64,000 nucleotides of DNA from Candidatus Aminicenantota bacterium (GTDB taxonomy: Bacteria > Acidobacteriota > Aminicenantia > Aminicenantales > UBA4085), in the NCBI GenBank assembly GCA_003141555.1, contig PLMN01000005.1:1-64000 (forward strand), written 5' to 3'. Of this stretch, positions 1 through 64,000 are shown in pieces (the stretch's first letter is position 1; each line of letters starts with the position of its first letter). The notes beneath the pieces are model-generated. The model ran no database searches. It had not been told where the DNA came from and was given only the letters and a program-made list of their open reading frames with translations. Made by a program: the position numbers and the translations under genes.

Positions 1-132
1 AATTATTTATGACGTCATGTATAAGAATATCGCTTATTAAGGGTTCTTTCACAAGCGAGCGTATCCATTTGGAACTTGCCCGGAAGCTAGCCAGAAAGGG
101 TTTTCTCAGATAGAGCTAAGGAATCGGTCTAC

Positions 133-152
133 TTGTCTTTCATGTAAGACAA
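133..152. promoter_or_regulatory. Candidate operator: TTGTCTT-N6-AAGACAA inverted repeat
   Basis: A perfect 7-bp inverted repeat (TTGTCTT at 133-139, AAGACAA at 146-152, 6-base loop) lies just upstream of the first promoter. A third AAGACAA half-site occurs at 180-186, inside the -35/-10 spacer. The longer match ATGWAAGACAAT recurs at 142-153 and 176-187. This geometry is what a repressor operator would look like, but the binding protein is not known. A separate 10-bp palindrome, ATGACGTCAT, lies at 9-18. Apart from these, positions 1-201 hold no ORF with recognisable similarity. Confidence 0.4.
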
Positions 153-166
153 TTATATCTCTATTA

Positions 167-194
167 TTGACTTATATGAAAGACAATATATAAT
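167..194 (+). promoter_or_regulatory. Sigma-70-like promoter, probably leaderless
   Basis: TTGACT (167-172) and a perfect TATAAT (189-194) are separated by 16 bp. The ATG of the AAA ATPase gene follows at 202, only 7 bases after the -10 box, and no Shine-Dalgarno sequence precedes it. Transcription would therefore begin at or next to the start codon, giving a leaderless mRNA. Confidence 0.6.
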
Positions 195-201
195 AATCAG
201 C

Positions 202-1512
202 ATGGAAGGCAAAAAGGCGGTATTCAAACTCCTCATTAAGGAATTTCATGAGTCCGATTTTCCTGAAGTCTTGAAGAGAGATCTTCAACTTCCCGACGCG
301 GACGCGATTCCCCCTCGTAAGGTCATCACCATCACGGGACCTCGAAGGACCGGAAAAACATTCCTTTTTTATCAGCTCATTCAAAGTTTGGAAAAAACGA
401 TCGGCCGCCAGAGGATTCTTCTGATCAATTTTGAGGACGACCGGATCACGCCCCTCTCGTTGAAAGATATGGATGATCTTTTGGAAGCATACTTCGAATT
501 GTATCCCGGCAACAAAGAGCATCAAATATTTCTCTTTTTCGATGAAATACAAAACGTCGTCGGATGGGAAACCTACGTCCGCAGAATTCTGGATAAGGAG
601 AATGTCCGGATATACCTCACGGGATCATCGGCGAAGCTCTTGGCCCGGGAGCTGTCCACGGCGATGCGCGGCCGAACGATTTCTTACGCCCTCCATCCGC
701 TGAGTTTCCGGGAATATCTGAGATTTCGCGGCCTCGAACCGGAATCCGATATCGAATATGCCAAGGAGCGCTTTCTCGCTAAGAAACTCCTGATGGAATA
801 TCTCGTCATGGGAGGATTTCCCGAAATCGCCCTCGCCGGAGAAAACGTCAGGGAAAAAATCCTCCAGGAATATTTGGATCTGTTGATCTATCGAGATCTC
901 GTCGAGCATTTTGGCATTCGAAATATCGCTTTTTTAAGAATGCTCACGAAATATCTAATCACGAACGTCTCGAATCTATTTTCCGTCCACAACTATTATC
1001 AGACGATCCGGAAAGAGACGCCCATTTCGAGGGATACCCTTATGGAATACGTGGGACATCTTGAAGAAATCGGGCTTCTTTCTCTCCTCCCGGTCTTTTC
1101 TCATTCCCTGAAAATCCAACAAGTCAATCCGCGGAAAATCCAAGTCATGGACAACGGATTGAGGAACGCGGTTGCTTTCCGCTTTTCGCCGGACGAGGGC
1201 CGCCTCGCGGAAAACCTCGTTTTCTGCGACCTCCAACGGGATGGAGCGGAGTGTTTCTATTGGAAAGGGAAAAGAGAGGTCGACTTCGTCGTTCGCCGTC
1301 CTAAAGGCCTCGAAGGAATCAACGTAACCTTCGGCGAAGAAATCACGAAGAGAGAAAAAGAAGCGCTCGAAGAATTCAAAACGACCTGCGGCGGGCGGAT
1401 TTCAGGATTAACGATCATCACCAAGGATATTGATAAGACGGAGAGCGGAATTCGATTCGTGCCTTTATGGAAATGGCTACTGGATAAGCGAGGAAGTAAT
1501 GGAAGTCTCTGA
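202..1512 (+). CDS. AAA ATPase with DUF4143-type C-terminus
   Basis: Cytosolic P-loop ATPase of 436 residues. Walker A is GPRRTGKT with the lysine at residue 52; Walker B is IFLFFDE with D114-E115. A GSSAKL sensor-like motif and a REY segment follow, as in the AAA_14/DUF4143 family. The C-terminal part (about 210-425) resembles DUF4143, which has a PD-(D/E)XK-like fold; the stretch FYWKGKREVDFVV near residue 355 fits such a nuclease-like core. The family is widespread and its substrate is unknown. The ATG at 202 sits just after a -10 box. The gene overlaps the HsdR-like gene by 14 bases, so the two are probably translated together. Base composition is visibly AT-richer than the rest of the window, suggesting transfer. 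Confidence 0.85.
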   Translation: MEGKKAVFKLLIKEFHESDFPEVLKRDLQLPDADAIPPRKVITITGPRRTGKTFLFYQLIQSLEKTIGRQRILLINFEDDRITPLSLKDMDDLLEAYFELYPGNKEHQIFLFFDEIQNVVGWETYVRRILDKENVRIYLTGSSAKLLARELSTAMRGRTISYALHPLSFREYLRFRGLEPESDIEYAKERFLAKKLLMEYLVMGGFPEIALAGENVREKILQEYLDLLIYRDLVEHFGIRNIAFLRMLTKYLITNVSNLFSVHNYYQTIRKETPISRDTLMEYVGHLEEIGLLSLLPVFSHSLKIQQVNPRKIQVMDNGLRNAVAFRFSPDEGRLAENLVFCDLQRDGAECFYWKGKREVDFVVRRPKGLEGINVTFGEEITKREKEALEEFKTTCGGRISGLTIITKDIDKTESGIRFVPLWKWLLDKRGSNGSL

Positions 1513-4500
1513 GCGCAGCTTCGAAAAGACGATCGAGTGCGGGCTGCTCCGAAGCGGACCGGACGCCTGCGCCGGGGAGATCGGCGGTATTCGCGAAGAA
1601 GCGGCACCTTATGGCGAGTTAGCGCCGGGAGGGTATCGCAAGCGGCCGCCCGAAGATTATGACGGGGCGCTTTGTCTTCTTCCGCGCGACGCCCTTGACT
1701 TCATCCTCGCGACACAGCCCAAGGAATGGGAAAGGCTCAAACAACACTATGGCGCCGCCGTAAAGGAGCAATTCCTCAAACGCCTGTCACGGGAAATCGA
1801 ACGGCGAGGGACCCTCGACGTCCTCCGGAATGGTCTCAAAGACTCCGGCTGCAAATTCCAGTTGGCCTACTTTCGACCATCGAGCGGGCTCAACGAAGCG
1901 CTCCGGCGCCTGCACGCGGCAAATCTCTTCTCCGTGGTCCGTCAGCTTCGCTACAGCGAGAAAAGCGCCCAGAGCCTCGACATGGTTCTCTTCCTGAACG
2001 GCATTCCGGTTTTCACCGCCGAGCTCAAGAATCCGTTCACGGGCCAGACCGTTGAGGATGCCATCCGGCAATACAAGACATCCCGCGATCCGCGCGAGGC
2101 GCTCTTCGCCTACGGCCGCTGTCTCGCCCATTTCGCGGTGGATCCTGATCTTGTCTATGTAACGACCCAGCTCGCTGGAGCGAAGACTCGCTTTCTGCCC
2201 TTCAACCGGGGAAAGTTCGGGGGTGCCGGAAATCCGCCCGTCCCTCCGACTCAAAAAGGCTACGCCACGGCTTATCTCTGGGAGAAGATATGGGGCCGCG
2301 ACAGTGTCCTTGATCTCATCCGCCAATTCATCCATGAAGTCGAGGAAGAGGATGAAAAGGGCCGGAAAACCGGTAAAAAAACTCTCGTTTTCCCGCGCTA
2401 TCAGCAGCTCGACGCCGTCCGGCGCCTCGTCGCCCACGCCCGACAGCACGGCGCGGGCCAGTGCTATCTCATCCAGCATTCGGCGGGCAGCGGCAAGAGC
2501 TTCACCATAGCCTGGCTTGCCCATCGGCTGGCCACGCTTCACGATGACGCCGATAAGCGGGTTTTCGATTCCATCGTCGTCGTCACCGATCGGCGCATCC
2601 TCGACCGCCAGCTCCAGACGACCATGCGCCAGTTCGAGCAGACGCTGGGGGTCGTGGAGAATATCGACACGACGTCCCGCCAGCTCAAAGAGGCGCTCAA
2701 GTCAGGAAAGACGATTATCGTCACCACCTTACAGAAATTCCCGGTGATCGTGAAAGATATCGGCGAGCTGCCGGGGCACCGCTTTGCCGTTATCGTGGAC
2801 GAAGCCCATTCGTCGCAGTCGGGAGAAAGTTCGAAAGACCTCAAGACGGTTCTCGCGGCAGGAAGCCTCGAAGAAGCCGAGCGGGAGGAAGCGGAAGCGG
2901 CGACGCCCGAGGAGGAGCTCGAGAACACGATCCTGTCCGAGATGGAGAAGCGCGGCCGGCTCCCAAACCTTTCGATGTTCGCCTTCACGGCGACGCCCAA
3001 GTCCAAGACATTGGAGCTCTTCGGGACGAAGCGCGCGGACGGGAAATTCGAGCCGTTCCATCTTTACACGATGCGCCAAGCGATCGAAGAGCGATTCATC
3101 CTCGACGTCCTCAGAAATTACACGACCTACAAAGCTTATTGGCGGCTCCTCAAGAAGATCGAGGACGATCCCCGCTACGACAAAGCGAAAGCGGAATACC
3201 TCCTCAAGTCGTTCGTGGAACTGCATTCGCACGCCATCAACGAAAAAGTGCGGATTATAGTCGAACACTTCGCCGCCCAGGTCAAGAACGAGATCAACGG
3301 AAAAGCCAAGGCGATGATCGTAACCCGATCGCGCCTCCATGCGGTCCGCTACAAGTTGGCCTTAGACCGATATCTCAAAGAAAAGAAATGGCCGTTCAAG
3401 GCCTTGGTCGCTTTCTCGGGTACGGTGCCGGATGGAGGCCAGACTTACACGGAAGCCGGAATGAACGGTATTCCGGAGAGGCAGACGGCCAAGGTTTTCG
3501 ATCGGCCGGAGTATCGATTCCTCATCTGTGCCAACAAATTTCAGACCGGATTCGACCAGCCCCTTTTGCAGACGATGTACGTGGACAAGAAACTCGGAGG
3601 AGTAAACGCCGTTCAGACCTTATCGCGGCTGAACCGAATCCATCCGGAGAAGAACGAAACCATCGTCCTCGATTTCGCCAACGAAGCCGACCAAATCCAG
3701 GCGGCGTTCGAGCCCTATTATGAAACGACTCTTTTATCGGAGGCGACCGATCCGAATTTGCTTTACGAGATTCAAGGCAGGCTGTTCGGCTTCCCGGTTT
3801 TCACGGCGGCAGACGTCGAGCGGTTCGCCAAGGTCTATTTCGACAAAAAGGCGACGCAGGATCAGCTTTATGCCGTTCTCGATCCGGTCATGACCCGGTT
3901 CGCCGAGATCTCACGGGAGGAACAGCACGATTTTCGCGGCCAGATCACCGACTATGTGCGGCTTTATGCGTTTCTGGCCCAGGTTCTGCCCTTCAAGGAT
4001 ACGGACCTGGAAAAGCTGTATGTCTTCGCCCGCCACATGAGGCGATTGATCAAGGCCGACCCGGACGAGCTGCCCCGCGAGGTTCAGCAGAATATCGATA
4101 TGGAATCTTATCGCATCCAGCAGACCGGAAGCGGAAGGATCGTACTCGAGAGGAAAGGCGGGCAGCTCGAACCGATTACCACAAAAGATCATTACGGGAA
4201 GGACGCGGAACAGCTCGAGCCGCTCTCCTGGATCATCGCCGAGCTGAACGAGCGTTTTGGGCTGAATCTCGGTCCGGAGCACCGGGTCACCCTCGGCCAA
4301 ATCCTGGAAAAATTGAACGACGACTCGGCCCTCGACGCCAGCGCCCGGGTCAATACGCGCGAGAATGTCCGCCTGACATTCGACCACAAAGTCGAGGATG
4401 TCATCCAAGAGATCGTAGACTCGAACTTCGAGCTCTACAAACGGATCACGGACGACAGGACTTTCGGCGACGCGCTCAGGGACTTCCTGTTCGACCATTA

Positions 4501-5032
4501 CTTGCGGGCTCATCGTCAAGCCGAGGAGCTAATCAAGCGCGGCGAATCGAAGACCTTGGAGTTCAAAGCGACGTTGCGCTGGAATCTCAGGGAGAATCGA
4601 AAGGACGACAAAGCGATCACTCACGCGGCGCTCAAGACTATCGCCGCTTTTCTCAATACCGCCGGCGGAGATCTCCTGATCGGTGTTGCCGACGACGGGT
4701 CGGTGACTGGAATCGAACAAGACAAGTTCGAAAATGACGATGAGTTTATGCGCCACCTCGCCCAAGTCGTGCGGAACGGCCTCGGAGATCGCGCGAGCAC
4801 CTGTATCGATCCCAAAACTCAGATCGTCCAAGGCAAGACCATCTGCCTGGTGAGCTGCCAGCGCAGCCCGGAACCGGTTTTCTTGAAGTGGAAGGAAACC
4901 GAGGTGAATTCGGAAGGCGATTTTTATGTCCGCAGCGGGCCGGGGAGCGCGAGGCTGAGCCCAGAAAGCGCCGCTGAATATATCCGGACCCGCTTTCCCG
5001 GGACGTCGAAGATCCCCGAAGCCGCGAAATAA
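1499..5032 (+). CDS. hsdR: Type I restriction HsdR-like nuclease/translocase with C-terminal AlbA_2 (Schlafen) domain
   Basis: Protein of 1177 residues. The N-terminal PD-(D/E)XK endonuclease core shows D161 and E175-L-K177. A superfamily 2 helicase motor follows: Walker A SAGSGKS with K333, DEAH box at D434, FTATPK motif, and a second RecA lobe containing FQTGFDQP. After a helical region, about residues 1010-1160 form an AlbA_2 domain (LEFKATLRWN near 1021, NTAGGDLLIGVADDG). In classical type I systems HsdR works with HsdM and HsdS; neither is in the window, though they could lie to the left. The AlbA_2 fusion is unusual for HsdR. ATG at 1499 was chosen because an earlier ATG at 1430 would overlap the ATPase gene by 83 bases; the HsdR-like homology begins well after either start. 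Confidence 0.85.
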   Translation: MEVSERSFEKTIECGLLRSGPDACAGEIGGIREEAAPYGELAPGGYRKRPPEDYDGALCLLPRDALDFILATQPKEWERLKQHYGAAVKEQFLKRLSREIERRGTLDVLRNGLKDSGCKFQLAYFRPSSGLNEALRRLHAANLFSVVRQLRYSEKSAQSLDMVLFLNGIPVFTAELKNPFTGQTVEDAIRQYKTSRDPREALFAYGRCLAHFAVDPDLVYVTTQLAGAKTRFLPFNRGKFGGAGNPPVPPTQKGYATAYLWEKIWGRDSVLDLIRQFIHEVEEEDEKGRKTGKKTLVFPRYQQLDAVRRLVAHARQHGAGQCYLIQHSAGSGKSFTIAWLAHRLATLHDDADKRVFDSIVVVTDRRILDRQLQTTMRQFEQTLGVVENIDTTSRQLKEALKSGKTIIVTTLQKFPVIVKDIGELPGHRFAVIVDEAHSSQSGESSKDLKTVLAAGSLEEAEREEAEAATPEEELENTILSEMEKRGRLPNLSMFAFTATPKSKTLELFGTKRADGKFEPFHLYTMRQAIEERFILDVLRNYTTYKAYWRLLKKIEDDPRYDKAKAEYLLKSFVELHSHAINEKVRIIVEHFAAQVKNEINGKAKAMIVTRSRLHAVRYKLALDRYLKEKKWPFKALVAFSGTVPDGGQTYTEAGMNGIPERQTAKVFDRPEYRFLICANKFQTGFDQPLLQTMYVDKKLGGVNAVQTLSRLNRIHPEKNETIVLDFANEADQIQAAFEPYYETTLLSEATDPNLLYEIQGRLFGFPVFTAADVERFAKVYFDKKATQDQLYAVLDPVMTRFAEISREEQHDFRGQITDYVRLYAFLAQVLPFKDTDLEKLYVFARHMRRLIKADPDELPREVQQNIDMESYRIQQTGSGRIVLERKGGQLEPITTKDHYGKDAEQLEPLSWIIAELNERFGLNLGPEHRVTLGQILEKLNDDSALDASARVNTRENVRLTFDHKVEDVIQEIVDSNFELYKRITDDRTFGDALRDFLFDHYLRAHRQAEELIKRGESKTLEFKATLRWNLRENRKDDKAITHAALKTIAAFLNTAGGDLLIGVADDGSVTGIEQDKFENDDEFMRHLAQVVRNGLGDRASTCIDPKTQIVQGKTICLVSCQRSPEPVFLKWKETEVNSEGDFYVRSGPGSARLSPESAAEYIRTRFPGTSKIPEAAK

Positions 5033-5042
5033 ATCATCGTAT

Positions 5043-5071
5043 TTGACACCGCCCGCCATTCTCAATATTGT
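5043..5071 (+). promoter_or_regulatory. Sigma-70-like promoter for the 5.1-10.6 kb operon
   Basis: TTGACA (5043-5048), a 17-bp spacer, then TATTGT (5066-5071). It lies between the hsdR stop and the GTG start at 5107, and a GGAGG ribosome site follows at 5096-5100. It probably drives the four co-directional genes to 10568. Confidence 0.55.
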
Positions 5072-5106
5072 GAAAACGAAACCGGGCTGAAATCCGGAGG
5101 GAATAA

Positions 5107-6009
5107 GTGCTAGCCGTGGCGAAATCGATGCTCTTGCCGATCGGGGCCGCCTTGGCCTTCGCGGCATTCGTCGGAGGAAGCGTGAAAGACTTGGGGCCCC
5201 GCCTTCCGAAAGAAATCGCGGGCTGGACGTCGGCCGGCCCCGACCGCGTCTATGACCGCAAAACGATCTTCGACTACCTGGACGGCGGGGCGGAAGTCTA
5301 TCTCGCCTTCGATCTCCGCGAGGTCTTTGTCCGGAAGTTCAAGAACACGGCCGGGACCGAGATCGCCCTCGACATCTACGACTGCGGATCGCCCGCCGAA
5401 GCATTCGGCGCGTTCACTTGCGATCGTCAGGACCCGGATGCCGGGATCGGCCAGGAATCGGAGTATGGATCCGGTCTGCTGCGGTTTTGGCAGGGCCGAT
5501 ATTTTGTCTCGATCACGGCCGCGGGCGATGAGGAAAAAGCCGAATCCGCCCTCCGCGAATTGGCCAAAGCCGTCGTCCCCGTTCTCGGCCCGTCCGGCGA
5601 GCCGCCCGCCCTGGTCCGCGCTATCCCGGAATCCGGCTTGAAGAAGGACCGGACCTGCTTCTTCCACAGCGTTATCAACCTGAACAACCGATTTTTCGTC
5701 GCCGCCGACAATATCCTGAGCCTCGGACCCGAAACGGATTGCATTCTGGCCGAATACGACGCCGGCGGAAAGGCCGATCCCGCCCGCCTGCTCCTCATCC
5801 ACTATCCCAATGAGATCGGGGCCCAAGCGGCCGAGGCTTCTTTCGCCAAGGGCTATAAGCCGGTGGCCGTGGCAGCGGGTGCGGGAGCGAATACCGGACC
5901 CCGGACGCTCGCCCGCCGCCGCTCGAATTTCCTGGCCATCGTCTTCGCCGCCCCTTCCCCGGAATTCGCCGAACGGCTCCTGGCCGCCGTCAATTACCCC
6001 CAACCATGA
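5107..6009 (+). CDS. DUF6599-like exported protein
   Basis: Protein of 300 residues with a hydrophobic N-terminus (about 1-24), probably a signal peptide. The body begins LPKEIAGW and contains DRKTIFDYLDGGAEVYLAF, a pattern typical of DUF6599 proteins that often neighbour DUF362 proteins in Acidobacteria. Function is unknown. GTG at 5107 is supported by GGAGG at 5096-5100 with 6-base spacing. It is the first gene of a tightly spaced operon; the DUF362 gene begins 7 bases after its stop. Confidence 0.7.
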   Translation: MLAVAKSMLLPIGAALAFAAFVGGSVKDLGPRLPKEIAGWTSAGPDRVYDRKTIFDYLDGGAEVYLAFDLREVFVRKFKNTAGTEIALDIYDCGSPAEAFGAFTCDRQDPDAGIGQESEYGSGLLRFWQGRYFVSITAAGDEEKAESALRELAKAVVPVLGPSGEPPALVRAIPESGLKKDRTCFFHSVINLNNRFFVAADNILSLGPETDCILAEYDAGGKADPARLLLIHYPNEIGAQAAEASFAKGYKPVAVAAGAGANTGPRTLARRRSNFLAIVFAAPSPEFAERLLAAVNYPQP

Positions 6010-6016
6010 GGTCCGC

Positions 6017-6916
6017 ATGAAACAACCTCTGACCCGCCGCGATTTCCTTCGGGAAACAACCCTGGCCGTCCTGGGGACGACCGTCGGCCTTCCCCGGCTC
6101 GCCCCGGCCCAGACCGTCCCTCCCGCCCAAACCTCCAAGAGCCGGGTCGTGCTCATCCGCCACCCCGAAGCGCTCGACGAAAATTCGCAGTTCAACGGGA
6201 AAATCATTCAGCAGATGCTGGATGAGGCGGTCGCGAAGCTCCTCGACGCGCCCGACGCCGTGGCCGCGTTCCGGCAACTGGTCAAGCCGGAGGACATCGT
6301 CGGCATCAAAAGCAACGTCTGGTCCTACCTCCCCACGCCGCCCGAAGTCGAAAAGGCGATCAAGAGCCGCCTCCTGGACGCCGGCGTGAAAGAGGAAGCC
6401 ATCGGCCTCGACGACCACACCGTGCGGACCAACCCGATCTTCGTGAAGTCCACGGCGCTGATCAACGTCCGCCCCCTGCGGACCCACTACCTGGCGGGGA
6501 TGTCGGGCTGCATCAAGAACTACATCATGTTCGACGTCTCCCAGCCCGCGCATCACCCCGACAGCTGTGCCGATCTGGGAAGCCTGTTCCTTCTTCCTCA
6601 GGTCAAGGGCAAGACGCGGCTGAACGTCCTCTGCGTCCTGACGCCCCAGTACTACGGCCGCGGGCCCCACAACTTCAACCGGCGCTACGTCTGGAACTAC
6701 AATGGCCTGATCGTCGGCCGCGACCCGGTGGCGGTCGACGCCATCGGCCTCCGCCTGCTCATGGCCAAACGCCGCAAGGAGCTGGGCCCGGCCCAGGAAA
6801 TTCCGCCGGTTCCCAAACACATCCAGATCGCGGATGCCAAATACGGCCTCGGGACCAGCGACATGGCCAAAATCGAGCTGATCAAGCTCGGCTGGGCCGA
6901 GGACATCCTCATCTGA
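6017..6916 (+). CDS. Tat-exported DUF362 family protein
   Basis: Protein of 299 residues. The N-terminus MKQPLTRRDFLRET carries a twin-arginine motif followed by a hydrophobic stretch and an AQT cleavage region, so it is probably exported folded. The rest matches the DUF362 pattern: GIKSNVW early, LINVRPLRTHYLAGMSGCIKNYIMF in the middle, and GRDPVAVDAIGLRLL late. DUF362 proteins are often iron-sulfur associated, but no ferredoxin-type CxxCxxC motif is seen here. ATG at 6017 follows GAGG and places the Tat motif at the N-terminus. It is probably cotranscribed with the flanking genes. Confidence 0.78.
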   Translation: MKQPLTRRDFLRETTLAVLGTTVGLPRLAPAQTVPPAQTSKSRVVLIRHPEALDENSQFNGKIIQQMLDEAVAKLLDAPDAVAAFRQLVKPEDIVGIKSNVWSYLPTPPEVEKAIKSRLLDAGVKEEAIGLDDHTVRTNPIFVKSTALINVRPLRTHYLAGMSGCIKNYIMFDVSQPAHHPDSCADLGSLFLLPQVKGKTRLNVLCVLTPQYYGRGPHNFNRRYVWNYNGLIVGRDPVAVDAIGLRLLMAKRRKELGPAQEIPPVPKHIQIADAKYGLGTSDMAKIELIKLGWAEDILI

Positions 6917-6936
6917 GGCGGGCGAGGAGCACGAAG

Positions 6937-8784
6937 ATGACCAGGATTCGAGGAGTCGCAGCCGGGCTTATCACCCTCGCCGTCATGGCTCTATCGCCGG
7001 GATTCCCGGCCGCTTCGTCAGGCCAACGGTCCCCGGAAAAAATGTCCTTCGTCGGCTCCGCCCTCTGGACCAAGGCCCAGAACATCAAGATCGCGGGCGG
7101 CCTGGCCTATTGCGCTTTCCAGAACGGGCTCGGCATCGTGGACATTTCCGACATCAAGAAACCCGCCCTCCTATCGAAGCTCTATGTCGGCGGGGGCTAT
7201 GCCGTCGCGGTGAGGGATGGGCTGGCTTATCTTGCCGCCGGCGGACAGGGCCTGGCCGTCATCGATGTCGCCGACCCGAAATCCCCGAGCCTCAAGAGGA
7301 TCCTTCCCACGGGCGGCGAAGCCAAGGACATCGTTCTGAGCGGGCCGACCGCCTTCATCGCCAACGGGCCGGCAGGTCTGCTCGCAGCCGATATCCGCAA
7401 TCCGGAGAAGTTGAAGATCGCCGCAACCTTGACCTTGTCCGGAGAGGCCACGGGCCTCGCCCTCCAAGGCGATCTGCTTTATCTGGCCGACGGAAGTGCC
7501 GGTCTCCAAATCGTCGACGTCAAAGACCCCGCCGAACCTAAAGTGCTCGGCGCCTTGGATACCGACGGGACCGCGGAGAGCGTTGCGGTCTCGGGACGCT
7601 ATGCCTTCATCGCCGACGGCGCGTCGGGACTTAAGATCATCGACGTCTCCAAGCCCTCGGCTCCGCGCCTCGCGGCATCGGCCACGACCTCCGGCTATGC
7701 GCGGAGCATCGCCGCCGAAGGGACCGTACTCTGCGTGGGCAACCTCTACGACGGCGGATACAAAATTTTTGATATTTCGAATCCCGCCGTCCCGGCCGTT
7801 TTTTCCACGAACAAATATACGATGTACAACGAGAGCTGGGGCGTAGCCCTGTCCGGCAACCTCGCCTGCATCGTGGATTATTTCTCGGGCCTTTTCTTCG
7901 TGGACATTTCCGATCCCCGCCGCCCGCGGCCGGCCGGATCGCTCTTCACCCCGAGCTCGATCATCGCCGCGGCGGTCCAAGGCCCGTACGCCTATGCCGT
8001 CGGCGAGCTGTCCGGCCTCCAGGTCCTCGATATCCGCGACCCGGCCCGGCCTATTCCGTTCGGGACGACGGACATCTTCCGGGGCGTCCAAGGCCTGGCC
8101 GTCCAAGGGGATTACGCCTATGTGACCGACCGCTGGTCCGTCCGGATCTTCGACATCAAGGACCCGGCCAAGCCTCGCCCTCTCCAGCCGTTCAATATTC
8201 CCGCCGGCGTTCCCCGGACGATCGTGGTCCGGGGGAATCTCGCCTACCTGACGGCCGACCTCGCCGGACTCCACATCATCGATGTCGCGAACCCGGAGGC
8301 GCCGAGAATTCTCGGGTCTTACAAGATGGCCGGCTTCGCCTACGGCCTGGCCGTGGACGGCGACTACGCCTATCTCGCCCACAGCGACACGGGGTTCCAT
8401 GTCCTGGACGTCCGCGACCCGGCCAAGCCGGTCCTCGTCGGCTCGCTGAAGCTCCCGGGCGAACCCTACGGGGTCGCGGTGCGCGGGACGACCGCCTACG
8501 TGGCTTCGGGGCCCGCCGGGTTGCACATCGTCGACATCGGAAAGCGCGCGGCGCCCAAGCTCCTGGCCACGGTCCCGGCCGGGGATTTCGCCAACGCCGT
8601 CGCTCTCGCGGGCGATTTCGCCTTCGTTTCCGACGGCAACGGCGTCAAGAAAATCGATATCCGCAATCCCGCCGCGCCCAGGCTCGTCGCGGCCTACGAT
8701 ACGCCGGGCGAGGCGCAATGCCCCGTCGCCGCAGGCGGGGTGATTGTCGTCCCGGATTCGAATTCGATCATCATCTTGAAATAA
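6937..8784 (+). CDS. LVIVD-repeat secreted beta-propeller
   Basis: Protein of 615 residues with a signal peptide (about 1-28). It consists of about thirteen repeats of roughly 42-45 residues of the form G-A-Y-x-A-x2-G-L-x-I-x-D-I-x-P-x-P, for example SGLKIIDVSKPSAPR and SGLQVLDIRDPARP. These LVIVD repeats fold as propeller blades. The family is extracellular or periplasmic; the ligand is unknown and no catalytic residues are apparent. AGGAG lies 8 bases before the ATG. It is 20 bases after the DUF362 gene and 17 bases before the esterase gene, in the same operon. Confidence 0.82.
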   Translation: MTRIRGVAAGLITLAVMALSPGFPAASSGQRSPEKMSFVGSALWTKAQNIKIAGGLAYCAFQNGLGIVDISDIKKPALLSKLYVGGGYAVAVRDGLAYLAAGGQGLAVIDVADPKSPSLKRILPTGGEAKDIVLSGPTAFIANGPAGLLAADIRNPEKLKIAATLTLSGEATGLALQGDLLYLADGSAGLQIVDVKDPAEPKVLGALDTDGTAESVAVSGRYAFIADGASGLKIIDVSKPSAPRLAASATTSGYARSIAAEGTVLCVGNLYDGGYKIFDISNPAVPAVFSTNKYTMYNESWGVALSGNLACIVDYFSGLFFVDISDPRRPRPAGSLFTPSSIIAAAVQGPYAYAVGELSGLQVLDIRDPARPIPFGTTDIFRGVQGLAVQGDYAYVTDRWSVRIFDIKDPAKPRPLQPFNIPAGVPRTIVVRGNLAYLTADLAGLHIIDVANPEAPRILGSYKMAGFAYGLAVDGDYAYLAHSDTGFHVLDVRDPAKPVLVGSLKLPGEPYGVAVRGTTAYVASGPAGLHIVDIGKRAAPKLLATVPAGDFANAVALAGDFAFVSDGNGVKKIDIRNPAAPRLVAAYDTPGEAQCPVAAGGVIVVPDSNSIIILK

Positions 8785-8801
8785 CAACAGGGAGGATCAT
8801 C

Positions 8802-10568
8802 ATGGACAACCCGCGTTTCCATCAAAATCCGGGGAGCTTTTTTATCATCGCCTGCCTCGGGCTCGTCCTTCTGGCGGGGATCCGCTGTTCCGCGCCGGCA
8901 TCGCCCGCGGCCAAGCTCAAATTCGCCGTCACCCTTCCGGCGGAGGGGACGCCCGGGCCGCTCGACGGCCGGGTCATGCTTCTCATCTCGAAGAACGGCG
9001 AGGGCGAGCCCCGCTTCCAGATCTCGGACAACGAGAAGACGCAGCTCATCTTCGGCGTAGACGTCGACGGGCTCGCGCCCGGCCGGGCCGCCGTGATCGA
9101 TGCCGCGGCCTTCGGCTATCCGCTGCCGAGCATCGCCGAAATCCCGGCCGGGGAATACTACGTCCAGGCGCTCCTCAACGTCTACGAGACGTTCCACAGG
9201 GCCGACGGGCGCATGGTCAAGCTGCCGATCGACCAGGGCGAGGGCCAGCACTGGAACACCAAGCCGGGCAACCGCTACTCCGCCCCCCGGAAAATCGCCC
9301 TCGACCCGAAGAAAAGCGAGACGATTGCTCTCGCCCTCGACAAGGTGATCCCGCCCCTCCCCCGCCCCAAGGACACGAAATACATCCGGCACGAGCGGAT
9401 CCAGAGCAAGCTCCTGTCCGACTTCTGGGGCCGGCCGATGGAGATCGGCGCCTGCGTCCTCCTCCCCGAAGGGTTTGATACCCATCCCCAAGCTCATTAT
9501 CCGCTGATCATCTATCACGGCCATTTCCCGGCCACGTTCGAGGGATTCAGGGAAGAGCCGCCCGATCCAAACCTGAAGCCCGACTATAGCGAGCGGTTCC
9601 ATGTCGCCGGCTACAACAGGACCCAAGAGGAGTACGCCTACCAATTCTTCAAGGACTGGACCGGACCGAATTTTCCGCGGGCCATCGTCATCGAGATCCA
9701 GCACGCCAATCCCTACTATGACGATTCCTACGCCGTGAACTCGGCCAACCTCGGTCCCTACGGCGACGCCATCGTCCGGGAGCTCATCCCCGCCATCGAG
9801 AAGAAATACCGCGGGATCGGGCAGGGTTGGGCGCGCTTCCTCTACGGCGGCTCGACCGGCGGCTGGGAAGCGCTCGCCTCGCAGGTCTTCTACCCGGATG
9901 AGTTCAACGGCTGCTACGCGGCCTGCCCCGATCCGATCGATTTCCGGGCCTATACCATCGTCAACATCTATGATCACAAGAACGCCTACTACCAGGACGC
10001 CGACTGGAAGAAGACGCCCCGCCCGGGCCTGCGCAATTACCTCGGCGAGGTGGCCACGACCCTCGAGCAGGCGAACCACCGCGAGCTGGCGATCGCCACC
10101 CACGGCCGCTCGGGCGAGCAGTGGGACATCTGGCAGGCGGTCTTCGGGCCGGTCGGCGAGGACGGCTATCCGAAGCCGATCTGGGACAAGGTGACGGGTG
10201 TCATCGATCCGGCGGTGGCCCAGTATTGGAAGGAGCATTACGATCTCGGCTATATCCTCCAGCGCGACTGGAAGACGCTCGGGCCGAAGCTCCAGGGCAA
10301 GATCCACATCTACGTCGGCGACATGGACAACTACTATCTCAACAACGCCGTTTATCTCATGGAGTCGTTCCTGGAGAGCACGAAGGACCCGTATTACGCC
10401 GGGGAAGTGAAATATGGGGACCGGGCCGAGCACTGCTGGAACGGAGATCCGACCCGGCCGAACGCCTTATCGCGCCTCCGCTATCATCAGATGTACATTC
10501 CCAGGTCCGTGGAGCGCATGCTCAAGACCGCGCCGCTCGGCGCCGATTTAAAGAGCTGGCGATATTAG
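8802..10568 (+). CDS. Secreted esterase-like alpha/beta hydrolase
   Basis: Protein of 588 residues with an N-terminal hydrophobic segment (about 14-28) followed by Cys-30; export is likely but the lipobox is poor. An N-terminal beta-rich region (30-200) precedes an alpha/beta hydrolase domain resembling enterochelin esterase/YbbA-like putative esterases. The nucleophile elbow is YGGSTGGWEA; DMDNYYLNNAVYLME and YGDRAEHCWNG near the C-terminus could supply the acid and histidine. GGAGG at 8791-8795 precedes the ATG. It is the last gene of the operon. The substrate cannot be read from sequence. Confidence 0.72.
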   Translation: MDNPRFHQNPGSFFIIACLGLVLLAGIRCSAPASPAAKLKFAVTLPAEGTPGPLDGRVMLLISKNGEGEPRFQISDNEKTQLIFGVDVDGLAPGRAAVIDAAAFGYPLPSIAEIPAGEYYVQALLNVYETFHRADGRMVKLPIDQGEGQHWNTKPGNRYSAPRKIALDPKKSETIALALDKVIPPLPRPKDTKYIRHERIQSKLLSDFWGRPMEIGACVLLPEGFDTHPQAHYPLIIYHGHFPATFEGFREEPPDPNLKPDYSERFHVAGYNRTQEEYAYQFFKDWTGPNFPRAIVIEIQHANPYYDDSYAVNSANLGPYGDAIVRELIPAIEKKYRGIGQGWARFLYGGSTGGWEALASQVFYPDEFNGCYAACPDPIDFRAYTIVNIYDHKNAYYQDADWKKTPRPGLRNYLGEVATTLEQANHRELAIATHGRSGEQWDIWQAVFGPVGEDGYPKPIWDKVTGVIDPAVAQYWKEHYDLGYILQRDWKTLGPKLQGKIHIYVGDMDNYYLNNAVYLMESFLESTKDPYYAGEVKYGDRAEHCWNGDPTRPNALSRLRYHQMYIPRSVERMLKTAPLGADLKSWRY

Positions 10569-10640
10569 GATCGCGGCGGAACGAATATTAGGCTGAGGAT
10601 TCCGGGGCCAAAGACCGCCCGAATCCTCGTTCGAGATCCA

Positions 10641-10754
10641 TCAAGAGGACGACTTGGCGAAGCCGTGGAACCGGCGGGACCGGATCGAGACGGTCCAGGA
10701 AAACCAGGCGATCAGCGCCGACCCGGCCGCGAAATAGATCCAGAGAGATCTCAT
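10641..10754 (-). CDS. 37-residue single-pass membrane peptide
   Basis: A short minus-strand ORF encodes a peptide starting MRSLWIYFAAGSALIAWF, with one hydrophobic helix (residues 4-22) followed by a basic tail (RSRRFHGFAKSSS). It begins 21 bases after the aminotransferase stop, so it would be the second gene of that transcript. A GGAG lies very close (2 bases) to the ATG, so the ribosome site is not convincing. The shape resembles CcmD-like small membrane proteins, but I do not assign that function. Confidence 0.4.
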   Translation of the reverse strand: MRSLWIYFAAGSALIAWFSWTVSIRSRRFHGFAKSSS

Positions 10755-10775
10755 GGCTCCGGCGCCGCGTTTCTC

Positions 10776-11864
10776 CTAAAGGGTGTACTTGTAGACCGTC
10801 ATGCCCGCGACCGGTTTGGCCGCGCCGCGGTAAACGTTCCAATAGTATTCTTTCGCTTCGGCCAGCTTCGCATAAAGCGGATGCTCCGTATCGGGCGTGT
10901 GCGCGCCTTGGATGTGGCCCCTGCCGTCGACGAAGACGAGCTTCGCACACCGGTTGAGAATGCCCGCCGTCCCGACGCTGCACACGGCCACGAGCTCGTT
11001 CACCCGCGTCCGGGCCTTGAGCTCGCCGTACGTCAGGGGCCGCTCCTCGACCTTCACCCCCATGTCCCTGAGGATGGCGGTGATGCCCTGGATGGTGACC
11101 GACGGCAGGATGAGATTGCTCTCCGGGATCTTGACGACCGTCCCGTCGCGGAGGGCGAAGAGGCAGCAGGATGAATCCCACTCGGTCACGCACCGCTCGT
11201 CGAGAGGCAGATGGAGCTCGTCGTCGAGGAACAAGGCCGCGGCGGCCTCGGGCACGATTCGCTTGGCCTCCTCGATGGCCTTGACGCTCATCAGATAGTT
11301 GATTCCCAGCTTGAGGCAGCCGGTCTTGTTCGCGCCCACGGCCCGGACGAGGTTCGGGATGACGACGCCGCCGAACGGCTCGCCGAGGTAGCGGTCATAG
11401 CGGTTGACGCCCGCCCGGATCGAAGGCCTGGCCGGAAACGTGACCCCGATCGATTGCTCCTCGTCCACGGTGAACGGGCGGAGATAGCCCTGGGTGCCGA
11501 GGGTCGCCATCGCCTCGAAGAACGGCCGCATTTCCGGCTCGCGGAAATAGCGGTGGATGAACAGGGTTTCCAGGTCCTCGACGGAGGGGATGAGATGCTC
11601 CATGTCCCTTCCCAGGTTGAAAGCCATGCCCTTCCGAAACCGCTCGAGGTTCATGTGCCAGTTCAGGAACACGACTTCGAGACCGCCGTCGGCCTGCTTC
11701 CGGCAGAAAAAGCGGATGCCCTCGAAGGTCAGGAACAAGGCATAGTGGATCGACCGGGACACGGCGAAGACCTTGGCGTCGGCCGGGAGCAGTTCGTAAT
11801 CCCGCTCCACGAGCCCGAAGCGCATCTGCCTTTCGGCCCATTGAATGCCCTCGAATTTCGCCAT
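10776..11864 (-). CDS. Class IV PLP aminotransferase, branched-chain aminotransferase-like
   Basis: Protein of 362 residues with the fold-type IV BCAT pattern. The PLP lysine is probably K185 in LKLGINY, matching the BCAT K-x-G-x-N-Y motif. Later come NLILPSVTIQGI (BCAT equivalent LPGITR) and SVGTAGIL (equivalent GTAA). The usual S-E-x-G-x-N-x-F segment is altered to TEWDSSCCLF, so the substrate may not be a branched-chain 2-oxo acid. The N-terminal region (1-110) is longer than in IlvE. ATG at 11864 follows AAAGGAGG with good spacing. Confidence 0.78.
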   Translation of the reverse strand: MAKFEGIQWAERQMRFGLVERDYELLPADAKVFAVSRSIHYALFLTFEGIRFFCRKQADGGLEVVFLNWHMNLERFRKGMAFNLGRDMEHLIPSVEDLETLFIHRYFREPEMRPFFEAMATLGTQGYLRPFTVDEEQSIGVTFPARPSIRAGVNRYDRYLGEPFGGVVIPNLVRAVGANKTGCLKLGINYLMSVKAIEEAKRIVPEAAAALFLDDELHLPLDERCVTEWDSSCCLFALRDGTVVKIPESNLILPSVTIQGITAILRDMGVKVEERPLTYGELKARTRVNELVAVCSVGTAGILNRCAKLVFVDGRGHIQGAHTPDTEHPLYAKLAEAKEYYWNVYRGAAKPVAGMTVYKYTL

Positions 11865-12045
11865 GACGGTCCTCCTTTGCTGTTTCCGGATCGAGCCGCG
11901 AGCCGTCGAGGCAGAGGCGAATCCCCGGGAAAGCCCGGCGCCCCGGCCGGCCCGTTCATCGCGGACGCCGTCGAACGGAGAGATTACTGTATCACATTCC
12001 CGGCGGGCCGCGTCAACCCGGCCGGCCGCCGGAGCGGGGATGGTT

Positions 12046-12075
12046 TTGACAAGCCCTCAGCTCTTTGCATAAAAT
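12046..12075 (+). promoter_or_regulatory. Sigma-70-like promoter
   Basis: TTGACA (12046-12051), an 18-bp spacer and TAAAAT (12070-12075). It lies upstream of the small barrel-like protein at 12112, whose AAGGAGG ribosome site lies near 12101. Confidence 0.55.
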
Positions 12076-12111
12076 AAAGGTATAATTGTTTATTGTCGGC
12101 AAGGAGGCTCG

Positions 12112-12588
12112 ATGAAAAAACTCACGATCCTGGCTCTGGTCGGCGCGGCGCTTCTACTGGCCGCCGTTCCCCGTCTCTCCGCCCAGACCGAAGTCTCCCT
12201 CAACTTCGGCGTCGTCACGGACAAATCGTTCTCCTTCAACCCATTCCTGTGGACGGGCGGTATGACCGTCGATATCTTCCTTGGCCCCAACCTGTCATTG
12301 AGCCCCGAAGGCTTTATCATCGTCCACAATTTTAATTTCGGCGGGTTCTTCGTGGCGCCCGCCGTCCTTTTGAATTTCCAGGGCCCTGGGTTCTTCATCG
12401 GCGCCGGACTGACCAAATGGTGGCTGGTTGGCTCCGACGTGGGGGGATCGTATTCTTCGGACGTCGCCTTGAAGATGAACCTCGGATTCAAGGGCTCCAA
12501 CTATAGGTTTACCGTGTTCGCCGTCACTCCCTTCACGGATTTCCTCAAGGAGCCGGTTCTCGGCGCGACCTTCGGTTTCTTCTGGTAG
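12112..12588 (+). CDS. Small outer-membrane beta-barrel-like protein
   Basis: Protein of 158 residues with a clear signal peptide (MKKLTILALVGAALLLAAV, cleavage near SAQ-T). The mature part alternates hydrophobic and polar residues, is rich in Gly and Phe, and ends GATFGFFW, an aromatic C-terminus typical of outer-membrane barrels. About eight short strands can be drawn. No family name is assigned. It has its own promoter and a strong Shine-Dalgarno sequence. Confidence 0.65.
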   Translation: MKKLTILALVGAALLLAAVPRLSAQTEVSLNFGVVTDKSFSFNPFLWTGGMTVDIFLGPNLSLSPEGFIIVHNFNFGGFFVAPAVLLNFQGPGFFIGAGLTKWWLVGSDVGGSYSSDVALKMNLGFKGSNYRFTVFAVTPFTDFLKEPVLGATFGFFW

Positions 12589-12613
12589 GCCGCCGCGGCG
12601 CCCCCTATTTTTC

Positions 12614-12642
12614 TTGACAACAGAAAACGAGGAATGTATACT
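12614..12642 (+). promoter_or_regulatory. Strong sigma-70-like promoter
   Basis: TTGACA (12614-12619), an exact 17-bp spacer and TATACT (12637-12642). It lies 54 bases before the ATG at 12696, giving a leader of roughly 45 bases. Confidence 0.65.
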
Positions 12643-12695
12643 CTCCATATCGGATTTATAGGTATTGGCGATTTTTATCGCCGGAAAGAGGAATA

Positions 12696-13055
12696 ATGTT
12701 CAAGAAAATCGCTTTCGTCGCGGCCTTCGGGCTCCTCCTGTTGACGGCCGGTTTCGCCCAGAACAAGGCCCTGGACTTTGTTCTTCACAACGCCACCGGC
12801 GCGACCATCCACGCCATCCACATTTCCCCGGCCGATAAGGACAGCTGGGAGGAGAACATCCTCCACACCGACACGCTCGCCGACGGCGCATCCGTTCACA
12901 TTCAGTTCGGCCCCCATGAAACGGCCGCGGCCTGGGACCTCAAGGTCGGCGATGCCGTGGGCACGGGCCTGGTTTGGCATGGCCTGCACCTCCCCACGAT
13001 CAACGAGCTGACGCTCAAGATCGTCGATGGCAAACCCATCGCCGAGATCAAGTAA
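12696..13055 (+). CDS. Small exported protein of unknown function
   Basis: Protein of 119 residues with a signal peptide (MFKKIAFVAAFGLLLLTAGFA, cleavage before QNK). The mature 98 residues contain HNATGATIHAIHIS and the C-terminal pattern WDLKVGDAVGTGLVWHGLHL. From memory, proteins with this shape are sometimes labelled argininosuccinate lyase in databases; nothing here supports that enzyme, which is about 450 residues long. A likely role is a small periplasmic binding or structural protein. GAGGAA precedes the ATG. Confidence 0.65.
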   Translation: MFKKIAFVAAFGLLLLTAGFAQNKALDFVLHNATGATIHAIHISPADKDSWEENILHTDTLADGASVHIQFGPHETAAAWDLKVGDAVGTGLVWHGLHLPTINELTLKIVDGKPIAEIK

Positions 13056-13093
13056 TCGCTTAGATCGATCGTTTCGACACAGAGTACCGGTCC

Positions 13094-15076
13094 ATGAGGG
13101 ATTTACGCATCCCGAGAAGTCTCCGTCTGGCCAGCCTCCTCCTTTGTCTGGTGATTGCGGCAGGAACGGCCGCAACTCCGGCGAGTCCGGAAAACCGCGG
13201 CCCCGCGCCCCAAGCCCCAGCGCGCGCGGGATGGACATTTCTGTTGTTCAGTATGGCGGATTGCAATCTCGAAGCGCCGATGCTGGAAAATCTAAGGGAA
13301 ATGGCGGACGTCGGATCGAACGAGGACGTCAATTTTGTCGTTCTCATCGACCGGGCGGCCGGCTACACGGATGAGCCGCTCCTCAACATCAAGGATTTCA
13401 CCACCGCGAAATATCTCGTGGCCCAAAAGGGGAGCTTCCGGGAGATTAAGGACCTGGGCGAGCTCGACATGGGCGATCCGCGCAATCTCGCGGATTTCAT
13501 CACCTGGGGCGTGACCAATTTCCCCGCCCGGAAGTTCGCCCTGGTTTTCTCCGATCATGGGGGGGCCTGGCCGGGCTTCGGCGGCGACGAATCGACGGAG
13601 AACGGCAATTCCCTGGACATGGGGAAGTTCAAGCAAGCCCTGTCCCAGGGATTGAAGCGGTCCGGCCTGCCGAAATTCGACCTCATCGGCTTCGACGCCT
13701 GCCTCATGCAAACCCTGGAAACGGCCGCGACATTCCGGCCTTATGCCGATTATTTCCTCGCCTCTGAGGAGACGGAGCCCGGCCACGGTTGGGACTATCG
13801 CAGCCTCCGGATCCTCCGGGACAACCCCGACGCCTCGCCCGTCCAGCTGGGGAAGGCGATCATCGACGGCTTCGAGGGCGCGGCCAAGAAAAACGAGACC
13901 GCCAACGAGATCACGCTCTCGCTGTTGGACTTGAGCAAGCTCGCCCGGATCGAAGGCCTGATCAAGGACCTCCGCGTCCAGGCCGACGGGGCTATCAAGG
14001 CCAACAGCGCCGATCTCGGACGGGCGCGGGCCAAAACGAACGCCTATGGGAAAAACCCGGATCCGGCCGGCTGTGTCAACACCATCGACGTGGGCCATTT
14101 CGCATCGCTTCTCGAAAAGAACGACCCCCAATTCGCGCCCGTGTGCGACAAGATCCGGAGCGCCATCTCCGAGGCCGTCCTCTACATGAAGAACGGCGCC
14201 GGGCAGAGGAACTCGACCGGCCTGGCCGCCTATTTCCCCGACAAGAAAAAATATTATGAGGCGGATTACGAGCAGTTGCCGGAAGCCGGAGTCTGGCGGG
14301 ATTTGCTGCATTCTTATTATGGGGCCGGCGCGGCGTTGCCTCCGGAAGAACACGCCGATTTGACCAATACGGACGACCTGGCCGAAGTCGGGATCGACGA
14401 GTCCGGAAACGTCGAGATCTCCGGGAAAATCTCGGAAGCCTCGTTGAAGAACATCGTCGACGTCACCCTCCAGTTCGGCCTGGTCGCCGGGGACGACATT
14501 TTCATCCTCGGCGACATGACGGGCGATTTTTCGGAGGACCGGATCGCCTCCGGATCCTACCCCCTGGAAATCATGTTCATCAAGGACGGGAACAAGAAGG
14601 CCTACGGGTACATCAGCTATGTCCTGGACGGCGACGAGCTCGAAATCAGCATGCCCTTCCACTATTACCCGCCGGGAAGCAGGAAATTCCTGGAGGCCTT
14701 CGCCCTCATCTCCGGCAACGTGAAGGATCCTGATGAAAATTGGGAACAGGTCTACTATGTCGAGGAAGGCGATGGGAACTACGGCGAATTGGAGCTCGAG
14801 GAGGGAGGCCGGGTGGTCCCGATCCTCCTCAAGCTGGCCAAGGCCGACGCGAAGGTCCAGGACGACGTCTGGGTGGAAACCGAGCCGGTCAAATTCAACG
14901 CCAAGAAGGACCTGTCCATCGATTTTGAAAAGCTGGGAGGCGGGGAGACGATCTATCTCCAGTTGATCGCCGAGGACTTCGGGGGAAATTCGGACTTCGT
15001 GTATTATCAGGGCCCGATCCCGAAGAAGAAAAACCCGTCTATGGCTTTGCCGGCGGGACGGCACCAACAGCCCTGA
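13094..15076 (+). CDS. Clostripain-family (C11) cysteine peptidase
   Basis: Secreted peptidase of 660 residues with an N-terminal signal peptide (about 1-28). The C11 catalytic dyad is visible: His155 in FSDHGGAW and Cys203 in GFDACLMQT. The catalytic domain covers about 45-420. The C-terminal 230 residues are beta-rich and acidic and lack a recognised domain; they may be a binding or regulatory module. Family members cleave after basic residues. No clear ribosome site precedes ATG 13094. The 3' end overlaps the convergent M1 peptidase gene by 38 bases. Confidence 0.83.
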   Translation: MRDLRIPRSLRLASLLLCLVIAAGTAATPASPENRGPAPQAPARAGWTFLLFSMADCNLEAPMLENLREMADVGSNEDVNFVVLIDRAAGYTDEPLLNIKDFTTAKYLVAQKGSFREIKDLGELDMGDPRNLADFITWGVTNFPARKFALVFSDHGGAWPGFGGDESTENGNSLDMGKFKQALSQGLKRSGLPKFDLIGFDACLMQTLETAATFRPYADYFLASEETEPGHGWDYRSLRILRDNPDASPVQLGKAIIDGFEGAAKKNETANEITLSLLDLSKLARIEGLIKDLRVQADGAIKANSADLGRARAKTNAYGKNPDPAGCVNTIDVGHFASLLEKNDPQFAPVCDKIRSAISEAVLYMKNGAGQRNSTGLAAYFPDKKKYYEADYEQLPEAGVWRDLLHSYYGAGAALPPEEHADLTNTDDLAEVGIDESGNVEISGKISEASLKNIVDVTLQFGLVAGDDIFILGDMTGDFSEDRIASGSYPLEIMFIKDGNKKAYGYISYVLDGDELEISMPFHYYPPGSRKFLEAFALISGNVKDPDENWEQVYYVEEGDGNYGELELEEGGRVVPILLKLAKADAKVQDDVWVETEPVKFNAKKDLSIDFEKLGGGETIYLQLIAEDFGGNSDFVYYQGPIPKKKNPSMALPAGRHQQP

Positions 15077-17198
15077 AGGCCGCTTCGGCGCTCCGCCGGA
15101 GCATGTTGCGCGGCGAGGGCGTTTCCGCGGCTTTCTTGAGAAACGCCCCGGCCGAAGCGTCGCCGGATTTCCCGATGCCCGCCAGGGCCTCGGACTGGGC
15201 CACATAGCTGTCGTCCTTGGCGAAACGCTCCTCGAAGAACGGAACGAGACGCCGGTCCTTGAGGCCGCCCAAGGCGCGCAGGGCCGCCGCCCGCACCTTG
15301 GAGCTTGCGTCCAGGCACCTGTCCTTGAACAGCGGCGCGAACGCCGCCGGGCTCTTGTCCTTCGCCAGGCTTTCGAGGGCCGCCTTCCGGACCGCCCAGA
15401 AAGGGTCGGCCTTTGCCCGCTCGGAGAGCGCCGTCGCGACGCCGGGAGCGTCGAGCCGGACCGCGAGCTCGCCTGCGGCCCCCAGCCGTCCGAGGGCGTC
15501 GTCGCCCTTGACCTGAAAGAGGAGCTCCTCCGTGGAGCGCGCCACGACCGCTTCTTTCAACAGCCAGTTCTCCTCGTCGAAACGGACGAGGAAAGGCCGG
15601 CTATCCGCAGGCAGGGAAAACGTCTCTTCCTTCTTCGAGATCCAGACCCGCTCCGAAACAACCCTGTCCCCGAGGACCAGGCCGATGACGACCGGCGTCC
15701 GGTAGATGGGTACGCCCTTGGACGTATCCTGGGTCTGGACAACCTTCACCTTCACCCGGCCGGCCGGCTCGTCCCAGGACCAACTCACGTCGAAGACAGG
15801 ATGCCCGGCCTTGTAGACCCACTGCTCGAAGAACCAGTCCATGTTCTGCCCGGTAGCTTCCTTGATCGTCCGCATGAGGTCATGCGTGTCCACGCTTTGA
15901 TAGGCGTAGGCGGTCAGGAACTGCTTCAGCGCCCGGAAGAACGGCCCGTCCCCCATCACGAAGCGGAGCATGTGGAGGATCGCCGCCCCCTTGGGGTAGG
16001 AATGGCCGTCCATGATGTCCCAGGGATTGTTGTAGCGATTGAAGACGAGCGGCCGCATGTAGCGCGTCCGGGCCTCCCCCAGGTAGGCGTTCTTCTTGTC
16101 GAGGAGGTTGAGCGCCCCTTCGTCCTCGCCCTGATCGAAGCGCGTCCACAGGTATTCGGCGTACGTGGCGAAGCTCTCGCTCAGCCAGACGTCGGCCCAA
16201 TCCCGCTCGGTGATCAGGTCGCCCCACCACTGATGGGCGAGCTCGTGGGCGATGAGCCCGTCGCTCGGGAAGTCCTGGTCGGCCCGGGCGTCATGGATCA
16301 TACTCCGGCCGAGCATGGTCGCCGATGTGGCTTCCATCCCCCCGCCGTAGCCGGCATAACAGATCTGATCGTATTTCGCCCAGGGGTAATCGACCCCGAA
16401 GGTCCGGGCGTAGAAGTCGATCATCCGAGGCGTCTTCCGGAACGAGCGGGACGCATCGGGCACGTCGTTCTTATCGACCCAATAGTCCACGGGCAGATCG
16501 CCCCGCCGGTCCCGGATGACCTCGAACGGGCCCACGGCCATCATGATGTTATAGGTCGGGAGGGGTTGGTCCATGGACCAGTGAAAGGTTTGCGTCCCCG
16601 CCGCCTTGTCCTCGGTCACCTCGGCCAGCCGGCCGTTCGACAGGACCTTGTCCCCCACCGGGACGGTGGCGATGAGCTCGTCGGTGACCTTGTCGTCCGG
16701 AGCGTCGAAACAGGGGAACCAGCGGCGGGCGTCTTCGGGCCAGCTGTAAGTGTTGATCTGGGCCGGACTGTCGGCGGATTCGGGGACGAATTTGATCCCG
16801 GCTTTGGGCTCGGTGATGACATACTTGACGGTAAACGTGCAGATCTCGCCGTAAGAGAGGGGCCGGCCCGGCAGGACGACGAGCTCCGTCGCCGTCCGCT
16901 CGAATTTCAGGGGCGCGCCGGCGGCGTCCGCGACGGCGGTCACCTCGAAATCGACGGCATCCAGCGCGATCCGGGACAGGTCGTCTTTCAAGGCCGAAAG
17001 GGTCACCGTGTTTTCCCCCCAGACGGTCTTGCGGGGGACGTCGAACCGGAACGCGAGGCGGTAGTGGAGGGCGTCGTAGTCCCGGCTCCGTTCGAAATGC
17101 TCCGGCCGCTGGAAGATGTCGGCCGACGGGGTCTGCCCGGCGGCGAAGAAAGCCGGCAGGAGGACGAGGAGAACAAGGAGACGCGCCAGCCGCTTCAT
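15039..17198 (-). CDS. M1-family zinc aminopeptidase with HEAT-like C-terminus
   Basis: Exported metallopeptidase of 719 residues; the signal peptide is residues 1-21 (ending FFAAGQ). Zinc ligands are His318, His322 (HELAHQWWGD) and Glu341 (LSESFATY), giving HEXXH-X18-E. The exopeptidase motif normally GxMEN reads GGMEA (Glu288-Ala289), so the usual asparagine is missing. Residues about 560-719 form HEAT-like repeats (KAALESLAKDKSPAAFAPLF, RAAALRALGGLKD), as in ERAP-like relatives. The role is probably peptide degradation in the periplasm or outside the cell. It converges with the C11 peptidase gene. Confidence 0.88.
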   Translation of the reverse strand: MKRLARLLVLLVLLPAFFAAGQTPSADIFQRPEHFERSRDYDALHYRLAFRFDVPRKTVWGENTVTLSALKDDLSRIALDAVDFEVTAVADAAGAPLKFERTATELVVLPGRPLSYGEICTFTVKYVITEPKAGIKFVPESADSPAQINTYSWPEDARRWFPCFDAPDDKVTDELIATVPVGDKVLSNGRLAEVTEDKAAGTQTFHWSMDQPLPTYNIMMAVGPFEVIRDRRGDLPVDYWVDKNDVPDASRSFRKTPRMIDFYARTFGVDYPWAKYDQICYAGYGGGMEATSATMLGRSMIHDARADQDFPSDGLIAHELAHQWWGDLITERDWADVWLSESFATYAEYLWTRFDQGEDEGALNLLDKKNAYLGEARTRYMRPLVFNRYNNPWDIMDGHSYPKGAAILHMLRFVMGDGPFFRALKQFLTAYAYQSVDTHDLMRTIKEATGQNMDWFFEQWVYKAGHPVFDVSWSWDEPAGRVKVKVVQTQDTSKGVPIYRTPVVIGLVLGDRVVSERVWISKKEETFSLPADSRPFLVRFDEENWLLKEAVVARSTEELLFQVKGDDALGRLGAAGELAVRLDAPGVATALSERAKADPFWAVRKAALESLAKDKSPAAFAPLFKDRCLDASSKVRAAALRALGGLKDRRLVPFFEERFAKDDSYVAQSEALAGIGKSGDASAGAFLKKAAETPSPRNMLRRSAEAAFRAVGAVPPAKP

Positions 17199-17219
17199 CG
17201 AATTACGCTGTCATTGAGA

Positions 17220-17291
17220 GGAAAAAGGGGACACAGAACCCCGAGGATTGGCCTTCTAAGAGGAGGCTAGCGTTCTGTGTCCCCTTTTTCC
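17220..17291. repeat. REP-like palindrome with GGGGACACAG ends
   Basis: A perfect 20-bp inverted repeat (17220-17239 and 17272-17291) encloses 32 bases. The arms contain AAAAAGGGGACACAGAAC and its complement. The loop holds a second, imperfect stem (GCCTTCT/AGGAGGC). Elements with GGGGACAC/GTGTCCCC ends are widespread REP-type repeats mobilised by Y1 (RAYT) transposases in many bacteria. It lies in the 149-base gap between the M1 and C69 genes. It could also act as a transcription or mRNA-stability hairpin. Confidence 0.7.
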
Positions 17292-17347
17292 GGAGGCCGG
17301 TGGGGCTGGTCGGCGACAGGACCCGCCGAGCAGGCACGTCCCGACCT

Positions 17348-19132
17348 TTAGATCCCGCCCCGGAGCATGTACCAGAACTTCCCGGTAAGCTCCTGGTACT
17401 TATTCAGGATGGCCCGGGCGAAATCGCCGGTATACTGGGTCAGGTATTCGGCCGGCTTGATCGGCTCCTTGTCGGGCGTCTTGCTGGCCAGCAATTCCTG
17501 GTAGCGCTTTTCGACGATCGGCAGGTCGGCCAGGCCTTTTTCTTCAAACTGGCGGACCGTGTCTTCCATCATCTTCTGGGCCTGCCCCCACCGAACCAGG
17601 GCCAGCCGGTTGGCCTGGCGCATCGTCCATGTGGCCGAATCCGTCCGGAAGCGATGCTGTCCGTCGATCTCGTAGCCGGCGGGAAGCTCGGTCACGCCGG
17701 CGAAGATCGGGAACCGGGCGCTCAGGCCGGGGTTGTCGACCGTGAACCAGCAAACCGTCCCGACCGCGGGCGGCAGCCAGCCGCGGCACTGAAGGACGGT
17801 CGCGTAGGCGCAGCCGTTGATGGCGATCGTCCGCGTGCCCTGGACCGTGCCGGGCTTGAGGACGTTGGCCAGCTGGGCCAGGTCGCCCGACATCCAGGGG
17901 TTGGCCAGGGGGCTGCGGATCATCTCCGGCGCGGGCAACCCGGTCGTCGGGGAAGCGGGAGTTACGGGCTGGGCCGGAGCGGGTTGCGCGGGCGGAGCGC
18001 CCTGGGCCGGCGGCTTGGCGCCGGGCGGCATTCCCCCGCCGGGCGCGCCGCCCCGGGGCCCCATAGCCGGCCGCTTCGGAATGAGGAGGTTCTTACCCTG
18101 GTCGAATTCCGTCCCGACATAGGCCTCCCGATACATCTTGAACATGTCGCGGATCGAAACCTTCTTGTCGGGCTTGACCGAGAACGGCAGCTCGGGCAGG
18201 TCCTGGGTCAGCTTGAGCGACGGAGCGAGCGTGCTGAAGACGTAAAACTCGCGGATCATATAGGGTTTGCGGACGCCGCCGTAGACCTTCCACCACTTGA
18301 ACGGCTCGCCGCTGTCGGGCTTCCACCAGCCCATGTCCTGGGCGACCTTGAAAACATTCTCCGAAGCCATGTAGTGGTCGGGATCCTTGAGGTTGATCTC
18401 ACTGATGCGCGGGATGTTGGCCGAGATGCCGACGTGGTCGTCGGGGATGCGGACCGCGGCCCAGACGCCGCCCTTCTGGAGCGGGCCCTCGCCCATGTAC
18501 TCGCAGTGCCAGACTTCTTTGGCGTCGGCGATGGTAATGCATTCGCCGCTGTCGCCGTAGCCGTACTGCTTGATGAGCTCGCCGGCGAGCTTGATCGCCT
18601 CGCGGGCGGTTTTGCAGCGCTCGAGGATGATCCGCTCGATCTCCTCAATCATGAACATGCCTTCCTGATTGTAGAGCTCGCGGCGGCCGCCGAACGTCGT
18701 CTCGCCGATGGCCAGCCCGGCTTCGTTCATGAACGGATAGGCCGAATTCACGTACTGGTAGGTCTCGGCGACCTGCGGGATTTCGCCCGTTTGGAGCATG
18801 CCCCGGACATCGGCCGGGCTTTCCGTATGCATCTTGCCGGACCAGATCTTGTTCTTCGTCCCTTCGGGGAATTTGGCGTGGGGGACGATGGTCAGCCAGT
18901 TCCGGTAATTTCCATCGCAGGTATGGGCGGTCATGACCGAACCGTCCTCTGAGGCGAGGCGGCCGACCATGATGCTCGTGCAGCCGTCGGGCTGATCCGT
19001 CCAGACGTAAGGACGGGCGGACGCCGAGGGCTTGGCCGTCGTGGCCGAGATCGAGACCAGCCCGGCCAGCAGGACCAGGACGGACAAAAGGGCGAAGCGC
19101 CGGAGCGCGTTCGAGCGGGATGGGTGGGGCAT
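17348..19132 (-). CDS. C69-family dipeptidase (PepD-like), secreted
   Basis: Protein of 594 residues with a signal peptide (about 12-34). The C69 N-terminal nucleophile motif is DGCTSI with Cys51, followed by GRLASEDGSVMTAHTCDG. In C69 enzymes the cysteine becomes N-terminal after processing; here about 16 residues lie between the signal cleavage and Cys51, implying a propeptide. A Pro/Ala/Gly-rich insert lies at about 357-404 (PGGGMPPGAKPP). The rest follows the family (NEAGLAIGETTF, WHCEYMGEG). AAGGAGG precedes the ATG. It probably hydrolyses dipeptides released by the nearby peptidases. Confidence 0.85.
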   Translation of the reverse strand: MPHPSRSNALRRFALLSVLVLLAGLVSISATTAKPSASARPYVWTDQPDGCTSIMVGRLASEDGSVMTAHTCDGNYRNWLTIVPHAKFPEGTKNKIWSGKMHTESPADVRGMLQTGEIPQVAETYQYVNSAYPFMNEAGLAIGETTFGGRRELYNQEGMFMIEEIERIILERCKTAREAIKLAGELIKQYGYGDSGECITIADAKEVWHCEYMGEGPLQKGGVWAAVRIPDDHVGISANIPRISEINLKDPDHYMASENVFKVAQDMGWWKPDSGEPFKWWKVYGGVRKPYMIREFYVFSTLAPSLKLTQDLPELPFSVKPDKKVSIRDMFKMYREAYVGTEFDQGKNLLIPKRPAMGPRGGAPGGGMPPGAKPPAQGAPPAQPAPAQPVTPASPTTGLPAPEMIRSPLANPWMSGDLAQLANVLKPGTVQGTRTIAINGCAYATVLQCRGWLPPAVGTVCWFTVDNPGLSARFPIFAGVTELPAGYEIDGQHRFRTDSATWTMRQANRLALVRWGQAQKMMEDTVRQFEEKGLADLPIVEKRYQELLASKTPDKEPIKPAEYLTQYTGDFARAILNKYQELTGKFWYMLRGGI

Positions 19133-19336
19133 GGGTCGTTTCCTCCTTCGGAAGGGCCATTATTGTAGAGGCGCGCCGCCCCTGTCAACCTATATTCGGC
19201 CATGAAATCCGCCGTCCAAGGACGAGCCTTCGGTCCGCCGCGCGCCCGAAACCCCTTCCGCCGTTGAAAACGGAGCCCGTCCCGGCATATCATGATTCCG
19301 CCGTCCGCACGGACATCCGGAAAACGAGGTGCGGGA

Positions 19337-20842
19337 ATGAAAAAAATCGTCATCATCGGTTCGGGCATCGGCGGATTGACGGCCGCCTGCCTGCTGGCTA
19401 AGAAAGGGCATCGGGTGACGCTTTTCGAGTCCCACAGCGCGCCGGGCGGCTACACGGCTGGGTTCTGGAAAAAGGGGTTCTATTTCGAGAGCGGGACGCT
19501 GGCCTACGAGAGCTCCGGGGTCATGGACAAGACCCTGGCCGACATCGGGATCGCGGACCAGGTCCGGAGGATCCGCAAAAAGGACCGCTGGGTATCCCCC
19601 TATTTCGATTTTGAATTCCGCACCCTGGACGACTTCAAAACCGCGGCCCGGACCGCCTTTCCGGAATCGAAGGCGGGGCTCGACGGCTATTTCGCCGAGA
19701 TCGACAAGCTGTCCGCCGTCATGGAGCCGTTCATCCTCAAGCCCATGCCGATGCAGTTCGCCGGCCTGAAGGCGCTCCGGGCGACGCTCCCCTACATCCT
19801 CGCGGGCCCGAAATACCTCAGGATCCAAAAAGCATACAAGGGCAAGACCGTTCTCGACATGGCCGACACCTTCTTTCCCAAAGGCACGCCCGTCCACCGC
19901 CTGTTCGCGGACATCGGCTACCCCGAGATGGGGATGGAAGGCCTCGGCGGCTTCTTCCTCACCATGACCAAGGACTACTGGCACGTGGCCGACGGGATGC
20001 AGCGCCTGGCCGACGCCCTGGCCGCGAAATTCCAGGACGCGGGCGGGACGCTGAAGCTCCGGAGCCGGGTGGACAAGATCCTGACCGCGGGCGGCGCGGC
20101 CGTGGGCATCGAGAGCGGCGGAGTGCGGTTCGAGGCCGACTTCGTCATCTCGGCCTGCGACTACAAGTCCACGTTCCTGAATCTCCTCGACAATCCGGCG
20201 CTCGTCCCCGCGGCGCAGATGGAGAAGATCCGCCGGGCGGAGGTCTCCGAAGGCGTTTTCACCGTCTATCTCGGCCTGTCAACGCCCAACGCCGAGCTCG
20301 AGCGCTCCATGAAGGCCTACAGCGTCAATTACAGCCCCCTGGGCGGCAATATCGACTTCGCCGATCCCGGCGACGCCGATTACTTCGCCAAGTGCGGCTT
20401 CGGCCTCCACTCGCTGAGCCTGATCAACCCGGCGCTCGCTCCCGAAGGAAAATCCTCGCTCATGATTCAGGCGATGAGCCCTTATCGCTGGCAGGACAAC
20501 TGGCACAAGGGCGACCGGGAGGCCTACCGGGCGCTCAAAGACAAGGTCAGGGAGGTTCTCGTCGAGCGGGCGGAAGCGATCGTCCCGGGCTTGCGCTCCG
20601 CGATCGAATTCCAGGATGCGGCCACCCCGCTGACCTATGAGCGCTACACGGGCAATACCGACGGCGCGACATCCGCCTGGTCGTGGAACCCCCGCAAGAA
20701 ATTCTACGAGGGCGGGATGTCGAAGATGACGGTCGCGACCCCGGTGCGCAACCTCCTGATCGGATCGTGCTGGGTGGGGCAGATCGGCGGCATCCCGAGC
20801 GCGATCGCCGCCGCCTACCTGTGCGCCAAGAAGATCGGGTAA
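19337..20842 (+). CDS. FAD-dependent oxidoreductase, phytoene desaturase-like
   Basis: Protein of 501 residues. The N-terminal dinucleotide-binding motif is VIIGSGIGGLTAACLL, followed by a glutamate-ended strand (LFES). The C-terminal FAD contact IGGIPSAIAAAYLCAKKIG is typical of the CrtI/amine oxidase superfamily. GYTAGFWKKGFYFESG near residue 40 fits carotenoid desaturase or prolycopene isomerase-like proteins (the crtISO and all-trans-retinol saturase group). The substrate is unknown. ATG 19337 follows GAGGTGCGGGA. It lies next to an envelope glycan cluster, but the GWxTD gene between them runs the opposite way. Confidence 0.8.
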   Translation: MKKIVIIGSGIGGLTAACLLAKKGHRVTLFESHSAPGGYTAGFWKKGFYFESGTLAYESSGVMDKTLADIGIADQVRRIRKKDRWVSPYFDFEFRTLDDFKTAARTAFPESKAGLDGYFAEIDKLSAVMEPFILKPMPMQFAGLKALRATLPYILAGPKYLRIQKAYKGKTVLDMADTFFPKGTPVHRLFADIGYPEMGMEGLGGFFLTMTKDYWHVADGMQRLADALAAKFQDAGGTLKLRSRVDKILTAGGAAVGIESGGVRFEADFVISACDYKSTFLNLLDNPALVPAAQMEKIRRAEVSEGVFTVYLGLSTPNAELERSMKAYSVNYSPLGGNIDFADPGDADYFAKCGFGLHSLSLINPALAPEGKSSLMIQAMSPYRWQDNWHKGDREAYRALKDKVREVLVERAEAIVPGLRSAIEFQDAATPLTYERYTGNTDGATSAWSWNPRKKFYEGGMSKMTVATPVRNLLIGSCWVGQIGGIPSAIAAAYLCAKKIG

Positions 20843-20851
20843 GCGGACCGC

Positions 20852-21523
20852 CTATTTCCGGGTGGGCTCCTTCATGGCTTTCAAGGCCTCGAGCTTCTGC
20901 TGGTAAGCGGCCGGATCGGAGACGGCGAAGAAGCCGTTCTTGTTGTACAGCTCGAGCGCGCCGCGGTACCGGCCCTCGTCCGTCGATGACTGCCGCAGGA
21001 GCCAGCCGTTGGGGGAGCGATACTGGAACACATAGTTCACGAGACGGTTGCCGGCGGGGTAGGTCCAGGTCTCGGCGGTGTTGGCCGACACGTCCTCATT
21101 CGTCCGGTCGTTCGTCCCCGTCGAGAACTGCCCCGCGCTGGCCGCGGACGGGTTGGCCGTCTGCACGCCCCAGGCATCGTTCTGCTGGAAGATCACCTGC
21201 GACGGAGGTCCGTTCAGGAGATAGACATGGGCCCGGTCGACGTTGAACGGCTGCCGCGCGTTCTCCCGCTTGAACGTCTTCCGGCAGTATTCCAACCGCT
21301 TGTTGAACTCGTCCTCGGCATAAGGCGAGCGGACCGTCCAGAAAAGCTTTTGGAACTCGAGCCGGGCCGTGGGCCCGAGCTGCTTATAGGTCTGCCACTC
21401 GTAGTCCTGCATCACGTAGTAATGCATGGCATACCAGTCGTCTTTGGACGGGATAAAATTGATCCCGCAGGCCGCAAGCATCAGGCCGGCTAGGACCAAG
21501 GCCGCGATTTTGGATGCTCTCAT
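20852..21523 (-). CDS. GWxTD-domain lipoprotein
   Basis: Protein of 223 residues with a lipoprotein signal (ALVLAGLMLAAC, Cys19). The mature part shows the GWxTD layout: DYEWQTYKQLGPTARLEFQKLFWTVRSP, then FNKRLEYCRKTF and RAHVYLLNGPPSQVIF. The literal GWxTD tetrad is replaced by YEWQTY. A Ser/Thr/Asn-rich linker (about 124-145) separates a second part containing YRSPNGWLL. The function of the domain is unknown; it is frequent in Acidobacteria and relatives. A TACAAT-like -10 occurs upstream on the minus strand (21584-21579). Confidence 0.7.
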   Translation of the reverse strand: MRASKIAALVLAGLMLAACGINFIPSKDDWYAMHYYVMQDYEWQTYKQLGPTARLEFQKLFWTVRSPYAEDEFNKRLEYCRKTFKRENARQPFNVDRAHVYLLNGPPSQVIFQQNDAWGVQTANPSAASAGQFSTGTNDRTNEDVSANTAETWTYPAGNRLVNYVFQYRSPNGWLLRQSSTDEGRYRGALELYNKNGFFAVSDPAAYQQKLEALKAMKEPTRK

Positions 21524-21651
21524 TTTCCCCTCCCCGTAGGCCGCTCATCCCCTCGAACGCCCAGCCATCCGCCTAGGATTGTATCACACTGATAAATTAG
21601 GCGACAGGCAACGCGATATCCAAATATTAGGATCGAGTATCCGAGAACGGG

Positions 21652-21680
21652 TTGCCTGGCGCCGGATTAACACATACAAT
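21652..21680 (+). promoter_or_regulatory. Promoter of the glycan cluster, probably leaderless
   Basis: TTGCCT (21652-21657), a 17-bp spacer and TACAAT (21675-21680). The ATG of the GT-C gene is at 21688, 7 bases after the -10 box, and no Shine-Dalgarno sequence precedes it. This repeats the arrangement seen at 202. Confidence 0.45.
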
Positions 21681-21687
21681 ACCCCCG

Positions 21688-23466
21688 ATGAGCGAGCCGG
21701 CGGCCCCAATCGTCCCCCGCGCCGAATTCCATAAAGAGCATGCCTTGGCTCTCGCCTCGGGCGCCCTCTTCTTCCTGGCCTTTTTCGGGCTGACCGAGAC
21801 CGCCTCCGGCCTGGTCATCACCTTCCAATCGCCCATGACCTACGTCTCGCCCGGCGAGGCCCTGTTCTGGCTCGGCCACGCCCTGCTCCTTTTCCCGGGG
21901 GCTTGCCTGATCGGCTTCGGCCTCGGCCCCTGGCTAGCCCCGCGCCTGCTCAAGACCTGGCAGCTCGCCGACGGGATGGACCGGCGGACGCGGATCGCCG
22001 TCGCCCTGATCCTGTTTTGCTTCGCGGCAGGCGCGGCCCGGCTTTCCCACGCCGTGGTGGTGTCCGACTATCCGGTCACCGACGACGAATACGCTACCCG
22101 CTTCGGCGGCCAGACCCTCGCTCTGGGTAAGGCCGCGGTGCCCGCCCCCGAGCCCTGGGAGGCTTTCTCGACCCTGTTCCTGACGGTGCGCGACGGACGC
22201 GTGTCGAGCTTCGATTTCCCCGGCGTGCAGGTCGCCTGGGCCGTCGCGGAGGTCACGCACACCGGCCCATGGATCTACGCCCTCGCGGCGGCCCTGGCCG
22301 CGCTTTGCCTGATGCTCCTCCTCGGCCTCCGCCTTTCGATGGCCTACGGGATCCTGGCGTTCGTCTTCTTTCTTTTTTCGCCGATGGCCTTCGCCCTTTC
22401 GGCCACGACCCATGCCCATCTTCTCTCTCGCGCGCTGATCGCCCTGACCCTGCTGCTTTACGTCAAAGCCGAGAAGACGGACTCGTGGGGCGCCTGGGCC
22501 CGGGTCGGGCTCGCGGCCGGATTCGCATTCTTCTGCCGTCCGATCGAAACGCTGTTCCTCCTGGCCCCGCTTGTCCTCGACCTCGTCGTCCGCAGCCTCC
22601 GGAAGCGGAGCGCGGGCCGTCGGGCCGTCTACGGCCTGATGCTCGGCGCGGCGCTCCCCCTGGCGCTTTTCTCCCTCCACAACGGGCTCGTCACGGGCGA
22701 CGCGCTCATGCCCGCCCGCCTGACTGCCGAAGGCTCGATCGGAGCCGTCGGCTCCGGCTCGCTCTGGGCCCGCTTCGGGCAGAACGCGGGCTTCAACCTG
22801 TTCCTGCTCATCGTCTGGTTCCTGGGCCCGCTCGGGCTCCTCCTGGCCCTCCTCGGCGTCCTGACCGACCGCTTCACGCGCCTGCTCGGTCTGGGCGTGG
22901 CGGCGATCCTGGCCGCGGCCCTGATCCACAACAACCAGGGGCTCCACATCGTCGGCCCCATCCACTATTCGGAATGCGCCGTGCCCCTGACCATCCTGGC
23001 GGTCCATGGCTTGGCGAATCTCCGAGCGTGGTTCGCCCGGCGCGCCATTTCCTTCCGCGAGGCCGCCTGCATGCTGGCCGGCGCGCTGGTCCTCGGGCTC
23101 GGGACATTCAACGCGTGGCAGGGCGCGGCCCTGAACCGGTTGACCCAGCCCCAGAAGGACATCTACGGCCGGATCGAGCGCGAAGCAGTGCCCCCGGCCG
23201 GCGGGCAGTCCGTAGTCCTGGCCCCACGCTTCCGCAAGGTTTGGGAGAACATCCCCGAATTCAAGGCTCTGGGCGGCTGGGTGTTCCAATGGCGCCGCGC
23301 CCGGCCCGACCTGTCCGACCGGATTCTGATCGTCCACGACGTCCCCGGCGCTGAAGAGGCCCTGAGAAAGCAGTTCCCCGAGCGGAGTTTTTTCCGTCTC
23401 CGAAACCTGCCCGATTCGCCGTATTTCGAGATCGCGGCCCTCGGGAACGAGCCGCCGTTGCGATAG
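21688..23466 (+). CDS. Multi-pass GT-C-type glycosyltransferase-like membrane protein
   Basis: Integral membrane protein of 592 residues with roughly 10-12 hydrophobic helices. After the second helix region, PVTDDEYATRFGGQTLALG carries a DDE segment in the loop position where GT-C enzymes (PMT, ArnT, PglB-like) hold their acidic catalytic residues. The C-terminal 100 residues are soluble. It probably transfers a sugar from a polyprenyl-phosphate donor on the outer face of the inner membrane. An in-frame TTG at 21652 exists but lies in the promoter; ATG 21688 is preferred. It heads seven co-directional genes. Confidence 0.7.
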   Translation: MSEPAAPIVPRAEFHKEHALALASGALFFLAFFGLTETASGLVITFQSPMTYVSPGEALFWLGHALLLFPGACLIGFGLGPWLAPRLLKTWQLADGMDRRTRIAVALILFCFAAGAARLSHAVVVSDYPVTDDEYATRFGGQTLALGKAAVPAPEPWEAFSTLFLTVRDGRVSSFDFPGVQVAWAVAEVTHTGPWIYALAAALAALCLMLLLGLRLSMAYGILAFVFFLFSPMAFALSATTHAHLLSRALIALTLLLYVKAEKTDSWGAWARVGLAAGFAFFCRPIETLFLLAPLVLDLVVRSLRKRSAGRRAVYGLMLGAALPLALFSLHNGLVTGDALMPARLTAEGSIGAVGSGSLWARFGQNAGFNLFLLIVWFLGPLGLLLALLGVLTDRFTRLLGLGVAAILAAALIHNNQGLHIVGPIHYSECAVPLTILAVHGLANLRAWFARRAISFREAACMLAGALVLGLGTFNAWQGAALNRLTQPQKDIYGRIEREAVPPAGGQSVVLAPRFRKVWENIPEFKALGGWVFQWRRARPDLSDRILIVHDVPGAEEALRKQFPERSFFRLRNLPDSPYFEIAALGNEPPLR

Positions 23467-23476
23467 GCTGAAAGCG

Positions 23477-24430
23477 GTGAAGCCCGTCCGCTATCGAGAG
23501 TTCGCGTATTACGCCTACGGATTTGGCGCGGGCGCCCTCAATGTTCTCCGGAACGGCTTCCGGTCCGGCTTTCGGGCGACGACATCCTCGATCCTCCAGC
23601 CCATCAACAGCTATACGCGGTTCCCGGAGTACTATTTTTTGGAAGAGGTCGTGGCCGCGGCGACGCGGGCCCGCGGCAAGGAGCGGCCTCTCGCGGTCCT
23701 CGACGTCGGCAGTCCCAAGCTCGCTGGAATGATCCTGGCCGACCGCTACCCCGTCCGCCTCCGGGCGATCGACATCAGCCCGTCGGCTATTCGCCCCTAC
23801 GAGAAGATGTGGCCCGCCGCCGGAAAGCGGGCCCGCGGCCGAATGGCCTTCGAGCTGGGGGACGCCCGCCGGCTTCCCTACCCAGACGCCTCGTTTGACG
23901 TCGCTTACGCCCTCAGCGTGCTCGAGCACGTGGAAGGAGAGGGCGGGGACGCGGCGGCCGCCTCCGAAATGGCCCGCGTCCTCAAGCCGGGCGGAACGCT
24001 GTTCATCAGCGTCCCGTTCGGGCCGCGCTTTGCCGTGCAGACAATCGCCGGCATGGCCCATGCCGTGGAGCGCGTTTCCGCCGGACGATTTTTTTTCTTC
24101 CAGCGGATCTACGACAAGCGGCGGGTCGAGGTAAATCTCGTCGCCCCCCTGGCCGCCGCCGGGATGGCCGTGCGCCGGATCGTCACCGTCCGGCGCCGGA
24201 CGACGAGAACAGCCACGGCGGCGAGCGCCCTACGGCGGACACTCCCGGAGGGCGTCCTGGCCGCCCTGGGATTCCTGAATCCGCTCCTGAGCCGAGCCGT
24301 CAATCGCCACGAGGAGGGAATCGCGGAGAACATCGCCGGCGACTACGGGCCGATCCACAGCTTCGGCGATATTTACGGGGACGTCATCCTGATCGCGGAG
24401 AAGCTCGCCGTCGCGGGAGGCCCCCGGTGA
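23477..24430 (+). CDS. SAM-dependent class I methyltransferase
   Basis: Protein of 317 residues. The SAM site is visible: motif I VLDVGSPKLAGM (a variant of the usual GxGxG), the acidic residue at the end of strand 2 in AIDISPSA, GDARRLPYPDASFDVAYALSVLEH for motifs II and III, and RVLKPGGTLFISVPFG. The substrate is not evident; position suggests a lipid or glycan. GTG 23477 is used. The stop overlaps the next start by 4 bases (GTGA), so translation is coupled. Confidence 0.8.
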   Translation: MKPVRYREFAYYAYGFGAGALNVLRNGFRSGFRATTSSILQPINSYTRFPEYYFLEEVVAAATRARGKERPLAVLDVGSPKLAGMILADRYPVRLRAIDISPSAIRPYEKMWPAAGKRARGRMAFELGDARRLPYPDASFDVAYALSVLEHVEGEGGDAAAASEMARVLKPGGTLFISVPFGPRFAVQTIAGMAHAVERVSAGRFFFFQRIYDKRRVEVNLVAPLAAAGMAVRRIVTVRRRTTRTATAASALRRTLPEGVLAALGFLNPLLSRAVNRHEEGIAENIAGDYGPIHSFGDIYGDVILIAEKLAVAGGPR

Positions 24431-25809
24431 AAATCCTCCTCCTCAATCCGCACGATCCCGCCGCGCCCGCGGTCTCGCCCTGGCCGCATCTCGGGCTCAC
24501 CCTGATGGCCACACGCGCGCGGGACCTGGGCCATTCGCCCGCCGTCGTGGACTACGCCTTCGCCCCGCGGGCGCCCGCGGTCGCGGAGCTCATCGCGGAG
24601 CGATCACCCGACGTCATCGGCGTGACACTCTACACCGCCCACATGAGCCGGGCCCGCGCGCTCATCCGCGAGATCCGGCGCCTGACGGACGCACCCCTGG
24701 CGGTGGGCGGCCCGCACGCCACGCTCTATGCCGACGAGCTGGCGGCCGAGGGCCTGGCCGACGCGGTCTTCCGCGGCGAATGCGATCTCGCCTTCGCCCG
24801 GGAGCTGCCCGGGCTCAGGCGGGAGAGCGGGACGCGGATCATCAGCGCCGAACCGCCGAGCCTCGACGAAGTCCCCCCGCCCGATTTCAGCCTGGCCTGC
24901 GGATCGGCCGACCTGACATCCTACCCGCTCCAGCTGTCGCGGGGATGCCCCTTCGGCTGTTCGTTCTGCTCGGTCCGTTCTATCTCCACGCGCCGCGTCC
25001 GCTACCGCGATCCCGCCCGCTGTTTGGACGAAGTCGAGGCGGCCCTGCCGCGCCTGCCGAAAGCGCGATTCGTCCGGATCGTGGACGACTGCCCGACCTT
25101 CGATCTCGAACGGTTCAAGACGTTCCTCCGGAACTACGCCCGGCGCGGAATCGACCGGCCTCTCCATATCGACAATCTGCGGGCGGACCGGTTCGACGAC
25201 GAGATGCTGGACCTCATCCGCCGGATCGGCGTCGACCATCTCTGTATCGGCGTGGAATCCGGCCATCCCGGGGTCTTCGCCGCGATCAACAAAGGCGAAA
25301 CGCTCGAGGACATTGTCCGCGCGGCGCGAATGATCAAGCGCCACGGGATCCGCCTCTATGTCTGCTTCATCGTCGGCCTTCCGGAATCGACCCCCGCGGC
25401 CGAGCGCGAGTCGATCCGCCTGGCCCGGGCGCTGAAACCGGCCTGGATCTATTGGAACCTCTTCCAACCGCACAAGGGCACCGAAGCCCGGGCCTGGTTC
25501 GAGAGCCACGGCCGGATCTTCGACGAAGAGGACAAGAGCAGCCTGATCGGCCTCGGACTGGGTACGACGGACGCGCCCTGCGACACGCCCGATTTCCCAG
25601 CGGACGCGCGCCGGCGGGCGCACATCGCCGCCTCTCTGGCCACGGGCGCCTACTGGCTCAATCCCCTGTATTTCCCGCGCTATGCCGCCCTGATCCGGCG
25701 GGAAGGGCTGGCGGGAGCGTTCATCCGGGGCTTGCCGGCAGCGCTGCGGATCAACGCCGGGATGCTCGGCCACCGCATCGCCCGGGCGGCGCGGGGCCGG
25801 AGGAGATGA
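24427..25809 (+). CDS. B12-binding-domain radical SAM protein
   Basis: Protein of 460 residues. Residues 1-130 resemble a cobalamin-binding Rossmann domain (ILLLNPHDPA, DVIGVTLYTAHMSRA, LAVGGPHATLYADEL) without the DxHxxG histidine. The radical SAM cluster motif is CPFGCSFC (Cys174, Cys178, Cys181), followed by a TIM-barrel core (FVRIVDDCPTF, LCIGVESGHPGV). Such proteins methylate or rearrange unreactive carbons in lipids, hopanoids and glycans. GTG 24427 overlaps the methyltransferase stop. It is the least predictable enzyme of the cluster. Confidence 0.85.
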   Translation: MKILLLNPHDPAAPAVSPWPHLGLTLMATRARDLGHSPAVVDYAFAPRAPAVAELIAERSPDVIGVTLYTAHMSRARALIREIRRLTDAPLAVGGPHATLYADELAAEGLADAVFRGECDLAFARELPGLRRESGTRIISAEPPSLDEVPPPDFSLACGSADLTSYPLQLSRGCPFGCSFCSVRSISTRRVRYRDPARCLDEVEAALPRLPKARFVRIVDDCPTFDLERFKTFLRNYARRGIDRPLHIDNLRADRFDDEMLDLIRRIGVDHLCIGVESGHPGVFAAINKGETLEDIVRAARMIKRHGIRLYVCFIVGLPESTPAAERESIRLARALKPAWIYWNLFQPHKGTEARAWFESHGRIFDEEDKSSLIGLGLGTTDAPCDTPDFPADARRRAHIAASLATGAYWLNPLYFPRYAALIRREGLAGAFIRGLPAALRINAGMLGHRIARAARGRRR

Positions 25810-25813
25810 CGGC

Positions 25814-26965
25814 GTGCGCATCGGACTGACCGTCAGCACCTTCCCACCCTACCAGGGCGGCATGGGCAACATGGCCTGGTCTTACGCCCTGGGGCTGACG
25901 CGCCGCGGACACGAAGTGGAGGTCTTTTGTCCGGCAATTCGCGGCGGGCTCGACCGGGAGCTCGCCGCGCCATTCGCCATCCACCGCCTCGAGCCCTGGC
26001 TCCGGGTGCGCAACAGCGCGTTCCTCCCCCAGCTCGCCGGGCGCCTCGCGGGCTTCGACGTCGTGAACCTCCACTATCCGTTTTACGGCGGCGCCGAGGC
26101 GGTCTTCCTCCGGAAAAAGCTGCGCGCCGGGAAACTGCGGCTCGTCGTGAACTACCAGATGGACAATTTCAGCCCGGGCGCGGCCGGGCTGGCCTTCAAG
26201 GCGAACGCCGCCCTCCTGACCCCGCGCCTGCTCGCCGCAGCGGACAGGGTCATCGTCACGTCCGCCGACTACGCCGCCCATAGCGCCGCCGCAGTCTCCT
26301 TCGCCCGCTTTCCCGGGAAGTTCGCGGCGATCCCTCCCGGAATCGATCTCGCCCGCTTCCGCCCCGGCCCGAAGGATCCCGATCTCCTCGCCCGGTATGG
26401 ATTCGCGCCCGACGACCGGATCGTCCTGTTCGTCGGAGGCTTGGACCGGGCCCACGCTTTCAAGGGCGTCGGATTCCTCCTCGAAGCCTGGCCCAATCTG
26501 GCCGTGGACCGGGCGCGGCTGCTCATCGTCGGCCAGGGAGACCTCCGCGAGGACTATCGGAAAGCCGCGGAGAGTCTGGGCCTCGGACGGAGCATCGTCT
26601 TCGCCGATCCGGTCGGCCCGGCGGAGCTCGCGGCCTATTACCGGATGGCCGACCTCTTCGTTCTCCCCTCCACCGATTCCTCCGAGGCGTTCGGGATCGT
26701 CCTCGTCGAGGCCATGGCCTGCGGCGTGCCCGTGCTCGCTTCGGACCTGCCCGGTGTCCGGAGCGTGATCGAGCCGGGGCGGAATGGGGAGCTTTTTCGC
26801 GCCCGCGAGGCGGCCGATCTGCTGGACAAGATCCGCCCAATTCTGATAAACGAGGAGTTGCGCCGAGGCATGGCCCACGCCGCGATCGAAGCGGCTTCGG
26901 GCTATGACCAGGAGAAAATCTGGGACCGCGTGGACGCGGTCTTTCGCAAGGCGGCTTTAAAATGA
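25814..26965 (+). CDS. Family 4 glycosyltransferase (GT-B)
   Basis: Cytosolic or membrane-associated enzyme of 383 residues. The N-terminal Rossmann domain starts RIGLTVSTFPPYQGGMGNMAWSYA. The C-terminal domain has ILFVGGLDR-like sequence, KGVGFLLEAW and the E-x7-E signature SSEAFGIVLVEAMACGVP, typical of retaining GT4 enzymes. It would use a nucleotide-sugar donor. GTG 25814 begins 4 bases after the radical SAM stop. Confidence 0.85.
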   Translation: MRIGLTVSTFPPYQGGMGNMAWSYALGLTRRGHEVEVFCPAIRGGLDRELAAPFAIHRLEPWLRVRNSAFLPQLAGRLAGFDVVNLHYPFYGGAEAVFLRKKLRAGKLRLVVNYQMDNFSPGAAGLAFKANAALLTPRLLAAADRVIVTSADYAAHSAAAVSFARFPGKFAAIPPGIDLARFRPGPKDPDLLARYGFAPDDRIVLFVGGLDRAHAFKGVGFLLEAWPNLAVDRARLLIVGQGDLREDYRKAAESLGLGRSIVFADPVGPAELAAYYRMADLFVLPSTDSSEAFGIVLVEAMACGVPVLASDLPGVRSVIEPGRNGELFRAREAADLLDKIRPILINEELRRGMAHAAIEAASGYDQEKIWDRVDAVFRKAALK

Positions 26966-26996
26966 GGCAGAACGACGGGCGCGGCCGGGAGCGGGC

Positions 26997-28118
26997 ATGA
27001 CGCCTCCCTCCGCCCGTATGAGCTGGGTGCTGCGGATCGGCTCCGCCGCGGCGGTCAGCGCGGCGATCCTCGTCCTGCTCAAGCTCATCGGCGTCCTCGA
27101 TCTCCGCCTCTTCCGCGACGCATTCATTCGGAAGAATCCCGCCCTCGGGTTGATCGTCGCGGCTCTCCTGGCCATGACCGCGGTCGCGCTTGTCCGATAC
27201 GCCCTCCTGCTCCGGCTCGTCGGCCTCGCGGTCCCCCTCGGCCGGGTCGTGACGGCCAGCCTCATCAGCCAGGCGGTCGGGCAGTGGGCGCCCGGGTCGC
27301 TGGCGGTGACCGAAGTCCTGCGCTTCGGATTGATGGCCGGATTGGGCGTCGCCAAGGACGCCGACGAGGCGGCGGGCCCGGCGGGGCTCAAGGCCCGCAT
27401 CGCCCTGTCCATCCTGATCGACCGCCTGATGGGCCTGGGGGCGATGTTCCTCGTCGGCGGACTGGCGGCCCTCGCCCTCCACCTCCGAGCCGGCCTCCTG
27501 GTCAAATATCCGGCGCTGGTGTTCGCCCTGGGCGTCGCCTCCTTCATCGCGGGGCTCGGCCTGATGGCCGCTCCTCTCCTGACGAAGACCTCCTTGTGGC
27601 GGAAGCTCGCGAAATTCGCCGCGATCAAGGCCGCGGTCCGCCCGCCCGTCGTCGATGCCCCCGCGCCCCGCGAGCGCCGCTCGACCCGGATGTGGTTTGG
27701 GCTGAGCTCGGGCATGGACCTGCTCGCCGGAGCGGCCGCCCGACCGCGCCGCCTGTTTGTTCCCCTGGCCCTCAGCCTGGTCATCCCCTTCCTGAACGCG
27801 GCGACGCTTTCGGCCGCCGCTCAGGCCATCGGGCGGCCGATCCCTCTGGCGGCCATCCTCGTCGCCGTGCCGTTCACGATCGTCGCCGTCTTCCTTCCCT
27901 TGGGGTTGGCCGGCTACGGCGGGCCGCAGCTCGCGGCCGTGGCCGTGTTCGGCCTGTTCGAAGTCGCGCCCGAGTCGATCGTCGCGGCCTGCCTCGTCCA
28001 GAACACCGTGGTCCTCGCGGTCACCACGCTCCTCGGGGGCCTGGGCGCGGGGTTCGCCTTCGACCGCCTGCGGGCGGCCGTCCGGAGCCGGAGGAATCCC
28101 GGCGGGAGGTCGTCATGA
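26997..28118 (+). CDS. LPG-synthase-TM/flippase-like membrane protein (UPF0104)
   Basis: Polytopic membrane protein of 373 residues with about 8-9 helices. SLISQAVGQWAPGSLAVTEVLRFGLM and ALSILIDRLMGLGAMFLVGG match the lysylphosphatidylglycerol synthase transmembrane (AglD/YbhN-like) family, as does PLGLAGYGGPQLAAVAVF near the C-terminus. Genes of this family often sit beside DPM1-like glycosyltransferases and are thought to assist lipid-linked sugar or phospholipid movement. It overlaps the next gene by 4 bases (ATGA). Confidence 0.75.
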   Translation: MTPPSARMSWVLRIGSAAAVSAAILVLLKLIGVLDLRLFRDAFIRKNPALGLIVAALLAMTAVALVRYALLLRLVGLAVPLGRVVTASLISQAVGQWAPGSLAVTEVLRFGLMAGLGVAKDADEAAGPAGLKARIALSILIDRLMGLGAMFLVGGLAALALHLRAGLLVKYPALVFALGVASFIAGLGLMAAPLLTKTSLWRKLAKFAAIKAAVRPPVVDAPAPRERRSTRMWFGLSSGMDLLAGAAARPRRLFVPLALSLVIPFLNAATLSAAAQAIGRPIPLAAILVAVPFTIVAVFLPLGLAGYGGPQLAAVAVFGLFEVAPESIVAACLVQNTVVLAVTTLLGGLGAGFAFDRLRAAVRSRRNPGGRSS

Positions 28119-29149
28119 GCTCGAAGCCCCTCATTTCGCTCGTCGTCCCGGTCTTCTCCGAGGAGACGGTCGTCACCGAGTTCCACCGCCGGGCCGCAGC
28201 CGTCCTCGACGAGCTCGCCGCGCGTTACGACGGCGAGATCCTCTTCGTCGACGACGGCAGCCGCGACAGGACCCTGGAGCTCCTGCGCGAGATTGCGGCC
28301 CGGGATGCGCGCGTTCGGGTCATCAGCTTCTCGCGCAATTTCGGCCACCAGTTCGCCATCACCGCCGGCTTGGACCACGCCTGGGGCGACGCCGCAGTCG
28401 TCATCGACGGCGACCTGCAGGACCCGCCCGAGGTCGTCCCGGAGATGGTCGCGGCCTGGGAGGCGGGAGCCAAGGTCGTCTACGGCGTGCGCGAGAAGCG
28501 CAAGGGCGAGAACCCGTTCAAGCTCGTGACGGCCAAGCTCTTCTACCGCCTCATCCGCCTGATCGGCGATACCGACATGCCGCTTGACGCGGGCGACTTC
28601 CGGCTGCTCGACCGAAAGGTCGTTACGGCGCTCCGGAGCCTCCGCGAGGAGAACCGCTACATCCGGGGCCTGGTGAGCTGGGCCGGATTCCCGCAGACGG
28701 GCGTGGGCTACACGCGCGACCGCCGCTACGCGGGGAAGACGAAGTTCACCCTCAAAAAGATGGTCCGGTTCGCCGTCGACGGCCTTCTCAGCTTCTCGGA
28801 CAAGCCGCTCAAGATCACCTCAGCCGTGGGCTTCCTCATCACCACGGTCTCGTTCCTGATGGGATTGCGGATCGTGATCAACAAGATCCGCTTCCCCGGG
28901 ACTCTCGTCTCCGGGTGGACGTCGCTCATCCTGACCGTGCTGTTCATGGGGGGGATCCAGCTTATCTCGCTCGGCATCCTGGGGCTGTATCTCGGGCGCC
29001 AGTATCGCGAGGTCAAGCGCCGGCCGCTCTACGTCGTCGCGGACGCGTTCGGCTTCGCGGCCGGGAAGGGGCCGTTGGCCGAAGCGCGGCCGGAGGGTGC
29101 GGGGCGCGCCGCGGGAGCGGAGCGCGGGGAGGGAAACGCGAAGCCATGA
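28115..29149 (+). CDS. Polyprenyl-phosphate glycosyltransferase, DPM1/GtrB-like (GT2)
   Basis: Protein of 344 residues. The GT2 domain has SLVVPVFSEE, LFVDDGSRDRT and the D-x-D-type AVVIDGDLQDPPE. FSRNFGHQFAITAGLDHAWG is characteristic of the DPM1/GtrB/ArnC group. Two C-terminal helices (about 228-250 and 263-290) anchor it. It would make a polyprenyl-phosphate-linked sugar, a plausible donor for the GT-C protein upstream. ATG 28115 overlaps the preceding stop. A short Gly/Ala/Arg-rich tail follows the membrane region. Confidence 0.87.
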   Translation: MSSKPLISLVVPVFSEETVVTEFHRRAAAVLDELAARYDGEILFVDDGSRDRTLELLREIAARDARVRVISFSRNFGHQFAITAGLDHAWGDAAVVIDGDLQDPPEVVPEMVAAWEAGAKVVYGVREKRKGENPFKLVTAKLFYRLIRLIGDTDMPLDAGDFRLLDRKVVTALRSLREENRYIRGLVSWAGFPQTGVGYTRDRRYAGKTKFTLKKMVRFAVDGLLSFSDKPLKITSAVGFLITTVSFLMGLRIVINKIRFPGTLVSGWTSLILTVLFMGGIQLISLGILGLYLGRQYREVKRRPLYVVADAFGFAAGKGPLAEARPEGAGRAAGAERGEGNAKP

Positions 29150-29988
29150 CCGCCGCGGCGCCGCGCGTTTCTGTTTGCATTCCGGCCTACAACGGGGCGG
29201 AGTTCATCGGCGGCGCGATCCGGTCGGTGCTCGCCCAGAGCTTCGCCGATTTCGAGCTCGTGGTCGTGGACGACGGCTCCGAGGATGCGACGGTCGCCAT
29301 CGCGCGCGGCTTCGACGACCCGAGGATCCGGGTCGAGGTCAATTCCCGGAACGTCGGGCAGCGGGCGAACTGGGACCGGTCGCTCGACGAGGCGGGCGGA
29401 GAGCTCTTCAAGCTCCTTCCCCAGGATGATCTCCTCGAACCGGACTGTTTGCGGCGCCAAGCGGACGTCCTCGACGACCCGGCGAACGCGGGCGTCGTTC
29501 TCGTCTGCGGCGCGCGAAAGATCATCGACCGCGCGGGGCGGGCGATCATGACGCGGTCCTTCGGCAGGACGCGGGGCCGGGTGGACGGGCGGAGGGCGGT
29601 GCGCGCCTGCGTCCGGGCCGGCACCAATCTCATCGGCGAGCCGGGCGCGGTGCTGATGCGGACCGCGCTCGCCCGGGACCTCGGCCGGTTCCATGATTCG
29701 GAATTCTACGTCCTCGACCTGGACTTCTGGTGCCGGGCGCTCCTGCGGGGAGATCTGTTCGTCCTCCCCGATGCCCTGGCTTCGTTCCGCGTGGCCGCGG
29801 AATCGGCCAGCGTCCGGACGGCACGGTCGCAAAGCCGGGACTTTCGGCGGTTCATCGATAGGCTGGCCGGGGACGGGCGGTTCGGCCTGCGAGCGGGCGA
29901 CTGCGCTGCGGGAAAGGCGCGGGCAACGCTCAACAATCTGCTGCGGCGGGCGATCTATGCCGGCGTCGGCCTCCGCCGAAATCGGTGA
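29146..29988 (+). CDS. Family 2 glycosyltransferase
   Basis: Protein of 280 residues. Starts RVSVCIPAYNGAEFIGGAIRSVLAQSF; the nucleotide site VVVDDGSEDATV and the metal-binding PQDDLLEPD are present. No transmembrane helix is seen. It overlaps the preceding gene by 4 bases (ATGA). Its stop codon (29986-29988) lies inside the REP-like palindrome that begins at 29984. Confidence 0.85.
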   Translation: MTAAAPRVSVCIPAYNGAEFIGGAIRSVLAQSFADFELVVVDDGSEDATVAIARGFDDPRIRVEVNSRNVGQRANWDRSLDEAGGELFKLLPQDDLLEPDCLRRQADVLDDPANAGVVLVCGARKIIDRAGRAIMTRSFGRTRGRVDGRRAVRACVRAGTNLIGEPGAVLMRTALARDLGRFHDSEFYVLDLDFWCRALLRGDLFVLPDALASFRVAAESASVRTARSQSRDFRRFIDRLAGDGRFGLRAGDCAAGKARATLNNLLRRAIYAGVGLRRNR

Positions 29989-30053
29989 CAGTAACCTGAT
30001 TTCCGAATTTCCGGAATATTGAGCTGAAATCGGGGATTCAGCTTTCTGTCACC
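29984..30053. repeat. REP-like palindrome with GGTGACAG/CTGTCACC ends
   Basis: GGTGACAG (29984-29991) is repeated inverted at 30046-30053. Over 19 bases from each end, 15 pair. The centre holds TTCCGAATTTCCGGAA, itself partly palindromic. The element lies exactly between two convergent genes and overlaps the stop codon of the GT2 gene and the first base of the glycosidase stop. Its ends resemble another dispersed REP class. It may serve as a bidirectional terminator hairpin, although there is no T-tract. Confidence 0.6.
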
Positions 30054-33000
30054 TATTCAGGGATTGCGTCGCCTGTCCCCTTAATGAGGCGGAGCAACTT
30101 GTCGAAATCGTAACCCGACCGCGCTTCGGCATCTTTCAGCAGCTCGACGGCCCGGTAAGCGGAGAGCAGGCCCCCCGGGACTGCGGCCGCTGGCCGGGCC
30201 GAATCCACCGCGGTGATGTCCACGGCGGCGATCGCCATCAAAAGCCAAAGCAGCCTTTCGAACGCTTCTTTGTTGAAATACCGGACGCCCTGATACTCGT
30301 TGACCCCCAAGGCCCGCTGGACATCGGCCTCGGTGAATATCGTCTCCGCGACGCGCGCGACGACATCCGCGGGAGTCTCTCCCGCCTCAGCCCAGCGCCG
30401 GAACGGAGCCAGGGCGAGGAGCGAGCCGGCCATCCCTTCGGCCGCAGCCGCATCGAGATCCATGTCGCGCGCGGCGCCCGCGATTATCGGGCCCAGCCGC
30501 CATTCGGCGATCCGGTCCCTCGAGCCCAGCGCCCGGATGCCCGCCCAGCAGAACAGCCATGTCCAGCCGGCGGCACCCTCGCTCAAGCCGGAAAGCAGAT
30601 AGCGAACCGCCGCCTCATTCCCGGGCGAGCCGGCGGCGGGAAAACGGCGGCCGATGACGAGCAATTGGAGGATGGCCTCGAAATCGCGCCGCACGGCCGC
30701 CGAGACGGCCGCCCGGGCGTCGCCGGAGCCCTCCGATCCCTCCAGGCCCGCCATTATCATGACCCCGCGGGCAACATCCCCGGCTTTTTTCGCGGTCTGC
30801 TCGCCGGGCGCGGCATCCAGACGTGCGCCGGGTTCCAGGACCCGTTTCCCGAGGAGCCAGCCGAAAAAGCCGGCGTTGACGAGCGCGCCGAACGGTTCCC
30901 GGACCGGCCGGGCGACGAAATCCCGCGCCTCCTCCTCCAGATTCGGGACGCCGCCTCCCTGCAGATAGGCCGCAAGCTTCGCCCAGAGGCCTTTGCCCGA
31001 TTCCTCCCCCTCTCCGCCGTCATCCTTGACGACGCGAAAATCCAGGAAGACCCGGCACTCGTAGGCCCTAAGGTCGACGCGCAGACCTTTTTCACGGAGC
31101 TCTCGCGCGTTGCGGATGAACTCGAGGCCGGAGACAAAGTCTTTGAACACGATCCATGCCGCCGGCTCATCGGGAAGGCCGAGACCTTCCCCCAATTCCC
31201 TTCGGACCAGCGTTTTCCCGCCGCCTTCGCCCCCGCCGCCCGTCTTCTCCGCGTAAGCGGCCGAAGTCCGGATCCAAACCGCCGTCTCGGCGAACTTGTT
31301 GTGGTAGACGACGAGCGCCCGCGCGGCGCCCTCGCCGCCTCCCTCCCGGTTCGAATAGGCGAAGACGTTCTCGTCCACGCGCCCGTCCTCGCGGAAAGCG
31401 TCATAGAGCAGGAAATGCTCGACGCCGGCGAACAGGCGCCGCCGGTGGAAAAGCGGAAAGATCCGGCGCTCGTGGCGCTCCACGAACCAGGGCTTCGGTT
31501 GCTCCTCGTAATAGGCGCGCCGGTATTCCATGCCGTATTTCTCGGCATAGCCCTCGATCTGACCGTGGCCGACCATCGGCAGCCCGGGCAGCGTGGCCAG
31601 GAGGGTGCACACACCGAAGTACTTGTCGCCGTCGCCGAACTGTTCGATGGCGGTCTTCTCGTCCGGGTTGCTCATGAAATTCACGTAGCGCCTCAGGACC
31701 TCCGGATCGAACTCGAGCGTGTTCTTGATCACCTGGCGGTACTCGGCGTTGTCTTCGTCGCGGAGCATGTGCATGAAGGCGCTGTTGTAGACGCGGTGCA
31801 TGCCCAGCGTCCGGACGAAGTAGCCTTCCATCAGCCAGAACGCCTCGGCCAGCAGGAGCGTGTCGGGCGCCTCGGCCGCCACGCGGTCGACGACCTCCCG
31901 CCAGAACTCGTGGGGCATGGCCGCGTCAAACTGCTCGCGGGTCAGGCCGTGCTCGGAGCGGGACGGGATCGCCCCGCCCGTCCCCGGCTCCGGAAACCAC
32001 AGCCGCTGGATGTGCCGCTTGGCCAGGGTCATGGCCGCGTCGAACCGGATCACCGGGACGAGGCGGGCGACATGGAGGATCGTCCGGATCACGGCCTCCC
32101 TCACCTCGGCCTTGAGGTAGTCGAGCTGGGCCGTGTCGTTCCAGGGGAAGCTCGTCCCGTCGTTGCCGTGGTAGATATAGCGCGCGCTCCCCGTCCACCG
32201 GTCGGTCCGTTTGAAGACCACGGCCGCGTCCGCCCGGTCGAAATATCGGTCCTCGATCTGGATGCCGACGCGCGCGTCCCACGACAGGTCGGGCCCGTTA
32301 AAGGCGTAGGCCGGAAAAGGCGGCGCATCGAGCGACAGGAACCATTCGGGATGCTCGATCACCCAGCGGGAATCGATGCCCATGTGGTTCGGCACCATGT
32401 CGCTCGCCAGGCGGATGCCGCGGCGCATCGCGCGCGCCTTGAGGTCCTGGAGGGCCGGCTCGCCGCCCAGATCGCCGGCGATCGCGTAATCGAAAAGCGA
32501 ATACGCCGAGGCGACCGCCTCGGGGTTGCCCATCATCTGTTTGATCCGCCGTGAGGCGTTGCTCCTCTCCCAAAGGCCGATCAGCCAAAGGCCCGTAATC
32601 CCCGCGGCGCGGAGCGTATCGAGCTCCCCGTCGGGAATCTGGTCGAGGCGATGGATCGCCCGGCCGTATTTTCCCGACAGCTGATCGAGCCAGACGTACG
32701 TGTTCTTGGCGATCAGGACAAGGTTCGGCATCCAGTCGAGGTCGGGGCTGAAGCGCTCGTATTCGACGTCCCGCGCCTTTTCATCCCAAGCGCCCGCCGC
32801 CGCGGGTCCGAACAGGGAGAGAGACGCGGCCAGCGCCCCGGGGCCGAGGACGGGTCCCCGGGCGGGGCCCGCGCCCGTGAACGCCGCCCGCTCCTCCTCG
32901 CGGATGAAGTCGAGGCCCCGCAAGGCCCGCAGGACGACATCGCCCAGCAGCCCGCTCCACTTTGTCCGGATGAACTCGAGCTGGCCGGCCAGGGAATCGG

Positions 33001-33631
33001 GCGCCATGAGGGCGGGAGCCCTCAGGAAATCGATGAGGTTCAGATTGTCGGGACCGAGGAGGGGCTGCGCGGCGAAAAACTCGCGGAGGCCGTCCATGAT
33101 GCGCGCGTAGGCCGTCTCCGCGGCGAGGGCCCGGTCGTCGAACAAGTCCTTGAACGGGGCGAACGCGGGATTGAGGTTCGCCAGGCGGAGCATGAGCATC
33201 TCCTCGAGGGCGATGCCGCGGTTCGGAAGCCCTTCGGTCTCCTCGGCGAGATACGTTTCCGGCGTCTGGATGCCGGCGTAGACGGCCGCCGGCGGGAACT
33301 CCTCGACGAACCGGAGGAGGGCCGCGTCCACGGAGCCCGCCCCGAGGCCGGCGGACAGCCAGGCGAGCGCCTCACCCAATACGTCGGGCTTCACCCGCCG
33401 CCGATAGGCCCGCATCGCGAGGTGCTGGAGCTCATCGATCAGCCCCAGGGCGTTGATCTGGCCGGCCATGACGGCTTGCCCGGGAGGACGTCCCGCGCTG
33501 ATCCGGGCGGCGAACGCGCGCGCTTCGGCGAAATCGGCCAGCACGACGTTGCCGGTCAGGCCGAAGAGAGACGTCTCGAGTCCGGCGGCCTCCCGGATGC
33601 GGCGCGAGACATGGAACTCAAACGAGGGCAT
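30053..33631 (-). CDS. Large GH13 alpha-amylase-family glycosidase
   Basis: Protein of 1192 residues, about twice the size of a standard GH13 enzyme. The catalytic residues are visible: nucleophile Asp531 (VIRFDAAM), acid/base Glu596 (LLLAEAFW) and stabiliser Asp657 (SNPDEKTA). Region I is SDMVPNHMGID. Residues 1-330 and 800-1192 are helical regions not typical of GH13 and have no assigned domain. No signal peptide, so it acts in the cytosol. It probably works on alpha-glucan with the phosphorylase encoded just upstream, 16 bases away. ATG 33631 (MPSFEFHVSRR) is chosen over an ATG at 33685 that would overlap glgP. Confidence 0.82.
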   Translation of the reverse strand: MPSFEFHVSRRIREAAGLETSLFGLTGNVVLADFAEARAFAARISAGRPPGQAVMAGQINALGLIDELQHLAMRAYRRRVKPDVLGEALAWLSAGLGAGSVDAALLRFVEEFPPAAVYAGIQTPETYLAEETEGLPNRGIALEEMLMLRLANLNPAFAPFKDLFDDRALAAETAYARIMDGLREFFAAQPLLGPDNLNLIDFLRAPALMAPDSLAGQLEFIRTKWSGLLGDVVLRALRGLDFIREEERAAFTGAGPARGPVLGPGALAASLSLFGPAAAGAWDEKARDVEYERFSPDLDWMPNLVLIAKNTYVWLDQLSGKYGRAIHRLDQIPDGELDTLRAAGITGLWLIGLWERSNASRRIKQMMGNPEAVASAYSLFDYAIAGDLGGEPALQDLKARAMRRGIRLASDMVPNHMGIDSRWVIEHPEWFLSLDAPPFPAYAFNGPDLSWDARVGIQIEDRYFDRADAAVVFKRTDRWTGSARYIYHGNDGTSFPWNDTAQLDYLKAEVREAVIRTILHVARLVPVIRFDAAMTLAKRHIQRLWFPEPGTGGAIPSRSEHGLTREQFDAAMPHEFWREVVDRVAAEAPDTLLLAEAFWLMEGYFVRTLGMHRVYNSAFMHMLRDEDNAEYRQVIKNTLEFDPEVLRRYVNFMSNPDEKTAIEQFGDGDKYFGVCTLLATLPGLPMVGHGQIEGYAEKYGMEYRRAYYEEQPKPWFVERHERRIFPLFHRRRLFAGVEHFLLYDAFREDGRVDENVFAYSNREGGGEGAARALVVYHNKFAETAVWIRTSAAYAEKTGGGGEGGGKTLVRRELGEGLGLPDEPAAWIVFKDFVSGLEFIRNARELREKGLRVDLRAYECRVFLDFRVVKDDGGEGEESGKGLWAKLAAYLQGGGVPNLEEEARDFVARPVREPFGALVNAGFFGWLLGKRVLEPGARLDAAPGEQTAKKAGDVARGVMIMAGLEGSEGSGDARAAVSAAVRRDFEAILQLLVIGRRFPAAGSPGNEAAVRYLLSGLSEGAAGWTWLFCWAGIRALGSRDRIAEWRLGPIIAGAARDMDLDAAAAEGMAGSLLALAPFRRWAEAGETPADVVARVAETIFTEADVQRALGVNEYQGVRYFNKEAFERLLWLLMAIAAVDITAVDSARPAAAVPGGLLSAYRAVELLKDAEARSGYDFDKLLRLIKGTGDAIPE

Positions 33632-33647
33632 GGGAGATGAGGGTATT

Positions 33648-35384
33648 CTAGTCCTTGACGACGACGTCTTCAAGCTTCTCCCCATAGGCGCGGGTGACGT
33701 ATTCCTTCACCATCCGGTGGGTGTTGAAATAACTCGCGTTCTTGATGGCCCCCTTCATCACCCGGGCCCAAGCCTTCGGATCGGCGAAGGCCGGCCGGAC
33801 ATCGTCCCGGAGCCGGAGGCAGAAGCTTTCAAAATCGTCCCAGTCGGAGTCCCGGCGGCCGAGCTCGTCCTCGCCGGGCTCGCGCCCGATCGACCAGCCG
33901 CCCCGCCGCTCGCCGGACGCCTCCCGGGGCACTTCGTCCCACCAGCCGTCGACGGTCGAGAAGCTCGGAACACCGTTGTGGGCGGCCTTCATCCCGCTCG
34001 TGCCGCTCGCCTCCCAGGGCCGCCGCGGCAGGTTGAGCCAGACGTCGACCCCGGCCGTCATGAGGAGGCCCAGGTCCATCTCGTAGTTGGAGAGGAAGAC
34101 GACCTTGACCCGACCCTTGAGCTTCTCGGCGCTCTTCAGGACGGCGGTCATGATGTTCTTGCCGGTCTCGTCGTTCGGATGGGCCTTGCCCGAGAACACG
34201 AACTGGACCTGCCCGCCGCCGGTGGCTTCGACCAGGCGTTCCAGATCGGTAAAGATCAGATCGCCGCGCTTGTAGGAGGCGAACCGCCGGGCGAAACCGA
34301 TCGTGAGCGTGCTCTCGCCGAGCGTCTCACCCGTGGACTTGCGGATGTACTCCAGGAGGTTTCTCTTGGCGACCTGATGGGCGGCCCAGACCTCGTCGTC
34401 GGGGATGCGATCCACATCCGCGAGGAGCGAAGGGTCCGCCCGCCAGTTCGTATTGTAATAAAGACCGTTGAAATACTCGTCGTAGAGCTTCTTCCAAACC
34501 TTGCTCGTCCAGGTGCGGGAATGCACCCCGTTGGTGATGCTATCGATTTTGTAGTCGGGGAACATCCCGCTGGAGACGATCCCGTGGCGCTTGGAAACGG
34601 CGTTGGCGTAATGGCTGAGATTGAGCGCCAGCCGGGTCATGTTGAGGCGGTCACGGCCGCCGAGGGACGGCAGGTCGATGCCGTCCAGATAGCGACCCAG
34701 CATGCCCTTAACCTTGGTGTAATCGAACATGTCGTGGCCCGCTTCGACGGGCGTGTGCGTGGTGAACACCGTGCTCGCCTTCGCGGCGGCGAGGCCGTAG
34801 CGCTTCATGAGCTCGAGCGGGACGAAGGCCGCGTGGCCCTCGTTCAGATGATAATTCCGGGGCAGCTCGATCTCGCCCGATTCGGCCAGGAGGTGGAGCA
34901 TCTTCGTCCCGGCGATCCCCAGGACCTGCTCCTGGGCGATCCGCCAGTAGTCCTGGTCGTTGTCGCCCTTCTTGTAGAGCCTGTCCGTGATCTCGTCGTC
35001 CCAGGGGCGACCCTCGTTGCCCTTCGTGAAAAGGAAGTACTGCGGCTGGGGGAAATTGGTGTTGCCGATGTAGTACATCCGCGCGCAGCCGACTTTAACT
35101 TCACGTCCCTCGATCTCGATATTCACGGTGTGGGGCAGCGTGGTCATGTATTCGATGGGGTCGAGCCGGTTGTAGCGCTCCTGCTGACGCATGGCCACGA
35201 TCTGCTGGTCGAAGAAGCCGTAGTTGTAGAGGAGCGTGACGGCCGAGATCGGAATGCGCAGGTCGGAGGCCGATTTTAAGTAGTCGCCAGCCAGGATGCC
35301 GAGGCCGCCCGAATAGGTCTTCAGCTCGGGATATATGGCGACTTCCATGGTGAAGTAGGCCGCCAACAGGTCTTTGTGTTTCAA
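33648..35384 (-). CDS. glgP: Alpha-glucan (glycogen/maltodextrin) phosphorylase, GT35
   Basis: Protein of 578 residues, the short GlgP type. TYSGGLGILAGDYLKSASDL is the conserved N-terminal segment; HLNEGHAAFVPLEL follows; the PLP lysine lies in SGTSGMKAAHNG. It releases glucose-1-phosphate from alpha-1,4-glucan. The only start giving the conserved N-terminus is TTG at 35384: an in-frame TGA lies 15 bases before it. There is no Shine-Dalgarno sequence, and a TATAAT box ends 7 bases upstream, so the message may be leaderless. It is the first gene of a two-gene operon with the GH13 enzyme. Confidence 0.9.
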   Translation of the reverse strand: MKHKDLLAAYFTMEVAIYPELKTYSGGLGILAGDYLKSASDLRIPISAVTLLYNYGFFDQQIVAMRQQERYNRLDPIEYMTTLPHTVNIEIEGREVKVGCARMYYIGNTNFPQPQYFLFTKGNEGRPWDDEITDRLYKKGDNDQDYWRIAQEQVLGIAGTKMLHLLAESGEIELPRNYHLNEGHAAFVPLELMKRYGLAAAKASTVFTTHTPVEAGHDMFDYTKVKGMLGRYLDGIDLPSLGGRDRLNMTRLALNLSHYANAVSKRHGIVSSGMFPDYKIDSITNGVHSRTWTSKVWKKLYDEYFNGLYYNTNWRADPSLLADVDRIPDDEVWAAHQVAKRNLLEYIRKSTGETLGESTLTIGFARRFASYKRGDLIFTDLERLVEATGGGQVQFVFSGKAHPNDETGKNIMTAVLKSAEKLKGRVKVVFLSNYEMDLGLLMTAGVDVWLNLPRRPWEASGTSGMKAAHNGVPSFSTVDGWWDEVPREASGERRGGWSIGREPGEDELGRRDSDWDDFESFCLRLRDDVRPAFADPKAWARVMKGAIKNASYFNTHRMVKEYVTRAYGEKLEDVVVKD

Positions 35385-35391
35385 GCGGTCG

Positions 35392-35422
35392 ATTATACCT
35401 CAAGAGGAGCCTTGAAAGGCAA
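35392..35422 (-). promoter_or_regulatory. Promoter of glgP, probably leaderless
   Basis: On the minus strand a perfect TATAAT (35397-35392) lies 7 bases before the TTG start of glgP. The best -35 candidate is TTGCCT (35422-35417), but the spacer is 19 bp, longer than ideal. Confidence 0.4.
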
Positions 35423-35440
35423 TCTTCTCGAGATTATCTT

Positions 35441-35468
35441 TTGACGGCGGTCTGCGTTAAAATAGAAT
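35441..35468 (+). promoter_or_regulatory. Sigma-70-like promoter for the small charged ORF
   Basis: TTGACG (35441-35446), a 16-bp spacer and TAGAAT (35463-35468). It points to the ORF at 35546, with a leader of about 70 bases. Confidence 0.45.
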
Positions 35469-35545
35469 TGTCCGCGGGAAGACCCATAAGACACGGAATC
35501 CGGAGAAGCCGGCTCCCCCGGACGGGTCGGCGAAGAGAACAACAC

Positions 35546-35776
35546 ATGAGAACGAAAGTCGCGAATATGATCCCGGGCAGGAAAGCGAAGGACGCGGTAT
35601 CGGAAAAGAAAATTCCAACGACGCCGGTGGAAATCGAAAAAGCGGAAGAGAACCTCACGGAGAGCCCGACACCGGAGAACCGGGAGAAGCCGGATGACAA
35701 GAAACGAAAGGCCGAAGCCCGGAAGGAATTCGACGCAGAGGTCCGGGGAAAGCTCAAGTATTCGAGAAAACGCTAG
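35546..35776 (+). CDS. Small highly charged protein, unknown
   Basis: ORF of 76 residues beginning MRTKVANMIPGRKAKDA. About half of the residues are Lys, Arg, Glu or Asp; no hydrophobic core, signal or known motif is present, so it is probably disordered. Support comes from an upstream promoter, a GAAGAGA weak ribosome site, and a stem-loop just after the stop. It could still be a chance ORF. Confidence 0.4.
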   Translation: MRTKVANMIPGRKAKDAVSEKKIPTTPVEIEKAEENLTESPTPENREKPDDKKRKAEARKEFDAEVRGKLKYSRKR

Positions 35777-35782
35777 ATACGA

Positions 35783-35799
35783 CCCGGCCAAAGGCCGGG
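35783..35799. terminator. GC-rich stem-loop
   Basis: CCCGGCC (35783-35789), AAA loop, GGCCGGG (35793-35799): a perfect 7-bp stem 6 bases after the small charged ORF. There is no downstream T-tract, so intrinsic termination is uncertain. Confidence 0.35.
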
Positions 35800-35817
35800 G
35801 CCCCAGCCGCCGCCAAT

Positions 35818-35846
35818 TTGACACCCGGCGGGCGGAGGTCTAGAAT
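35818..35846 (+). promoter_or_regulatory. Near-consensus promoter with a 225-base leader to the next gene
   Basis: TTGACA (35818-35823), an exact 17-bp spacer and TAGAAT (35841-35846). The next gene starts at 36079. The 35777-36078 gap otherwise holds two tiny ORFs on this strand with ribosome-site-like sequence before them: MNTGNL at 35882-35902, and a 14-codon ORF (MIPMIRKPNGLPGV) at 36020-36064. I see no riboswitch I can name. Confidence 0.5.
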
Positions 35847-36078
35847 CCAAATTTCTTTCATTCTCCGATGAGAGCGAGGCCATGAACACCGGCAATCTCT
35901 GAGCGGCACGCAAAGGATCGGGTCGATCCTTCAACCGGGTCCGCCGGCCGCTCGTCTAGAGATCCCCTCTCCTGACCGGGCGCCGGCCCGCCCGGAACAT
36001 ATCGACGAGGAGAGGATAAATGATCCCGATGATAAGGAAGCCCAACGGACTTCCGGGCGTCTGATCGCCAGGCCATCC

Positions 36079-38169
36079 ATGACTGAGCTCACGCTGGGAC
36101 TCGACCTGGGAAGCCGCGCCGTGAAGGCCGCGCTGTTCGATCCGGGGCGCAGGCGCGTCGCCGCCGCCGTCGTCCGCGACGGGACCCCCGACAAGGCCGC
36201 CGACGCGGACGCCCTCCTCCGCGATATCCTGGCCACGGCGGAGTGCGCGCAGAGCGACATCCGGCGGATCGTCGCCACGGGCTACGGCCGCGGGCAGGCC
36301 GCCTTCGCCGACGAAGTGACGACCGAGATCTCCTGCCACGCCGCCGGGATCGCGGCCCTCCATCCCGAGGTCCGGACGGTGATCGATATCGGCGGGCAGG
36401 ACAGCAAGGCCATCGTCCTGGCCGACGGGGGGCGCGTCCGCGACTTCGCCATGAACGATCGTTGCGCGGCCGGGAGCGGCCGCTTCCTCGAGGTGGCGGC
36501 CCGCATTCTGGGGACGGACGTCGAGGGGCTGTCGGGGCTGGCCGAAGGCGCGGCCGCCGAGTCCGAAGTCAGTTCGATGTGCGTCGTCTTCGCCGAATCC
36601 GAGGTCATCGGCATGCTGGCTCGCGGGTTCCGGCGGGGAGACATCGCCGCGGGGATCATCCGCTCGATCGCCCGCCGCGTGGCCGGGCTCGCGGAGCGCA
36701 TCGGAGTCCGGCCGCCCGTCGCCTTTACGGGCGGGGTGGCGCTCAACCGGGCCATGGTTGCGGCCCTGGGGCGCGAGCTCCGCGAGCGGCTCGTCATCCC
36801 GGCCGATCCCCGCCTTACGGGGGCGCTCGGCGCGGCGCTCCTGGCCGCCCGCAAGATCGGCCTGCCCGCGGGGCTGTCGGATCCGGAAATCGCCGCCGTC
36901 ATCGGCGCCCCCCCATGCTCGGGCGCGGGACCGACGGCCGTCTCCCAGGACGCCGCATCCTCATGCTGCGGCGAGTCCGCGCCGGCGGCCTGCCGTACGG
37001 AAGATGGTTCGTGCGGCGGCGAGAGCGAATCCGAGCCCCGGAGCGCGTATCTCCATCGCGTCCGGGCGCTCGACCGGTTCGACCGGATGTTCGGCAACGC
37101 CCTCGAATACGCCCGCGCGGCGAAAGCCGCGGGCCGGAAGATCGTCTCGATGTTCTGCGAGTTCACGCCGCGGGAGCTCGTCCTGGCCGCAGGCGCGGTG
37201 CCCGTCAGCGCCTGCGGCGGAAGCTACGAGACCGCGCTGGCCGCGGAGCGGGACCTGCCCGCGGGCCTCTGCCCCCTCATCAAGTCGAGCTACGGCTTCG
37301 CCCTGGAGAAGGCCAGCCCCTTCTTCGAGCTGAGCGACCTCGTGGTCGCGGAGACGACGTGCGACGGCAAGAAGAAGATGTTCGAGCTCCTGGGAGGCTT
37401 CAAGCCGATGGCCGTCCTTGAGCTCCCCCAGAAGCCCGACGACGAATCGGGATTCCGCCACTGGCTGTCCGAGCTCGCCGGCCTGCGGCGGCGGCTCGAG
37501 GACCTGACGGGCGCCGAGATCACGGACGAGCGCCTGCGGGAGGCCATCCGGCTGATGAATCGCGAACGGGCGCTGCGCCGGAAGATCGCGCGGTTAGCCG
37601 GCCGGGGCCTGACCGGCCGCGAAGTCCTGGCGGCGAAGAACGTGATCTCGGGCATCCCCGAGGACCTGAAGGCCTACGAGGACATCCTCGCGGAGGCCGC
37701 CGCCGCGGAGCCCGACCTGCCGACGCGGCCGCGCATCCTGATGACCGGTGTGCCCATGCCCTACGGCGCGGAGAAGGTCATCGACATCATCGAGGAAGCC
37801 GGGGCTACGGTCGTGGCCCAGGAGAACTGCACGGGGCTCAAGCCTCTGACCGAGGATGTCTCCGAGGAGGGGGACCCGCTCGAAGCGATCGCCCGCAAGT
37901 ATTTCCACCTCCCCTGTTCCTGCATGACCCCCAACACGGGCCGCCTGAACCTCGTCGACGACCTGATCCGGGAGTTCAAGCCGGACGGAATCGTGGACCT
38001 CGTCTGGCAGTCCTGCCTGACCTACGACGTCGAGTCCGAGGTCCTCAAGCGCCACCTCGAACGCCGGCACGGACTGCCGGCCCTGAAGATCGTAACGGAT
38101 TATTCGCCGTCCGACGTCCCGCAGCTGCGGCTGCGGGTGGAGGCGTTCCTCTCGATGCTCGACCGCTGA
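36079..38169 (+). CDS. Fused BadF/HgdC-type ATPase activator and HgdB/YjiM-type iron-sulfur reductase (double-cubane-cluster-like)
   Basis: Protein of 696 residues. Residues 1-260 are an ASKHA-fold ATP-dependent electron activator (GLDLGSRAVKAALFD, VIDIGGQDSKAI). The two cysteines that ligate the dimer [4Fe-4S] cluster are present: Cys129 (NDRCAAGSG) and Cys168 (SSMCVVF). A Cys-rich linker (about 290-312, SSCCGESAPAAC) follows. Residues 320-696 are a dehydratase/reductase subunit with Cys360, 379, 398, 428, 584, 613, 615 and 646. The motif HLPCSCMTPN and the single-subunit form resemble the double-cubane cluster protein (YjiM) group more than heterodimeric 2-hydroxyacyl-CoA dehydratases. In known cases activator and reductase are usually separate genes. 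The reaction is unknown; it is probably ATP-driven, low-potential and anaerobic. Confidence 0.8.
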   Translation: MTELTLGLDLGSRAVKAALFDPGRRRVAAAVVRDGTPDKAADADALLRDILATAECAQSDIRRIVATGYGRGQAAFADEVTTEISCHAAGIAALHPEVRTVIDIGGQDSKAIVLADGGRVRDFAMNDRCAAGSGRFLEVAARILGTDVEGLSGLAEGAAAESEVSSMCVVFAESEVIGMLARGFRRGDIAAGIIRSIARRVAGLAERIGVRPPVAFTGGVALNRAMVAALGRELRERLVIPADPRLTGALGAALLAARKIGLPAGLSDPEIAAVIGAPPCSGAGPTAVSQDAASSCCGESAPAACRTEDGSCGGESESEPRSAYLHRVRALDRFDRMFGNALEYARAAKAAGRKIVSMFCEFTPRELVLAAGAVPVSACGGSYETALAAERDLPAGLCPLIKSSYGFALEKASPFFELSDLVVAETTCDGKKKMFELLGGFKPMAVLELPQKPDDESGFRHWLSELAGLRRRLEDLTGAEITDERLREAIRLMNRERALRRKIARLAGRGLTGREVLAAKNVISGIPEDLKAYEDILAEAAAAEPDLPTRPRILMTGVPMPYGAEKVIDIIEEAGATVVAQENCTGLKPLTEDVSEEGDPLEAIARKYFHLPCSCMTPNTGRLNLVDDLIREFKPDGIVDLVWQSCLTYDVESEVLKRHLERRHGLPALKIVTDYSPSDVPQLRLRVEAFLSMLDR

Positions 38170-38190
38170 GGCGGATCCGGGACGGGAGGG

Positions 38191-38943
38191 CTACTTCGCC
38201 ACGGGCGCCGGAACGCCGGTCACCGCTGCTCCGGGCGTGATGGTGATCTCGCCGGTCGCGCGGAGGTGGATCTCATAGACCTTGCCGGGCTCCATCCGCA
38301 TGTACGGGGCGTCGCCGTGGATCGCCCGGATCCCCTTCTGGCGGGCAAGATCCTCGTTGTTGGCCAGCTCCCAGAACTGTTTCCAGAGCCCGCGCTCGAA
38401 ATCGTTCGGGGCTTTTTGCCCGGCATAGACTTCGGGTTCGCGGCCCTCGGCGTCCATGACGACCCCCTCCTGGGGCTTCATCGTATTGGAATAGACCCGG
38501 CGGAAGATCATGAGGGCCCGCCCCTTGAGAGGGTCGTTTTCCTCGACGAAATGATCCTCGAACTTGATGACCAGGGCGTCGAAATAGAATTCCTGACCGG
38601 GCAGGGAGACGTCCCGGGCCGCGCTCACGGGCTTGCCGGCGTCGTCGATCTCGGTGATGCGGAGCGTCGTGAGCAGGCCGCCCTTCGCATCCGGGGTCTG
38701 GCTCAGAACCTCGATCCGGGCGCGCCGCTCGAAATGCTTGAGCAGCTTGAGGTACGTTTCCAACTTCTGGTTATCCTGCTCCAGCTGGGAAATGGCTGTT
38801 TTCTGCTCGGCGATCTGGTCGAGCATGGCTTGGCGCGGCTTGATGACGAACTCGTACGTGAGATAGAGGCTGGCGGACCCGACCGCGACCAGCACCAGCG
38901 ACCACAACAGTGAAAAGAATGGAAATGGGCGACGTGAACTCAT
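38191..38943 (-). CDS. Membrane-anchored coiled-coil protein, unknown
   Basis: Protein of 250 residues. One N-terminal transmembrane helix (about 8-30), then a coiled coil (about 38-72, QIAEQKTAISQLEQDNQKLE), then a beta-rich soluble domain likely in the periplasm. Ends with a Pro/Ala tail (GVPAPVAK). I do not recognise the family. The anchor plus coiled coil layout resembles divisome- or envelope-associated proteins, but no motif supports a role. It converges with the reductase gene, 21 bases apart. Confidence 0.65.
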   Translation of the reverse strand: MSSRRPFPFFSLLWSLVLVAVGSASLYLTYEFVIKPRQAMLDQIAEQKTAISQLEQDNQKLETYLKLLKHFERRARIEVLSQTPDAKGGLLTTLRITEIDDAGKPVSAARDVSLPGQEFYFDALVIKFEDHFVEENDPLKGRALMIFRRVYSNTMKPQEGVVMDAEGREPEVYAGQKAPNDFERGLWKQFWELANNEDLARQKGIRAIHGDAPYMRMEPGKVYEIHLRATGEITITPGAAVTGVPAPVAK

Positions 38944-39003
38944 GGGTTCCTCCCGATGGGGAGGATTCTATCACGCGGTGCGCCCGATTTCCAGGCGGAC
39001 GGC

Positions 39004-40053
39004 TCAGGCCGATTTCAAGGCCGACGGCCCAGCCGACGCCTTCCGGGCGCGGAGGGTCTCATAGCGGGCGATGCGGATCAGGTTGCGGACCGAGACCGCC
39101 ACGCAGATTGCGGCCACGATGCCGAGCGTCAAGGCCGTGCTCAGGCCTAGCCAAGCCGGGATCCCAGTCGAGGACGCGGCGCCGGCAGGGGCGCCCTGAA
39201 CCGAGGCCCAGAGAGTGGAGATCTCGGACGCGCGGGGACCGAGAAAGGACAGGATCAGCCCCGCCACGAAAAGATCGATCGCCACGCGAACGGCCAGGCG
39301 GACGCGCGTCCAGTAGGGCCGGACGAGAGCGAACGCGCTGAGGGCCGCGGCGGCGACGATCATCAGAGCGACCGGGACGTAGGCCTGGGCCCGGAAATCG
39401 ATCCAGAGCGGGACGGGGCCGAATACGGCGGGCGCGCCGCTCGTCCTGAAGGCGAGCGGGAACGGCAGGCTGCCGAGCCACCAGGCGAGGAACAGCAGAT
39501 CGATGAGGATCTCGGCGGCGGAGCCGAAGCGCGGGATCTTCAAGACGTCGCGGACGGCCGGTAGGCGCTTCGGATCCCATTCGCGTCTTGCCGCCGAGCG
39601 GCGCTGCGACCACTCGCCGACCGCAAAGCCGACGGTGATAGCGGCGAAGGTCGTCAACATCGAGGTCCATAGCGACCCGAGCGTGCCGAACAATCCGAGG
39701 CCGGGATGCGCGGCCCGGTAGGAAGGCACGAAGAGGACCAGGGCGCACCAGACCAGGAGCCAGGGAATGGCATAAAAGAGGGCGACGATCTTCAGCACGA
39801 AGACATACATCGGAAACAGGGTGGGGCCGATCAACTGGCGCTGGGGCAGGAAGCGGCCGGCGACGGAATACGGGCTTCCCTTCTCCTTGAGCAGTCCTTC
39901 CATCTCGCCGGCGGCGAGCGGTCGGCCGAGCGCGGCCTCGCGCTCCTCGACTTGCGAGCGGATGTCCTCCGACAGCTCGGCGAGGATGTCCCGGCGCTGG
40001 GCCTTGGGCAGCCAGAACCCGACGGCGTTCAGGTAGCGATCAACGAGATCCAT
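39004..40053 (-). CDS. HAAS-domain membrane protein paired with PadR
   Basis: Protein of 349 residues. Residues 1-65 (VDRYLNAVGFWLPKAQRRDILAELSEDIRSQVEE) match the HAAS/DUF1700-like domain commonly encoded beside PadR regulators. Six or seven hydrophobic helices follow. The start overlaps the padR 3' end by 14 bases, so the pair is co-expressed. In such pairs the HAAS protein is thought to act as a membrane partner of the regulator; its signal is unknown. Confidence 0.75.
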   Translation of the reverse strand: MDLVDRYLNAVGFWLPKAQRRDILAELSEDIRSQVEEREAALGRPLAAGEMEGLLKEKGSPYSVAGRFLPQRQLIGPTLFPMYVFVLKIVALFYAIPWLLVWCALVLFVPSYRAAHPGLGLFGTLGSLWTSMLTTFAAITVGFAVGEWSQRRSAARREWDPKRLPAVRDVLKIPRFGSAAEILIDLLFLAWWLGSLPFPLAFRTSGAPAVFGPVPLWIDFRAQAYVPVALMIVAAAALSAFALVRPYWTRVRLAVRVAIDLFVAGLILSFLGPRASEISTLWASVQGAPAGAASSTGIPAWLGLSTALTLGIVAAICVAVSVRNLIRIARYETLRARKASAGPSALKSA

Positions 40054-40387
40054 GGCACGTCTCCTTGAAGATCGTTTCGAGCGATGCAGTGATCGATTGC
40101 CATTCGGAGGTCAGGCGGTCGAAGATGCGCCGGCCTTCCGAGGTCAGTCGATAGTAGCGCTTGGGGCGCTTGTCCTCCTCGCGCCAGGCGCTGGCCAGCA
40201 GGCCCTGGCTTTCGAGGCGACGGAGAAGCGGGTAAAGCGTCCCTTCGTCCACGGCCATCCCCAGGTCGGCTAACGCCTTCCTGAGAGTGTAGCCGTACTG
40301 CTCGGCGCGGAGCTCGGCCAGCACCGCCAGGGGGATGCAGCCGCGCCGGAGTTCCATCCGGAGGTTTTCAAACTGGTCGTTGGTCAT
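40040..40387 (-). CDS. PadR-family transcriptional regulator
   Basis: Protein of 115 residues with the PadR winged helix: LAVLAELRAEQYGYTLRKALADLGMAVDEGTLYPLLRRLESQGLL, then YYRLTSEGRRIF. This is the short PadR-s2 type, with a brief dimerisation helix at the C-terminus. It probably represses its own operon through the AT-rich dyad at 40420-40444. The likely partner is the HAAS protein downstream. Confidence 0.9.
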   Translation of the reverse strand: MTNDQFENLRMELRRGCIPLAVLAELRAEQYGYTLRKALADLGMAVDEGTLYPLLRRLESQGLLASAWREEDKRPKRYYRLTSEGRRIFDRLTSEWQSITASLETIFKETCHGSR

Positions 40388-40419
40388 TTCATCCCGCCTC
40401 TCGAATGATACGGTGTCAC

Positions 40420-40444
40420 ATATAGTATGTTACGCACAGTATAT
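40420..40444. promoter_or_regulatory. Candidate PadR operator
   Basis: Imperfect dyad, minus strand ATATACTGTGCGTAACATAC followed by TATAT, with 8 of 12 pairs matched and both outer pentamers perfect. The PadR family typically binds ATAC/GTAT-type AT-rich palindromes. It lies 33 bases before padR and overlaps a likely promoter: TTGACT is read on the minus strand at 40454-40449, with CATACT about 18 bases on. Confidence 0.4.
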
Positions 40445-40543
40445 AAAAGTCAAGTCCTTTTTTCGACGAGGCGCTGCCCTGCGCTTTTGTCTTCGGGATC
40501 GCAAGGAGAAATCATTTCTGATGGGGACAAAACAGGGCGACGC

Positions 40544-41026
40544 CTACCGGTTCTTTTCGACTTCCGCACGAAGGGCTTTTTCCAGCCTCTCGGGATAGCG
40601 GCGGCAGTCGTACTCGATCCGGCTGGAGTCGGCGTGGGCCTCGGCATATTTCCACCCGAGCGACATGAGATGCCGCTCGTGCATTTCGTGGAGCAGAATG
40701 AATTCGCGCTCCCCGGGCAGGACGTCGTTGTCGAGCCAGAATTCGTCTTTCGGAATGAAGCGGAAGCCGTAGTGCTGTCCGAAATTCGTGAATTCCTCGT
40801 CCAGGTTCTGCCGAATGTATGGGCCGTTGACGATCCAGACGGCCGTATCGCCGGCCCGGCCGTAGAGACGCACATACGGCTTCCCGGCGACGGCCGGCGG
40901 GAACACGGCCACCGCGCAGCCTTGGACGAACAGCATCGAAATCAGCGCGGCGCCGATGGCCGCAAAAACGGATTTCTTGTTCCGAGGCCGGCTCACAGCG
41001 GCGTTCATGGCTCGTCTTTTCTTCAT
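40544..41026 (-). CDS. Putative lipoprotein with HEMHER metal-binding motif
   Basis: Protein of 160 residues. A hydrophobic segment ends in FVQGC (Cys37), a plausible lipobox. The C-terminal half carries LLHEMHERHLM (His113, Glu114, His116, Glu117) and AEAHADSSRIE (His131, Glu138). The same arrangement, a HExHER helix followed by an AHxxxxxxE helix, occurs in small uncharacterised proteins of phages and bacteria and looks like a zinc site. ATG overlaps the ABC membrane-domain gene stop by 4 bases (ATGA), so the two are translationally coupled. Confidence 0.6.
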   Translation of the reverse strand: MKKRRAMNAAVSRPRNKKSVFAAIGAALISMLFVQGCAVAVFPPAVAGKPYVRLYGRAGDTAVWIVNGPYIRQNLDEEFTNFGQHYGFRFIPKDEFWLDNDVLPGEREFILLHEMHERHLMSLGWKYAEAHADSSRIEYDCRRYPERLEKALRAEVEKNR

Positions 41027-41928
41027 CCGATCTCCGGCACCGCGGGGTCGGATTCCGCGAGCGGGAGCGCTTCCCGCCGGACGCGAGCCTGGATCTCCCT
41101 GAGGGAGGTCGCGCTTTCGAGGAGGTCGGGGATGTATTCCGTGCTCGTGATGAACGTCCAGAGATAAGCTACCACGGAGTAGATTTTCCCGGTCGAAAGG
41201 ACGTCGAGGTCGATGGCGATATAGAGGACGACGAGAAAAATGAAGAGGAGGAATATTCTCAGGGCGAAGAAATTGAACGCGCCCCAGCGGGCGATACGGA
41301 TCTGGGGCCGGGCTAAGCCCTCGTAGTATTCACGGATGCCGCGCAGATCTCGCTTCTGGAACACGTCGAAGAGCCGTTCCTTCCGGTCGTGCACGTCCTT
41401 GTGATAGCGAGTGACCCGGTTCGTGTACAGGCGGTTGATGTACATCAGCGGAACGGCGACGGCGAGGCAGGTCAGGGAGATTCGCCAGTCAAAGAAGGAG
41501 AGGGCGATCACCGTGCCGCCGAGATCGAAAAACTGCTCGATGATGTCCGGGACGCGCCGCTGGAGGAAGGTGATGTATTCGCGGGACAGCTCCGTCCGGG
41601 CCGCGGCCGTGGCGACGTCCAGGCCCTGCTCCTGGCTAGTTTCCGCGACGGAGACGGCGACGTTGATGAACATTCTCTGGTAGATGCGCTCGCCGGCGGA
41701 GCGGCGCAGCGCGCCGACGCCGGAGTTGACCGCGAAGACGGCGACCCAGACAAAGAGCGCCAGACCGTACGAGACGTGCGTCTTGGACTGGACGGCCTCA
41801 ATCAGCCGGTCGAGGAGGTGGCCGAACACCGTCGGCTCGATGATCCAAGCGAGCTTTTCGATGAGGACCAGGACGATCGCGAAGGCCACGCCGCGGCCGA
41901 ATCTACGGATGATGTCGCTCAGGCTCAT
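41023..41928 (-). CDS. ABC transporter six-helix membrane domain without ATPase
   Basis: Protein of 301 residues corresponding to a type IV ABC exporter transmembrane domain: helices at about 15-40, 52-75, 125-165 and 230-275, with the coupling-loop-like RYHKDVHDRKERLFDVFQKRDLRGIREYY. The nucleotide-binding domain is absent: no Walker A, LSGGQ or Walker B, and no ATPase gene follows. Similar stand-alone six-TM ABC domain proteins are annotated in other bacteria. It may pair with an ATPase elsewhere or have another role with the HEMHER lipoprotein. Confidence 0.75.
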   Translation of the reverse strand: MSLSDIIRRFGRGVAFAIVLVLIEKLAWIIEPTVFGHLLDRLIEAVQSKTHVSYGLALFVWVAVFAVNSGVGALRRSAGERIYQRMFINVAVSVAETSQEQGLDVATAAARTELSREYITFLQRRVPDIIEQFFDLGGTVIALSFFDWRISLTCLAVAVPLMYINRLYTNRVTRYHKDVHDRKERLFDVFQKRDLRGIREYYEGLARPQIRIARWGAFNFFALRIFLLFIFLVVLYIAIDLDVLSTGKIYSVVAYLWTFITSTEYIPDLLESATSLREIQARVRREALPLAESDPAVPEIG

Positions 41929-42065
41929 GGTCAGTACCCCGATCCCTCAACATTAGACAACAAGAACCTTCTTGTCCGCAATGGAACCGAAAGAATATTC
42001 CCGGTCACGGACGGGGGTCAAGGAAACACGGGGAGATGTCAGCGCTTTGGGCGCGGGGAATTCCT

Positions 42066-42224
42066 CTACAGGAACAGGTACGCCAGAACCACCGGAGCAG
42101 CCCAGGGAATCCGGGTCGCTGCTTTCAGGTTGCTCTGAACGAGAAGGCCGCATGGCAAAGTCGCCGCCAAGGTAACGATGAGGCCGGTGATGATAGCGCG
42201 AACAGCAACGGGGACTCGGCGCAT
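42066..42224 (-). pseudogene. N-terminal remnant of a CPBP-type intramembrane protease
   Basis: A 52-codon ORF begins MRRVPVAVRAIITGLIVTLA and continues LPCGLLVQSNLKAATRIPWAAPVVLAYLFL before a TAG stop. This is the layout of the first one and a half helices of CPBP (Abi/CAAX) membrane proteases. GGGAGGG precedes the ATG. No continuation is found after the stop in any frame, so the gene has lost the catalytic part. The rest of 41929-42280 shows nothing else recognisable. Confidence 0.5.
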
Positions 42225-42280
42225 GCTCTTCCCTCCCTTTCGAGGACGGGCAGCGGCGGCTGCCGATCAGGATATGGAGA

Positions 42281-42928
42281 TCAGCCCAACCAGATGGTCG
42301 CTTCGGCCACCGTCGGGCGTGGCTTCGCCGGAGGAGTTAAGGCAGGGACGCCGATCGCGCACCCGTTGAGGTCGTAGACGCCGGCTGGAAGGCCGCAGAG
42401 TGCCCAGAAGCGGGGTTCGTCGGCCAGCATGGCCAGTGCCGATACGACATGGAACCCTAAGCCTAGGGCCGTCGCTTTCAGCCACATATTTTGGAGACAA
42501 TGCGCGATGGACTGCTGCTCGACGGACGGCGTCCCCTTCCGCTCAGCCACGGCGATCAGATAGGGTGCGGTTCCAAGACCCGGGATATGACCGTTGGCGA
42601 GCGCCTCGAGCTTCTTGAAGAATGGGGCATCCTTGGGTTCGCGGCCTTGAATGGCATCGAGCTGGGCCTTGCCCTTCTCCCTGAGGAAGGAAATGACGGA
42701 ATCCAAGGCCTGGCCGCCCTGGGGGAAGACGGCGAACCGACGGAAGTCACGAGCATTGCCGACGGCGGCTTCCGCGAATGGCGCCGCCAGTCCCGCGGCG
42801 AGGATTAATTCGATCGTCGCCCGGGGCGGAACCTCCATAGTAAAGCTTCGGATCGAGCGCCGGCCGGTGACGATTTCGTCGAATGCTTTGTTTTGGACAT
42901 CGAGCGGAGATCGTATCGAGCTCTTCAT
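42281..42928 (-). CDS. Nitroreductase-family flavoprotein
   Basis: About 215 residues from the chosen start. TGRRSIRSFTMEVPP is the N-terminal FMN-phosphate-binding segment; AAPFAEAAVGNARDFRRF follows, and AIAHCLQN-like SIAHCLQNMWLKATALGLG and WALCGLPAGVYDLNGCAIG complete the nitroreductase fold. The expected second FMN arginine near the C-terminus is not obvious. ATG 42928 fits the family length; an in-frame ATG at 43003 would add 25 residues without similarity and lacks a ribosome site. The substrate is unknown. Confidence 0.7.
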   Translation of the reverse strand: MKSSIRSPLDVQNKAFDEIVTGRRSIRSFTMEVPPRATIELILAAGLAAPFAEAAVGNARDFRRFAVFPQGGQALDSVISFLREKGKAQLDAIQGREPKDAPFFKKLEALANGHIPGLGTAPYLIAVAERKGTPSVEQQSIAHCLQNMWLKATALGLGFHVVSALAMLADEPRFWALCGLPAGVYDLNGCAIGVPALTPPAKPRPTVAEATIWLG

Positions 42929-43093
42929 TCTCTTTGTCGTGCTGCCCTCATCTGTATTCTCCTGCATCCTCATCGCCGGGAGCCCCGTCCTCCCCACATC
43001 CATGAAGGCGCGGCCTTAAGCGTCGCGTAGGATAATCCCGGCCTCGGATCGAAGTCAACTACGACTCCGGTGATGAAGGAAGGCTCGGACGCA

Positions 43094-43123
43094 TTGACTA
43101 TTGTTTCTTAATGAATGTATTAA
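43094..43123 (+). promoter_or_regulatory. Sigma-70-like promoter of the amidohydrolase gene
   Basis: TTGACT (43094-43099), an 18-bp spacer and TATTAA (43118-43123), 30 bases before the ATG at 43154. A GGGAGGG ribosome site follows. Confidence 0.45.
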
Positions 43124-43153
43124 GATAGCAAGCAAATCTTCCGGGAGGGAACC

Positions 43154-44491
43154 ATGAAGCGTATTGCTTTTATCTTTCTTGTCATCTTTGCCTTATCGGG
43201 CTCAAGCAAAGGCACTCAAACAACGCGGACCATTCCTATACCGCCCGCCTTGGTGTTAGAGCATGCGAACCTGATTGACGGAATATCCAGCGCACCGCAG
43301 CGAGACGTAACCGTCGTCGTGGCGGAGGGCAAAATCAAGGTCGTTTCGGCCGCGAGAATCTCTCCGCAGGCCAATGCCAAGCGATTCGATCTCAGCGACC
43401 TATGGCTGTTGCCGGGCTTTATCGATGCCCATATCCATCCTTGGGACATCAAATTCGCGCGAAGCCTCCTTGCCGACACCGGAATGACGACCGGCCGAAG
43501 CATGTTTACGGTTCGTTACGTCGATGTCGATCTTCGCGAGCGGCATCGCCGCGGGGAATTCGACCTTCCCGACATTCTCGCGGCGGGCTATCCGGTCTTG
43601 CCAAACATCGGAACATTTCCGATTCCCGGTGATATGGCGACAATTTTTGGGGACTGCCCTCAACTCAAGGATTTGCGCGGGGTCGCCGACATCGGAGTGG
43701 CCGGCGCGCTCCGGATCGCCAGGGCCAACCTCGATCATCATGTGGACCTGATCAAGGTTTTCGCGACCAACGGCGCCCATTTTCCGGATCCGCGCGGGCG
43801 GGCGCTCTCGAACGAACAGCTGGCCGCGGTAGTCGCGGAAGCGCGCAAGGCCGGGGTTCCCGTGGCGGTGCACGCCTATGGGGATGATGGGGTGGCGGCC
43901 GCCGTTCGCGCGGGCGTATATTCGGTTGAGCACGGAGTTTATCTGACGGATGCAACGCTGGAGCTCATGAAAAAAAGGAATGTTTTTTTCGTGCCGACGA
44001 TCTCCGCTTTCCCACCGCCCGATCAGACTGAAAATTCGTTGTCTTTCCTTGCCGCTACGCTTGCGCCGCCAGCGAGCCTGTTCTGCCAAGTGTTGCGCAT
44101 GCGAGAATTTACCGCGCAGGGAGGGGAGGCCAGGGCCGCCCGAGATAAGGACTTGGCCGTCAGCGTGCGCGATAGTGCTCGGCGCGCACACAAGATGGGC
44201 TTGAGAGTCCTTGCGGGAACGGATAACGGCGACACGATTGGCGGGGAGATTACAGAATTGGTGGGGATCGGAATGACTCCGATGGAAGCCATTCAAGCGG
44301 CGACCTCGAGGTGCGCCGAAGCCTTGGGGATCTCAAAGCGGACAGGTTCGATCAGGCCGGGTATGGAAGCGGATCTCGTCGTTTTAAACGGCAATCCCCT
44401 GGAAGACATCAAGGCGGTGACAAACGTCGTGCTGGTGGTGAATGACGGACGAATCGCCGCGAACCGCCTCCCGGCAAAAAAAGCACCGTAG
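43154..44491 (+). CDS. Exported amidohydrolase (imidazolonepropionase/prolidase-like)
   Basis: Protein of 445 residues with a short signal peptide (MKRIAFIFLVIFALSGSSKG). Metal ligands typical of the amidohydrolase superfamily are present: His93 and His95 (DAHIHP), Lys in VDLIKVF, His in PVAVHAYG and SVEHGVYL, and Asp in LAGTDNGD. The C-terminal TGSIRPGMEADLVVLNGNPLEDI closes the metallo-dependent hydrolase fold. Relatives include Xaa-Pro/Xaa-Arg dipeptidases and cyclic imide hydrolases. It lies in an AT-richer stretch. Confidence 0.83.
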   Translation: MKRIAFIFLVIFALSGSSKGTQTTRTIPIPPALVLEHANLIDGISSAPQRDVTVVVAEGKIKVVSAARISPQANAKRFDLSDLWLLPGFIDAHIHPWDIKFARSLLADTGMTTGRSMFTVRYVDVDLRERHRRGEFDLPDILAAGYPVLPNIGTFPIPGDMATIFGDCPQLKDLRGVADIGVAGALRIARANLDHHVDLIKVFATNGAHFPDPRGRALSNEQLAAVVAEARKAGVPVAVHAYGDDGVAAAVRAGVYSVEHGVYLTDATLELMKKRNVFFVPTISAFPPPDQTENSLSFLAATLAPPASLFCQVLRMREFTAQGGEARAARDKDLAVSVRDSARRAHKMGLRVLAGTDNGDTIGGEITELVGIGMTPMEAIQAATSRCAEALGISKRTGSIRPGMEADLVVLNGNPLEDIKAVTNVVLVVNDGRIAANRLPAKKAP

Positions 44492-44643
44492 GCGAACGAG
44501 GAAGCGGGTGCGGGTCTCGATTTGCGAAACGGCTTGTTACCGGGCTTTCCTATATCGAGAGGACAGGACAAGTCCGAAGAATCTAGCCTCGTAGAAATTA
44601 AAATAAAAATTGCCTTTTTCATGGCCCCCCCCTATTTCGCAAC

Positions 44644-44763
44644 TCATATCTTACCCTCAGAGTTTTCCAGCACCTCAGGCTTAATCTCCTGGACGGAATA
44701 GCACGACCAACAGAAAACGAGAAAACTCTCTAAGATCAAGCTGGCGATGATTCGATTTCTCAT
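44644..44763 (-). pseudogene. Truncated third copy of the small membrane-anchored protein
   Basis: A 39-codon ORF begins MRNRIIASLILESFLVFC and matches the first 32 residues of the gene at 44849-45427 almost exactly (about two base differences), including GGGAG before the ATG. It then runs into unrelated sequence (ENSEGKI) and stops. It is a partial duplication. Between 44492 and 44848 I see nothing else. Confidence 0.7.
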
Positions 44764-44814
44764 GGCTTGCTCCCTTTCACTTCCATTCCTGCCGCACGCG
44801 CCCCCAATTTTCAC

Positions 44815-45494
44815 CGGTCTTTAAATAAATATGCCGAATGAACGTCGCTCATTTCCCAAAGGCTCTCGAAAAGGGGTTAAAGAACAAACTTCCTATGCCG
44901 ACTAGGCCGGCCAAAGAGGTCGCAAGTAAAATTCCTAAAAGAAGGACCCTTTCGGAATCGAATTGTTCGGCCCAAACTTTTCTCGCCTCATCCAGCGCTA
45001 TTTTAAAGGACGCTTCGACGTTGTTCGATAGTGATTTCAGCATATAGAGGAGCGTCAAATCGTTCTGTTCGACGATTTTGTTGACGACGGGATAATTTTT
45101 GCCGTCCCGCATCACCACGGAATAGGATTCGTCCCCGTGATAGTTTGAGGAAAACTTTTGCCGGATATCCGCGCGGGCGACTTCGACTACCTCTAGGCCG
45201 CGCGTCATAACTCCGGTTCCCTGAATCGTGTCGCTTATGAACTTAGCCGGATGCTGTCCGGAGAATTCGATGACCTCGCCCGAGGTTTTTTCTACCTTCC
45301 GGATTTCATGATTGGCCGGTATAGCGGCGGCCAGCACCTCGGGCTTAATCTCCTGGACGGAATAGCACGACCAACAGAAAACGAGAAAACTCTCTAAGAT
45401 CAAGCTAGCGATGATTCGATTTCTCATGGCTTGCTTGCCTTCACTTTCATTATCCAAAATTCCCTGGTCGAAGTTGTCAAGAATATGTCAAGGA
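44815..45494. repeat. Segmental duplication, copy A
   Basis: About 670 bases, from ACCGGTCTTTAAATAAATATG at the left to TTGTCAAGAATATGTCAAG at the right, are repeated in the same orientation at 47213-47880. The unit holds one gene plus its flanks. Divergence is visible by eye (scattered substitutions, and a 15-18-base difference near the gene's 3' end), so the duplication is not very recent. Confidence 0.75.
44849..45427 (-). CDS. Duplicated small membrane-anchored protein, copy A
   Basis: Protein of 192 residues beginning MRNRIIASLILESFLVFCWS. The N-terminus looks like a signal peptide or anchor with two cysteines (Cys18 and Cys21); the lipobox is poor. The middle part (VEVARADIRQKFSSNYHGDESYSVVMRDGKNYPV) is beta-rich. 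A C-terminal helix (LLLGILLATSLAGLVGIGSLFF) spans the membrane. Family unknown. An upstream in-frame ATG at 45457 is less likely, because the ribosome-site position is conserved before MRN(R/K) in the paralogue. Confidence 0.65.
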   Translation of the reverse strand: MRNRIIASLILESFLVFCWSCYSVQEIKPEVLAAAIPANHEIRKVEKTSGEVIEFSGQHPAKFISDTIQGTGVMTRGLEVVEVARADIRQKFSSNYHGDESYSVVMRDGKNYPVVNKIVEQNDLTLLYMLKSLSNNVEASFKIALDEARKVWAEQFDSERVLLLGILLATSLAGLVGIGSLFFNPFSRAFGK

Positions 45495-45555
45495 TTTGCA
45501 AAGAAATGATGGCGTAGCGGACATTGCTTGACCTGCCGAAATCTCCCCGCCTCGA

Positions 45556-45735
45556 TATTTGCTCCGCGGGCTTATAGCTTCTGAGGCGACGCCCCTTGGC
45601 CTGAGCGTTGAGACCGGCCAAGGCCTTGCCTAGGGAGAGGGCGGCACTGCAATCAAAGCCCAGGCGCTCCGCGACGACACTGGCCCACAGGGTCAGGGCA
45701 GGTGTACGGTTAATGAAGAAGGCGTCGGTGGTCAT
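45556..45735 (-). pseudogene. N-terminal remnant of a conserved hypothetical protein (MTTDAF family), copy 1
   Basis: The reading frame begins MTTDAFFINRTPALTLWAS and continues VVAERLGFDCSAALSLGKALAGLNAQAKGRRL, a pattern I recognise from small uncharacterised bacterial proteins of about 120-150 residues. After SYKPAEQI the frame enters unrelated sequence, so the C-terminal half is lost. A second damaged copy lies at 46527-46733. The rest of 45458-45942 holds only the promoter of the next gene. Confidence 0.55.
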
Positions 45736-45864
45736 GTCAGCGTCTGTAGGAATCCCGTTTTTTCGAGTCTGGCCCTCCTTGGTTTATGTCTCAGGATAAC
45801 GTTTCTCTAAATCACATACAGGAAGTCTACGGGACATGCCAAAAGATTTATTAAGAAATATAAA

Positions 45865-45892
45865 TTGACTTTTCTGATAGATATAGTAAAAT
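45865..45892 (+). promoter_or_regulatory. Sigma-70-like promoter
   Basis: TTGACT (45865-45870), a 16-bp spacer and TAAAAT (45887-45892) in an AT-rich stretch, 50 bases before the NTF2-like gene, which has GGGGAAA as its ribosome site. Confidence 0.55.
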
Positions 45893-45942
45893 ATTTAAAT
45901 CCGCCGTGATATTCAAGACGACGGAAAACAAGGGGAAATCCG

Positions 45943-46404
45943 ATGAAACGAATTGCCATTGCACTCGGTGTGGTTGTCTTGGTCTTGTCTGTCGCTGCTT
46001 GGGCACAGAACGCGCCCCAGCCGAAAAGCGGGAGCGTGGAACAAGAGATATTGAAACTGGAGAAGGACTGGGAAACCGCAGCATTGAAGGGCGACACTGC
46101 GTTCCTCGAGCGGATTTATGCCTCTGATATATTCATTACGAATAGCGATGGGACTCTTTGGACCGGAGCCCAAGACATTGCCGATATGAAGTCTGGCGAA
46201 TATGTTCTTACGACATACGTTTCCGACAATCTAAAGGTCCATGTTTACGGAGATACGGCGGTCGTCAGCGGTCGGGGTAAGGCAACAGGGAAAGAAAAAG
46301 GCAAAGATTTCAGCCGCCAAACTGTGTGGACGGATACATGGGTAAAAATCGGTGGTCAGTGGAAGTGCGTGGCGGCCCAAGGTACGTTGATAGCGCAGAA
46401 GTAA
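45943..46404 (+). CDS. Exported NTF2-like protein (DUF4440/SnoaL-type)
   Basis: Protein of 153 residues with a clean signal peptide (MKRIAIALGVVVLVLSVAAWA, cleavage before QNA). The mature part fits the cone-like NTF2 fold: ILKLEKDWETAALKGDTAFLERIYASDI, then DLKVHVYGDTAVVSG-like KVHVYGDTAVVSGRGKATG and WVKIGGQWKCVAAQGTLI. Such proteins bind small ligands or act as ketosteroid-isomerase-like enzymes. No catalytic Asp pair can be assigned with confidence. Confidence 0.8.
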   Translation: MKRIAIALGVVVLVLSVAAWAQNAPQPKSGSVEQEILKLEKDWETAALKGDTAFLERIYASDIFITNSDGTLWTGAQDIADMKSGEYVLTTYVSDNLKVHVYGDTAVVSGRGKATGKEKGKDFSRQTVWTDTWVKIGGQWKCVAAQGTLIAQK

Positions 46405-46526
46405 CCTAGTCCCCCTCTTGATTTATGAAGGCCCGCTGTCCATGTCGGGCTCCGGGTCTTCCTTACCAAAGATTCCTTATTCCTCAAACTTTTCCCCTTA
46501 ACCCCTCAGTAGAACGCGGCCTTACG

Positions 46527-46733
46527 TCAATTCTGGGTGATATAGGACGGGAAGAACGGCCTGCCAGGTAACTCGACCCAGAACTCCTCCTCTAGTTTAA
46601 CTTTCTTCGGCACCTTGCTCTCTATCCCCTCCGTAGGCCTAAAAATCCCCAACCGCCGCCGCGCTTGGCCTGAGCGTTAAGACCGGCCAAAGCTTTGCCT
46701 GGGATGAGGGCGGCACTGCAATCAAAGCCCCGG
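46527..46733 (-). pseudogene. Frameshifted copy 2 of the MTTDAF-family gene
   Basis: Minus-strand GFDCSAAL and KALAGLNAQAK match copy 1, then a one-base frameshift in a CGG-rich run separates them from LGIFRPTEGIESKVPKKVKL and EEEFWVELPGRPFFPSY, which end at a TGA (46529-46527). This C-terminal half is missing from copy 1. The N-terminus is absent: it is lost upstream of 46733 in C-rich sequence. The gene is broken. Nothing else is recognised in 46405-46526. Confidence 0.5.
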
Positions 46734-46843
46734 CTGGACATGCGGCCCCCCGCCCCCCTACTTTGCGAGTATAATCTCAACATGACTCACCGCGAAGAAG
46801 AAGTGAGTGGCCGGTGTAAAAGGAACAACGGAGGGCAAAGGAT

Positions 46844-47017
46844 ATGCCGAAAACCATGAGAGGGCAACGGGGTGGCCGGGCGGACAACAGGCAAAATTTT
46901 ACGTTTTCCCGAGGCAAGGCCGCGTTCGTAGGCGCGACATCTGGCCGAAACACCGCGAGGGACGCCAAGCGGGCACTTCAAAGGTCGCGCCGGAGCGGTA
47001 AACGCGGGCTGCCATGA
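46844..47017 (+). CDS. Possible small basic protein (57 residues)
   Basis: ORF starting MPKTMRGQRGGRADNRQ and ending SRRSGKRGLP, with GGAGGG 8 bases before the ATG. It is very rich in Arg and Gly, as nucleic-acid-binding tails are. Its TGA overlaps a 13-codon ORF (ATGA). It lies among decayed sequence and may be spurious. Confidence 0.25.
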   Translation: MPKTMRGQRGGRADNRQNFTFSRGKAAFVGATSGRNTARDAKRALQRSRRSGKRGLP

Positions 47018-47094
47018 CGAAGAAAGCGCCGGCTCCGTCTCTTGGCCGGTCTTGATGTCGCGGGGTCAATCTTTGGTCAGATAGGAAGGATGGG

Positions 47095-47241
47095 ATGAGT
47101 ATCTTCTCACGACTGGCTCACAATCTGCGCAAGGGCGGGCAGACGCAGGTAGATGAGCACCCCAAACATGAGGCAGAGGGTGCCAGCCTTGTACGCACAT
47201 CACAGGCAAAGGACCGGTCTTTAAATAAATATGCCGAATGA
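47095..47241 (+). CDS. Possible small protein (48 residues)
   Basis: ORF starting MSIFSRLAHNLRKGG, with AGGAAGG upstream of the ATG. The N-terminus could form an amphipathic helix. Its last nine codons (DRSLNKYAE) lie in the left flank of duplication copy B, so its end was set by the duplication. Low support. Confidence 0.22.
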   Translation: MSIFSRLAHNLRKGGQTQVDEHPKHEAEGASLVRTSQAKDRSLNKYAE

Positions 47242-47880
47242 ACGTCGCTCAGTTCCCAAAGGCTAACGAACTTCCTATGCCGACCAGGCCGGCCAAAGAG
47301 GTCGCGAGTAAAATTCCCAACAAAAGGACACTTTCGATATCGAATTGTTTGGCCCAGACTTTTTTCGCCTCATCCAGCGCGACCTTATAGGACGCCGCGA
47401 CGTTGTTCGATAGTGACTTCAGCATACAGAGAAGCGTCGAATCATTCTGGTCGACGATGTAGTTGACGACGGGATAGGTTTTGCCGTCCCGCATCACCAC
47501 GGAATAGGATTTGTCTCCGTGATAGGTCGAGGAGGTCTTTTGTCGGATGTCCACCCGGGCGACTTCGATAACCTCCAGGCTGCGCGTCATGACTCCGGTT
47601 CCTTGAATCGTGTCGTTCATGAACTTAGCCGGATGCTGTCCGGAGAATTCGATGACCTCGCCCGAAGTTGTTTCGACCTTCCGGATTTCATAGTCGCCCG
47701 GCTTACCGGCAGCCAGCACCTCGGGCTTAATCTCCTGGACGGAATAGCAGGACCAACTGAAGATTAGAAAACTCTCTAAGGTCACAATGTCAATGATTTT
47801 GTTTCTCATGGTTTGCTCCCCTTCACCTCCATTATCCAAAATTCCCCCCTCGAAGTTGTCAAGAATATGTCAAGAATAAG
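47213..47880. repeat. Segmental duplication, copy B
   Basis: Second copy of the unit described at 44815-45494, same orientation, about 2.4 kb away. It starts at ACCGGTCTTTAAATAAATATG and ends at TTGTCAAGAATATGTCAAGAA. The DNA between the two copies carries the broken MTTDAF genes and the NTF2-like gene. Confidence 0.75.
47249..47809 (-). CDS. Duplicated small membrane-anchored protein, copy B
   Basis: Protein of 186 residues, clearly paralogous to copy A along its whole length: YSVQEIKPEVLAA, GTGVMTRSLEV, YPVVNYIVDQNDSTLL. It starts MRNKIIDIVTLESFLIFSW and ends ATSLAGLVGIGSSLAFGN, lacking the six-residue FFNPFS insert of copy A. GGGGAG precedes the ATG with 7-base spacing, which supports this start. 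Both copies keep an open frame, so both may be expressed. Confidence 0.65.
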   Translation of the reverse strand: MRNKIIDIVTLESFLIFSWSCYSVQEIKPEVLAAGKPGDYEIRKVETTSGEVIEFSGQHPAKFMNDTIQGTGVMTRSLEVIEVARVDIRQKTSSTYHGDKSYSVVMRDGKTYPVVNYIVDQNDSTLLCMLKSLSNNVAASYKVALDEAKKVWAKQFDIESVLLLGILLATSLAGLVGIGSSLAFGN

Positions 47881-48291
47881 TGAAGATTAGACGAATGCCA
47901 TCTCCGCATACCTGGGAAGTCCCGGAGCCCGGACGGGATGGCGGGCCTTCCCTGCTCAAAAGGATATTAGTGGGGAGAAATTCCCTTCGGCAGCCGGGCG
48001 ATGTTCGTCCCACGGGCTCAGAATCGATATCGCAACGCGCAGGAGATCACCGGGGCATCAGGTTGTCGACTTTATGGGACTACGATGTTGAAGTAGGACG
48101 TCCAAAAAGATCCTTGTCTATCCCATCCGGATTCCCGCCAGCAGAAGAAACCCCCGAATTTCGTTGTCGACTTTTTGTCGTGTTTAGGACGGAATCGGGT
48201 GTATTTGGACGAAAACGGGCGGAAAACCAAATCGACCGGTCGATGAGGGTCGGATCGCTATAAATCCCTTATTTTCTTGAGGAATATGGGA
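47881..48291. other. Intergenic stretch with no recognised gene
   Basis: About 410 bases between the duplicated unit and the 3' end of selC. A 127-codon plus-strand frame exists but has no ribosome site or recognisable pattern. GTTGTCGACTTT occurs twice (near 48063 and 48164). No integrase, IS end or obvious copy of the tRNA 3' end was found by eye. Confidence 0.4.
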
Positions 48292-48388
48292 TGGCGGGAG
48301 GATGTGGGAATCGAACCCACCCGGCCCCTTCGTCAGAAGCCATACCGGATTTGAAGTCCGGAGGGGCCACCAGACCCCATGCCCTCCC
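48292..48388 (-). tRNA. selC: tRNA-Sec (anticodon TCA)
   Basis: 97 bases including encoded CCA. On the minus strand it starts GGGAGGGCATGGGGTC. Features specific for tRNA-Sec are present: a six-pair D stem (GGGGTC/GGCCCC), anticodon loop CTTCAAA with TCA reading UGA, a long variable arm (GGCTTC/GAAG core), and T arm GTGGG-TTCGATT-CCCAC. The acceptor stem has seven pairs plus a C-A mismatch at the eighth position. It is charged with serine, converted by SelA, and delivered by SelB. Confidence 0.93.
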
Positions 48389-48597
48389 GAAACGGATATT
48401 ATATCAAAATTCCAAGACCGATAATATCATTCCCTATCTCCGCCGCGCCCGGTTGGAACCTGCTTGGCTCCTTAATTTTTCAATCTTGGAATCAATCCCC
48501 TGACTAAACACTTAGGGTTCTCATGTCTGCAAAAAGGGGGGACATTTCCTCGGCTGAGCAATAGATTTCCGCGCGTGCGGGCAAAAGGAGGTTCTCG

Positions 48598-49380
48598 ATG
48601 ACTCATCGAATCCAGGGTTATGGATGGGTGCCCGATCTTCCCGACAAACGCGACTTCAAATACGCCGCGCCCTCGGTAATTTTGAGGGCGCTCCCCGACA
48701 AGGTCGATCTTCGGAAGGAATGCCCGCCCGTGTACGATCAGCGGAAACTGGGAAGCTGCACGGCCAACGCCATCGGCGCCGCGTTCGAGTTCGAATTGCG
48801 GAAACAGGATCCGGCCATGGATTTCATGCCATCCCGGCTGTTCATCTACTACAACGAGCGCGTCATTGAAAATACGGTTCCGATTGATAGCGGGGCGAGC
48901 ATCCGCGACGGCATTAAGACCGTCCATAACCAGGGAGTCTGCCCGGAGGATGAATGGCCGTATAACATTGCCAAATTCGCCGACAAGCCCCCCGATCCGT
49001 GCTACGCGGATGCCCTCCATCATCAGGTGTCGTGCTACGATCGAATCCCTCGCACCCTGGCCCAAATGAAAGGCTGCCTGGCCGACGGTTTTCCGTTCGT
49101 CCTGGGTTTCACCGTATACGAATCGTTCGAAAGCGAGCCCGTCGCCAAAACGGGAAACCTCAACATGCCCGAGGAAGGCGAAGCCGCGGTCGGCGGCCAT
49201 GCCGTCTTGGCCGTCGGCTATACGGACGATTCGAAGCGATTCCTCATGCGCAACAGCTGGGGAAGCGCGTGGGGGAAAGCCGGCTACTTCACCATGCCCT
49301 ACGATTATCTGCTGAACGCCGACCTGTCCGATGACTTCTGGACGATCCGGCTGGTGGAAGCCGCCCCGAGGAAAAGGTAA
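48598..49380 (+). CDS. Papain-like (C1A) cysteine peptidase
   Basis: Protein of 260 residues. Catalytic residues are Gln48 (YDQRKLGSC), Cys54, His201 (GGHAVLAVGYTD) and Asn219 (MRNSWGSAWG). There is no signal peptide and almost no propeptide, which differs from secreted papains; residues 1-40 (GWVPDLPDKRDF) match the short N-terminus of the bacterial C1A group. AAAGGAGG precedes the ATG. The upstream sequence contains AAAAAGGGGGGACA, similar to REP ends. Confidence 0.85.
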   Translation: MTHRIQGYGWVPDLPDKRDFKYAAPSVILRALPDKVDLRKECPPVYDQRKLGSCTANAIGAAFEFELRKQDPAMDFMPSRLFIYYNERVIENTVPIDSGASIRDGIKTVHNQGVCPEDEWPYNIAKFADKPPDPCYADALHHQVSCYDRIPRTLAQMKGCLADGFPFVLGFTVYESFESEPVAKTGNLNMPEEGEAAVGGHAVLAVGYTDDSKRFLMRNSWGSAWGKAGYFTMPYDYLLNADLSDDFWTIRLVEAAPRKR

Positions 49381-49677
49381 TCGAGCGGTATCCAATTTCA
49401 CGATCCTGTGCGAAAATGAGGGCATGAAAGAAGGCCGGACACTCTTAGCGCCCCGCTCTTTCCGCCAAGAACTCATCCTCATTTTCGTCCTGGCCGGCCC
49501 GGCCCGGTGGATCGAGATCTGGGAGGCCATGACCGGCCGGATCCGGGTCGCCGCGGCTTCAAGCTCGACGCTCAGGCTTTCGCTTCCCGCCCGCGGCTCG
49601 GTGTTCGTGGTCGCCGGGGGCGGCCCCTCTCCGTCCGGCTTGATCGGCAGGGTCTGGCTCGAATTCGGGAGGCGCTG
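49381..49677. other. Gap with an 84-codon frame of doubtful status
   Basis: A frame starting at ATG 49424 (MKEGRTLLAPRSFRQ) runs to a TGA at 49676-49678 that overlaps the next ATG. It lacks a good ribosome site and has no recognisable domain. No promoter stands out. Confidence 0.3.
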
Positions 49678-51807
49678 ATGGCCATAGACGCGCGCAAGCG
49701 GGCGATCTGGATCCTCGCGGCCATCCTCCTCGTCGGAGGCATTCTCCGCGTCTTCCATCTGGGTACGATGTTTTTCAGCGGAGACGAGCCCCTCCATCAG
49801 GTACGGCTATCCTATCAACCTCTCGGTTTCGTCCTGACCTACAACAACGGGCCGCTGTTTTCCCTCCTGAGCCATGTCCTGCTGCCCCTCGGCCGGCTGG
49901 AAATCATGGCCCGGCTCGTCTCATTCCTTTCCGGGATCCTGATCATCCTTTTGACGTTTCTCGTGGGGAAAGCGCTCTTTTCCCGCGCGGTCGGACTGAT
50001 AGCCGCCCTGTTCGCCGCCTGCAGCCATCTCCTCGTCTTTTTCGCCCAGAACGGCCGGACCTACGCTCTGTTCACCCTGCTTTTTCTGCTCGCGTTTTAT
50101 CTTCTCCAACGCGCCCTCCGCGACGGGAGCGCCCGGCGATGGGCCCTCTACGCCCTGACGCTCACCCTCTTCCTTTACAGTCACACGATCGCGTTCCTCG
50201 TCCTTCCGGTCTATGCCCTGTTCGCCGTTATCGAATGGGCAGGAAGCCGGCGGGGTAAAGCTTCCGCCCTTCCTCCCGCGTCCCGCCCGGCTAGGCACCT
50301 CAGGCATTTTATCCTGTGGACGGCGGCGGGGTCCGGCCTGGCCGTCCTTCTCTATCTGCCCTGCTCCTGGATGCGGAACATGTTTTTTGGATCGTCCCAA
50401 CGCGGCCTCTCTCATCCGACGGATGCCCTGCCCTTGACGCTGAAAGCCGTCATCGACATCCTCAAGGTCCAGATTTCGCCGATCAGCCCGGCCGTTCTCG
50501 GGCTGACGCTCGCCCTCGTCGCCGTGGGGCTTGCGGCGAGGCCTAAGGCGGGCGGGCGCTACGCGGCATTCCTCGCCGCGGCCGTCGTCTTCCCCTGGCT
50601 CGTGTTCATCCTTGGCAAGCCCCGAGCCAACGACGTCTATTCCCTCTATCGCTATCTCCAGTTTCTCCTCCCCCTCCTTTTCCTCCTGGCCGCCCGCGGA
50701 ATCGAATCCCTGGCCCGCGGGGCGACCTCGCTTGCGGCGCGGCTCAAGGCGCGCTGGTCCTCGCCGGCCGGCGCGATTGTGATGACGGTCCTGGCCGTCG
50801 TTCTCGCCGGCGGCTATTTCGCGAACCTCCGCGACTATTATTTTTCGGATTACTGGCGGCAGGGCTCCCGGCGATTCGACCGCGATGTCGTCGCTTATCT
50901 TGAAGAGCACGCCGACCGGGACGCCTTGGTCGTCGTCGACGCCTATCCGACGGCCTCCGTGACGCTGATCCTGAACCCGCTGGCGAGGGACCTGCGCCCC
51001 GAGGAGATCGAGATCGCGGCCCGGGAAGCATACGTCCGCCCGCGCGGGGCGCGCCGGGTCATGATGTATGTCCTGGAATGGCCGTTCTTCCTCGACGGCG
51101 TCGCGAGCCGGGCGATCGAGCTCTGGGCTCTGACGCCGAAACGGCCCGCGGAAAACGACGGCCTGCGCGCGGCGGCGGCGAAGGTCCCCGACCTCGACGT
51201 GACCGATCTGTCGCGTACGACGGTCCTCCGCTTCAAGGCGGATGGCCGCCCGGTCGCGGAAAAAATGGCATCCCTCGCCGATATCCTCCTCACCGTCCCG
51301 GGAGACGCCGTCCTCCGGCGGCAGCGATGGCTCCTGGCGGCCAAAGCGAATTTCATGACGCGCGACGTCCGCGACGGGATCCGATGCCTGCGCGCTTTCG
51401 AGGCGGTCGACGTGGACGCCGCGACCGAATCGGACAACGCCGGCTCGGGACCCGAGCGCCTCCTCGGCCGGCTGCTGGCTTTTTCTCCCCGGGACTTGAG
51501 GCGCATTTTCGAGCGGCGCGCCCTGGCCGAAGTCCAGATGCTGGTCCTGAGGCTCGGCAACAACCTGGTCGAGGCCGGCCGGCTGCCCGACGCGGCGACG
51601 GCCTATGACGAGGTCCTGAGGATCGGCCCGGATTTCGATTCCCGGGTTCTCGAGCCGCTCGTCGCCCTCGGCGACGGCTTCGAAAAGACGGGAAACGAAG
51701 CCGGAGCGCTCAAGGCCTGGGAAGCGGCCGCCCGTCTCGATCCGCGGCGGCCAGACATTCAAGCGCGCCTCGCGCGGCTCCGATCCAAAGAGCCCCCCCG
51801 CCGCTGA
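49678..51807 (+). CDS. GT-C glycosyltransferase-like membrane protein with C-terminal TPR region
   Basis: Protein of 709 residues. Residues 1-390 hold about 10-11 membrane helices; after the first comes FFSGDEPLHQVRL with a GDE motif in the catalytic loop position of ArnT/PMT_2-type enzymes. FLVGKALFSRAVGLIAALFAA is typical of that family. Residues about 390-560 are soluble. The C-terminal 130 residues are helical with TPR-like spacing (LPDAATAYDEVLRIGPDF, AGALKAWEAAARLDP). It is probably a lipid-linked sugar transferase with a protein-binding tail. GGGAGG precedes the ATG. Confidence 0.75.
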   Translation: MAIDARKRAIWILAAILLVGGILRVFHLGTMFFSGDEPLHQVRLSYQPLGFVLTYNNGPLFSLLSHVLLPLGRLEIMARLVSFLSGILIILLTFLVGKALFSRAVGLIAALFAACSHLLVFFAQNGRTYALFTLLFLLAFYLLQRALRDGSARRWALYALTLTLFLYSHTIAFLVLPVYALFAVIEWAGSRRGKASALPPASRPARHLRHFILWTAAGSGLAVLLYLPCSWMRNMFFGSSQRGLSHPTDALPLTLKAVIDILKVQISPISPAVLGLTLALVAVGLAARPKAGGRYAAFLAAAVVFPWLVFILGKPRANDVYSLYRYLQFLLPLLFLLAARGIESLARGATSLAARLKARWSSPAGAIVMTVLAVVLAGGYFANLRDYYFSDYWRQGSRRFDRDVVAYLEEHADRDALVVVDAYPTASVTLILNPLARDLRPEEIEIAAREAYVRPRGARRVMMYVLEWPFFLDGVASRAIELWALTPKRPAENDGLRAAAAKVPDLDVTDLSRTTVLRFKADGRPVAEKMASLADILLTVPGDAVLRRQRWLLAAKANFMTRDVRDGIRCLRAFEAVDVDAATESDNAGSGPERLLGRLLAFSPRDLRRIFERRALAEVQMLVLRLGNNLVEAGRLPDAATAYDEVLRIGPDFDSRVLEPLVALGDGFEKTGNEAGALKAWEAAARLDPRRPDIQARLARLRSKEPPRR

Positions 51808-51865
51808 ACGATATCCCGCCGCCCCGCATTCGCCCGGAGAATGGCGGAACGCGCCCGACTCCCGG

Positions 51866-53779
51866 CTACTTGGCCACGTGCTTGTCGCCGAGTCTCCTCG
51901 TCACGCCCGTTCGGTCGAAGTACTCAAGCAGGGCGCAAGCGTATTTGCGCGAAACCTGGAGCCTCTCTTTGAGCTCGGCGATCGTGACCTCGCGCCTCTT
52001 CCGCAGCTGGTCGAGCGTCGCCTCGCGCGCCTTTTCCAGGAAGTCCCGATGATAGACGATCTTGGGATCGAGCCGGACGAGGCGGCCCAGCTCCAGCAGT
52101 CCGTGCATCACGCTCTTGAACACGCGCTCGTGCAGGCCCAGCTTCCGGCAGACGTCGTCCTCGGACGGCGTCTCGAAGCGGGCCCGCTTGAACTCGGCCT
52201 CGACCCGGAGGGCAAGCTCGAGGTCCTTGGTCGAGACCGTGGCTTCGCGGCCCGGCAGGCCGATCGCGTTCTCCCGCCGCTCGAGCGACGCCTTCTCGAT
52301 CAGCCCGTCCAGCGTCCACTTGAACAAGGCTTCGTCCGCCCCCTGGACGAACTGCGTCCGGAGGTCGGCCAAGGGCATCGCGGCGCTGGCCGGGTTGGCT
52401 TTGAAGAAGCGCCGGACGAGGTCGAGCATCCGCTCGCTCTGCCGCTCCGCGTCCTCGCGGAGGACGACGTCGCCTTTCTCCGTCGGCAGGGCGACGATCG
52501 TCCCCGCGGCGAGGAGCTCGGCGAAGGCGGCCTTTACGTCCTCGGCCCGCTTCCCGAATTCGCGGGCGGCGTCACGCGGCGCCAGCGGCCGCGGCGCCCG
52601 CTTCCGGAGGGCCTGCTCGACAATCGACGCGAGCGGGCCTTCCCATCGCTTCACTCCCTCGATCGCCTTCGGGTCGAAGCGCTTGTGCCGCGGCGGAGAA
52701 ACGTCGAGGATCTCGCCGCCGCCGATCGTCATGACCGGCGAAAAGGTGCGGATGATGAACCGGTCGCCGTGCAGGGCGGCCGTCGGCGACTCCAGCACGA
52801 ACTGGGCGAGGACGGACTCCCCCGGTTGGGCCTTCTCCTTTTCGAGGAGGATGACCCGGGCGATGACCTCGTCCGTGCCGGTGTGGAGCCGGACCCGGTC
52901 GCGCGTCTTGAGCTCCTTCGGATCGTCCGCCAGCAGCCGCAGCCGGGCGTCGATCCGCGTCGCGGGCGTGAGGAAGCCCGGCGCGGCCGCGACCTGGCCG
53001 CGGCGGAGGGCGTCCTTGTCGACGTCCTGGAGATTCAGGGCCGTCCGCCGCCCGATCTCCGAACGGTCGCGCTTCTCCTTGTGGACCTGGACGCCCCGGA
53101 CCTTGACCTCGAGCCTCTCCGGAAGAATCTCGATCCGGTCGCCGGCCCTGACCCCGCCCGAGAGGATCGTCCCGGCGATGACCGTCCCGAAGCCGTGCAT
53201 GACGAAGACGCGGTCGACGGGCATCCGGAAGATCCCGCAGTCCGGGCGCCGTTCGACGCGCCGCCCGACGTCCCTCAACGCCGCGGTCAGGGCGTCGAGG
53301 CCGGCCCGCGTCACGGACGAGACCGGGATGACCGGGGCCGATTCCAGGAATGAGCCGGCGACGAAACTCCGGACCTCCGCCTCGAGCTCGAGGAGGCGCA
53401 TCTCGTCCACGAGGTCGGACTTCGTCAGGGCGACGATCCCGCGATTCACGCCGAGGAGACGCAGGATGTCGAAATGCTCCCGCGTCTGGACCGAGATGCC
53501 CTCGTCGGCGGCGATGATGAAGACCGCCGCGTCGACATGGCTCGCCCCCGCGACCATCGTCTTGACGAACTTCTCGTGGCCCGGGACGTCGATGAAGACG
53601 ATCTGCTTCTCATAGTCGGGAATGTCGAGGAAGACGAAGCCCAGCTCGATCGTCATCCCCCGCTCTTTTTCCTCGGGCAGGGCGTCGGGATCGATGCCGG
53701 TCAGGGCCTTGACGAGCGAGCTCTTGCCGTGGTCGATATGGCCCGCCGTGCCGACGATGACATGCTCTTTTTCGGCCAT
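51866..53779 (-). CDS. selB: Selenocysteine-specific elongation factor SelB
   Basis: Protein of 637 residues. G1 is [13 protein letters not shown], then G3 DVPGHEKF and G4 TKSD. EF-Tu-like beta domains follow, and the C-terminal winged-helix repeats (about 380-637) bind the SECIS hairpin. It carries Sec-tRNA-Sec to UGA codons. Its ATG shares one base with the selD stop (TAATG), so translation is coupled. It is the last gene of the selA-selD-selB operon. Confidence 0.96.
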
Positions 53780-55092
53780 TACCTGACCTTCTTCTTGGGC
53801 GGAGGAGATTCCTTGCTTCGCTCGGAATGACGCTTACGGTTGTTGCGAGGAGTGGCGCTCTTGCGCCGCGACGAAGCAGTCCCTTCTTTATCCTGATGCG
53901 GGCTTTTCGCTAAGACGATCTTTCCCTCGGATTTTCGCGTGATCCGGCCGATGATCGCCGCCTTAACCGCGCCCTTGGCCCGGAGCCTGGCCAAAACGCG
54001 CGCCGCCTTGGCCTCCGGGACGCACATCAGCAGGCCGCCCGACGTCTGCGGGTCGTAGAGCAGGTCCTCGAATTCCTGGCCGACGTCGTCCGCCCGCTCG
54101 ACCCGCCGCGCAGCCGCCTCGCGGTTGCGCTCCGCCGCGCCCGAGATGACGCCGTCCCGGAGCAGCCCCAGGACGCCCGGGAAAACGGGCAGCGCATTCG
54201 CCCAGATCTCGGCCATGACGCCGCTCTGGACGGAGATCTCGCCCAAGTGGCCGGCAAGGCCGAAGCCCGTCACGTCCGTGGCGCACCGGACGCCGGCCGC
54301 GGTCATGACCTCGGCGGCGCCGCGGTTGAGCGCGGCCATCGACCGGCCGGCGGCGCGGATCCAGGCCGGCCTGGCCTTCCCGATCTGAGCGGCGAAGCAG
54401 ATCGCCCCCGTGCCCAGAGGCTTGGTCAGGATGAGGGAATCGCCCGGCCGGGCCGCGGCGTTGGTGACGATCTTCTTCGGGTGGACGACGCCCGTCACGG
54501 CGAAGCCGAATTTGATCTCCTTGTCCTTGAGGCTGTGGCCGCCGACGACGACCGTCCCAGCCTCCCGGAGCGCGTCGATCCCGCCCTGGAGCATGCGGTT
54601 CATGACCCGGGGGCTGAGCTTCTCGATGGGGAAGGCGACGATCGAAAGCGCGGTGAGCGGCCGGCCGCCCATGGCATAGACGTCGCTCACGGAGTTGGCC
54701 GCGGCGATCCGGCCGAAGAGATAGGCATCGTCGACGCACGGGGTGAAGACATCCACGGTCTGGACGAGGGCCAGCGCGGGGCCGAGCTTGTAGACACCGG
54801 CGTCATCGCACGTCTCGGCGCTGACCAGGACCCGCCGGTCGAAGACCCGCGGTAATCCGGCGAGGGCCTTCCGGAGGTCCTCCCGGCCGATCTTGGAGGC
54901 GCATCCCGCGTTTTCAACGAACTGCGTCAGGGGAGCGTCCTCGGCCGCGTCGTCCTCGCGCTCGCCCGAGCATAGGCAGACGTTCTTCCGCTTGAAGAGG
55001 TCGCAGGGGCAGGGCTCCTTGGGATTGCAGATGCAGCGGCCGAGCTTGATCGATCGGCCCATCACCCGGGCCCGCTTTTCGAAATCGATCAT
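53779..55092 (-). CDS. selD: Selenide, water dikinase (selenophosphate synthetase)
   Basis: Protein of 437 residues; usual SelD length is about 345. The catalytic pair is Cys64 and Lys67 in NAGCASKIG (the E. coli Cys17/Lys20 equivalent; the second cysteine of GCGCK is serine here). [10 protein letters not shown] and [20 protein letters not shown] follow the family. Two additions stand out. The N-terminal 55 residues carry three CxC motifs (Cys20/22, 28/30, 39/41). The C-terminal 45 residues are basic and derive partly from a dispersed repeat (RHSERSKES). It overlaps selA by 4 bases and selB by 1. Confidence 0.94.
53796..53883. repeat. Dispersed repeat (HSERSKES type) inside the 3' end of selD
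   Basis: The minus-strand sequence contains CGTCATTCCGAGCGAAGC followed by AAGGAATCTCC, preceded by GACTGCTTCGTCGCGGC. This signature, read as RHSERSKES, is a common intergenic repeat in diverse bacterial genomes. Here it is translated as the last 30 or so residues of SelD. The inverted partner arm typical of complete elements is partly degraded. Confidence 0.55.
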
Positions 55093-56498
55093 GGCCGCAG
55101 CGCCTTTCGGATCGCACCGGCGACGGCCGCGTCCTCGACGGGCCGGATGGTCCGGAAATCGAACAGCACGGCGTCCTTGTGGATGCGGGCATAGACCGGC
55201 GGTCGGCCGAGGCGCAGGGCGCGGGCCAGGTCATCGGGTCCCACGCCAGCCGGCGCGACCGAGAGACAGATCGTGGGGATCGTCTCGACCGGGACCGATC
55301 CGCTCCCGACCTGGGATCCGCTCTCGACGACATCGAACTGCGCCTTGTCCGAGAGGTCTTTGGCCAGCCCCTTCCCGACGCGGCCCGCCCGTCGGCGGAG
55401 TCCTCCCAGATCGAGCGAAAGCATGCGGTAAAGGGGATGGACCTCGACGAGCTTGTCCGGGGTCAGGAAGAGTTTGAGCGTGGCTTCCAGGGCGGCGATC
55501 GTCAGCTTGCCGCAGCGGAAGGCGCGGGCCAGGGGGTCCTTCTTGATGCGGGCGACGTGCTCCGCTTTGCCCGCGATGAGGCCGGACTGCGGGCCGCCGA
55601 TGAGCTTGTCTCCGCTGAAGCAGACGACGTCGGCCCCGGCCGCGACGCTCCGGGCGACCATCGGCTCCGGTTCGAGCCCGAAGGCCCGGAGGTCGACGAG
55701 CGCCCCGCTTCCCAGGTCGTCGATGACGGGCAGGCCGCGCTTCCGGCCGAGCTCGACGAGCTCCTCGATCCCCGGCTCGGCGGTGAAGCCCACGATCCGG
55801 TAGTTGCTGTGGTGGACGCGGAGGATCGCTCCCGTGGCCTCGCCGATCGCGGCCTCGTAATCGCGGAGATGGGTCTTGTTGGTCGTCCCGACCTCGCGCA
55901 GGACGGCGCCGCTCATGCTCATGACGTCGGGCATCCGGAACGAGCCGCCGATCTCGACGAGCTGCCCGCGCGAGACGATGACCTCCTTGCCCTTGGCCAG
56001 GGCGTGGAGGATGAGCACGGTCGCGGCCGCGTTGTTGTTGACCAGGGTCGCGGCCTCGGCGCCCGTCAGCTCGGCCAGCAGCCGGCCGACGCGCGCGTCG
56101 CGCTGCCCGCGCCGGCCGGTCTCGGGATCGAGGGCCAGGGTGCAATAGCCCTGGGCCGCGTCGTCGAGCGCCCGGCGGGCGGCTTCGGAAAGCACGGCCC
56201 GGCCCAGCCCGGAGTGCATGAGGATCCCCGTAGCGTTGATCGCCCGCTCGAGCGAGGCGCCATACGTCGCTTCGAGGCGGGCCTCGATCCGGCCAAGGAT
56301 GCGGTCCGGGGCCGGCGCCTCTTCGCCGGGGGTCGCGGTAGCGTCGTCCTCGCGGGCGGCCGCCCGCAGGGCGTCGAGCGCGGCCCGGCATTCCTTGAGA
56401 AAAGCCTCGCGGCCGAAGCGCCCGACGAGCGAGCGGCCGGAGGCGTCCTCGAGAAGCGATTCGACCGAGGGAAGCTTGCGGAGCAGGGTATCGTTCAT
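55089..56498 (-). CDS. selA: L-seryl-tRNA(Sec) selenium transferase
   Basis: Protein of 469 residues, the usual SelA length. The N-terminal tRNA-binding domain starts LLRKLPSVESLLED; the PLP lysine is Lys298 in SGDKLIGGPQSGLI; NNNAAATVLIL and GSGALVDL match the SelA core. It converts Ser-tRNA-Sec to Sec-tRNA-Sec using selenophosphate from SelD. It is the first gene of the operon; its stop overlaps the selD start (ATGA). Confidence 0.96.
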   Translation of the reverse strand: MNDTLLRKLPSVESLLEDASGRSLVGRFGREAFLKECRAALDALRAAAREDDATATPGEEAPAPDRILGRIEARLEATYGASLERAINATGILMHSGLGRAVLSEAARRALDDAAQGYCTLALDPETGRRGQRDARVGRLLAELTGAEAATLVNNNAAATVLILHALAKGKEVIVSRGQLVEIGGSFRMPDVMSMSGAVLREVGTTNKTHLRDYEAAIGEATGAILRVHHSNYRIVGFTAEPGIEELVELGRKRGLPVIDDLGSGALVDLRAFGLEPEPMVARSVAAGADVVCFSGDKLIGGPQSGLIAGKAEHVARIKKDPLARAFRCGKLTIAALEATLKLFLTPDKLVEVHPLYRMLSLDLGGLRRRAGRVGKGLAKDLSDKAQFDVVESGSQVGSGSVPVETIPTICLSVAPAGVGPDDLARALRLGRPPVYARIHKDAVLFDFRTIRPVEDAAVAGAIRKALRP

Positions 56499-56517
56499 GG
56501 GGTCCTCGCGGGGCGGA

Positions 56518-57555
56518 TCAACGGATCATGAAGCCGGCTTTGAACGGGTCGTCCGGGGGAAAGAGAAATTCATGGCGGCCGGTGATATGGGCCGAGCCGG
56601 CGACCTCGGGGATGACGGCCCTGTGCCGGCCGATCACGACCTCCTCCACGACTCGCCCCGTGAAGCGGCTGCCGACGATGCTCTCGATGACGATGCGCCG
56701 ACCGAGCTTGAGCTCTCCCTTGGCGTGATGGATGGCCAGCCGGGCGCTGACGCCGGTCCCCGTGGGGCTGCGATCCACCTCGCCCTCGGCGAAGACGCAC
56801 ACGTTCCGGCTGTGGGCGCCTCGCCCGAGCGGGGGCCCGGTGAAGATCGTGCCGTAGAGGAAATTCAGGTCCTTCTCGAACGGATGAACGATCCTGCGCT
56901 TCGCGGCGACCGCCCGCTTGACCGCCATGCCGGCTTCGATCAGACGGCGGGCGTTGTCGGGCGTGAGCGCCAGGCCGAGGGCGGCGGCTTCGACGAACGC
57001 GTAGAATGCGCCCCCGAAGGCGAGGTCGTATTTCACCTTGCCCAGGCCCGGGACGGCGACGGTCTCGCCCAAGCCGAGGACGAACGACGGGACGTTAAGG
57101 AAGCGGACCGAGGTGACCTTCCTGTATCGGCGGCCGCGGACGGCCGCGAACGCGGTCACGAGGCCGGCCGGCGTGTCGATGAGAATTTTCGTCTCTGGGG
57201 CCTTCGCCGGGACCATCCCCGTCTCGGCGGCCACGGTGGCCAGGGCGATAATGCCGTGGCCGCACATCGTGCTCAGGCCCTCGTTGTGGAGGAAGAGGAC
57301 GCCGAGGTCGGCCCCGCGCGTGACGGGCCGCGTGATCAGGGCCCCGTACATGTCCGCGTGGCCGCGCGGCTCCCACATCAGGCCCCGCCGGAGCGCGTCC
57401 CAGCTGTCCCGGACGTAGCGCCGCTTGGCGAGCATAGTCTTGCCGGGGATGCGCGGCAAGCCGCCGACCACGATCCGGAGCGGCTCGCCGCCCGCGTGGG
57501 CGTCGATTGTCCGGACGGGTTTCCAGATCCGGGGAGGGGTCCAGGCAGCTTTCAT
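56518..57555 (-). CDS. Trans-3-hydroxy-L-proline dehydratase (proline racemase family)
   Basis: Protein of 345 residues. The first catalytic cysteine is Cys98 in STMCGHG. The second site, Cys in racemases and 4-hydroxyproline epimerases (DRSPCGTG), is Thr265 here (DRSPTGTG). A Cys/Thr pair is the mark of trans-3-hydroxy-L-proline dehydratases, including human L3HYPDH (about 354 residues). It would form pyrroline-2-carboxylate in hydroxyproline catabolism. ATG 57555 follows AAAAGGA with 8-base spacing. The gene lies 19 bases upstream of selA, so it may share its transcript. Confidence 0.8.
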   Translation of the reverse strand: MKAAWTPPRIWKPVRTIDAHAGGEPLRIVVGGLPRIPGKTMLAKRRYVRDSWDALRRGLMWEPRGHADMYGALITRPVTRGADLGVLFLHNEGLSTMCGHGIIALATVAAETGMVPAKAPETKILIDTPAGLVTAFAAVRGRRYRKVTSVRFLNVPSFVLGLGETVAVPGLGKVKYDLAFGGAFYAFVEAAALGLALTPDNARRLIEAGMAVKRAVAAKRRIVHPFEKDLNFLYGTIFTGPPLGRGAHSRNVCVFAEGEVDRSPTGTGVSARLAIHHAKGELKLGRRIVIESIVGSRFTGRVVEEVVIGRHRAVIPEVAGSAHITGRHEFLFPPDDPFKAGFMIR

Positions 57556-57619
57556 CGTCTTATCCTTTTCCACGCCGGCGCGGAGGCCCGCAATGCGGTC
57601 GGCTTCGGTCGTCAGGATA

Positions 57620-58159
57620 TCACTTGCCGGCGCAAGTCTGGTCGGTCTTTTGGAGCTTCGACATGTCGAAGCCCTTGCCCGCCGTCCGGTCCACGATCTG
57701 CTGGTAGAGGCCAAGGTCCATCTGCGGCGTCCGGCTCAGGATCCAGAGGTATTTCCGGTTGGGAGCGCCGACTACGACATAGCTGTAATCTTCGGCCAGG
57801 TCGATGATCCAATAGTCCCCCCGGAACGGCCAGAAGAACTGGACCCGGAGCTTGGCGTTGTTGCTCCCCTCGACGACGAAGGCCTTGCCCTCGGCCGTTT
57901 TGACCTTCCCCTCGGCGCTGTCCTTGCGACAGGTGTTGAGCACCCGGACATACCCCTTGTCGGTCATGGAGTATTCGGCCGCCGAACAATGGCAGCCCTT
58001 CTCGAACGTCTGGGGAAAAGCCGCGATCTCATACCATTTCCCCATGTATCTCTGGAGGTCGACCGAAGGCACGGTGATGAGCGGCTTGTCGGCGGCAGGG
58101 GAGGATTTCGCCGTGGCCAGGAGGCCGAACGCGAGAATTGCCATCAATATCATTCTCAT
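57620..58159 (-). CDS. blc: Bacterial lipocalin (Blc-like), exported
   Basis: Protein of 179 residues with a signal peptide (MRMILMAILAFGLLATA). The lipocalin signature is DLQRYMGKWYEIAAFP; CHCSAAEYSMTDKGYVRVLNTCR and the strand FFWPFRGDYWIIDLAEDYSYVVVGAP follow Blc, and the C-terminal TDQTC supplies a probable disulfide partner. Unlike E. coli Blc it has no lipobox cysteine, so it should be soluble in the periplasm. It binds lipids or lysophospholipids in known cases. ATG 58159 places the signal at the N-terminus. Confidence 0.87.
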   Translation of the reverse strand: MRMILMAILAFGLLATAKSSPAADKPLITVPSVDLQRYMGKWYEIAAFPQTFEKGCHCSAAEYSMTDKGYVRVLNTCRKDSAEGKVKTAEGKAFVVEGSNNAKLRVQFFWPFRGDYWIIDLAEDYSYVVVGAPNRKYLWILSRTPQMDLGLYQQIVDRTAGKGFDMSKLQKTDQTCAGK

Positions 58160-58261
58160 GGGGGCATTATCTCCGAGAACCAGGCGGGGGTCAACGGGGC
58201 ATGCGCCCATTATCTCTTGCCTTATGCGTCATTTTAAGCAAATATATTGTCCTTAACGACG

Positions 58262-58723
58262 ATGAACAAGACGCCATCTCAGGACAAGCCCACCCGGATC
58301 CTTTTCGTCTGCCGGGCCAACATGTGCCGCAGCCCCATGGCCGAGATCATCGCCCGGGACTTCTACGGAAATGACCTCGAGGCCGACAGCGCCGGCGTCG
58401 CCCCCGTCCTTGGCCCGATCTATCCGGATACGCTCGATTACATCCGCGACCTCCTCCACGCCGATCTCACCGGCCATGAGCCGAGGCACGTTCTGGAATT
58501 TCCGATCGCCCGCTACGATTATATCATCGCCATGGACTCGTCGGTCTTCATGGCCCTGACCGAGATGCGGGAAATCCCGAAGGACAAGCTTTACGGCTGG
58601 GACATCCCCGACCCCTGCGGCCTCGGCGCGGACGCCTACCGGCGCACTGCGCGGGCCATCGAGTCCAGCCTGGAGAGGTTCCTCCAGAACCGGGACATGG
58701 AAAAAGCTTTCCCGGGGCGCTGA
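58262..58723 (+). CDS. Low-molecular-weight protein tyrosine phosphatase/arsenate reductase-like
   Basis: Protein of 153 residues. The P-loop C-x5-R-S is FVCRANMCRSPMAE (Cys17, Arg23). The general acid is in WDIPDP. ADSAGVAPV matches the family strand after the loop. It is more like LMW tyrosine phosphatases such as Wzb than ArsC, since the paired redox cysteines are not evident. There is no Shine-Dalgarno sequence before ATG 58262; an in-frame TTG at 58247 is the alternative. Confidence 0.82.
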   Translation: MNKTPSQDKPTRILFVCRANMCRSPMAEIIARDFYGNDLEADSAGVAPVLGPIYPDTLDYIRDLLHADLTGHEPRHVLEFPIARYDYIIAMDSSVFMALTEMREIPKDKLYGWDIPDPCGLGADAYRRTARAIESSLERFLQNRDMEKAFPGR

Positions 58724-58806
58724 CCGCAGGATGACAGATCAGCCCATGCCCTCCGCCCGAACACTGGTGATCTTCCCCCGGGTGTTCAAGAAATAAGGAG
58801 AGAGAT

Positions 58807-60072
58807 ATGTTCGACAACGCCAAGATCCGCCATCAGTTCCCCGCCCTGCACGGCGGGGCGGTTTTCCTCGACAACCCGGGCGGGACCCAGGCCGTCAAGA
58901 ACTGCATGGACCGGATGATCGAATACCTCATCGAGTCCAACGCCAACCACGAGGGCGCGTTCAAGACCAGCCGGGACTCCGATGAGATGATCGACAAGGC
59001 GCGCGCGTCCGCGGCCGATTTCCTGAACGCCGCCCGACCCGAGGAAATCTCCTTCGGCCAGAACATGACCAGCCTGACCTTCCATATCAGCCGGTCCCTG
59101 GGACGCCGCTTCGCCCCCGGCGACGAGATCATCGTCACCCGCCTCGACCACGACGCCAACATCGCCCCCTGGCTCCTCATGGCCGAGGATCGGGGCTGCA
59201 TCATCCGCTGGGTGGACTTCCATCCCGAGGACGGCACCCTGGATCTCGACGGCTTCCGGGCCGCCCTCGCCGGAAAGCCGAAGCTCGTGGCCGTCGGCTA
59301 CGCCTCGAACGCCCTGGGCACGATCAACCCCGTGGCCGAGATCGTCAAGCTCGCCCACGCGGCCGGGGCGCTGGTCTTCGTCGACGCCGTCCACTACGCG
59401 CCCCACGGCCCGATCGACGTCCAGGCGCTGGGTTGCGACTTCCTGGCCTGCTCGGCCTACAAGTTCTTCGGCCCCCACCTTGGGCTCCTCTACGGCCGGG
59501 CCGACCTCCTTGACGGTCTGTTCGCCTACAAGGTCCGGCCCTCGTCCGACCGACTGCCGGGCAAATTCGAGACCGGCACCCAGAACCACGAGGCAATCGC
59601 GGGGCTCGCCGGGACGTTCGACTACCTCGACTGGGTCGGCCAGCACTTCGCCGCTTCCCATGCGGCCGCCTATGACAAGGCGTTCCAGGGCCGCGCCCTC
59701 CACCTGAAGCAGGCCATGGCCGTCATCCGGAGCTACGAGTCCGACCTCGCTTTGGCGCTTTTCAACGCGATCCGCGATGTCCCGGGGACGACAATCTACG
59801 GCCTCACCGACGAGAAGCGGTTCGCCGAGCGCGTCCCGACCTTCGCCTTCCGGGTGAAGGGCTTCACACCCCGCCAGGTCGCCGAAAAGCTCGACGCCGA
59901 GGGCATCTACGTCTGGGACGGCAATTACTACGCTCTCGAAGTGACCCTGCGGTTGGGCGTGGAAAACTCGGGCGGGATGGTTAGGACCGGGGCGGTGCAT
60001 TATAATACCAGAGAAGAGATCGAGAAGTTCGGGAAAGCGCTTCACAAGTTGACCGCAGAGGAGTCATCATGA
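58807..60072 (+). CDS. Cysteine desulfurase-like class V aminotransferase
   Basis: PLP enzyme of 421 residues. FLDNPGGTQAVKNCMDRM begins the fold; DHDANIAPW, VDAVHYAPHGPIDVQALG and the PLP lysine segment CSAYKFFGPHLGLLYG are as in the cysteine desulfurase-like (TIGR01976) group. The usual mobile-loop catalytic cysteine of NifS/IscS is not apparent near residue 330, so desulfurase activity is doubtful. AAGGAGAG precedes the ATG. The stop overlaps the SDR start by 4 bases. The selenocysteine genes nearby make a selenocysteine lyase role worth considering, but nothing in the sequence supports it directly. Confidence 0.78.
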   Translation: MFDNAKIRHQFPALHGGAVFLDNPGGTQAVKNCMDRMIEYLIESNANHEGAFKTSRDSDEMIDKARASAADFLNAARPEEISFGQNMTSLTFHISRSLGRRFAPGDEIIVTRLDHDANIAPWLLMAEDRGCIIRWVDFHPEDGTLDLDGFRAALAGKPKLVAVGYASNALGTINPVAEIVKLAHAAGALVFVDAVHYAPHGPIDVQALGCDFLACSAYKFFGPHLGLLYGRADLLDGLFAYKVRPSSDRLPGKFETGTQNHEAIAGLAGTFDYLDWVGQHFAASHAAAYDKAFQGRALHLKQAMAVIRSYESDLALALFNAIRDVPGTTIYGLTDEKRFAERVPTFAFRVKGFTPRQVAEKLDAEGIYVWDGNYYALEVTLRLGVENSGGMVRTGAVHYNTREEIEKFGKALHKLTAEESS

Positions 60073-60995
60073 AGATCCTTGTCACCGGCGGCTCCGGCTT
60101 CATCGGCTCGCACATCGTCGACGTGCTCCTCGAGCAGGGTCACCAGGTCAAGATCTACGACGTCGAGAGTCCGAAGTACGGGCAAGCCTGCGAATTCGTC
60201 AAGGCCGACGTCATGGACATCGTCCGACTGGTCCGGGAATCCGCCGGGCAGGACGCGATCTACCATATCGCCGCCGAGGCCAACGTTAACCGCTTCCATG
60301 ACAGCCCGTTCTATTCCAATTTCATCACCTCGGGCGGCACGATCAACGCCCTCGAGGCCGCCCGGACGAGCGGCGTCGGCCGGGTCCTGCTTGCTTCGAC
60401 CGAGTGGGTCTACGGCAGCGACCCGGGCAACCCGGACGTCGTCATCACCGAAGAAACGCCGATGACGGACCACCCCGACCACATCTACACCTCGGCCAAG
60501 ATCGCGGCGGAGCTCTTCTGCAAGAACTACCACCAGATGTACGGCGTGAACCAGACCATCATGCGCTTCGGGATCCCCTTCGGCGAACGGGCGCGCCCCG
60601 AGACGGTGACGCCGATCTTCATCCGCAAGATCCTGAAGGGCGAGGAGATCACGGTCCACGGCGACGGGAGCCAGACCCGGCAGTTCATCTACGTCAAGGA
60701 CTTGGCCCGGGGCTGCGCGGCCTGCCTGAAGCCCCAGGCGGCCAACGAGATCCTCAACCTTAACGGCCGGGACCGGATCAGCGTCGTGGACATCATCCGG
60801 AACCTGGAGGAGATCCTGGGCCGAAAGGCCCGGCTGACGTTCATCGAGCAGCGGTCGGGCCAGTTCAAGGGGCGCCTGATCTCGTCCGAGAAGGCCAAGC
60901 GCCTCCTCGGCTGGGAGACGCAATTCAGCTACCGGGAGGCGCTCGAAAATTACGCCCGGGGATTCGCGGCCGGGAAAGGCGCGGGGCAGAGATGA
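60069..60995 (+). CDS. NAD-dependent sugar epimerase/dehydratase (extended SDR)
   Basis: Protein of 308 residues. The NAD-binding motif is VTGGSGFIGSHI; the catalytic set is Ser/Thr in LLASTEWVYGS and Tyr-x3-Lys in HIYTSAKIAAE. FGIPFGERARPETVTPIFI and DGSQTRQFIYVKDLARG are as in UDP-glucose 4-epimerase-like enzymes. It is coupled to both neighbours through ATGA overlaps, so the three proteins are probably made together for one pathway. Confidence 0.87.
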   Translation: MKILVTGGSGFIGSHIVDVLLEQGHQVKIYDVESPKYGQACEFVKADVMDIVRLVRESAGQDAIYHIAAEANVNRFHDSPFYSNFITSGGTINALEAARTSGVGRVLLASTEWVYGSDPGNPDVVITEETPMTDHPDHIYTSAKIAAELFCKNYHQMYGVNQTIMRFGIPFGERARPETVTPIFIRKILKGEEITVHGDGSQTRQFIYVKDLARGCAACLKPQAANEILNLNGRDRISVVDIIRNLEEILGRKARLTFIEQRSGQFKGRLISSEKAKRLLGWETQFSYREALENYARGFAAGKGAGQR

Positions 60996-62380
60996 AAAAC
61001 GGACTCCCCGTCCTCCCTTCGACGGCCTCGATTCATGAAGCCATCCGCCGGCTCGAGGAGATATCCTCCACAGCGGCGTTCGTCGTCGACGAGACCCAGA
61101 TCTTCGTCGGCCAAGTGACCATCCAGCAGCTCCGGCGGCTGATCCTGTCGGGCGCGGACAGCGCCTCGCGGATCGAGTCCTACGCCGCCTGGCACACGGC
61201 CAAGCTGGCCAAATCCGAGCTCGAGAACGAAGGCGCATTGGCGGCCCTGGCCGAGGACATGGAGCTGCAGGGGATCGACGCGGCTCCCATCGTCAACAAG
61301 ACCGGCAAGGTCGTCGGCCGGCTCGGGCTCGCGGATATCCGGGATCTCCTGGGCCGCGGGCGGCATCCCAAAGCCCGGCCGGCCGAGCCCCGGACGAAGA
61401 ACGTGCTCGTCGTGGGCGGAGCGGGCTACCTGGGCAGCGTCCTCGTCCGCAAGCTCCTCCAGACCGGCCGCCGCGTCCGCGTCCTCGACAGCTTCATTTA
61501 CGGCAAGCGCTCGCTCAAGCCCCTCGAAGGCCACCGGAGCCTGGAAATCATCGAGGGCGACTTCCGCAACATCGAGACCGTGGTCAACTCCCTCAAGGAC
61601 ATCGACGCCGTGGTGCTCCTGGCGGCCGTGGTCGGCGACCCGGCGGCCCAGCACCGGCCCGAGCAGACGATCGAGACCAACATCCTGGCCGCCCAGTCCC
61701 TGGCCTTCGCCTGCAAGCTCCACTGCATCAGCCGCTTCCTCTTCGCCTCGACCTGCAGCGTCTACGGCCGGACGGACGGCGTCCTCGACGAGGCCTCGCC
61801 TCTCAATCCCGTCTCGCTCTATGCCCGGTCGAAGATCTTCTCCGAGCAGTGCATCCTCGACCTGGCGGGCGACAATTTCTCGCCGACGATCCTGCGGATG
61901 GGCACGCTCTACGGCTACTCGCCCCGGATGCGCTTCGACCTGGTCGTGAACACGATGAGCATGAAGGCCCACGTTGAGAAGCGGATCCAGGTCTTCGGCG
62001 GGAGCCAATGGCGGCCCTTGCTCCACGTCGAGGACGCGGCCGACGCGTTCGCCCGCTGCCTGGACGCCCCGCTCGAGAAGATCGGCAACCTGGTCTTCAA
62101 CGTCGGCTCGAACGAGCAGAACTACCGGATCATCGAGATTGCGGACCTGATCGGCGCTTCGCTCCCGAAGGTGAAGATCGAGGTCGAGGCGGCTCAGCTC
62201 GATGCCCGCGACTACCGGGTGTCGTTCGACAAGATCCGGCGCGCCCTCGGGTTCAAGGCCGGCGAGACCATCCCCCGGGCCGCCAAGCGGATCGACCGCG
62301 AGCTCAGCCTGGGCAACCTCCGCAATCCCTACGCCAAGGTCTACTACAACCACTATTTCGACGCCGCCGAGGAATCGTAA
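60992..62380 (+). CDS. CBS-domain-SDR fusion (NAD-dependent epimerase/dehydratase)
   Basis: Protein of 462 residues. Residues 1-128 form a CBS pair (STASIHEAIRRLEEISSTAAFVVDE, then IDAAPIVNKTGKVVGRLGLADIRDLL). Residues 137-455 are an extended SDR: VVGGAGYLGSVLVRKLL, catalytic FASTCSVYG and Tyr-x3-Lys in SLYARSKIFSEQ. CBS pairs bind adenine nucleotides, so the sugar-nucleotide reaction may be energy-sensitive. CBS modules are known on sugar-phosphate nucleotidyltransferases; on an SDR they are uncommon. Confidence 0.85.
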   Translation: MKNGLPVLPSTASIHEAIRRLEEISSTAAFVVDETQIFVGQVTIQQLRRLILSGADSASRIESYAAWHTAKLAKSELENEGALAALAEDMELQGIDAAPIVNKTGKVVGRLGLADIRDLLGRGRHPKARPAEPRTKNVLVVGGAGYLGSVLVRKLLQTGRRVRVLDSFIYGKRSLKPLEGHRSLEIIEGDFRNIETVVNSLKDIDAVVLLAAVVGDPAAQHRPEQTIETNILAAQSLAFACKLHCISRFLFASTCSVYGRTDGVLDEASPLNPVSLYARSKIFSEQCILDLAGDNFSPTILRMGTLYGYSPRMRFDLVVNTMSMKAHVEKRIQVFGGSQWRPLLHVEDAADAFARCLDAPLEKIGNLVFNVGSNEQNYRIIEIADLIGASLPKVKIEVEAAQLDARDYRVSFDKIRRALGFKAGETIPRAAKRIDRELSLGNLRNPYAKVYYNHYFDAAEES

Positions 62381-62392
62381 GCCAGAACCCCT

Positions 62393-64000
62393 ATGAAATC
62401 AATTTCCTTCACGCTGATTCTGCTTTGCGCCCTCGTCCTCTTCCCTTCTGCGTCCTATGCCGGAACACCCCCGAAATTCGGAACCATCCTCTACGGCGCC
62501 TCCTATTATTGGGAATACATGCCCTACGAGCGGCTCGATCAGGACGTCCAATTGATGGAGAAGCTCGGCATCACGTTCGTCCGGCTCGGCGAATCCACGT
62601 GGGGCGTCATGGAGCCGCGCGACGGCGAGTTCGACTTCGCCTGGCTCGACCGGGTCATCGACCGGCTACACAAGGCCGGCATCAAGGTCATCCTCGGCAC
62701 ACCGACCTATTCCATCCCCGCCTGGCTCTACAAGAAGCACCCCGAGATCCAGGTGAAGCAGATCAACCAAGACCGCTACTCCTACGGCCTGCGGCAGATG
62801 ACCGACCTCACCCACCCGGTTTACCGGCGCTATGCGGAGAGGATCATCCGCACGCTCGTCTCGCGCTACAAGGACCACCCGGCCGTCATCGGCTACCAGC
62901 TCGACAACGAGACGCATGCCTCCGGCACGGCCGACGCGCCCGTCCAGCTCCGGTTCCGCGAAGAGATTCAGGCGAAATTCAAGACGCCCGAGGCCCTCAA
63001 TAAAGCTTGGGGATTGAACTACTGGGGTCAGAATATCGCTTCGTTCGAGGATCTCCCACCGCGGGACGGCATCCTCAACCCCGGCTACAAGCTCGAGTGG
63101 GAGCGGTTCCAGCAGAGGGTCATCGCCGAATTCCTGGGCTGGCAGGCGGGGATCGTGAACGGACTCAAGCGGCCCGACCAGTTCGTGAGCAATGATTTCG
63201 CCGGCGTCCAGACCGACCTCGACCCGTTCGAGGTTTCGCGGTCGCTCGACGTCCCGTCCATCAACATTTACCACGGCATGCAGGACCGCCTGACCGGCGT
63301 CGAGATCGCTCATATGGGCGACTACGCCCGATCGCTCAAGCGAAGCGGCTACCTGGTCACCGAGACCAACGCCCAGACGACAGGCTGGGATTCGGCCGGG
63401 CAGTTCCCGCCTTACGACGGGCAGCTGCGCCTCGCCGCGTTCGCCCACGCCGGGAGCGGGGCGGAGCTCGTCGGCTACTGGCACTGGCATTCGCTCCACT
63501 ACGGCCAGGAGACCTATTGGAAAGGCGTCCTGGCCCACGACCTCGAGCCCAACCGGGTCAGCGAGGAGGTCGGCCGGGTTGCACGCGATTTGAAGACTGC
63601 GGGCCCGGCCCTTGCCGGCCTGACCAAGAAGAACGACGTCGCCGTCCTCTACAGCCTCGATTCGATCTACGGCCTGAATTTCATGCCGTTCGACGATAAA
63701 AAAGATTACGGCTTCATCCTCGACCAATTCTATCGGACGCTCTACAATCTGAACGTCGAAACGGACTTCGTCTTCCCGCAGGAGCCGCGCTTCGAGGACT
63801 ATCGCCTGGTCATCGTCCCGCCGCTCTATATCGCGAGCGACGCCCTGCTCGACCGGCTGGCGGCCTACGTGAAGGGCGGCGGGCACGTCCTGGCCGCGTT
63901 CAAGAGCGGCTTCTGCAACGAAAACTCAACCGTCCGCCCGGTGATGGCTCCCGGCCCGCTCCGGGCCGCGGCCGGTTTCCGCTACCAGGAATTCTCGACG
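62393..64000 (+). CDS. GH42 beta-galactosidase, exported (3' end outside the window)
   Basis: At least 536 residues are visible; the gene runs off the right edge. Signal peptide MKSISFTLILLCALVLFPSA with cleavage near SYAG. GH42 TIM-barrel: YGASYYWEYMPYERLDQDV, then acid/base Glu173 in YQLDNETHA and nucleophile Glu324 in VTETNAQTTGW. After about residue 395 the beta-galactosidase trimerisation domain begins (VAVLYSLDSIYG, RLVIVPPLYI). It would release galactose or a related sugar in the periplasm or outside. ATG 62393 is 12 bases after the SDR stop. Confidence 0.9.
   Translation, partial: MKSISFTLILLCALVLFPSASYAGTPPKFGTILYGASYYWEYMPYERLDQDVQLMEKLGITFVRLGESTWGVMEPRDGEFDFAWLDRVIDRLHKAGIKVILGTPTYSIPAWLYKKHPEIQVKQINQDRYSYGLRQMTDLTHPVYRRYAERIIRTLVSRYKDHPAVIGYQLDNETHASGTADAPVQLRFREEIQAKFKTPEALNKAWGLNYWGQNIASFEDLPPRDGILNPGYKLEWERFQQRVIAEFLGWQAGIVNGLKRPDQFVSNDFAGVQTDLDPFEVSRSLDVPSINIYHGMQDRLTGVEIAHMGDYARSLKRSGYLVTETNAQTTGWDSAGQFPPYDGQLRLAAFAHAGSGAELVGYWHWHSLHYGQETYWKGVLAHDLEPNRVSEEVGRVARDLKTAGPALAGLTKKNDVAVLYSLDSIYGLNFMPFDDKKDYGFILDQFYRTLYNLNVETDFVFPQEPRFEDYRLVIVPPLYIASDALLDRLAAYVKGGGHVLAAFKSGFCNENSTVRPVMAPGPLRAAAGFRYQEFST

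Follow-up and report, generated by a model that had tools for sequence, protein, structure and literature searches.

Double-cubane cluster proteins (DCCPs) are regarded as the archetype of the benzoyl-CoA reductase/hydroxyacyl-CoA dehydratase family, and their biological function was stated in 2025 to be unknown (PMC11971306). A preprint on mlp gene clusters has provisionally linked DCCP to selenium (Se) metabolism and drawn DCCP/DCCPR among selenium genes (PMC10418091). Lin et al. (2015) also named HGD-D subunits and an activase among the STRING partners of selenium genes in Slackia, with no discussion in the part of that paper concerned (PMC5322559).

The locus described here lies in a stretch of 64,000 nucleotides from a Candidatus Aminicenantota genome (contig PLMN01000005.1), hereafter the window, in which an ATPase and a DCCP are encoded in a single chain. 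Both halves are homologous over their full length to the DCCP:DCCP-R system of Carboxydothermus hydrogenoformans (PDB 6eno, 7yyl, 7yzm, 7yzq), with 35% identity, a Z score of 50 and an rmsd of about 1.9 Å between the reductase half and DCCP, 38-40% identity to DCCP-R, and the same cluster Cys and ATPase family. However, the C. hydrogenoformans system consists of two separate proteins, whereas the fusion is one ATPase-reductase chain with a disordered Cys-rich linker, and it belongs to a different DCCP subfamily, which is linked to selenium genes and carries a Cys-rich tail. The HgdC/HadI activators (1hux, 4eht) resemble the N-terminal half in fold and in the two cluster Cys (41-43% identity, Z about 36), but they stand alone and activate CoA-ester dehydratases, of which the genome of the fusion has none. 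The [8Fe-9S] cluster ligands of BzdN of class I benzoyl-CoA reductase (8s02, 26% identity) map onto Cys residues of the fusion; however, BzdN requires the catalytic subunit BzdO and a CoA ester, and partner and pathway are absent from this genome by PF06050 count. Unfused DCCP-activase pairs of the same subfamily, with the same two activities, occur beside selD, selA and selB in four selenium loci (L064, L089, L093, and L099), but as separate genes and with DCCP preceding the activase, the reverse of the order in the fusion. Two-activase fusion proteins of relatives (G036 and G026, about 1,400 aa) also join an activase to further domains, but they are twice as long, have two activase regions, and are absent from the genome studied here. 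No fused double-cubane dehydratase was found in the searchable literature.

Domain identity and cluster ligands of the fusion protein

The fusion gene is a single uninterrupted ORF with ATG at 36079, TGA at 38169 and no internal stop (Table 1). Its product shares 78% amino acid identity with that of a genome of the same genus (G001), and dN/dS was 0.13 in the ATPase domain and 0.21 in the reductase domain versus 0.53 in the linker region, so the ORF is not due to chance. In hmmscan searches, the N-terminal domain matched TIGR00241 (CoA_E_activ) with 242.5 bits over residues 4-255 (cut-off 125.4 bits) and PF01869 with 194 bits; together with the ATPase motifs and the two cluster Cys, this places it among the acyl-CoA dehydratase activases. 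The C-terminal domain matched the double_cubane equivalog NF040772 essentially in full length (profile 12-372 of 372) with 408 bits, above the curated equivalog cut-off of 350 bits, as well as PF06050 (340 bits), which assigns it to the DCCP class. The BzdN, BcrC, and HadC equivalogs scored only 18.7 to 91.7 bits, far under their cut-offs of 421 to 700.

Table 1. Features of the fusion locus and of the selenium island in the window
Feature	Position	Strand	Basis or remark
Predicted sigma-70-type promoter, TTGACA-17-TAGAAT	35818..35846	+	11/12 consensus and homology
Perfect inverted repeat AAGGATCG-GGT-CGATCCTT, presumed 5' UTR	35913..35931	+	Kept in G001; outer bases changed in G251
14-codon ORF after GAGGAGAG, decayed 5' end of an ancestral SAM methyltransferase gene	36020..36064	+	Nucleotide alignment of window, G001 and G251
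Fusion gene: activase (DCCP reductase), Cys-rich linker and DCCP	36079..38169	+	696 aa; ORF and domain calls
BadF/HgdC-type ATPase domain, residues 4-256	36088..36846	+	TIGR00241, PF01869, model versus HgdC 1hux
C129 / C168	36463-36465 / 36580-36582	+	Expected ligands of dimer-shared [4Fe-4S] cluster
Disordered Cys-rich linker, residues 276-322, five Cys	36904..37044	+	pLDDT under 50; Cys comparison; dN/dS
Double-cubane-cluster protein domain, residues 345-694	37111..38160	+	NF040772 and conserved Cys
tRNA-Sec	48292..48389	-	ARAGORN, anticodon tca
selB	51866..53779	-	TIGR00475, 351.5 bits
selD, with Cys-rich N-terminal extension ([27 protein letters not shown]; ...CLC)	53779..55092	-	TIGR00476, 360.3 bits
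selA	55089..56498	-	TIGR00474, 536.3 bits

Among four fusions and 19 separate activases, the activase motifs D9, G11, GGQD105-108, C129, and C168 were invariant or nearly so, and the two activator Cys (Cys129 and Cys168), already recognized in the first-pass annotation, were strictly invariant. The C-terminal half contains the eight Cys (360, 379, 398, 428, 584, 613, 615, and 646) and the HLPCSCMTPN motif that had been noticed there; all of these Cys except C615 were invariant in the four fusions and 21 DCCPs. The ligands of the [8Fe-9S] cluster in BzdN (C36/73/100/263/293/327; PMC11971306) map to C360, C398, C428, C584, the C613-C615 region, and C646, so that a complete double-cubane ligand set is present. 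The HMMER column for BzdN C293 corresponds to C615 rather than C613, but C613 is the better ligand candidate because C615 is replaced by Val in many DCCPs. By analogy with the characterized proteins, the fusion would carry both an [8Fe-9S] double cubane and a [4Fe-4S] cluster.

An AlphaFold model, built from 44 window and locus sequences, had a mean pLDDT of 88 with both domains well folded, whereas residues 276-322 fell under 50. Comparison of the C-terminal half by Foldseek and VIA ranked DCCP first (Z 50), followed by BzdN (Z 43) and HadC (Z 41), and the N-terminal half was most similar to HgdC/HadI-type activators (HgdC 1hux, Z 36.5). The sequence comparison gave the same order for the C-terminal half, with E values of about 1e-67 for DCCP (7yyl/6eno), 4e-28 for HadC, and 3e-27 for BzdN. 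Neither a closer relationship to the dehydratases nor a loss of cluster-ligating Cys, which the first-pass annotation had named as findings that would speak against its assignment, was observed: by both E and Z the C-terminal half is nearer to DCCP than to benzoyl-CoA reductase or 2-hydroxyacyl-CoA dehydratase subunits, and no ligand was lost in the alignment and comparison with DCCPs. Its description of a DCCP-type reductase fused to its own activator thus agrees with profile scores, ligands, sequence, and structure.

The absence of a second dehydratase subunit, originally noted for the neighborhood of the gene, holds across the entire assembly (97% complete), in which one PF06050 match and one PF01869 match were found, both within the fusion protein. 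Since the genome has no other member of either family, the activase and reductase halves of the fusion must serve each other, and the DCCP has its cognate HgdC/BadF-type ATPase in the same chain. Activation of other dehydratases by the activase half was ruled out, because the PF06050 search of the assembly revealed none. The fusion is not a selenoprotein, as it lacks an in-frame UGA or other stop. Selenocysteine (Sec) was also considered for DCCP relatives and rejected: stops inside their alignments were out-of-frame noise or belonged to broken copies, and no TGA aligned to a ligand Cys was detected among the intact relatives scanned.

The Cys-rich linker

The Cys-rich linker SSCCGESAPAAC between the two halves, as described in the first-pass annotation, is present; its suggestion that the linker holds a further cluster found no support as a fixed site. 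A fixed extra Fe-S cluster was rejected because only one of the five Cys positions, C280, is conserved across the four fusions and the region is predicted to be disordered. The linker is also the fastest-evolving of the three regions compared by dN/dS. Unfused DCCPs of the same subfamily have N-terminal tails such as MSDSCCGGG...SCCCGSGG or MGKCCGN..., and at least two Cys were present in 46 of 54 tails of this subfamily versus 0 of 57 in other DCCPs. The linker is most likely this Cys-rich tail, enclosed when the two domains were fused. These data support its being a flexible thiol-rich arm, and such a floppy tail may have a metal- or selenium-binding role.

Origin of the fusion and its ancestral operon

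The fusion was found in the window genome, in G001, in a genome from another family of the same phylum (G251, 71% identity), and in a Caldisericia MAG (L052, 55% identity over the best segment). Every remaining locus seen had activase and DCCP as separate genes, and among 299 sampled Bacillota genomes no frame of fusion length was detected around NF040772 matches (the longest was 505 aa). As the fusions cluster together in the tree with 99% SH-aLRT support, the simplest reading of the sequences would be a single fusion event followed by transfer. Simple loss of a stop codon from the common DCCP-activase gene order was ruled out, because the activase comes first in the fusion. Activase-first neighbors do exist (G142, L053, L054, L126, and L131), and they fall outside the subfamily in the tree. 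A 652-codon frame at 313-2268 of L012 (G015) has an HGD-D-like N-terminal half and an activase C-terminal half, the reverse domain order, and is possibly an independent fusion within the same superfamily.

An operon MT-HA-HB-fusion, ending with the fusion gene, is present in G251 and L052, where MT is a SAM methyltransferase and HA (about 340 aa) and HB (about 470 aa) are divergent HGD-D proteins; below, DCC denotes DCCP and ACT denotes activase. The DNA upstream, including promoter, inverted repeat, and ribosome-binding site, can be aligned across the window, G001, and G251, and TTGACA with a -10-like box is also present at the homologous site in G001 and G251. In G001 a leader ORF directly upstream of the fusion encodes MKPTGMKLEDVQGVYSG, and the N-terminus of MT in G251 is MRQSGIKLEDVQGVYSG. 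This shared leader with its remnant of the MT N-terminus implies that an ancestor of the window's genus lost MT, HA, and HB by deletion, which put the fusion behind the old operon promoter and first codons. Because lone fusions are still under purifying selection, ATPase and DCCP form a sufficient unit, to which MT, HA, and HB are accessory. Neither this ancestral operon, of which the fusion gene is the survivor, nor the selenocysteine island of the window had been pointed out in the first-pass annotation.

The ribosome-binding site is strong at the 14-codon ORF and weak at the fusion start, which suggests that translation of the two may be coupled. The inverted repeat GGATCG-NNN-CGATCC occupies the same leader position in three genomes (window 35913-35931; L133 7973-7991; L132 13944-13962) and may act as an operator or form an RNA hairpin; neither the repeat nor the leader matched an Rfam family. 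A riboswitch in the 225-nt leader was also considered and found unsupported, given the lack of an Rfam match and folding z-scores of -2.3 (window) and -0.5 (G001). In G001, genes located 2 kb downstream from the fusion (L133 12273-14931) appear by eye to encode the [2Fe-2S] and large subunits of a molybdenum hydroxylase; the fusion neighborhood in the window does not contain them.

Selenium utilization genes in the window and across genomes

A complete island of selA, selB, selD, and tRNA-Sec is located 10-18 kb from the fusion in the window. Fusion and sel genes belong to separate operons, at distances of about 10 kb to tRNA-Sec and 13.7 kb to selB, and no sel gene was found on the 27-kb contig of G001 that bears its fusion. 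The Cys-rich extension of SelD is also present in many genomes with DCCP operons (L062, L071, L074, L075, L081-L083, L092, L098, and L099); G013, in which DCCP was not detected, has it as well. A cysteine-desulfurase-like protein of the TIGR01976 family (58807-60072, + strand; 458.8 bits), a possible selenium or sulfur donor, is encoded about 2.3 kb from selA. Two similar short ORFs of 202 and 196 aa (WSCYSVQEIKPEVLAA...) at 44849-45457 and 47249-47839 (- strand) appear to be local duplicates of a gene for a membrane protein or lipoprotein.

Operons of the form MT-DCC-HA-HB-ACT-SelD, with selA and selB adjacent, were found in Planctomycetota, Verrucomicrobiota, Hydrogenedentota, Nitrospirota, and others (the five-gene operon with selD in L061, L062, L066, L071, L074, L075, L081-L083, L091, L092, L098, and others). 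Three dehydratase-family proteins share a single activase in these operons, and HA of L061 and L078 has lost several cluster Cys of the L052 HA. Four minimal loci, those with the unfused pairs mentioned above, consist of SelD-DCC-ACT-SelA-SelB and nothing else. When only loci of 10 kb or more were counted, 20 of 36 from the fusion's DCCP subfamily (56 rows) also contained a sel gene (selD, selA, or selB), versus 2 of 19 from other DCCPs.

Co-occurrence across genomes pointed in the same direction. Among 14 control genomes, DCCP was detected only in E. coli and M. jannaschii, which were also the only two with SelD over the cut-off. All 13 DCCP genomes in the sample of the fusion's own phylum had SelD, compared with 259 of 396 overall (p 0.004, phylogeny-uncorrected). 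In Bacillota, selD was found in 86 of 89 DCCP-containing genomes versus 112 of 210 genomes without DCCP (Fisher p 1e-15, shared ancestry uncorrected); two of the three exceptions have selA, a gene present in 76 of the 78 DCCP-containing Bacillota examined for it. SelD also occurred in 42 of 48 further genomes reached via DCCP loci, the other six being MAGs. As a control, carriers of HadB-type dehydratases in the same Bacillota sample were SelD-positive in 21 of 25 cases, and SelD accompanied DCCP without HadB (74/76) more often than HadB without DCCP (9/12; p 0.02, phylogeny-uncorrected). Because HadB carriers are SelD-rich, though less so than DCCP carriers, anaerobic lifestyle explains part but not all of the DCCP-SelD link. 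SelD is common without DCCP, and therefore DCCP is not essential for selenium use. Overall, both co-occurrence with and proximity to selA, selB, and selD were observed for DCCP, uncorrected for phylogeny.

Many MAGs of Planctomycetota and related groups carry the five-gene methyltransferase-DCCP-HGD-D-HGD-D-activase operon with selD, and no description of it was found in the literature searched. A DCCP-selenium link had been noted before. Judged by the searchable literature, what is apparently added here is the quantification of that link, the MT-DCC-HA-HB-ACT-SelD operon, the Cys-tail subfamily, and the fused form.

Proposed function and alternative explanations

It is tentatively proposed, with slightly less than even confidence, that the fusion is a self-contained, one-chain DCCP/DCCP-reductase system of selenium metabolism, which reduces a selenium compound and supplies selenide to SelD. 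Taken alone, ATP-driven electron transfer by the fusion is very probable by analogy with the characterized homologs; a role in selenium metabolism is suggested by genomic association, and a selenium substrate with delivery to SelD is what genomic context makes most likely. Two chains would pair via their ATPase domains and share a single [4Fe-4S] cluster, to which each contributes C129 and C168. ATP binding and hydrolysis would drive low-potential electrons one at a time into the reductase half's [8Fe-9S] double cubane, either within one chain or between the two chains of the dimer (by homology to 7yyl and 7yzm). The disordered linker might allow docking of both halves without a separate protein. 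The double cubane would then reduce a small substrate, putatively an oxidized or alkylated selenium compound, and selenide or enzyme-bound Se(-II) would become available to SelD. Selenite and Se(0) can be reduced by thiols with no ATP-driven, low-potential enzyme involved, and the need for such an enzyme is therefore clearer for C-Se cleavage than for selenite; reductive C-Se cleavage by a double cubane is chemically attractive.

A sharper form of this selenium-reductase explanation is an organoselenium/organosulfur dealkylase, whose double cubane cleaves C-Se (or C-S) bonds and recycles methylated selenium, comparable to the nitrogenase-like MarHDK for thioethers, with MT and the two extra HGD-D proteins handling the methylated partner. 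The SAM methyltransferase as conserved first gene of the operon, the occurrence of DCCP genes in mlp clusters, for which a role in recycling methyl-selenide has been proposed (PMC10418091), and the family relative TudS, which takes sulfur off a thionucleotide (PMC11971306), are consistent with such an enzyme. However, the window's genus has dispensed with MT, HA, and HB while purifying selection continued to act on the fusion, which argues that the core reaction is independent of them, and the substrate is putative; this specific form is rather unlikely. Unlikely too, but somewhat less so, is a general small-molecule or detoxification reductase acting independently of selenium on azide, hydrazine, acetylene, or another unsaturated or N-N substrate. 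Its linkage to selenium would then reflect anaerobic lifestyle and shared islands. Acetylene, hydrazine, and azide are reported substrates of DCCP, their physiological relevance being given as unknown (PMC11971306), and the SelD-richness of HadB carriers in the same sample, as well as the position of the window gene outside the sel operon with its own predicted promoter, would fit this explanation. It does not account for DCCP-ACT inside selD-selA-selB loci or for why, in an anaerobic phylum, nearly all DCCP genomes are Sec-bearing, and the excess of SelD with DCCP over that with HadB also stands against it.

Membership in the same PF06050 superfamily could suggest an enzyme of the 2-hydroxyacyl-CoA dehydratase or benzoyl-CoA reductase type with an acyl-CoA as substrate, but sequence and structure are nearer to DCCP, the double-cubane ligand set is full, and both of those enzymes are heterodimers whereas this genome has a single PF06050 protein and hence no partner subunit, so that such an activity is very improbable. 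The most improbable explanation is that the fusion is a functionless relic decaying after the loss of methyltransferase, HA, and HB: three operon partners were deleted and the ribosome-binding site just before the fusion start is weak, yet the domains evolve more slowly than the linker, the frame is intact in both species of the genus, and all ligands are kept, with neither frameshifts nor lost ligands in the two species available.

The fusion offers a simple target for expression and assay, as one chain combines a DCCP with its own ATPase, is the only one of the genome, and is encoded close to a full Sec island. The finding that DCCP is almost confined to Sec-bearing genomes, together with the SelD-DCC-ACT-SelA-SelB loci, ties an orphan protein family to a testable physiology. 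A more far-reaching and quite doubtful form would be a dedicated ATP-driven selenium reductase that reduces or dealkylates a selenium compound, captures the selenide by its Cys-rich linker, and hands it to the Cys-extended SelD. If this were true, DCCPs as a whole would represent an overlooked selenide-supply branch of Sec biology.
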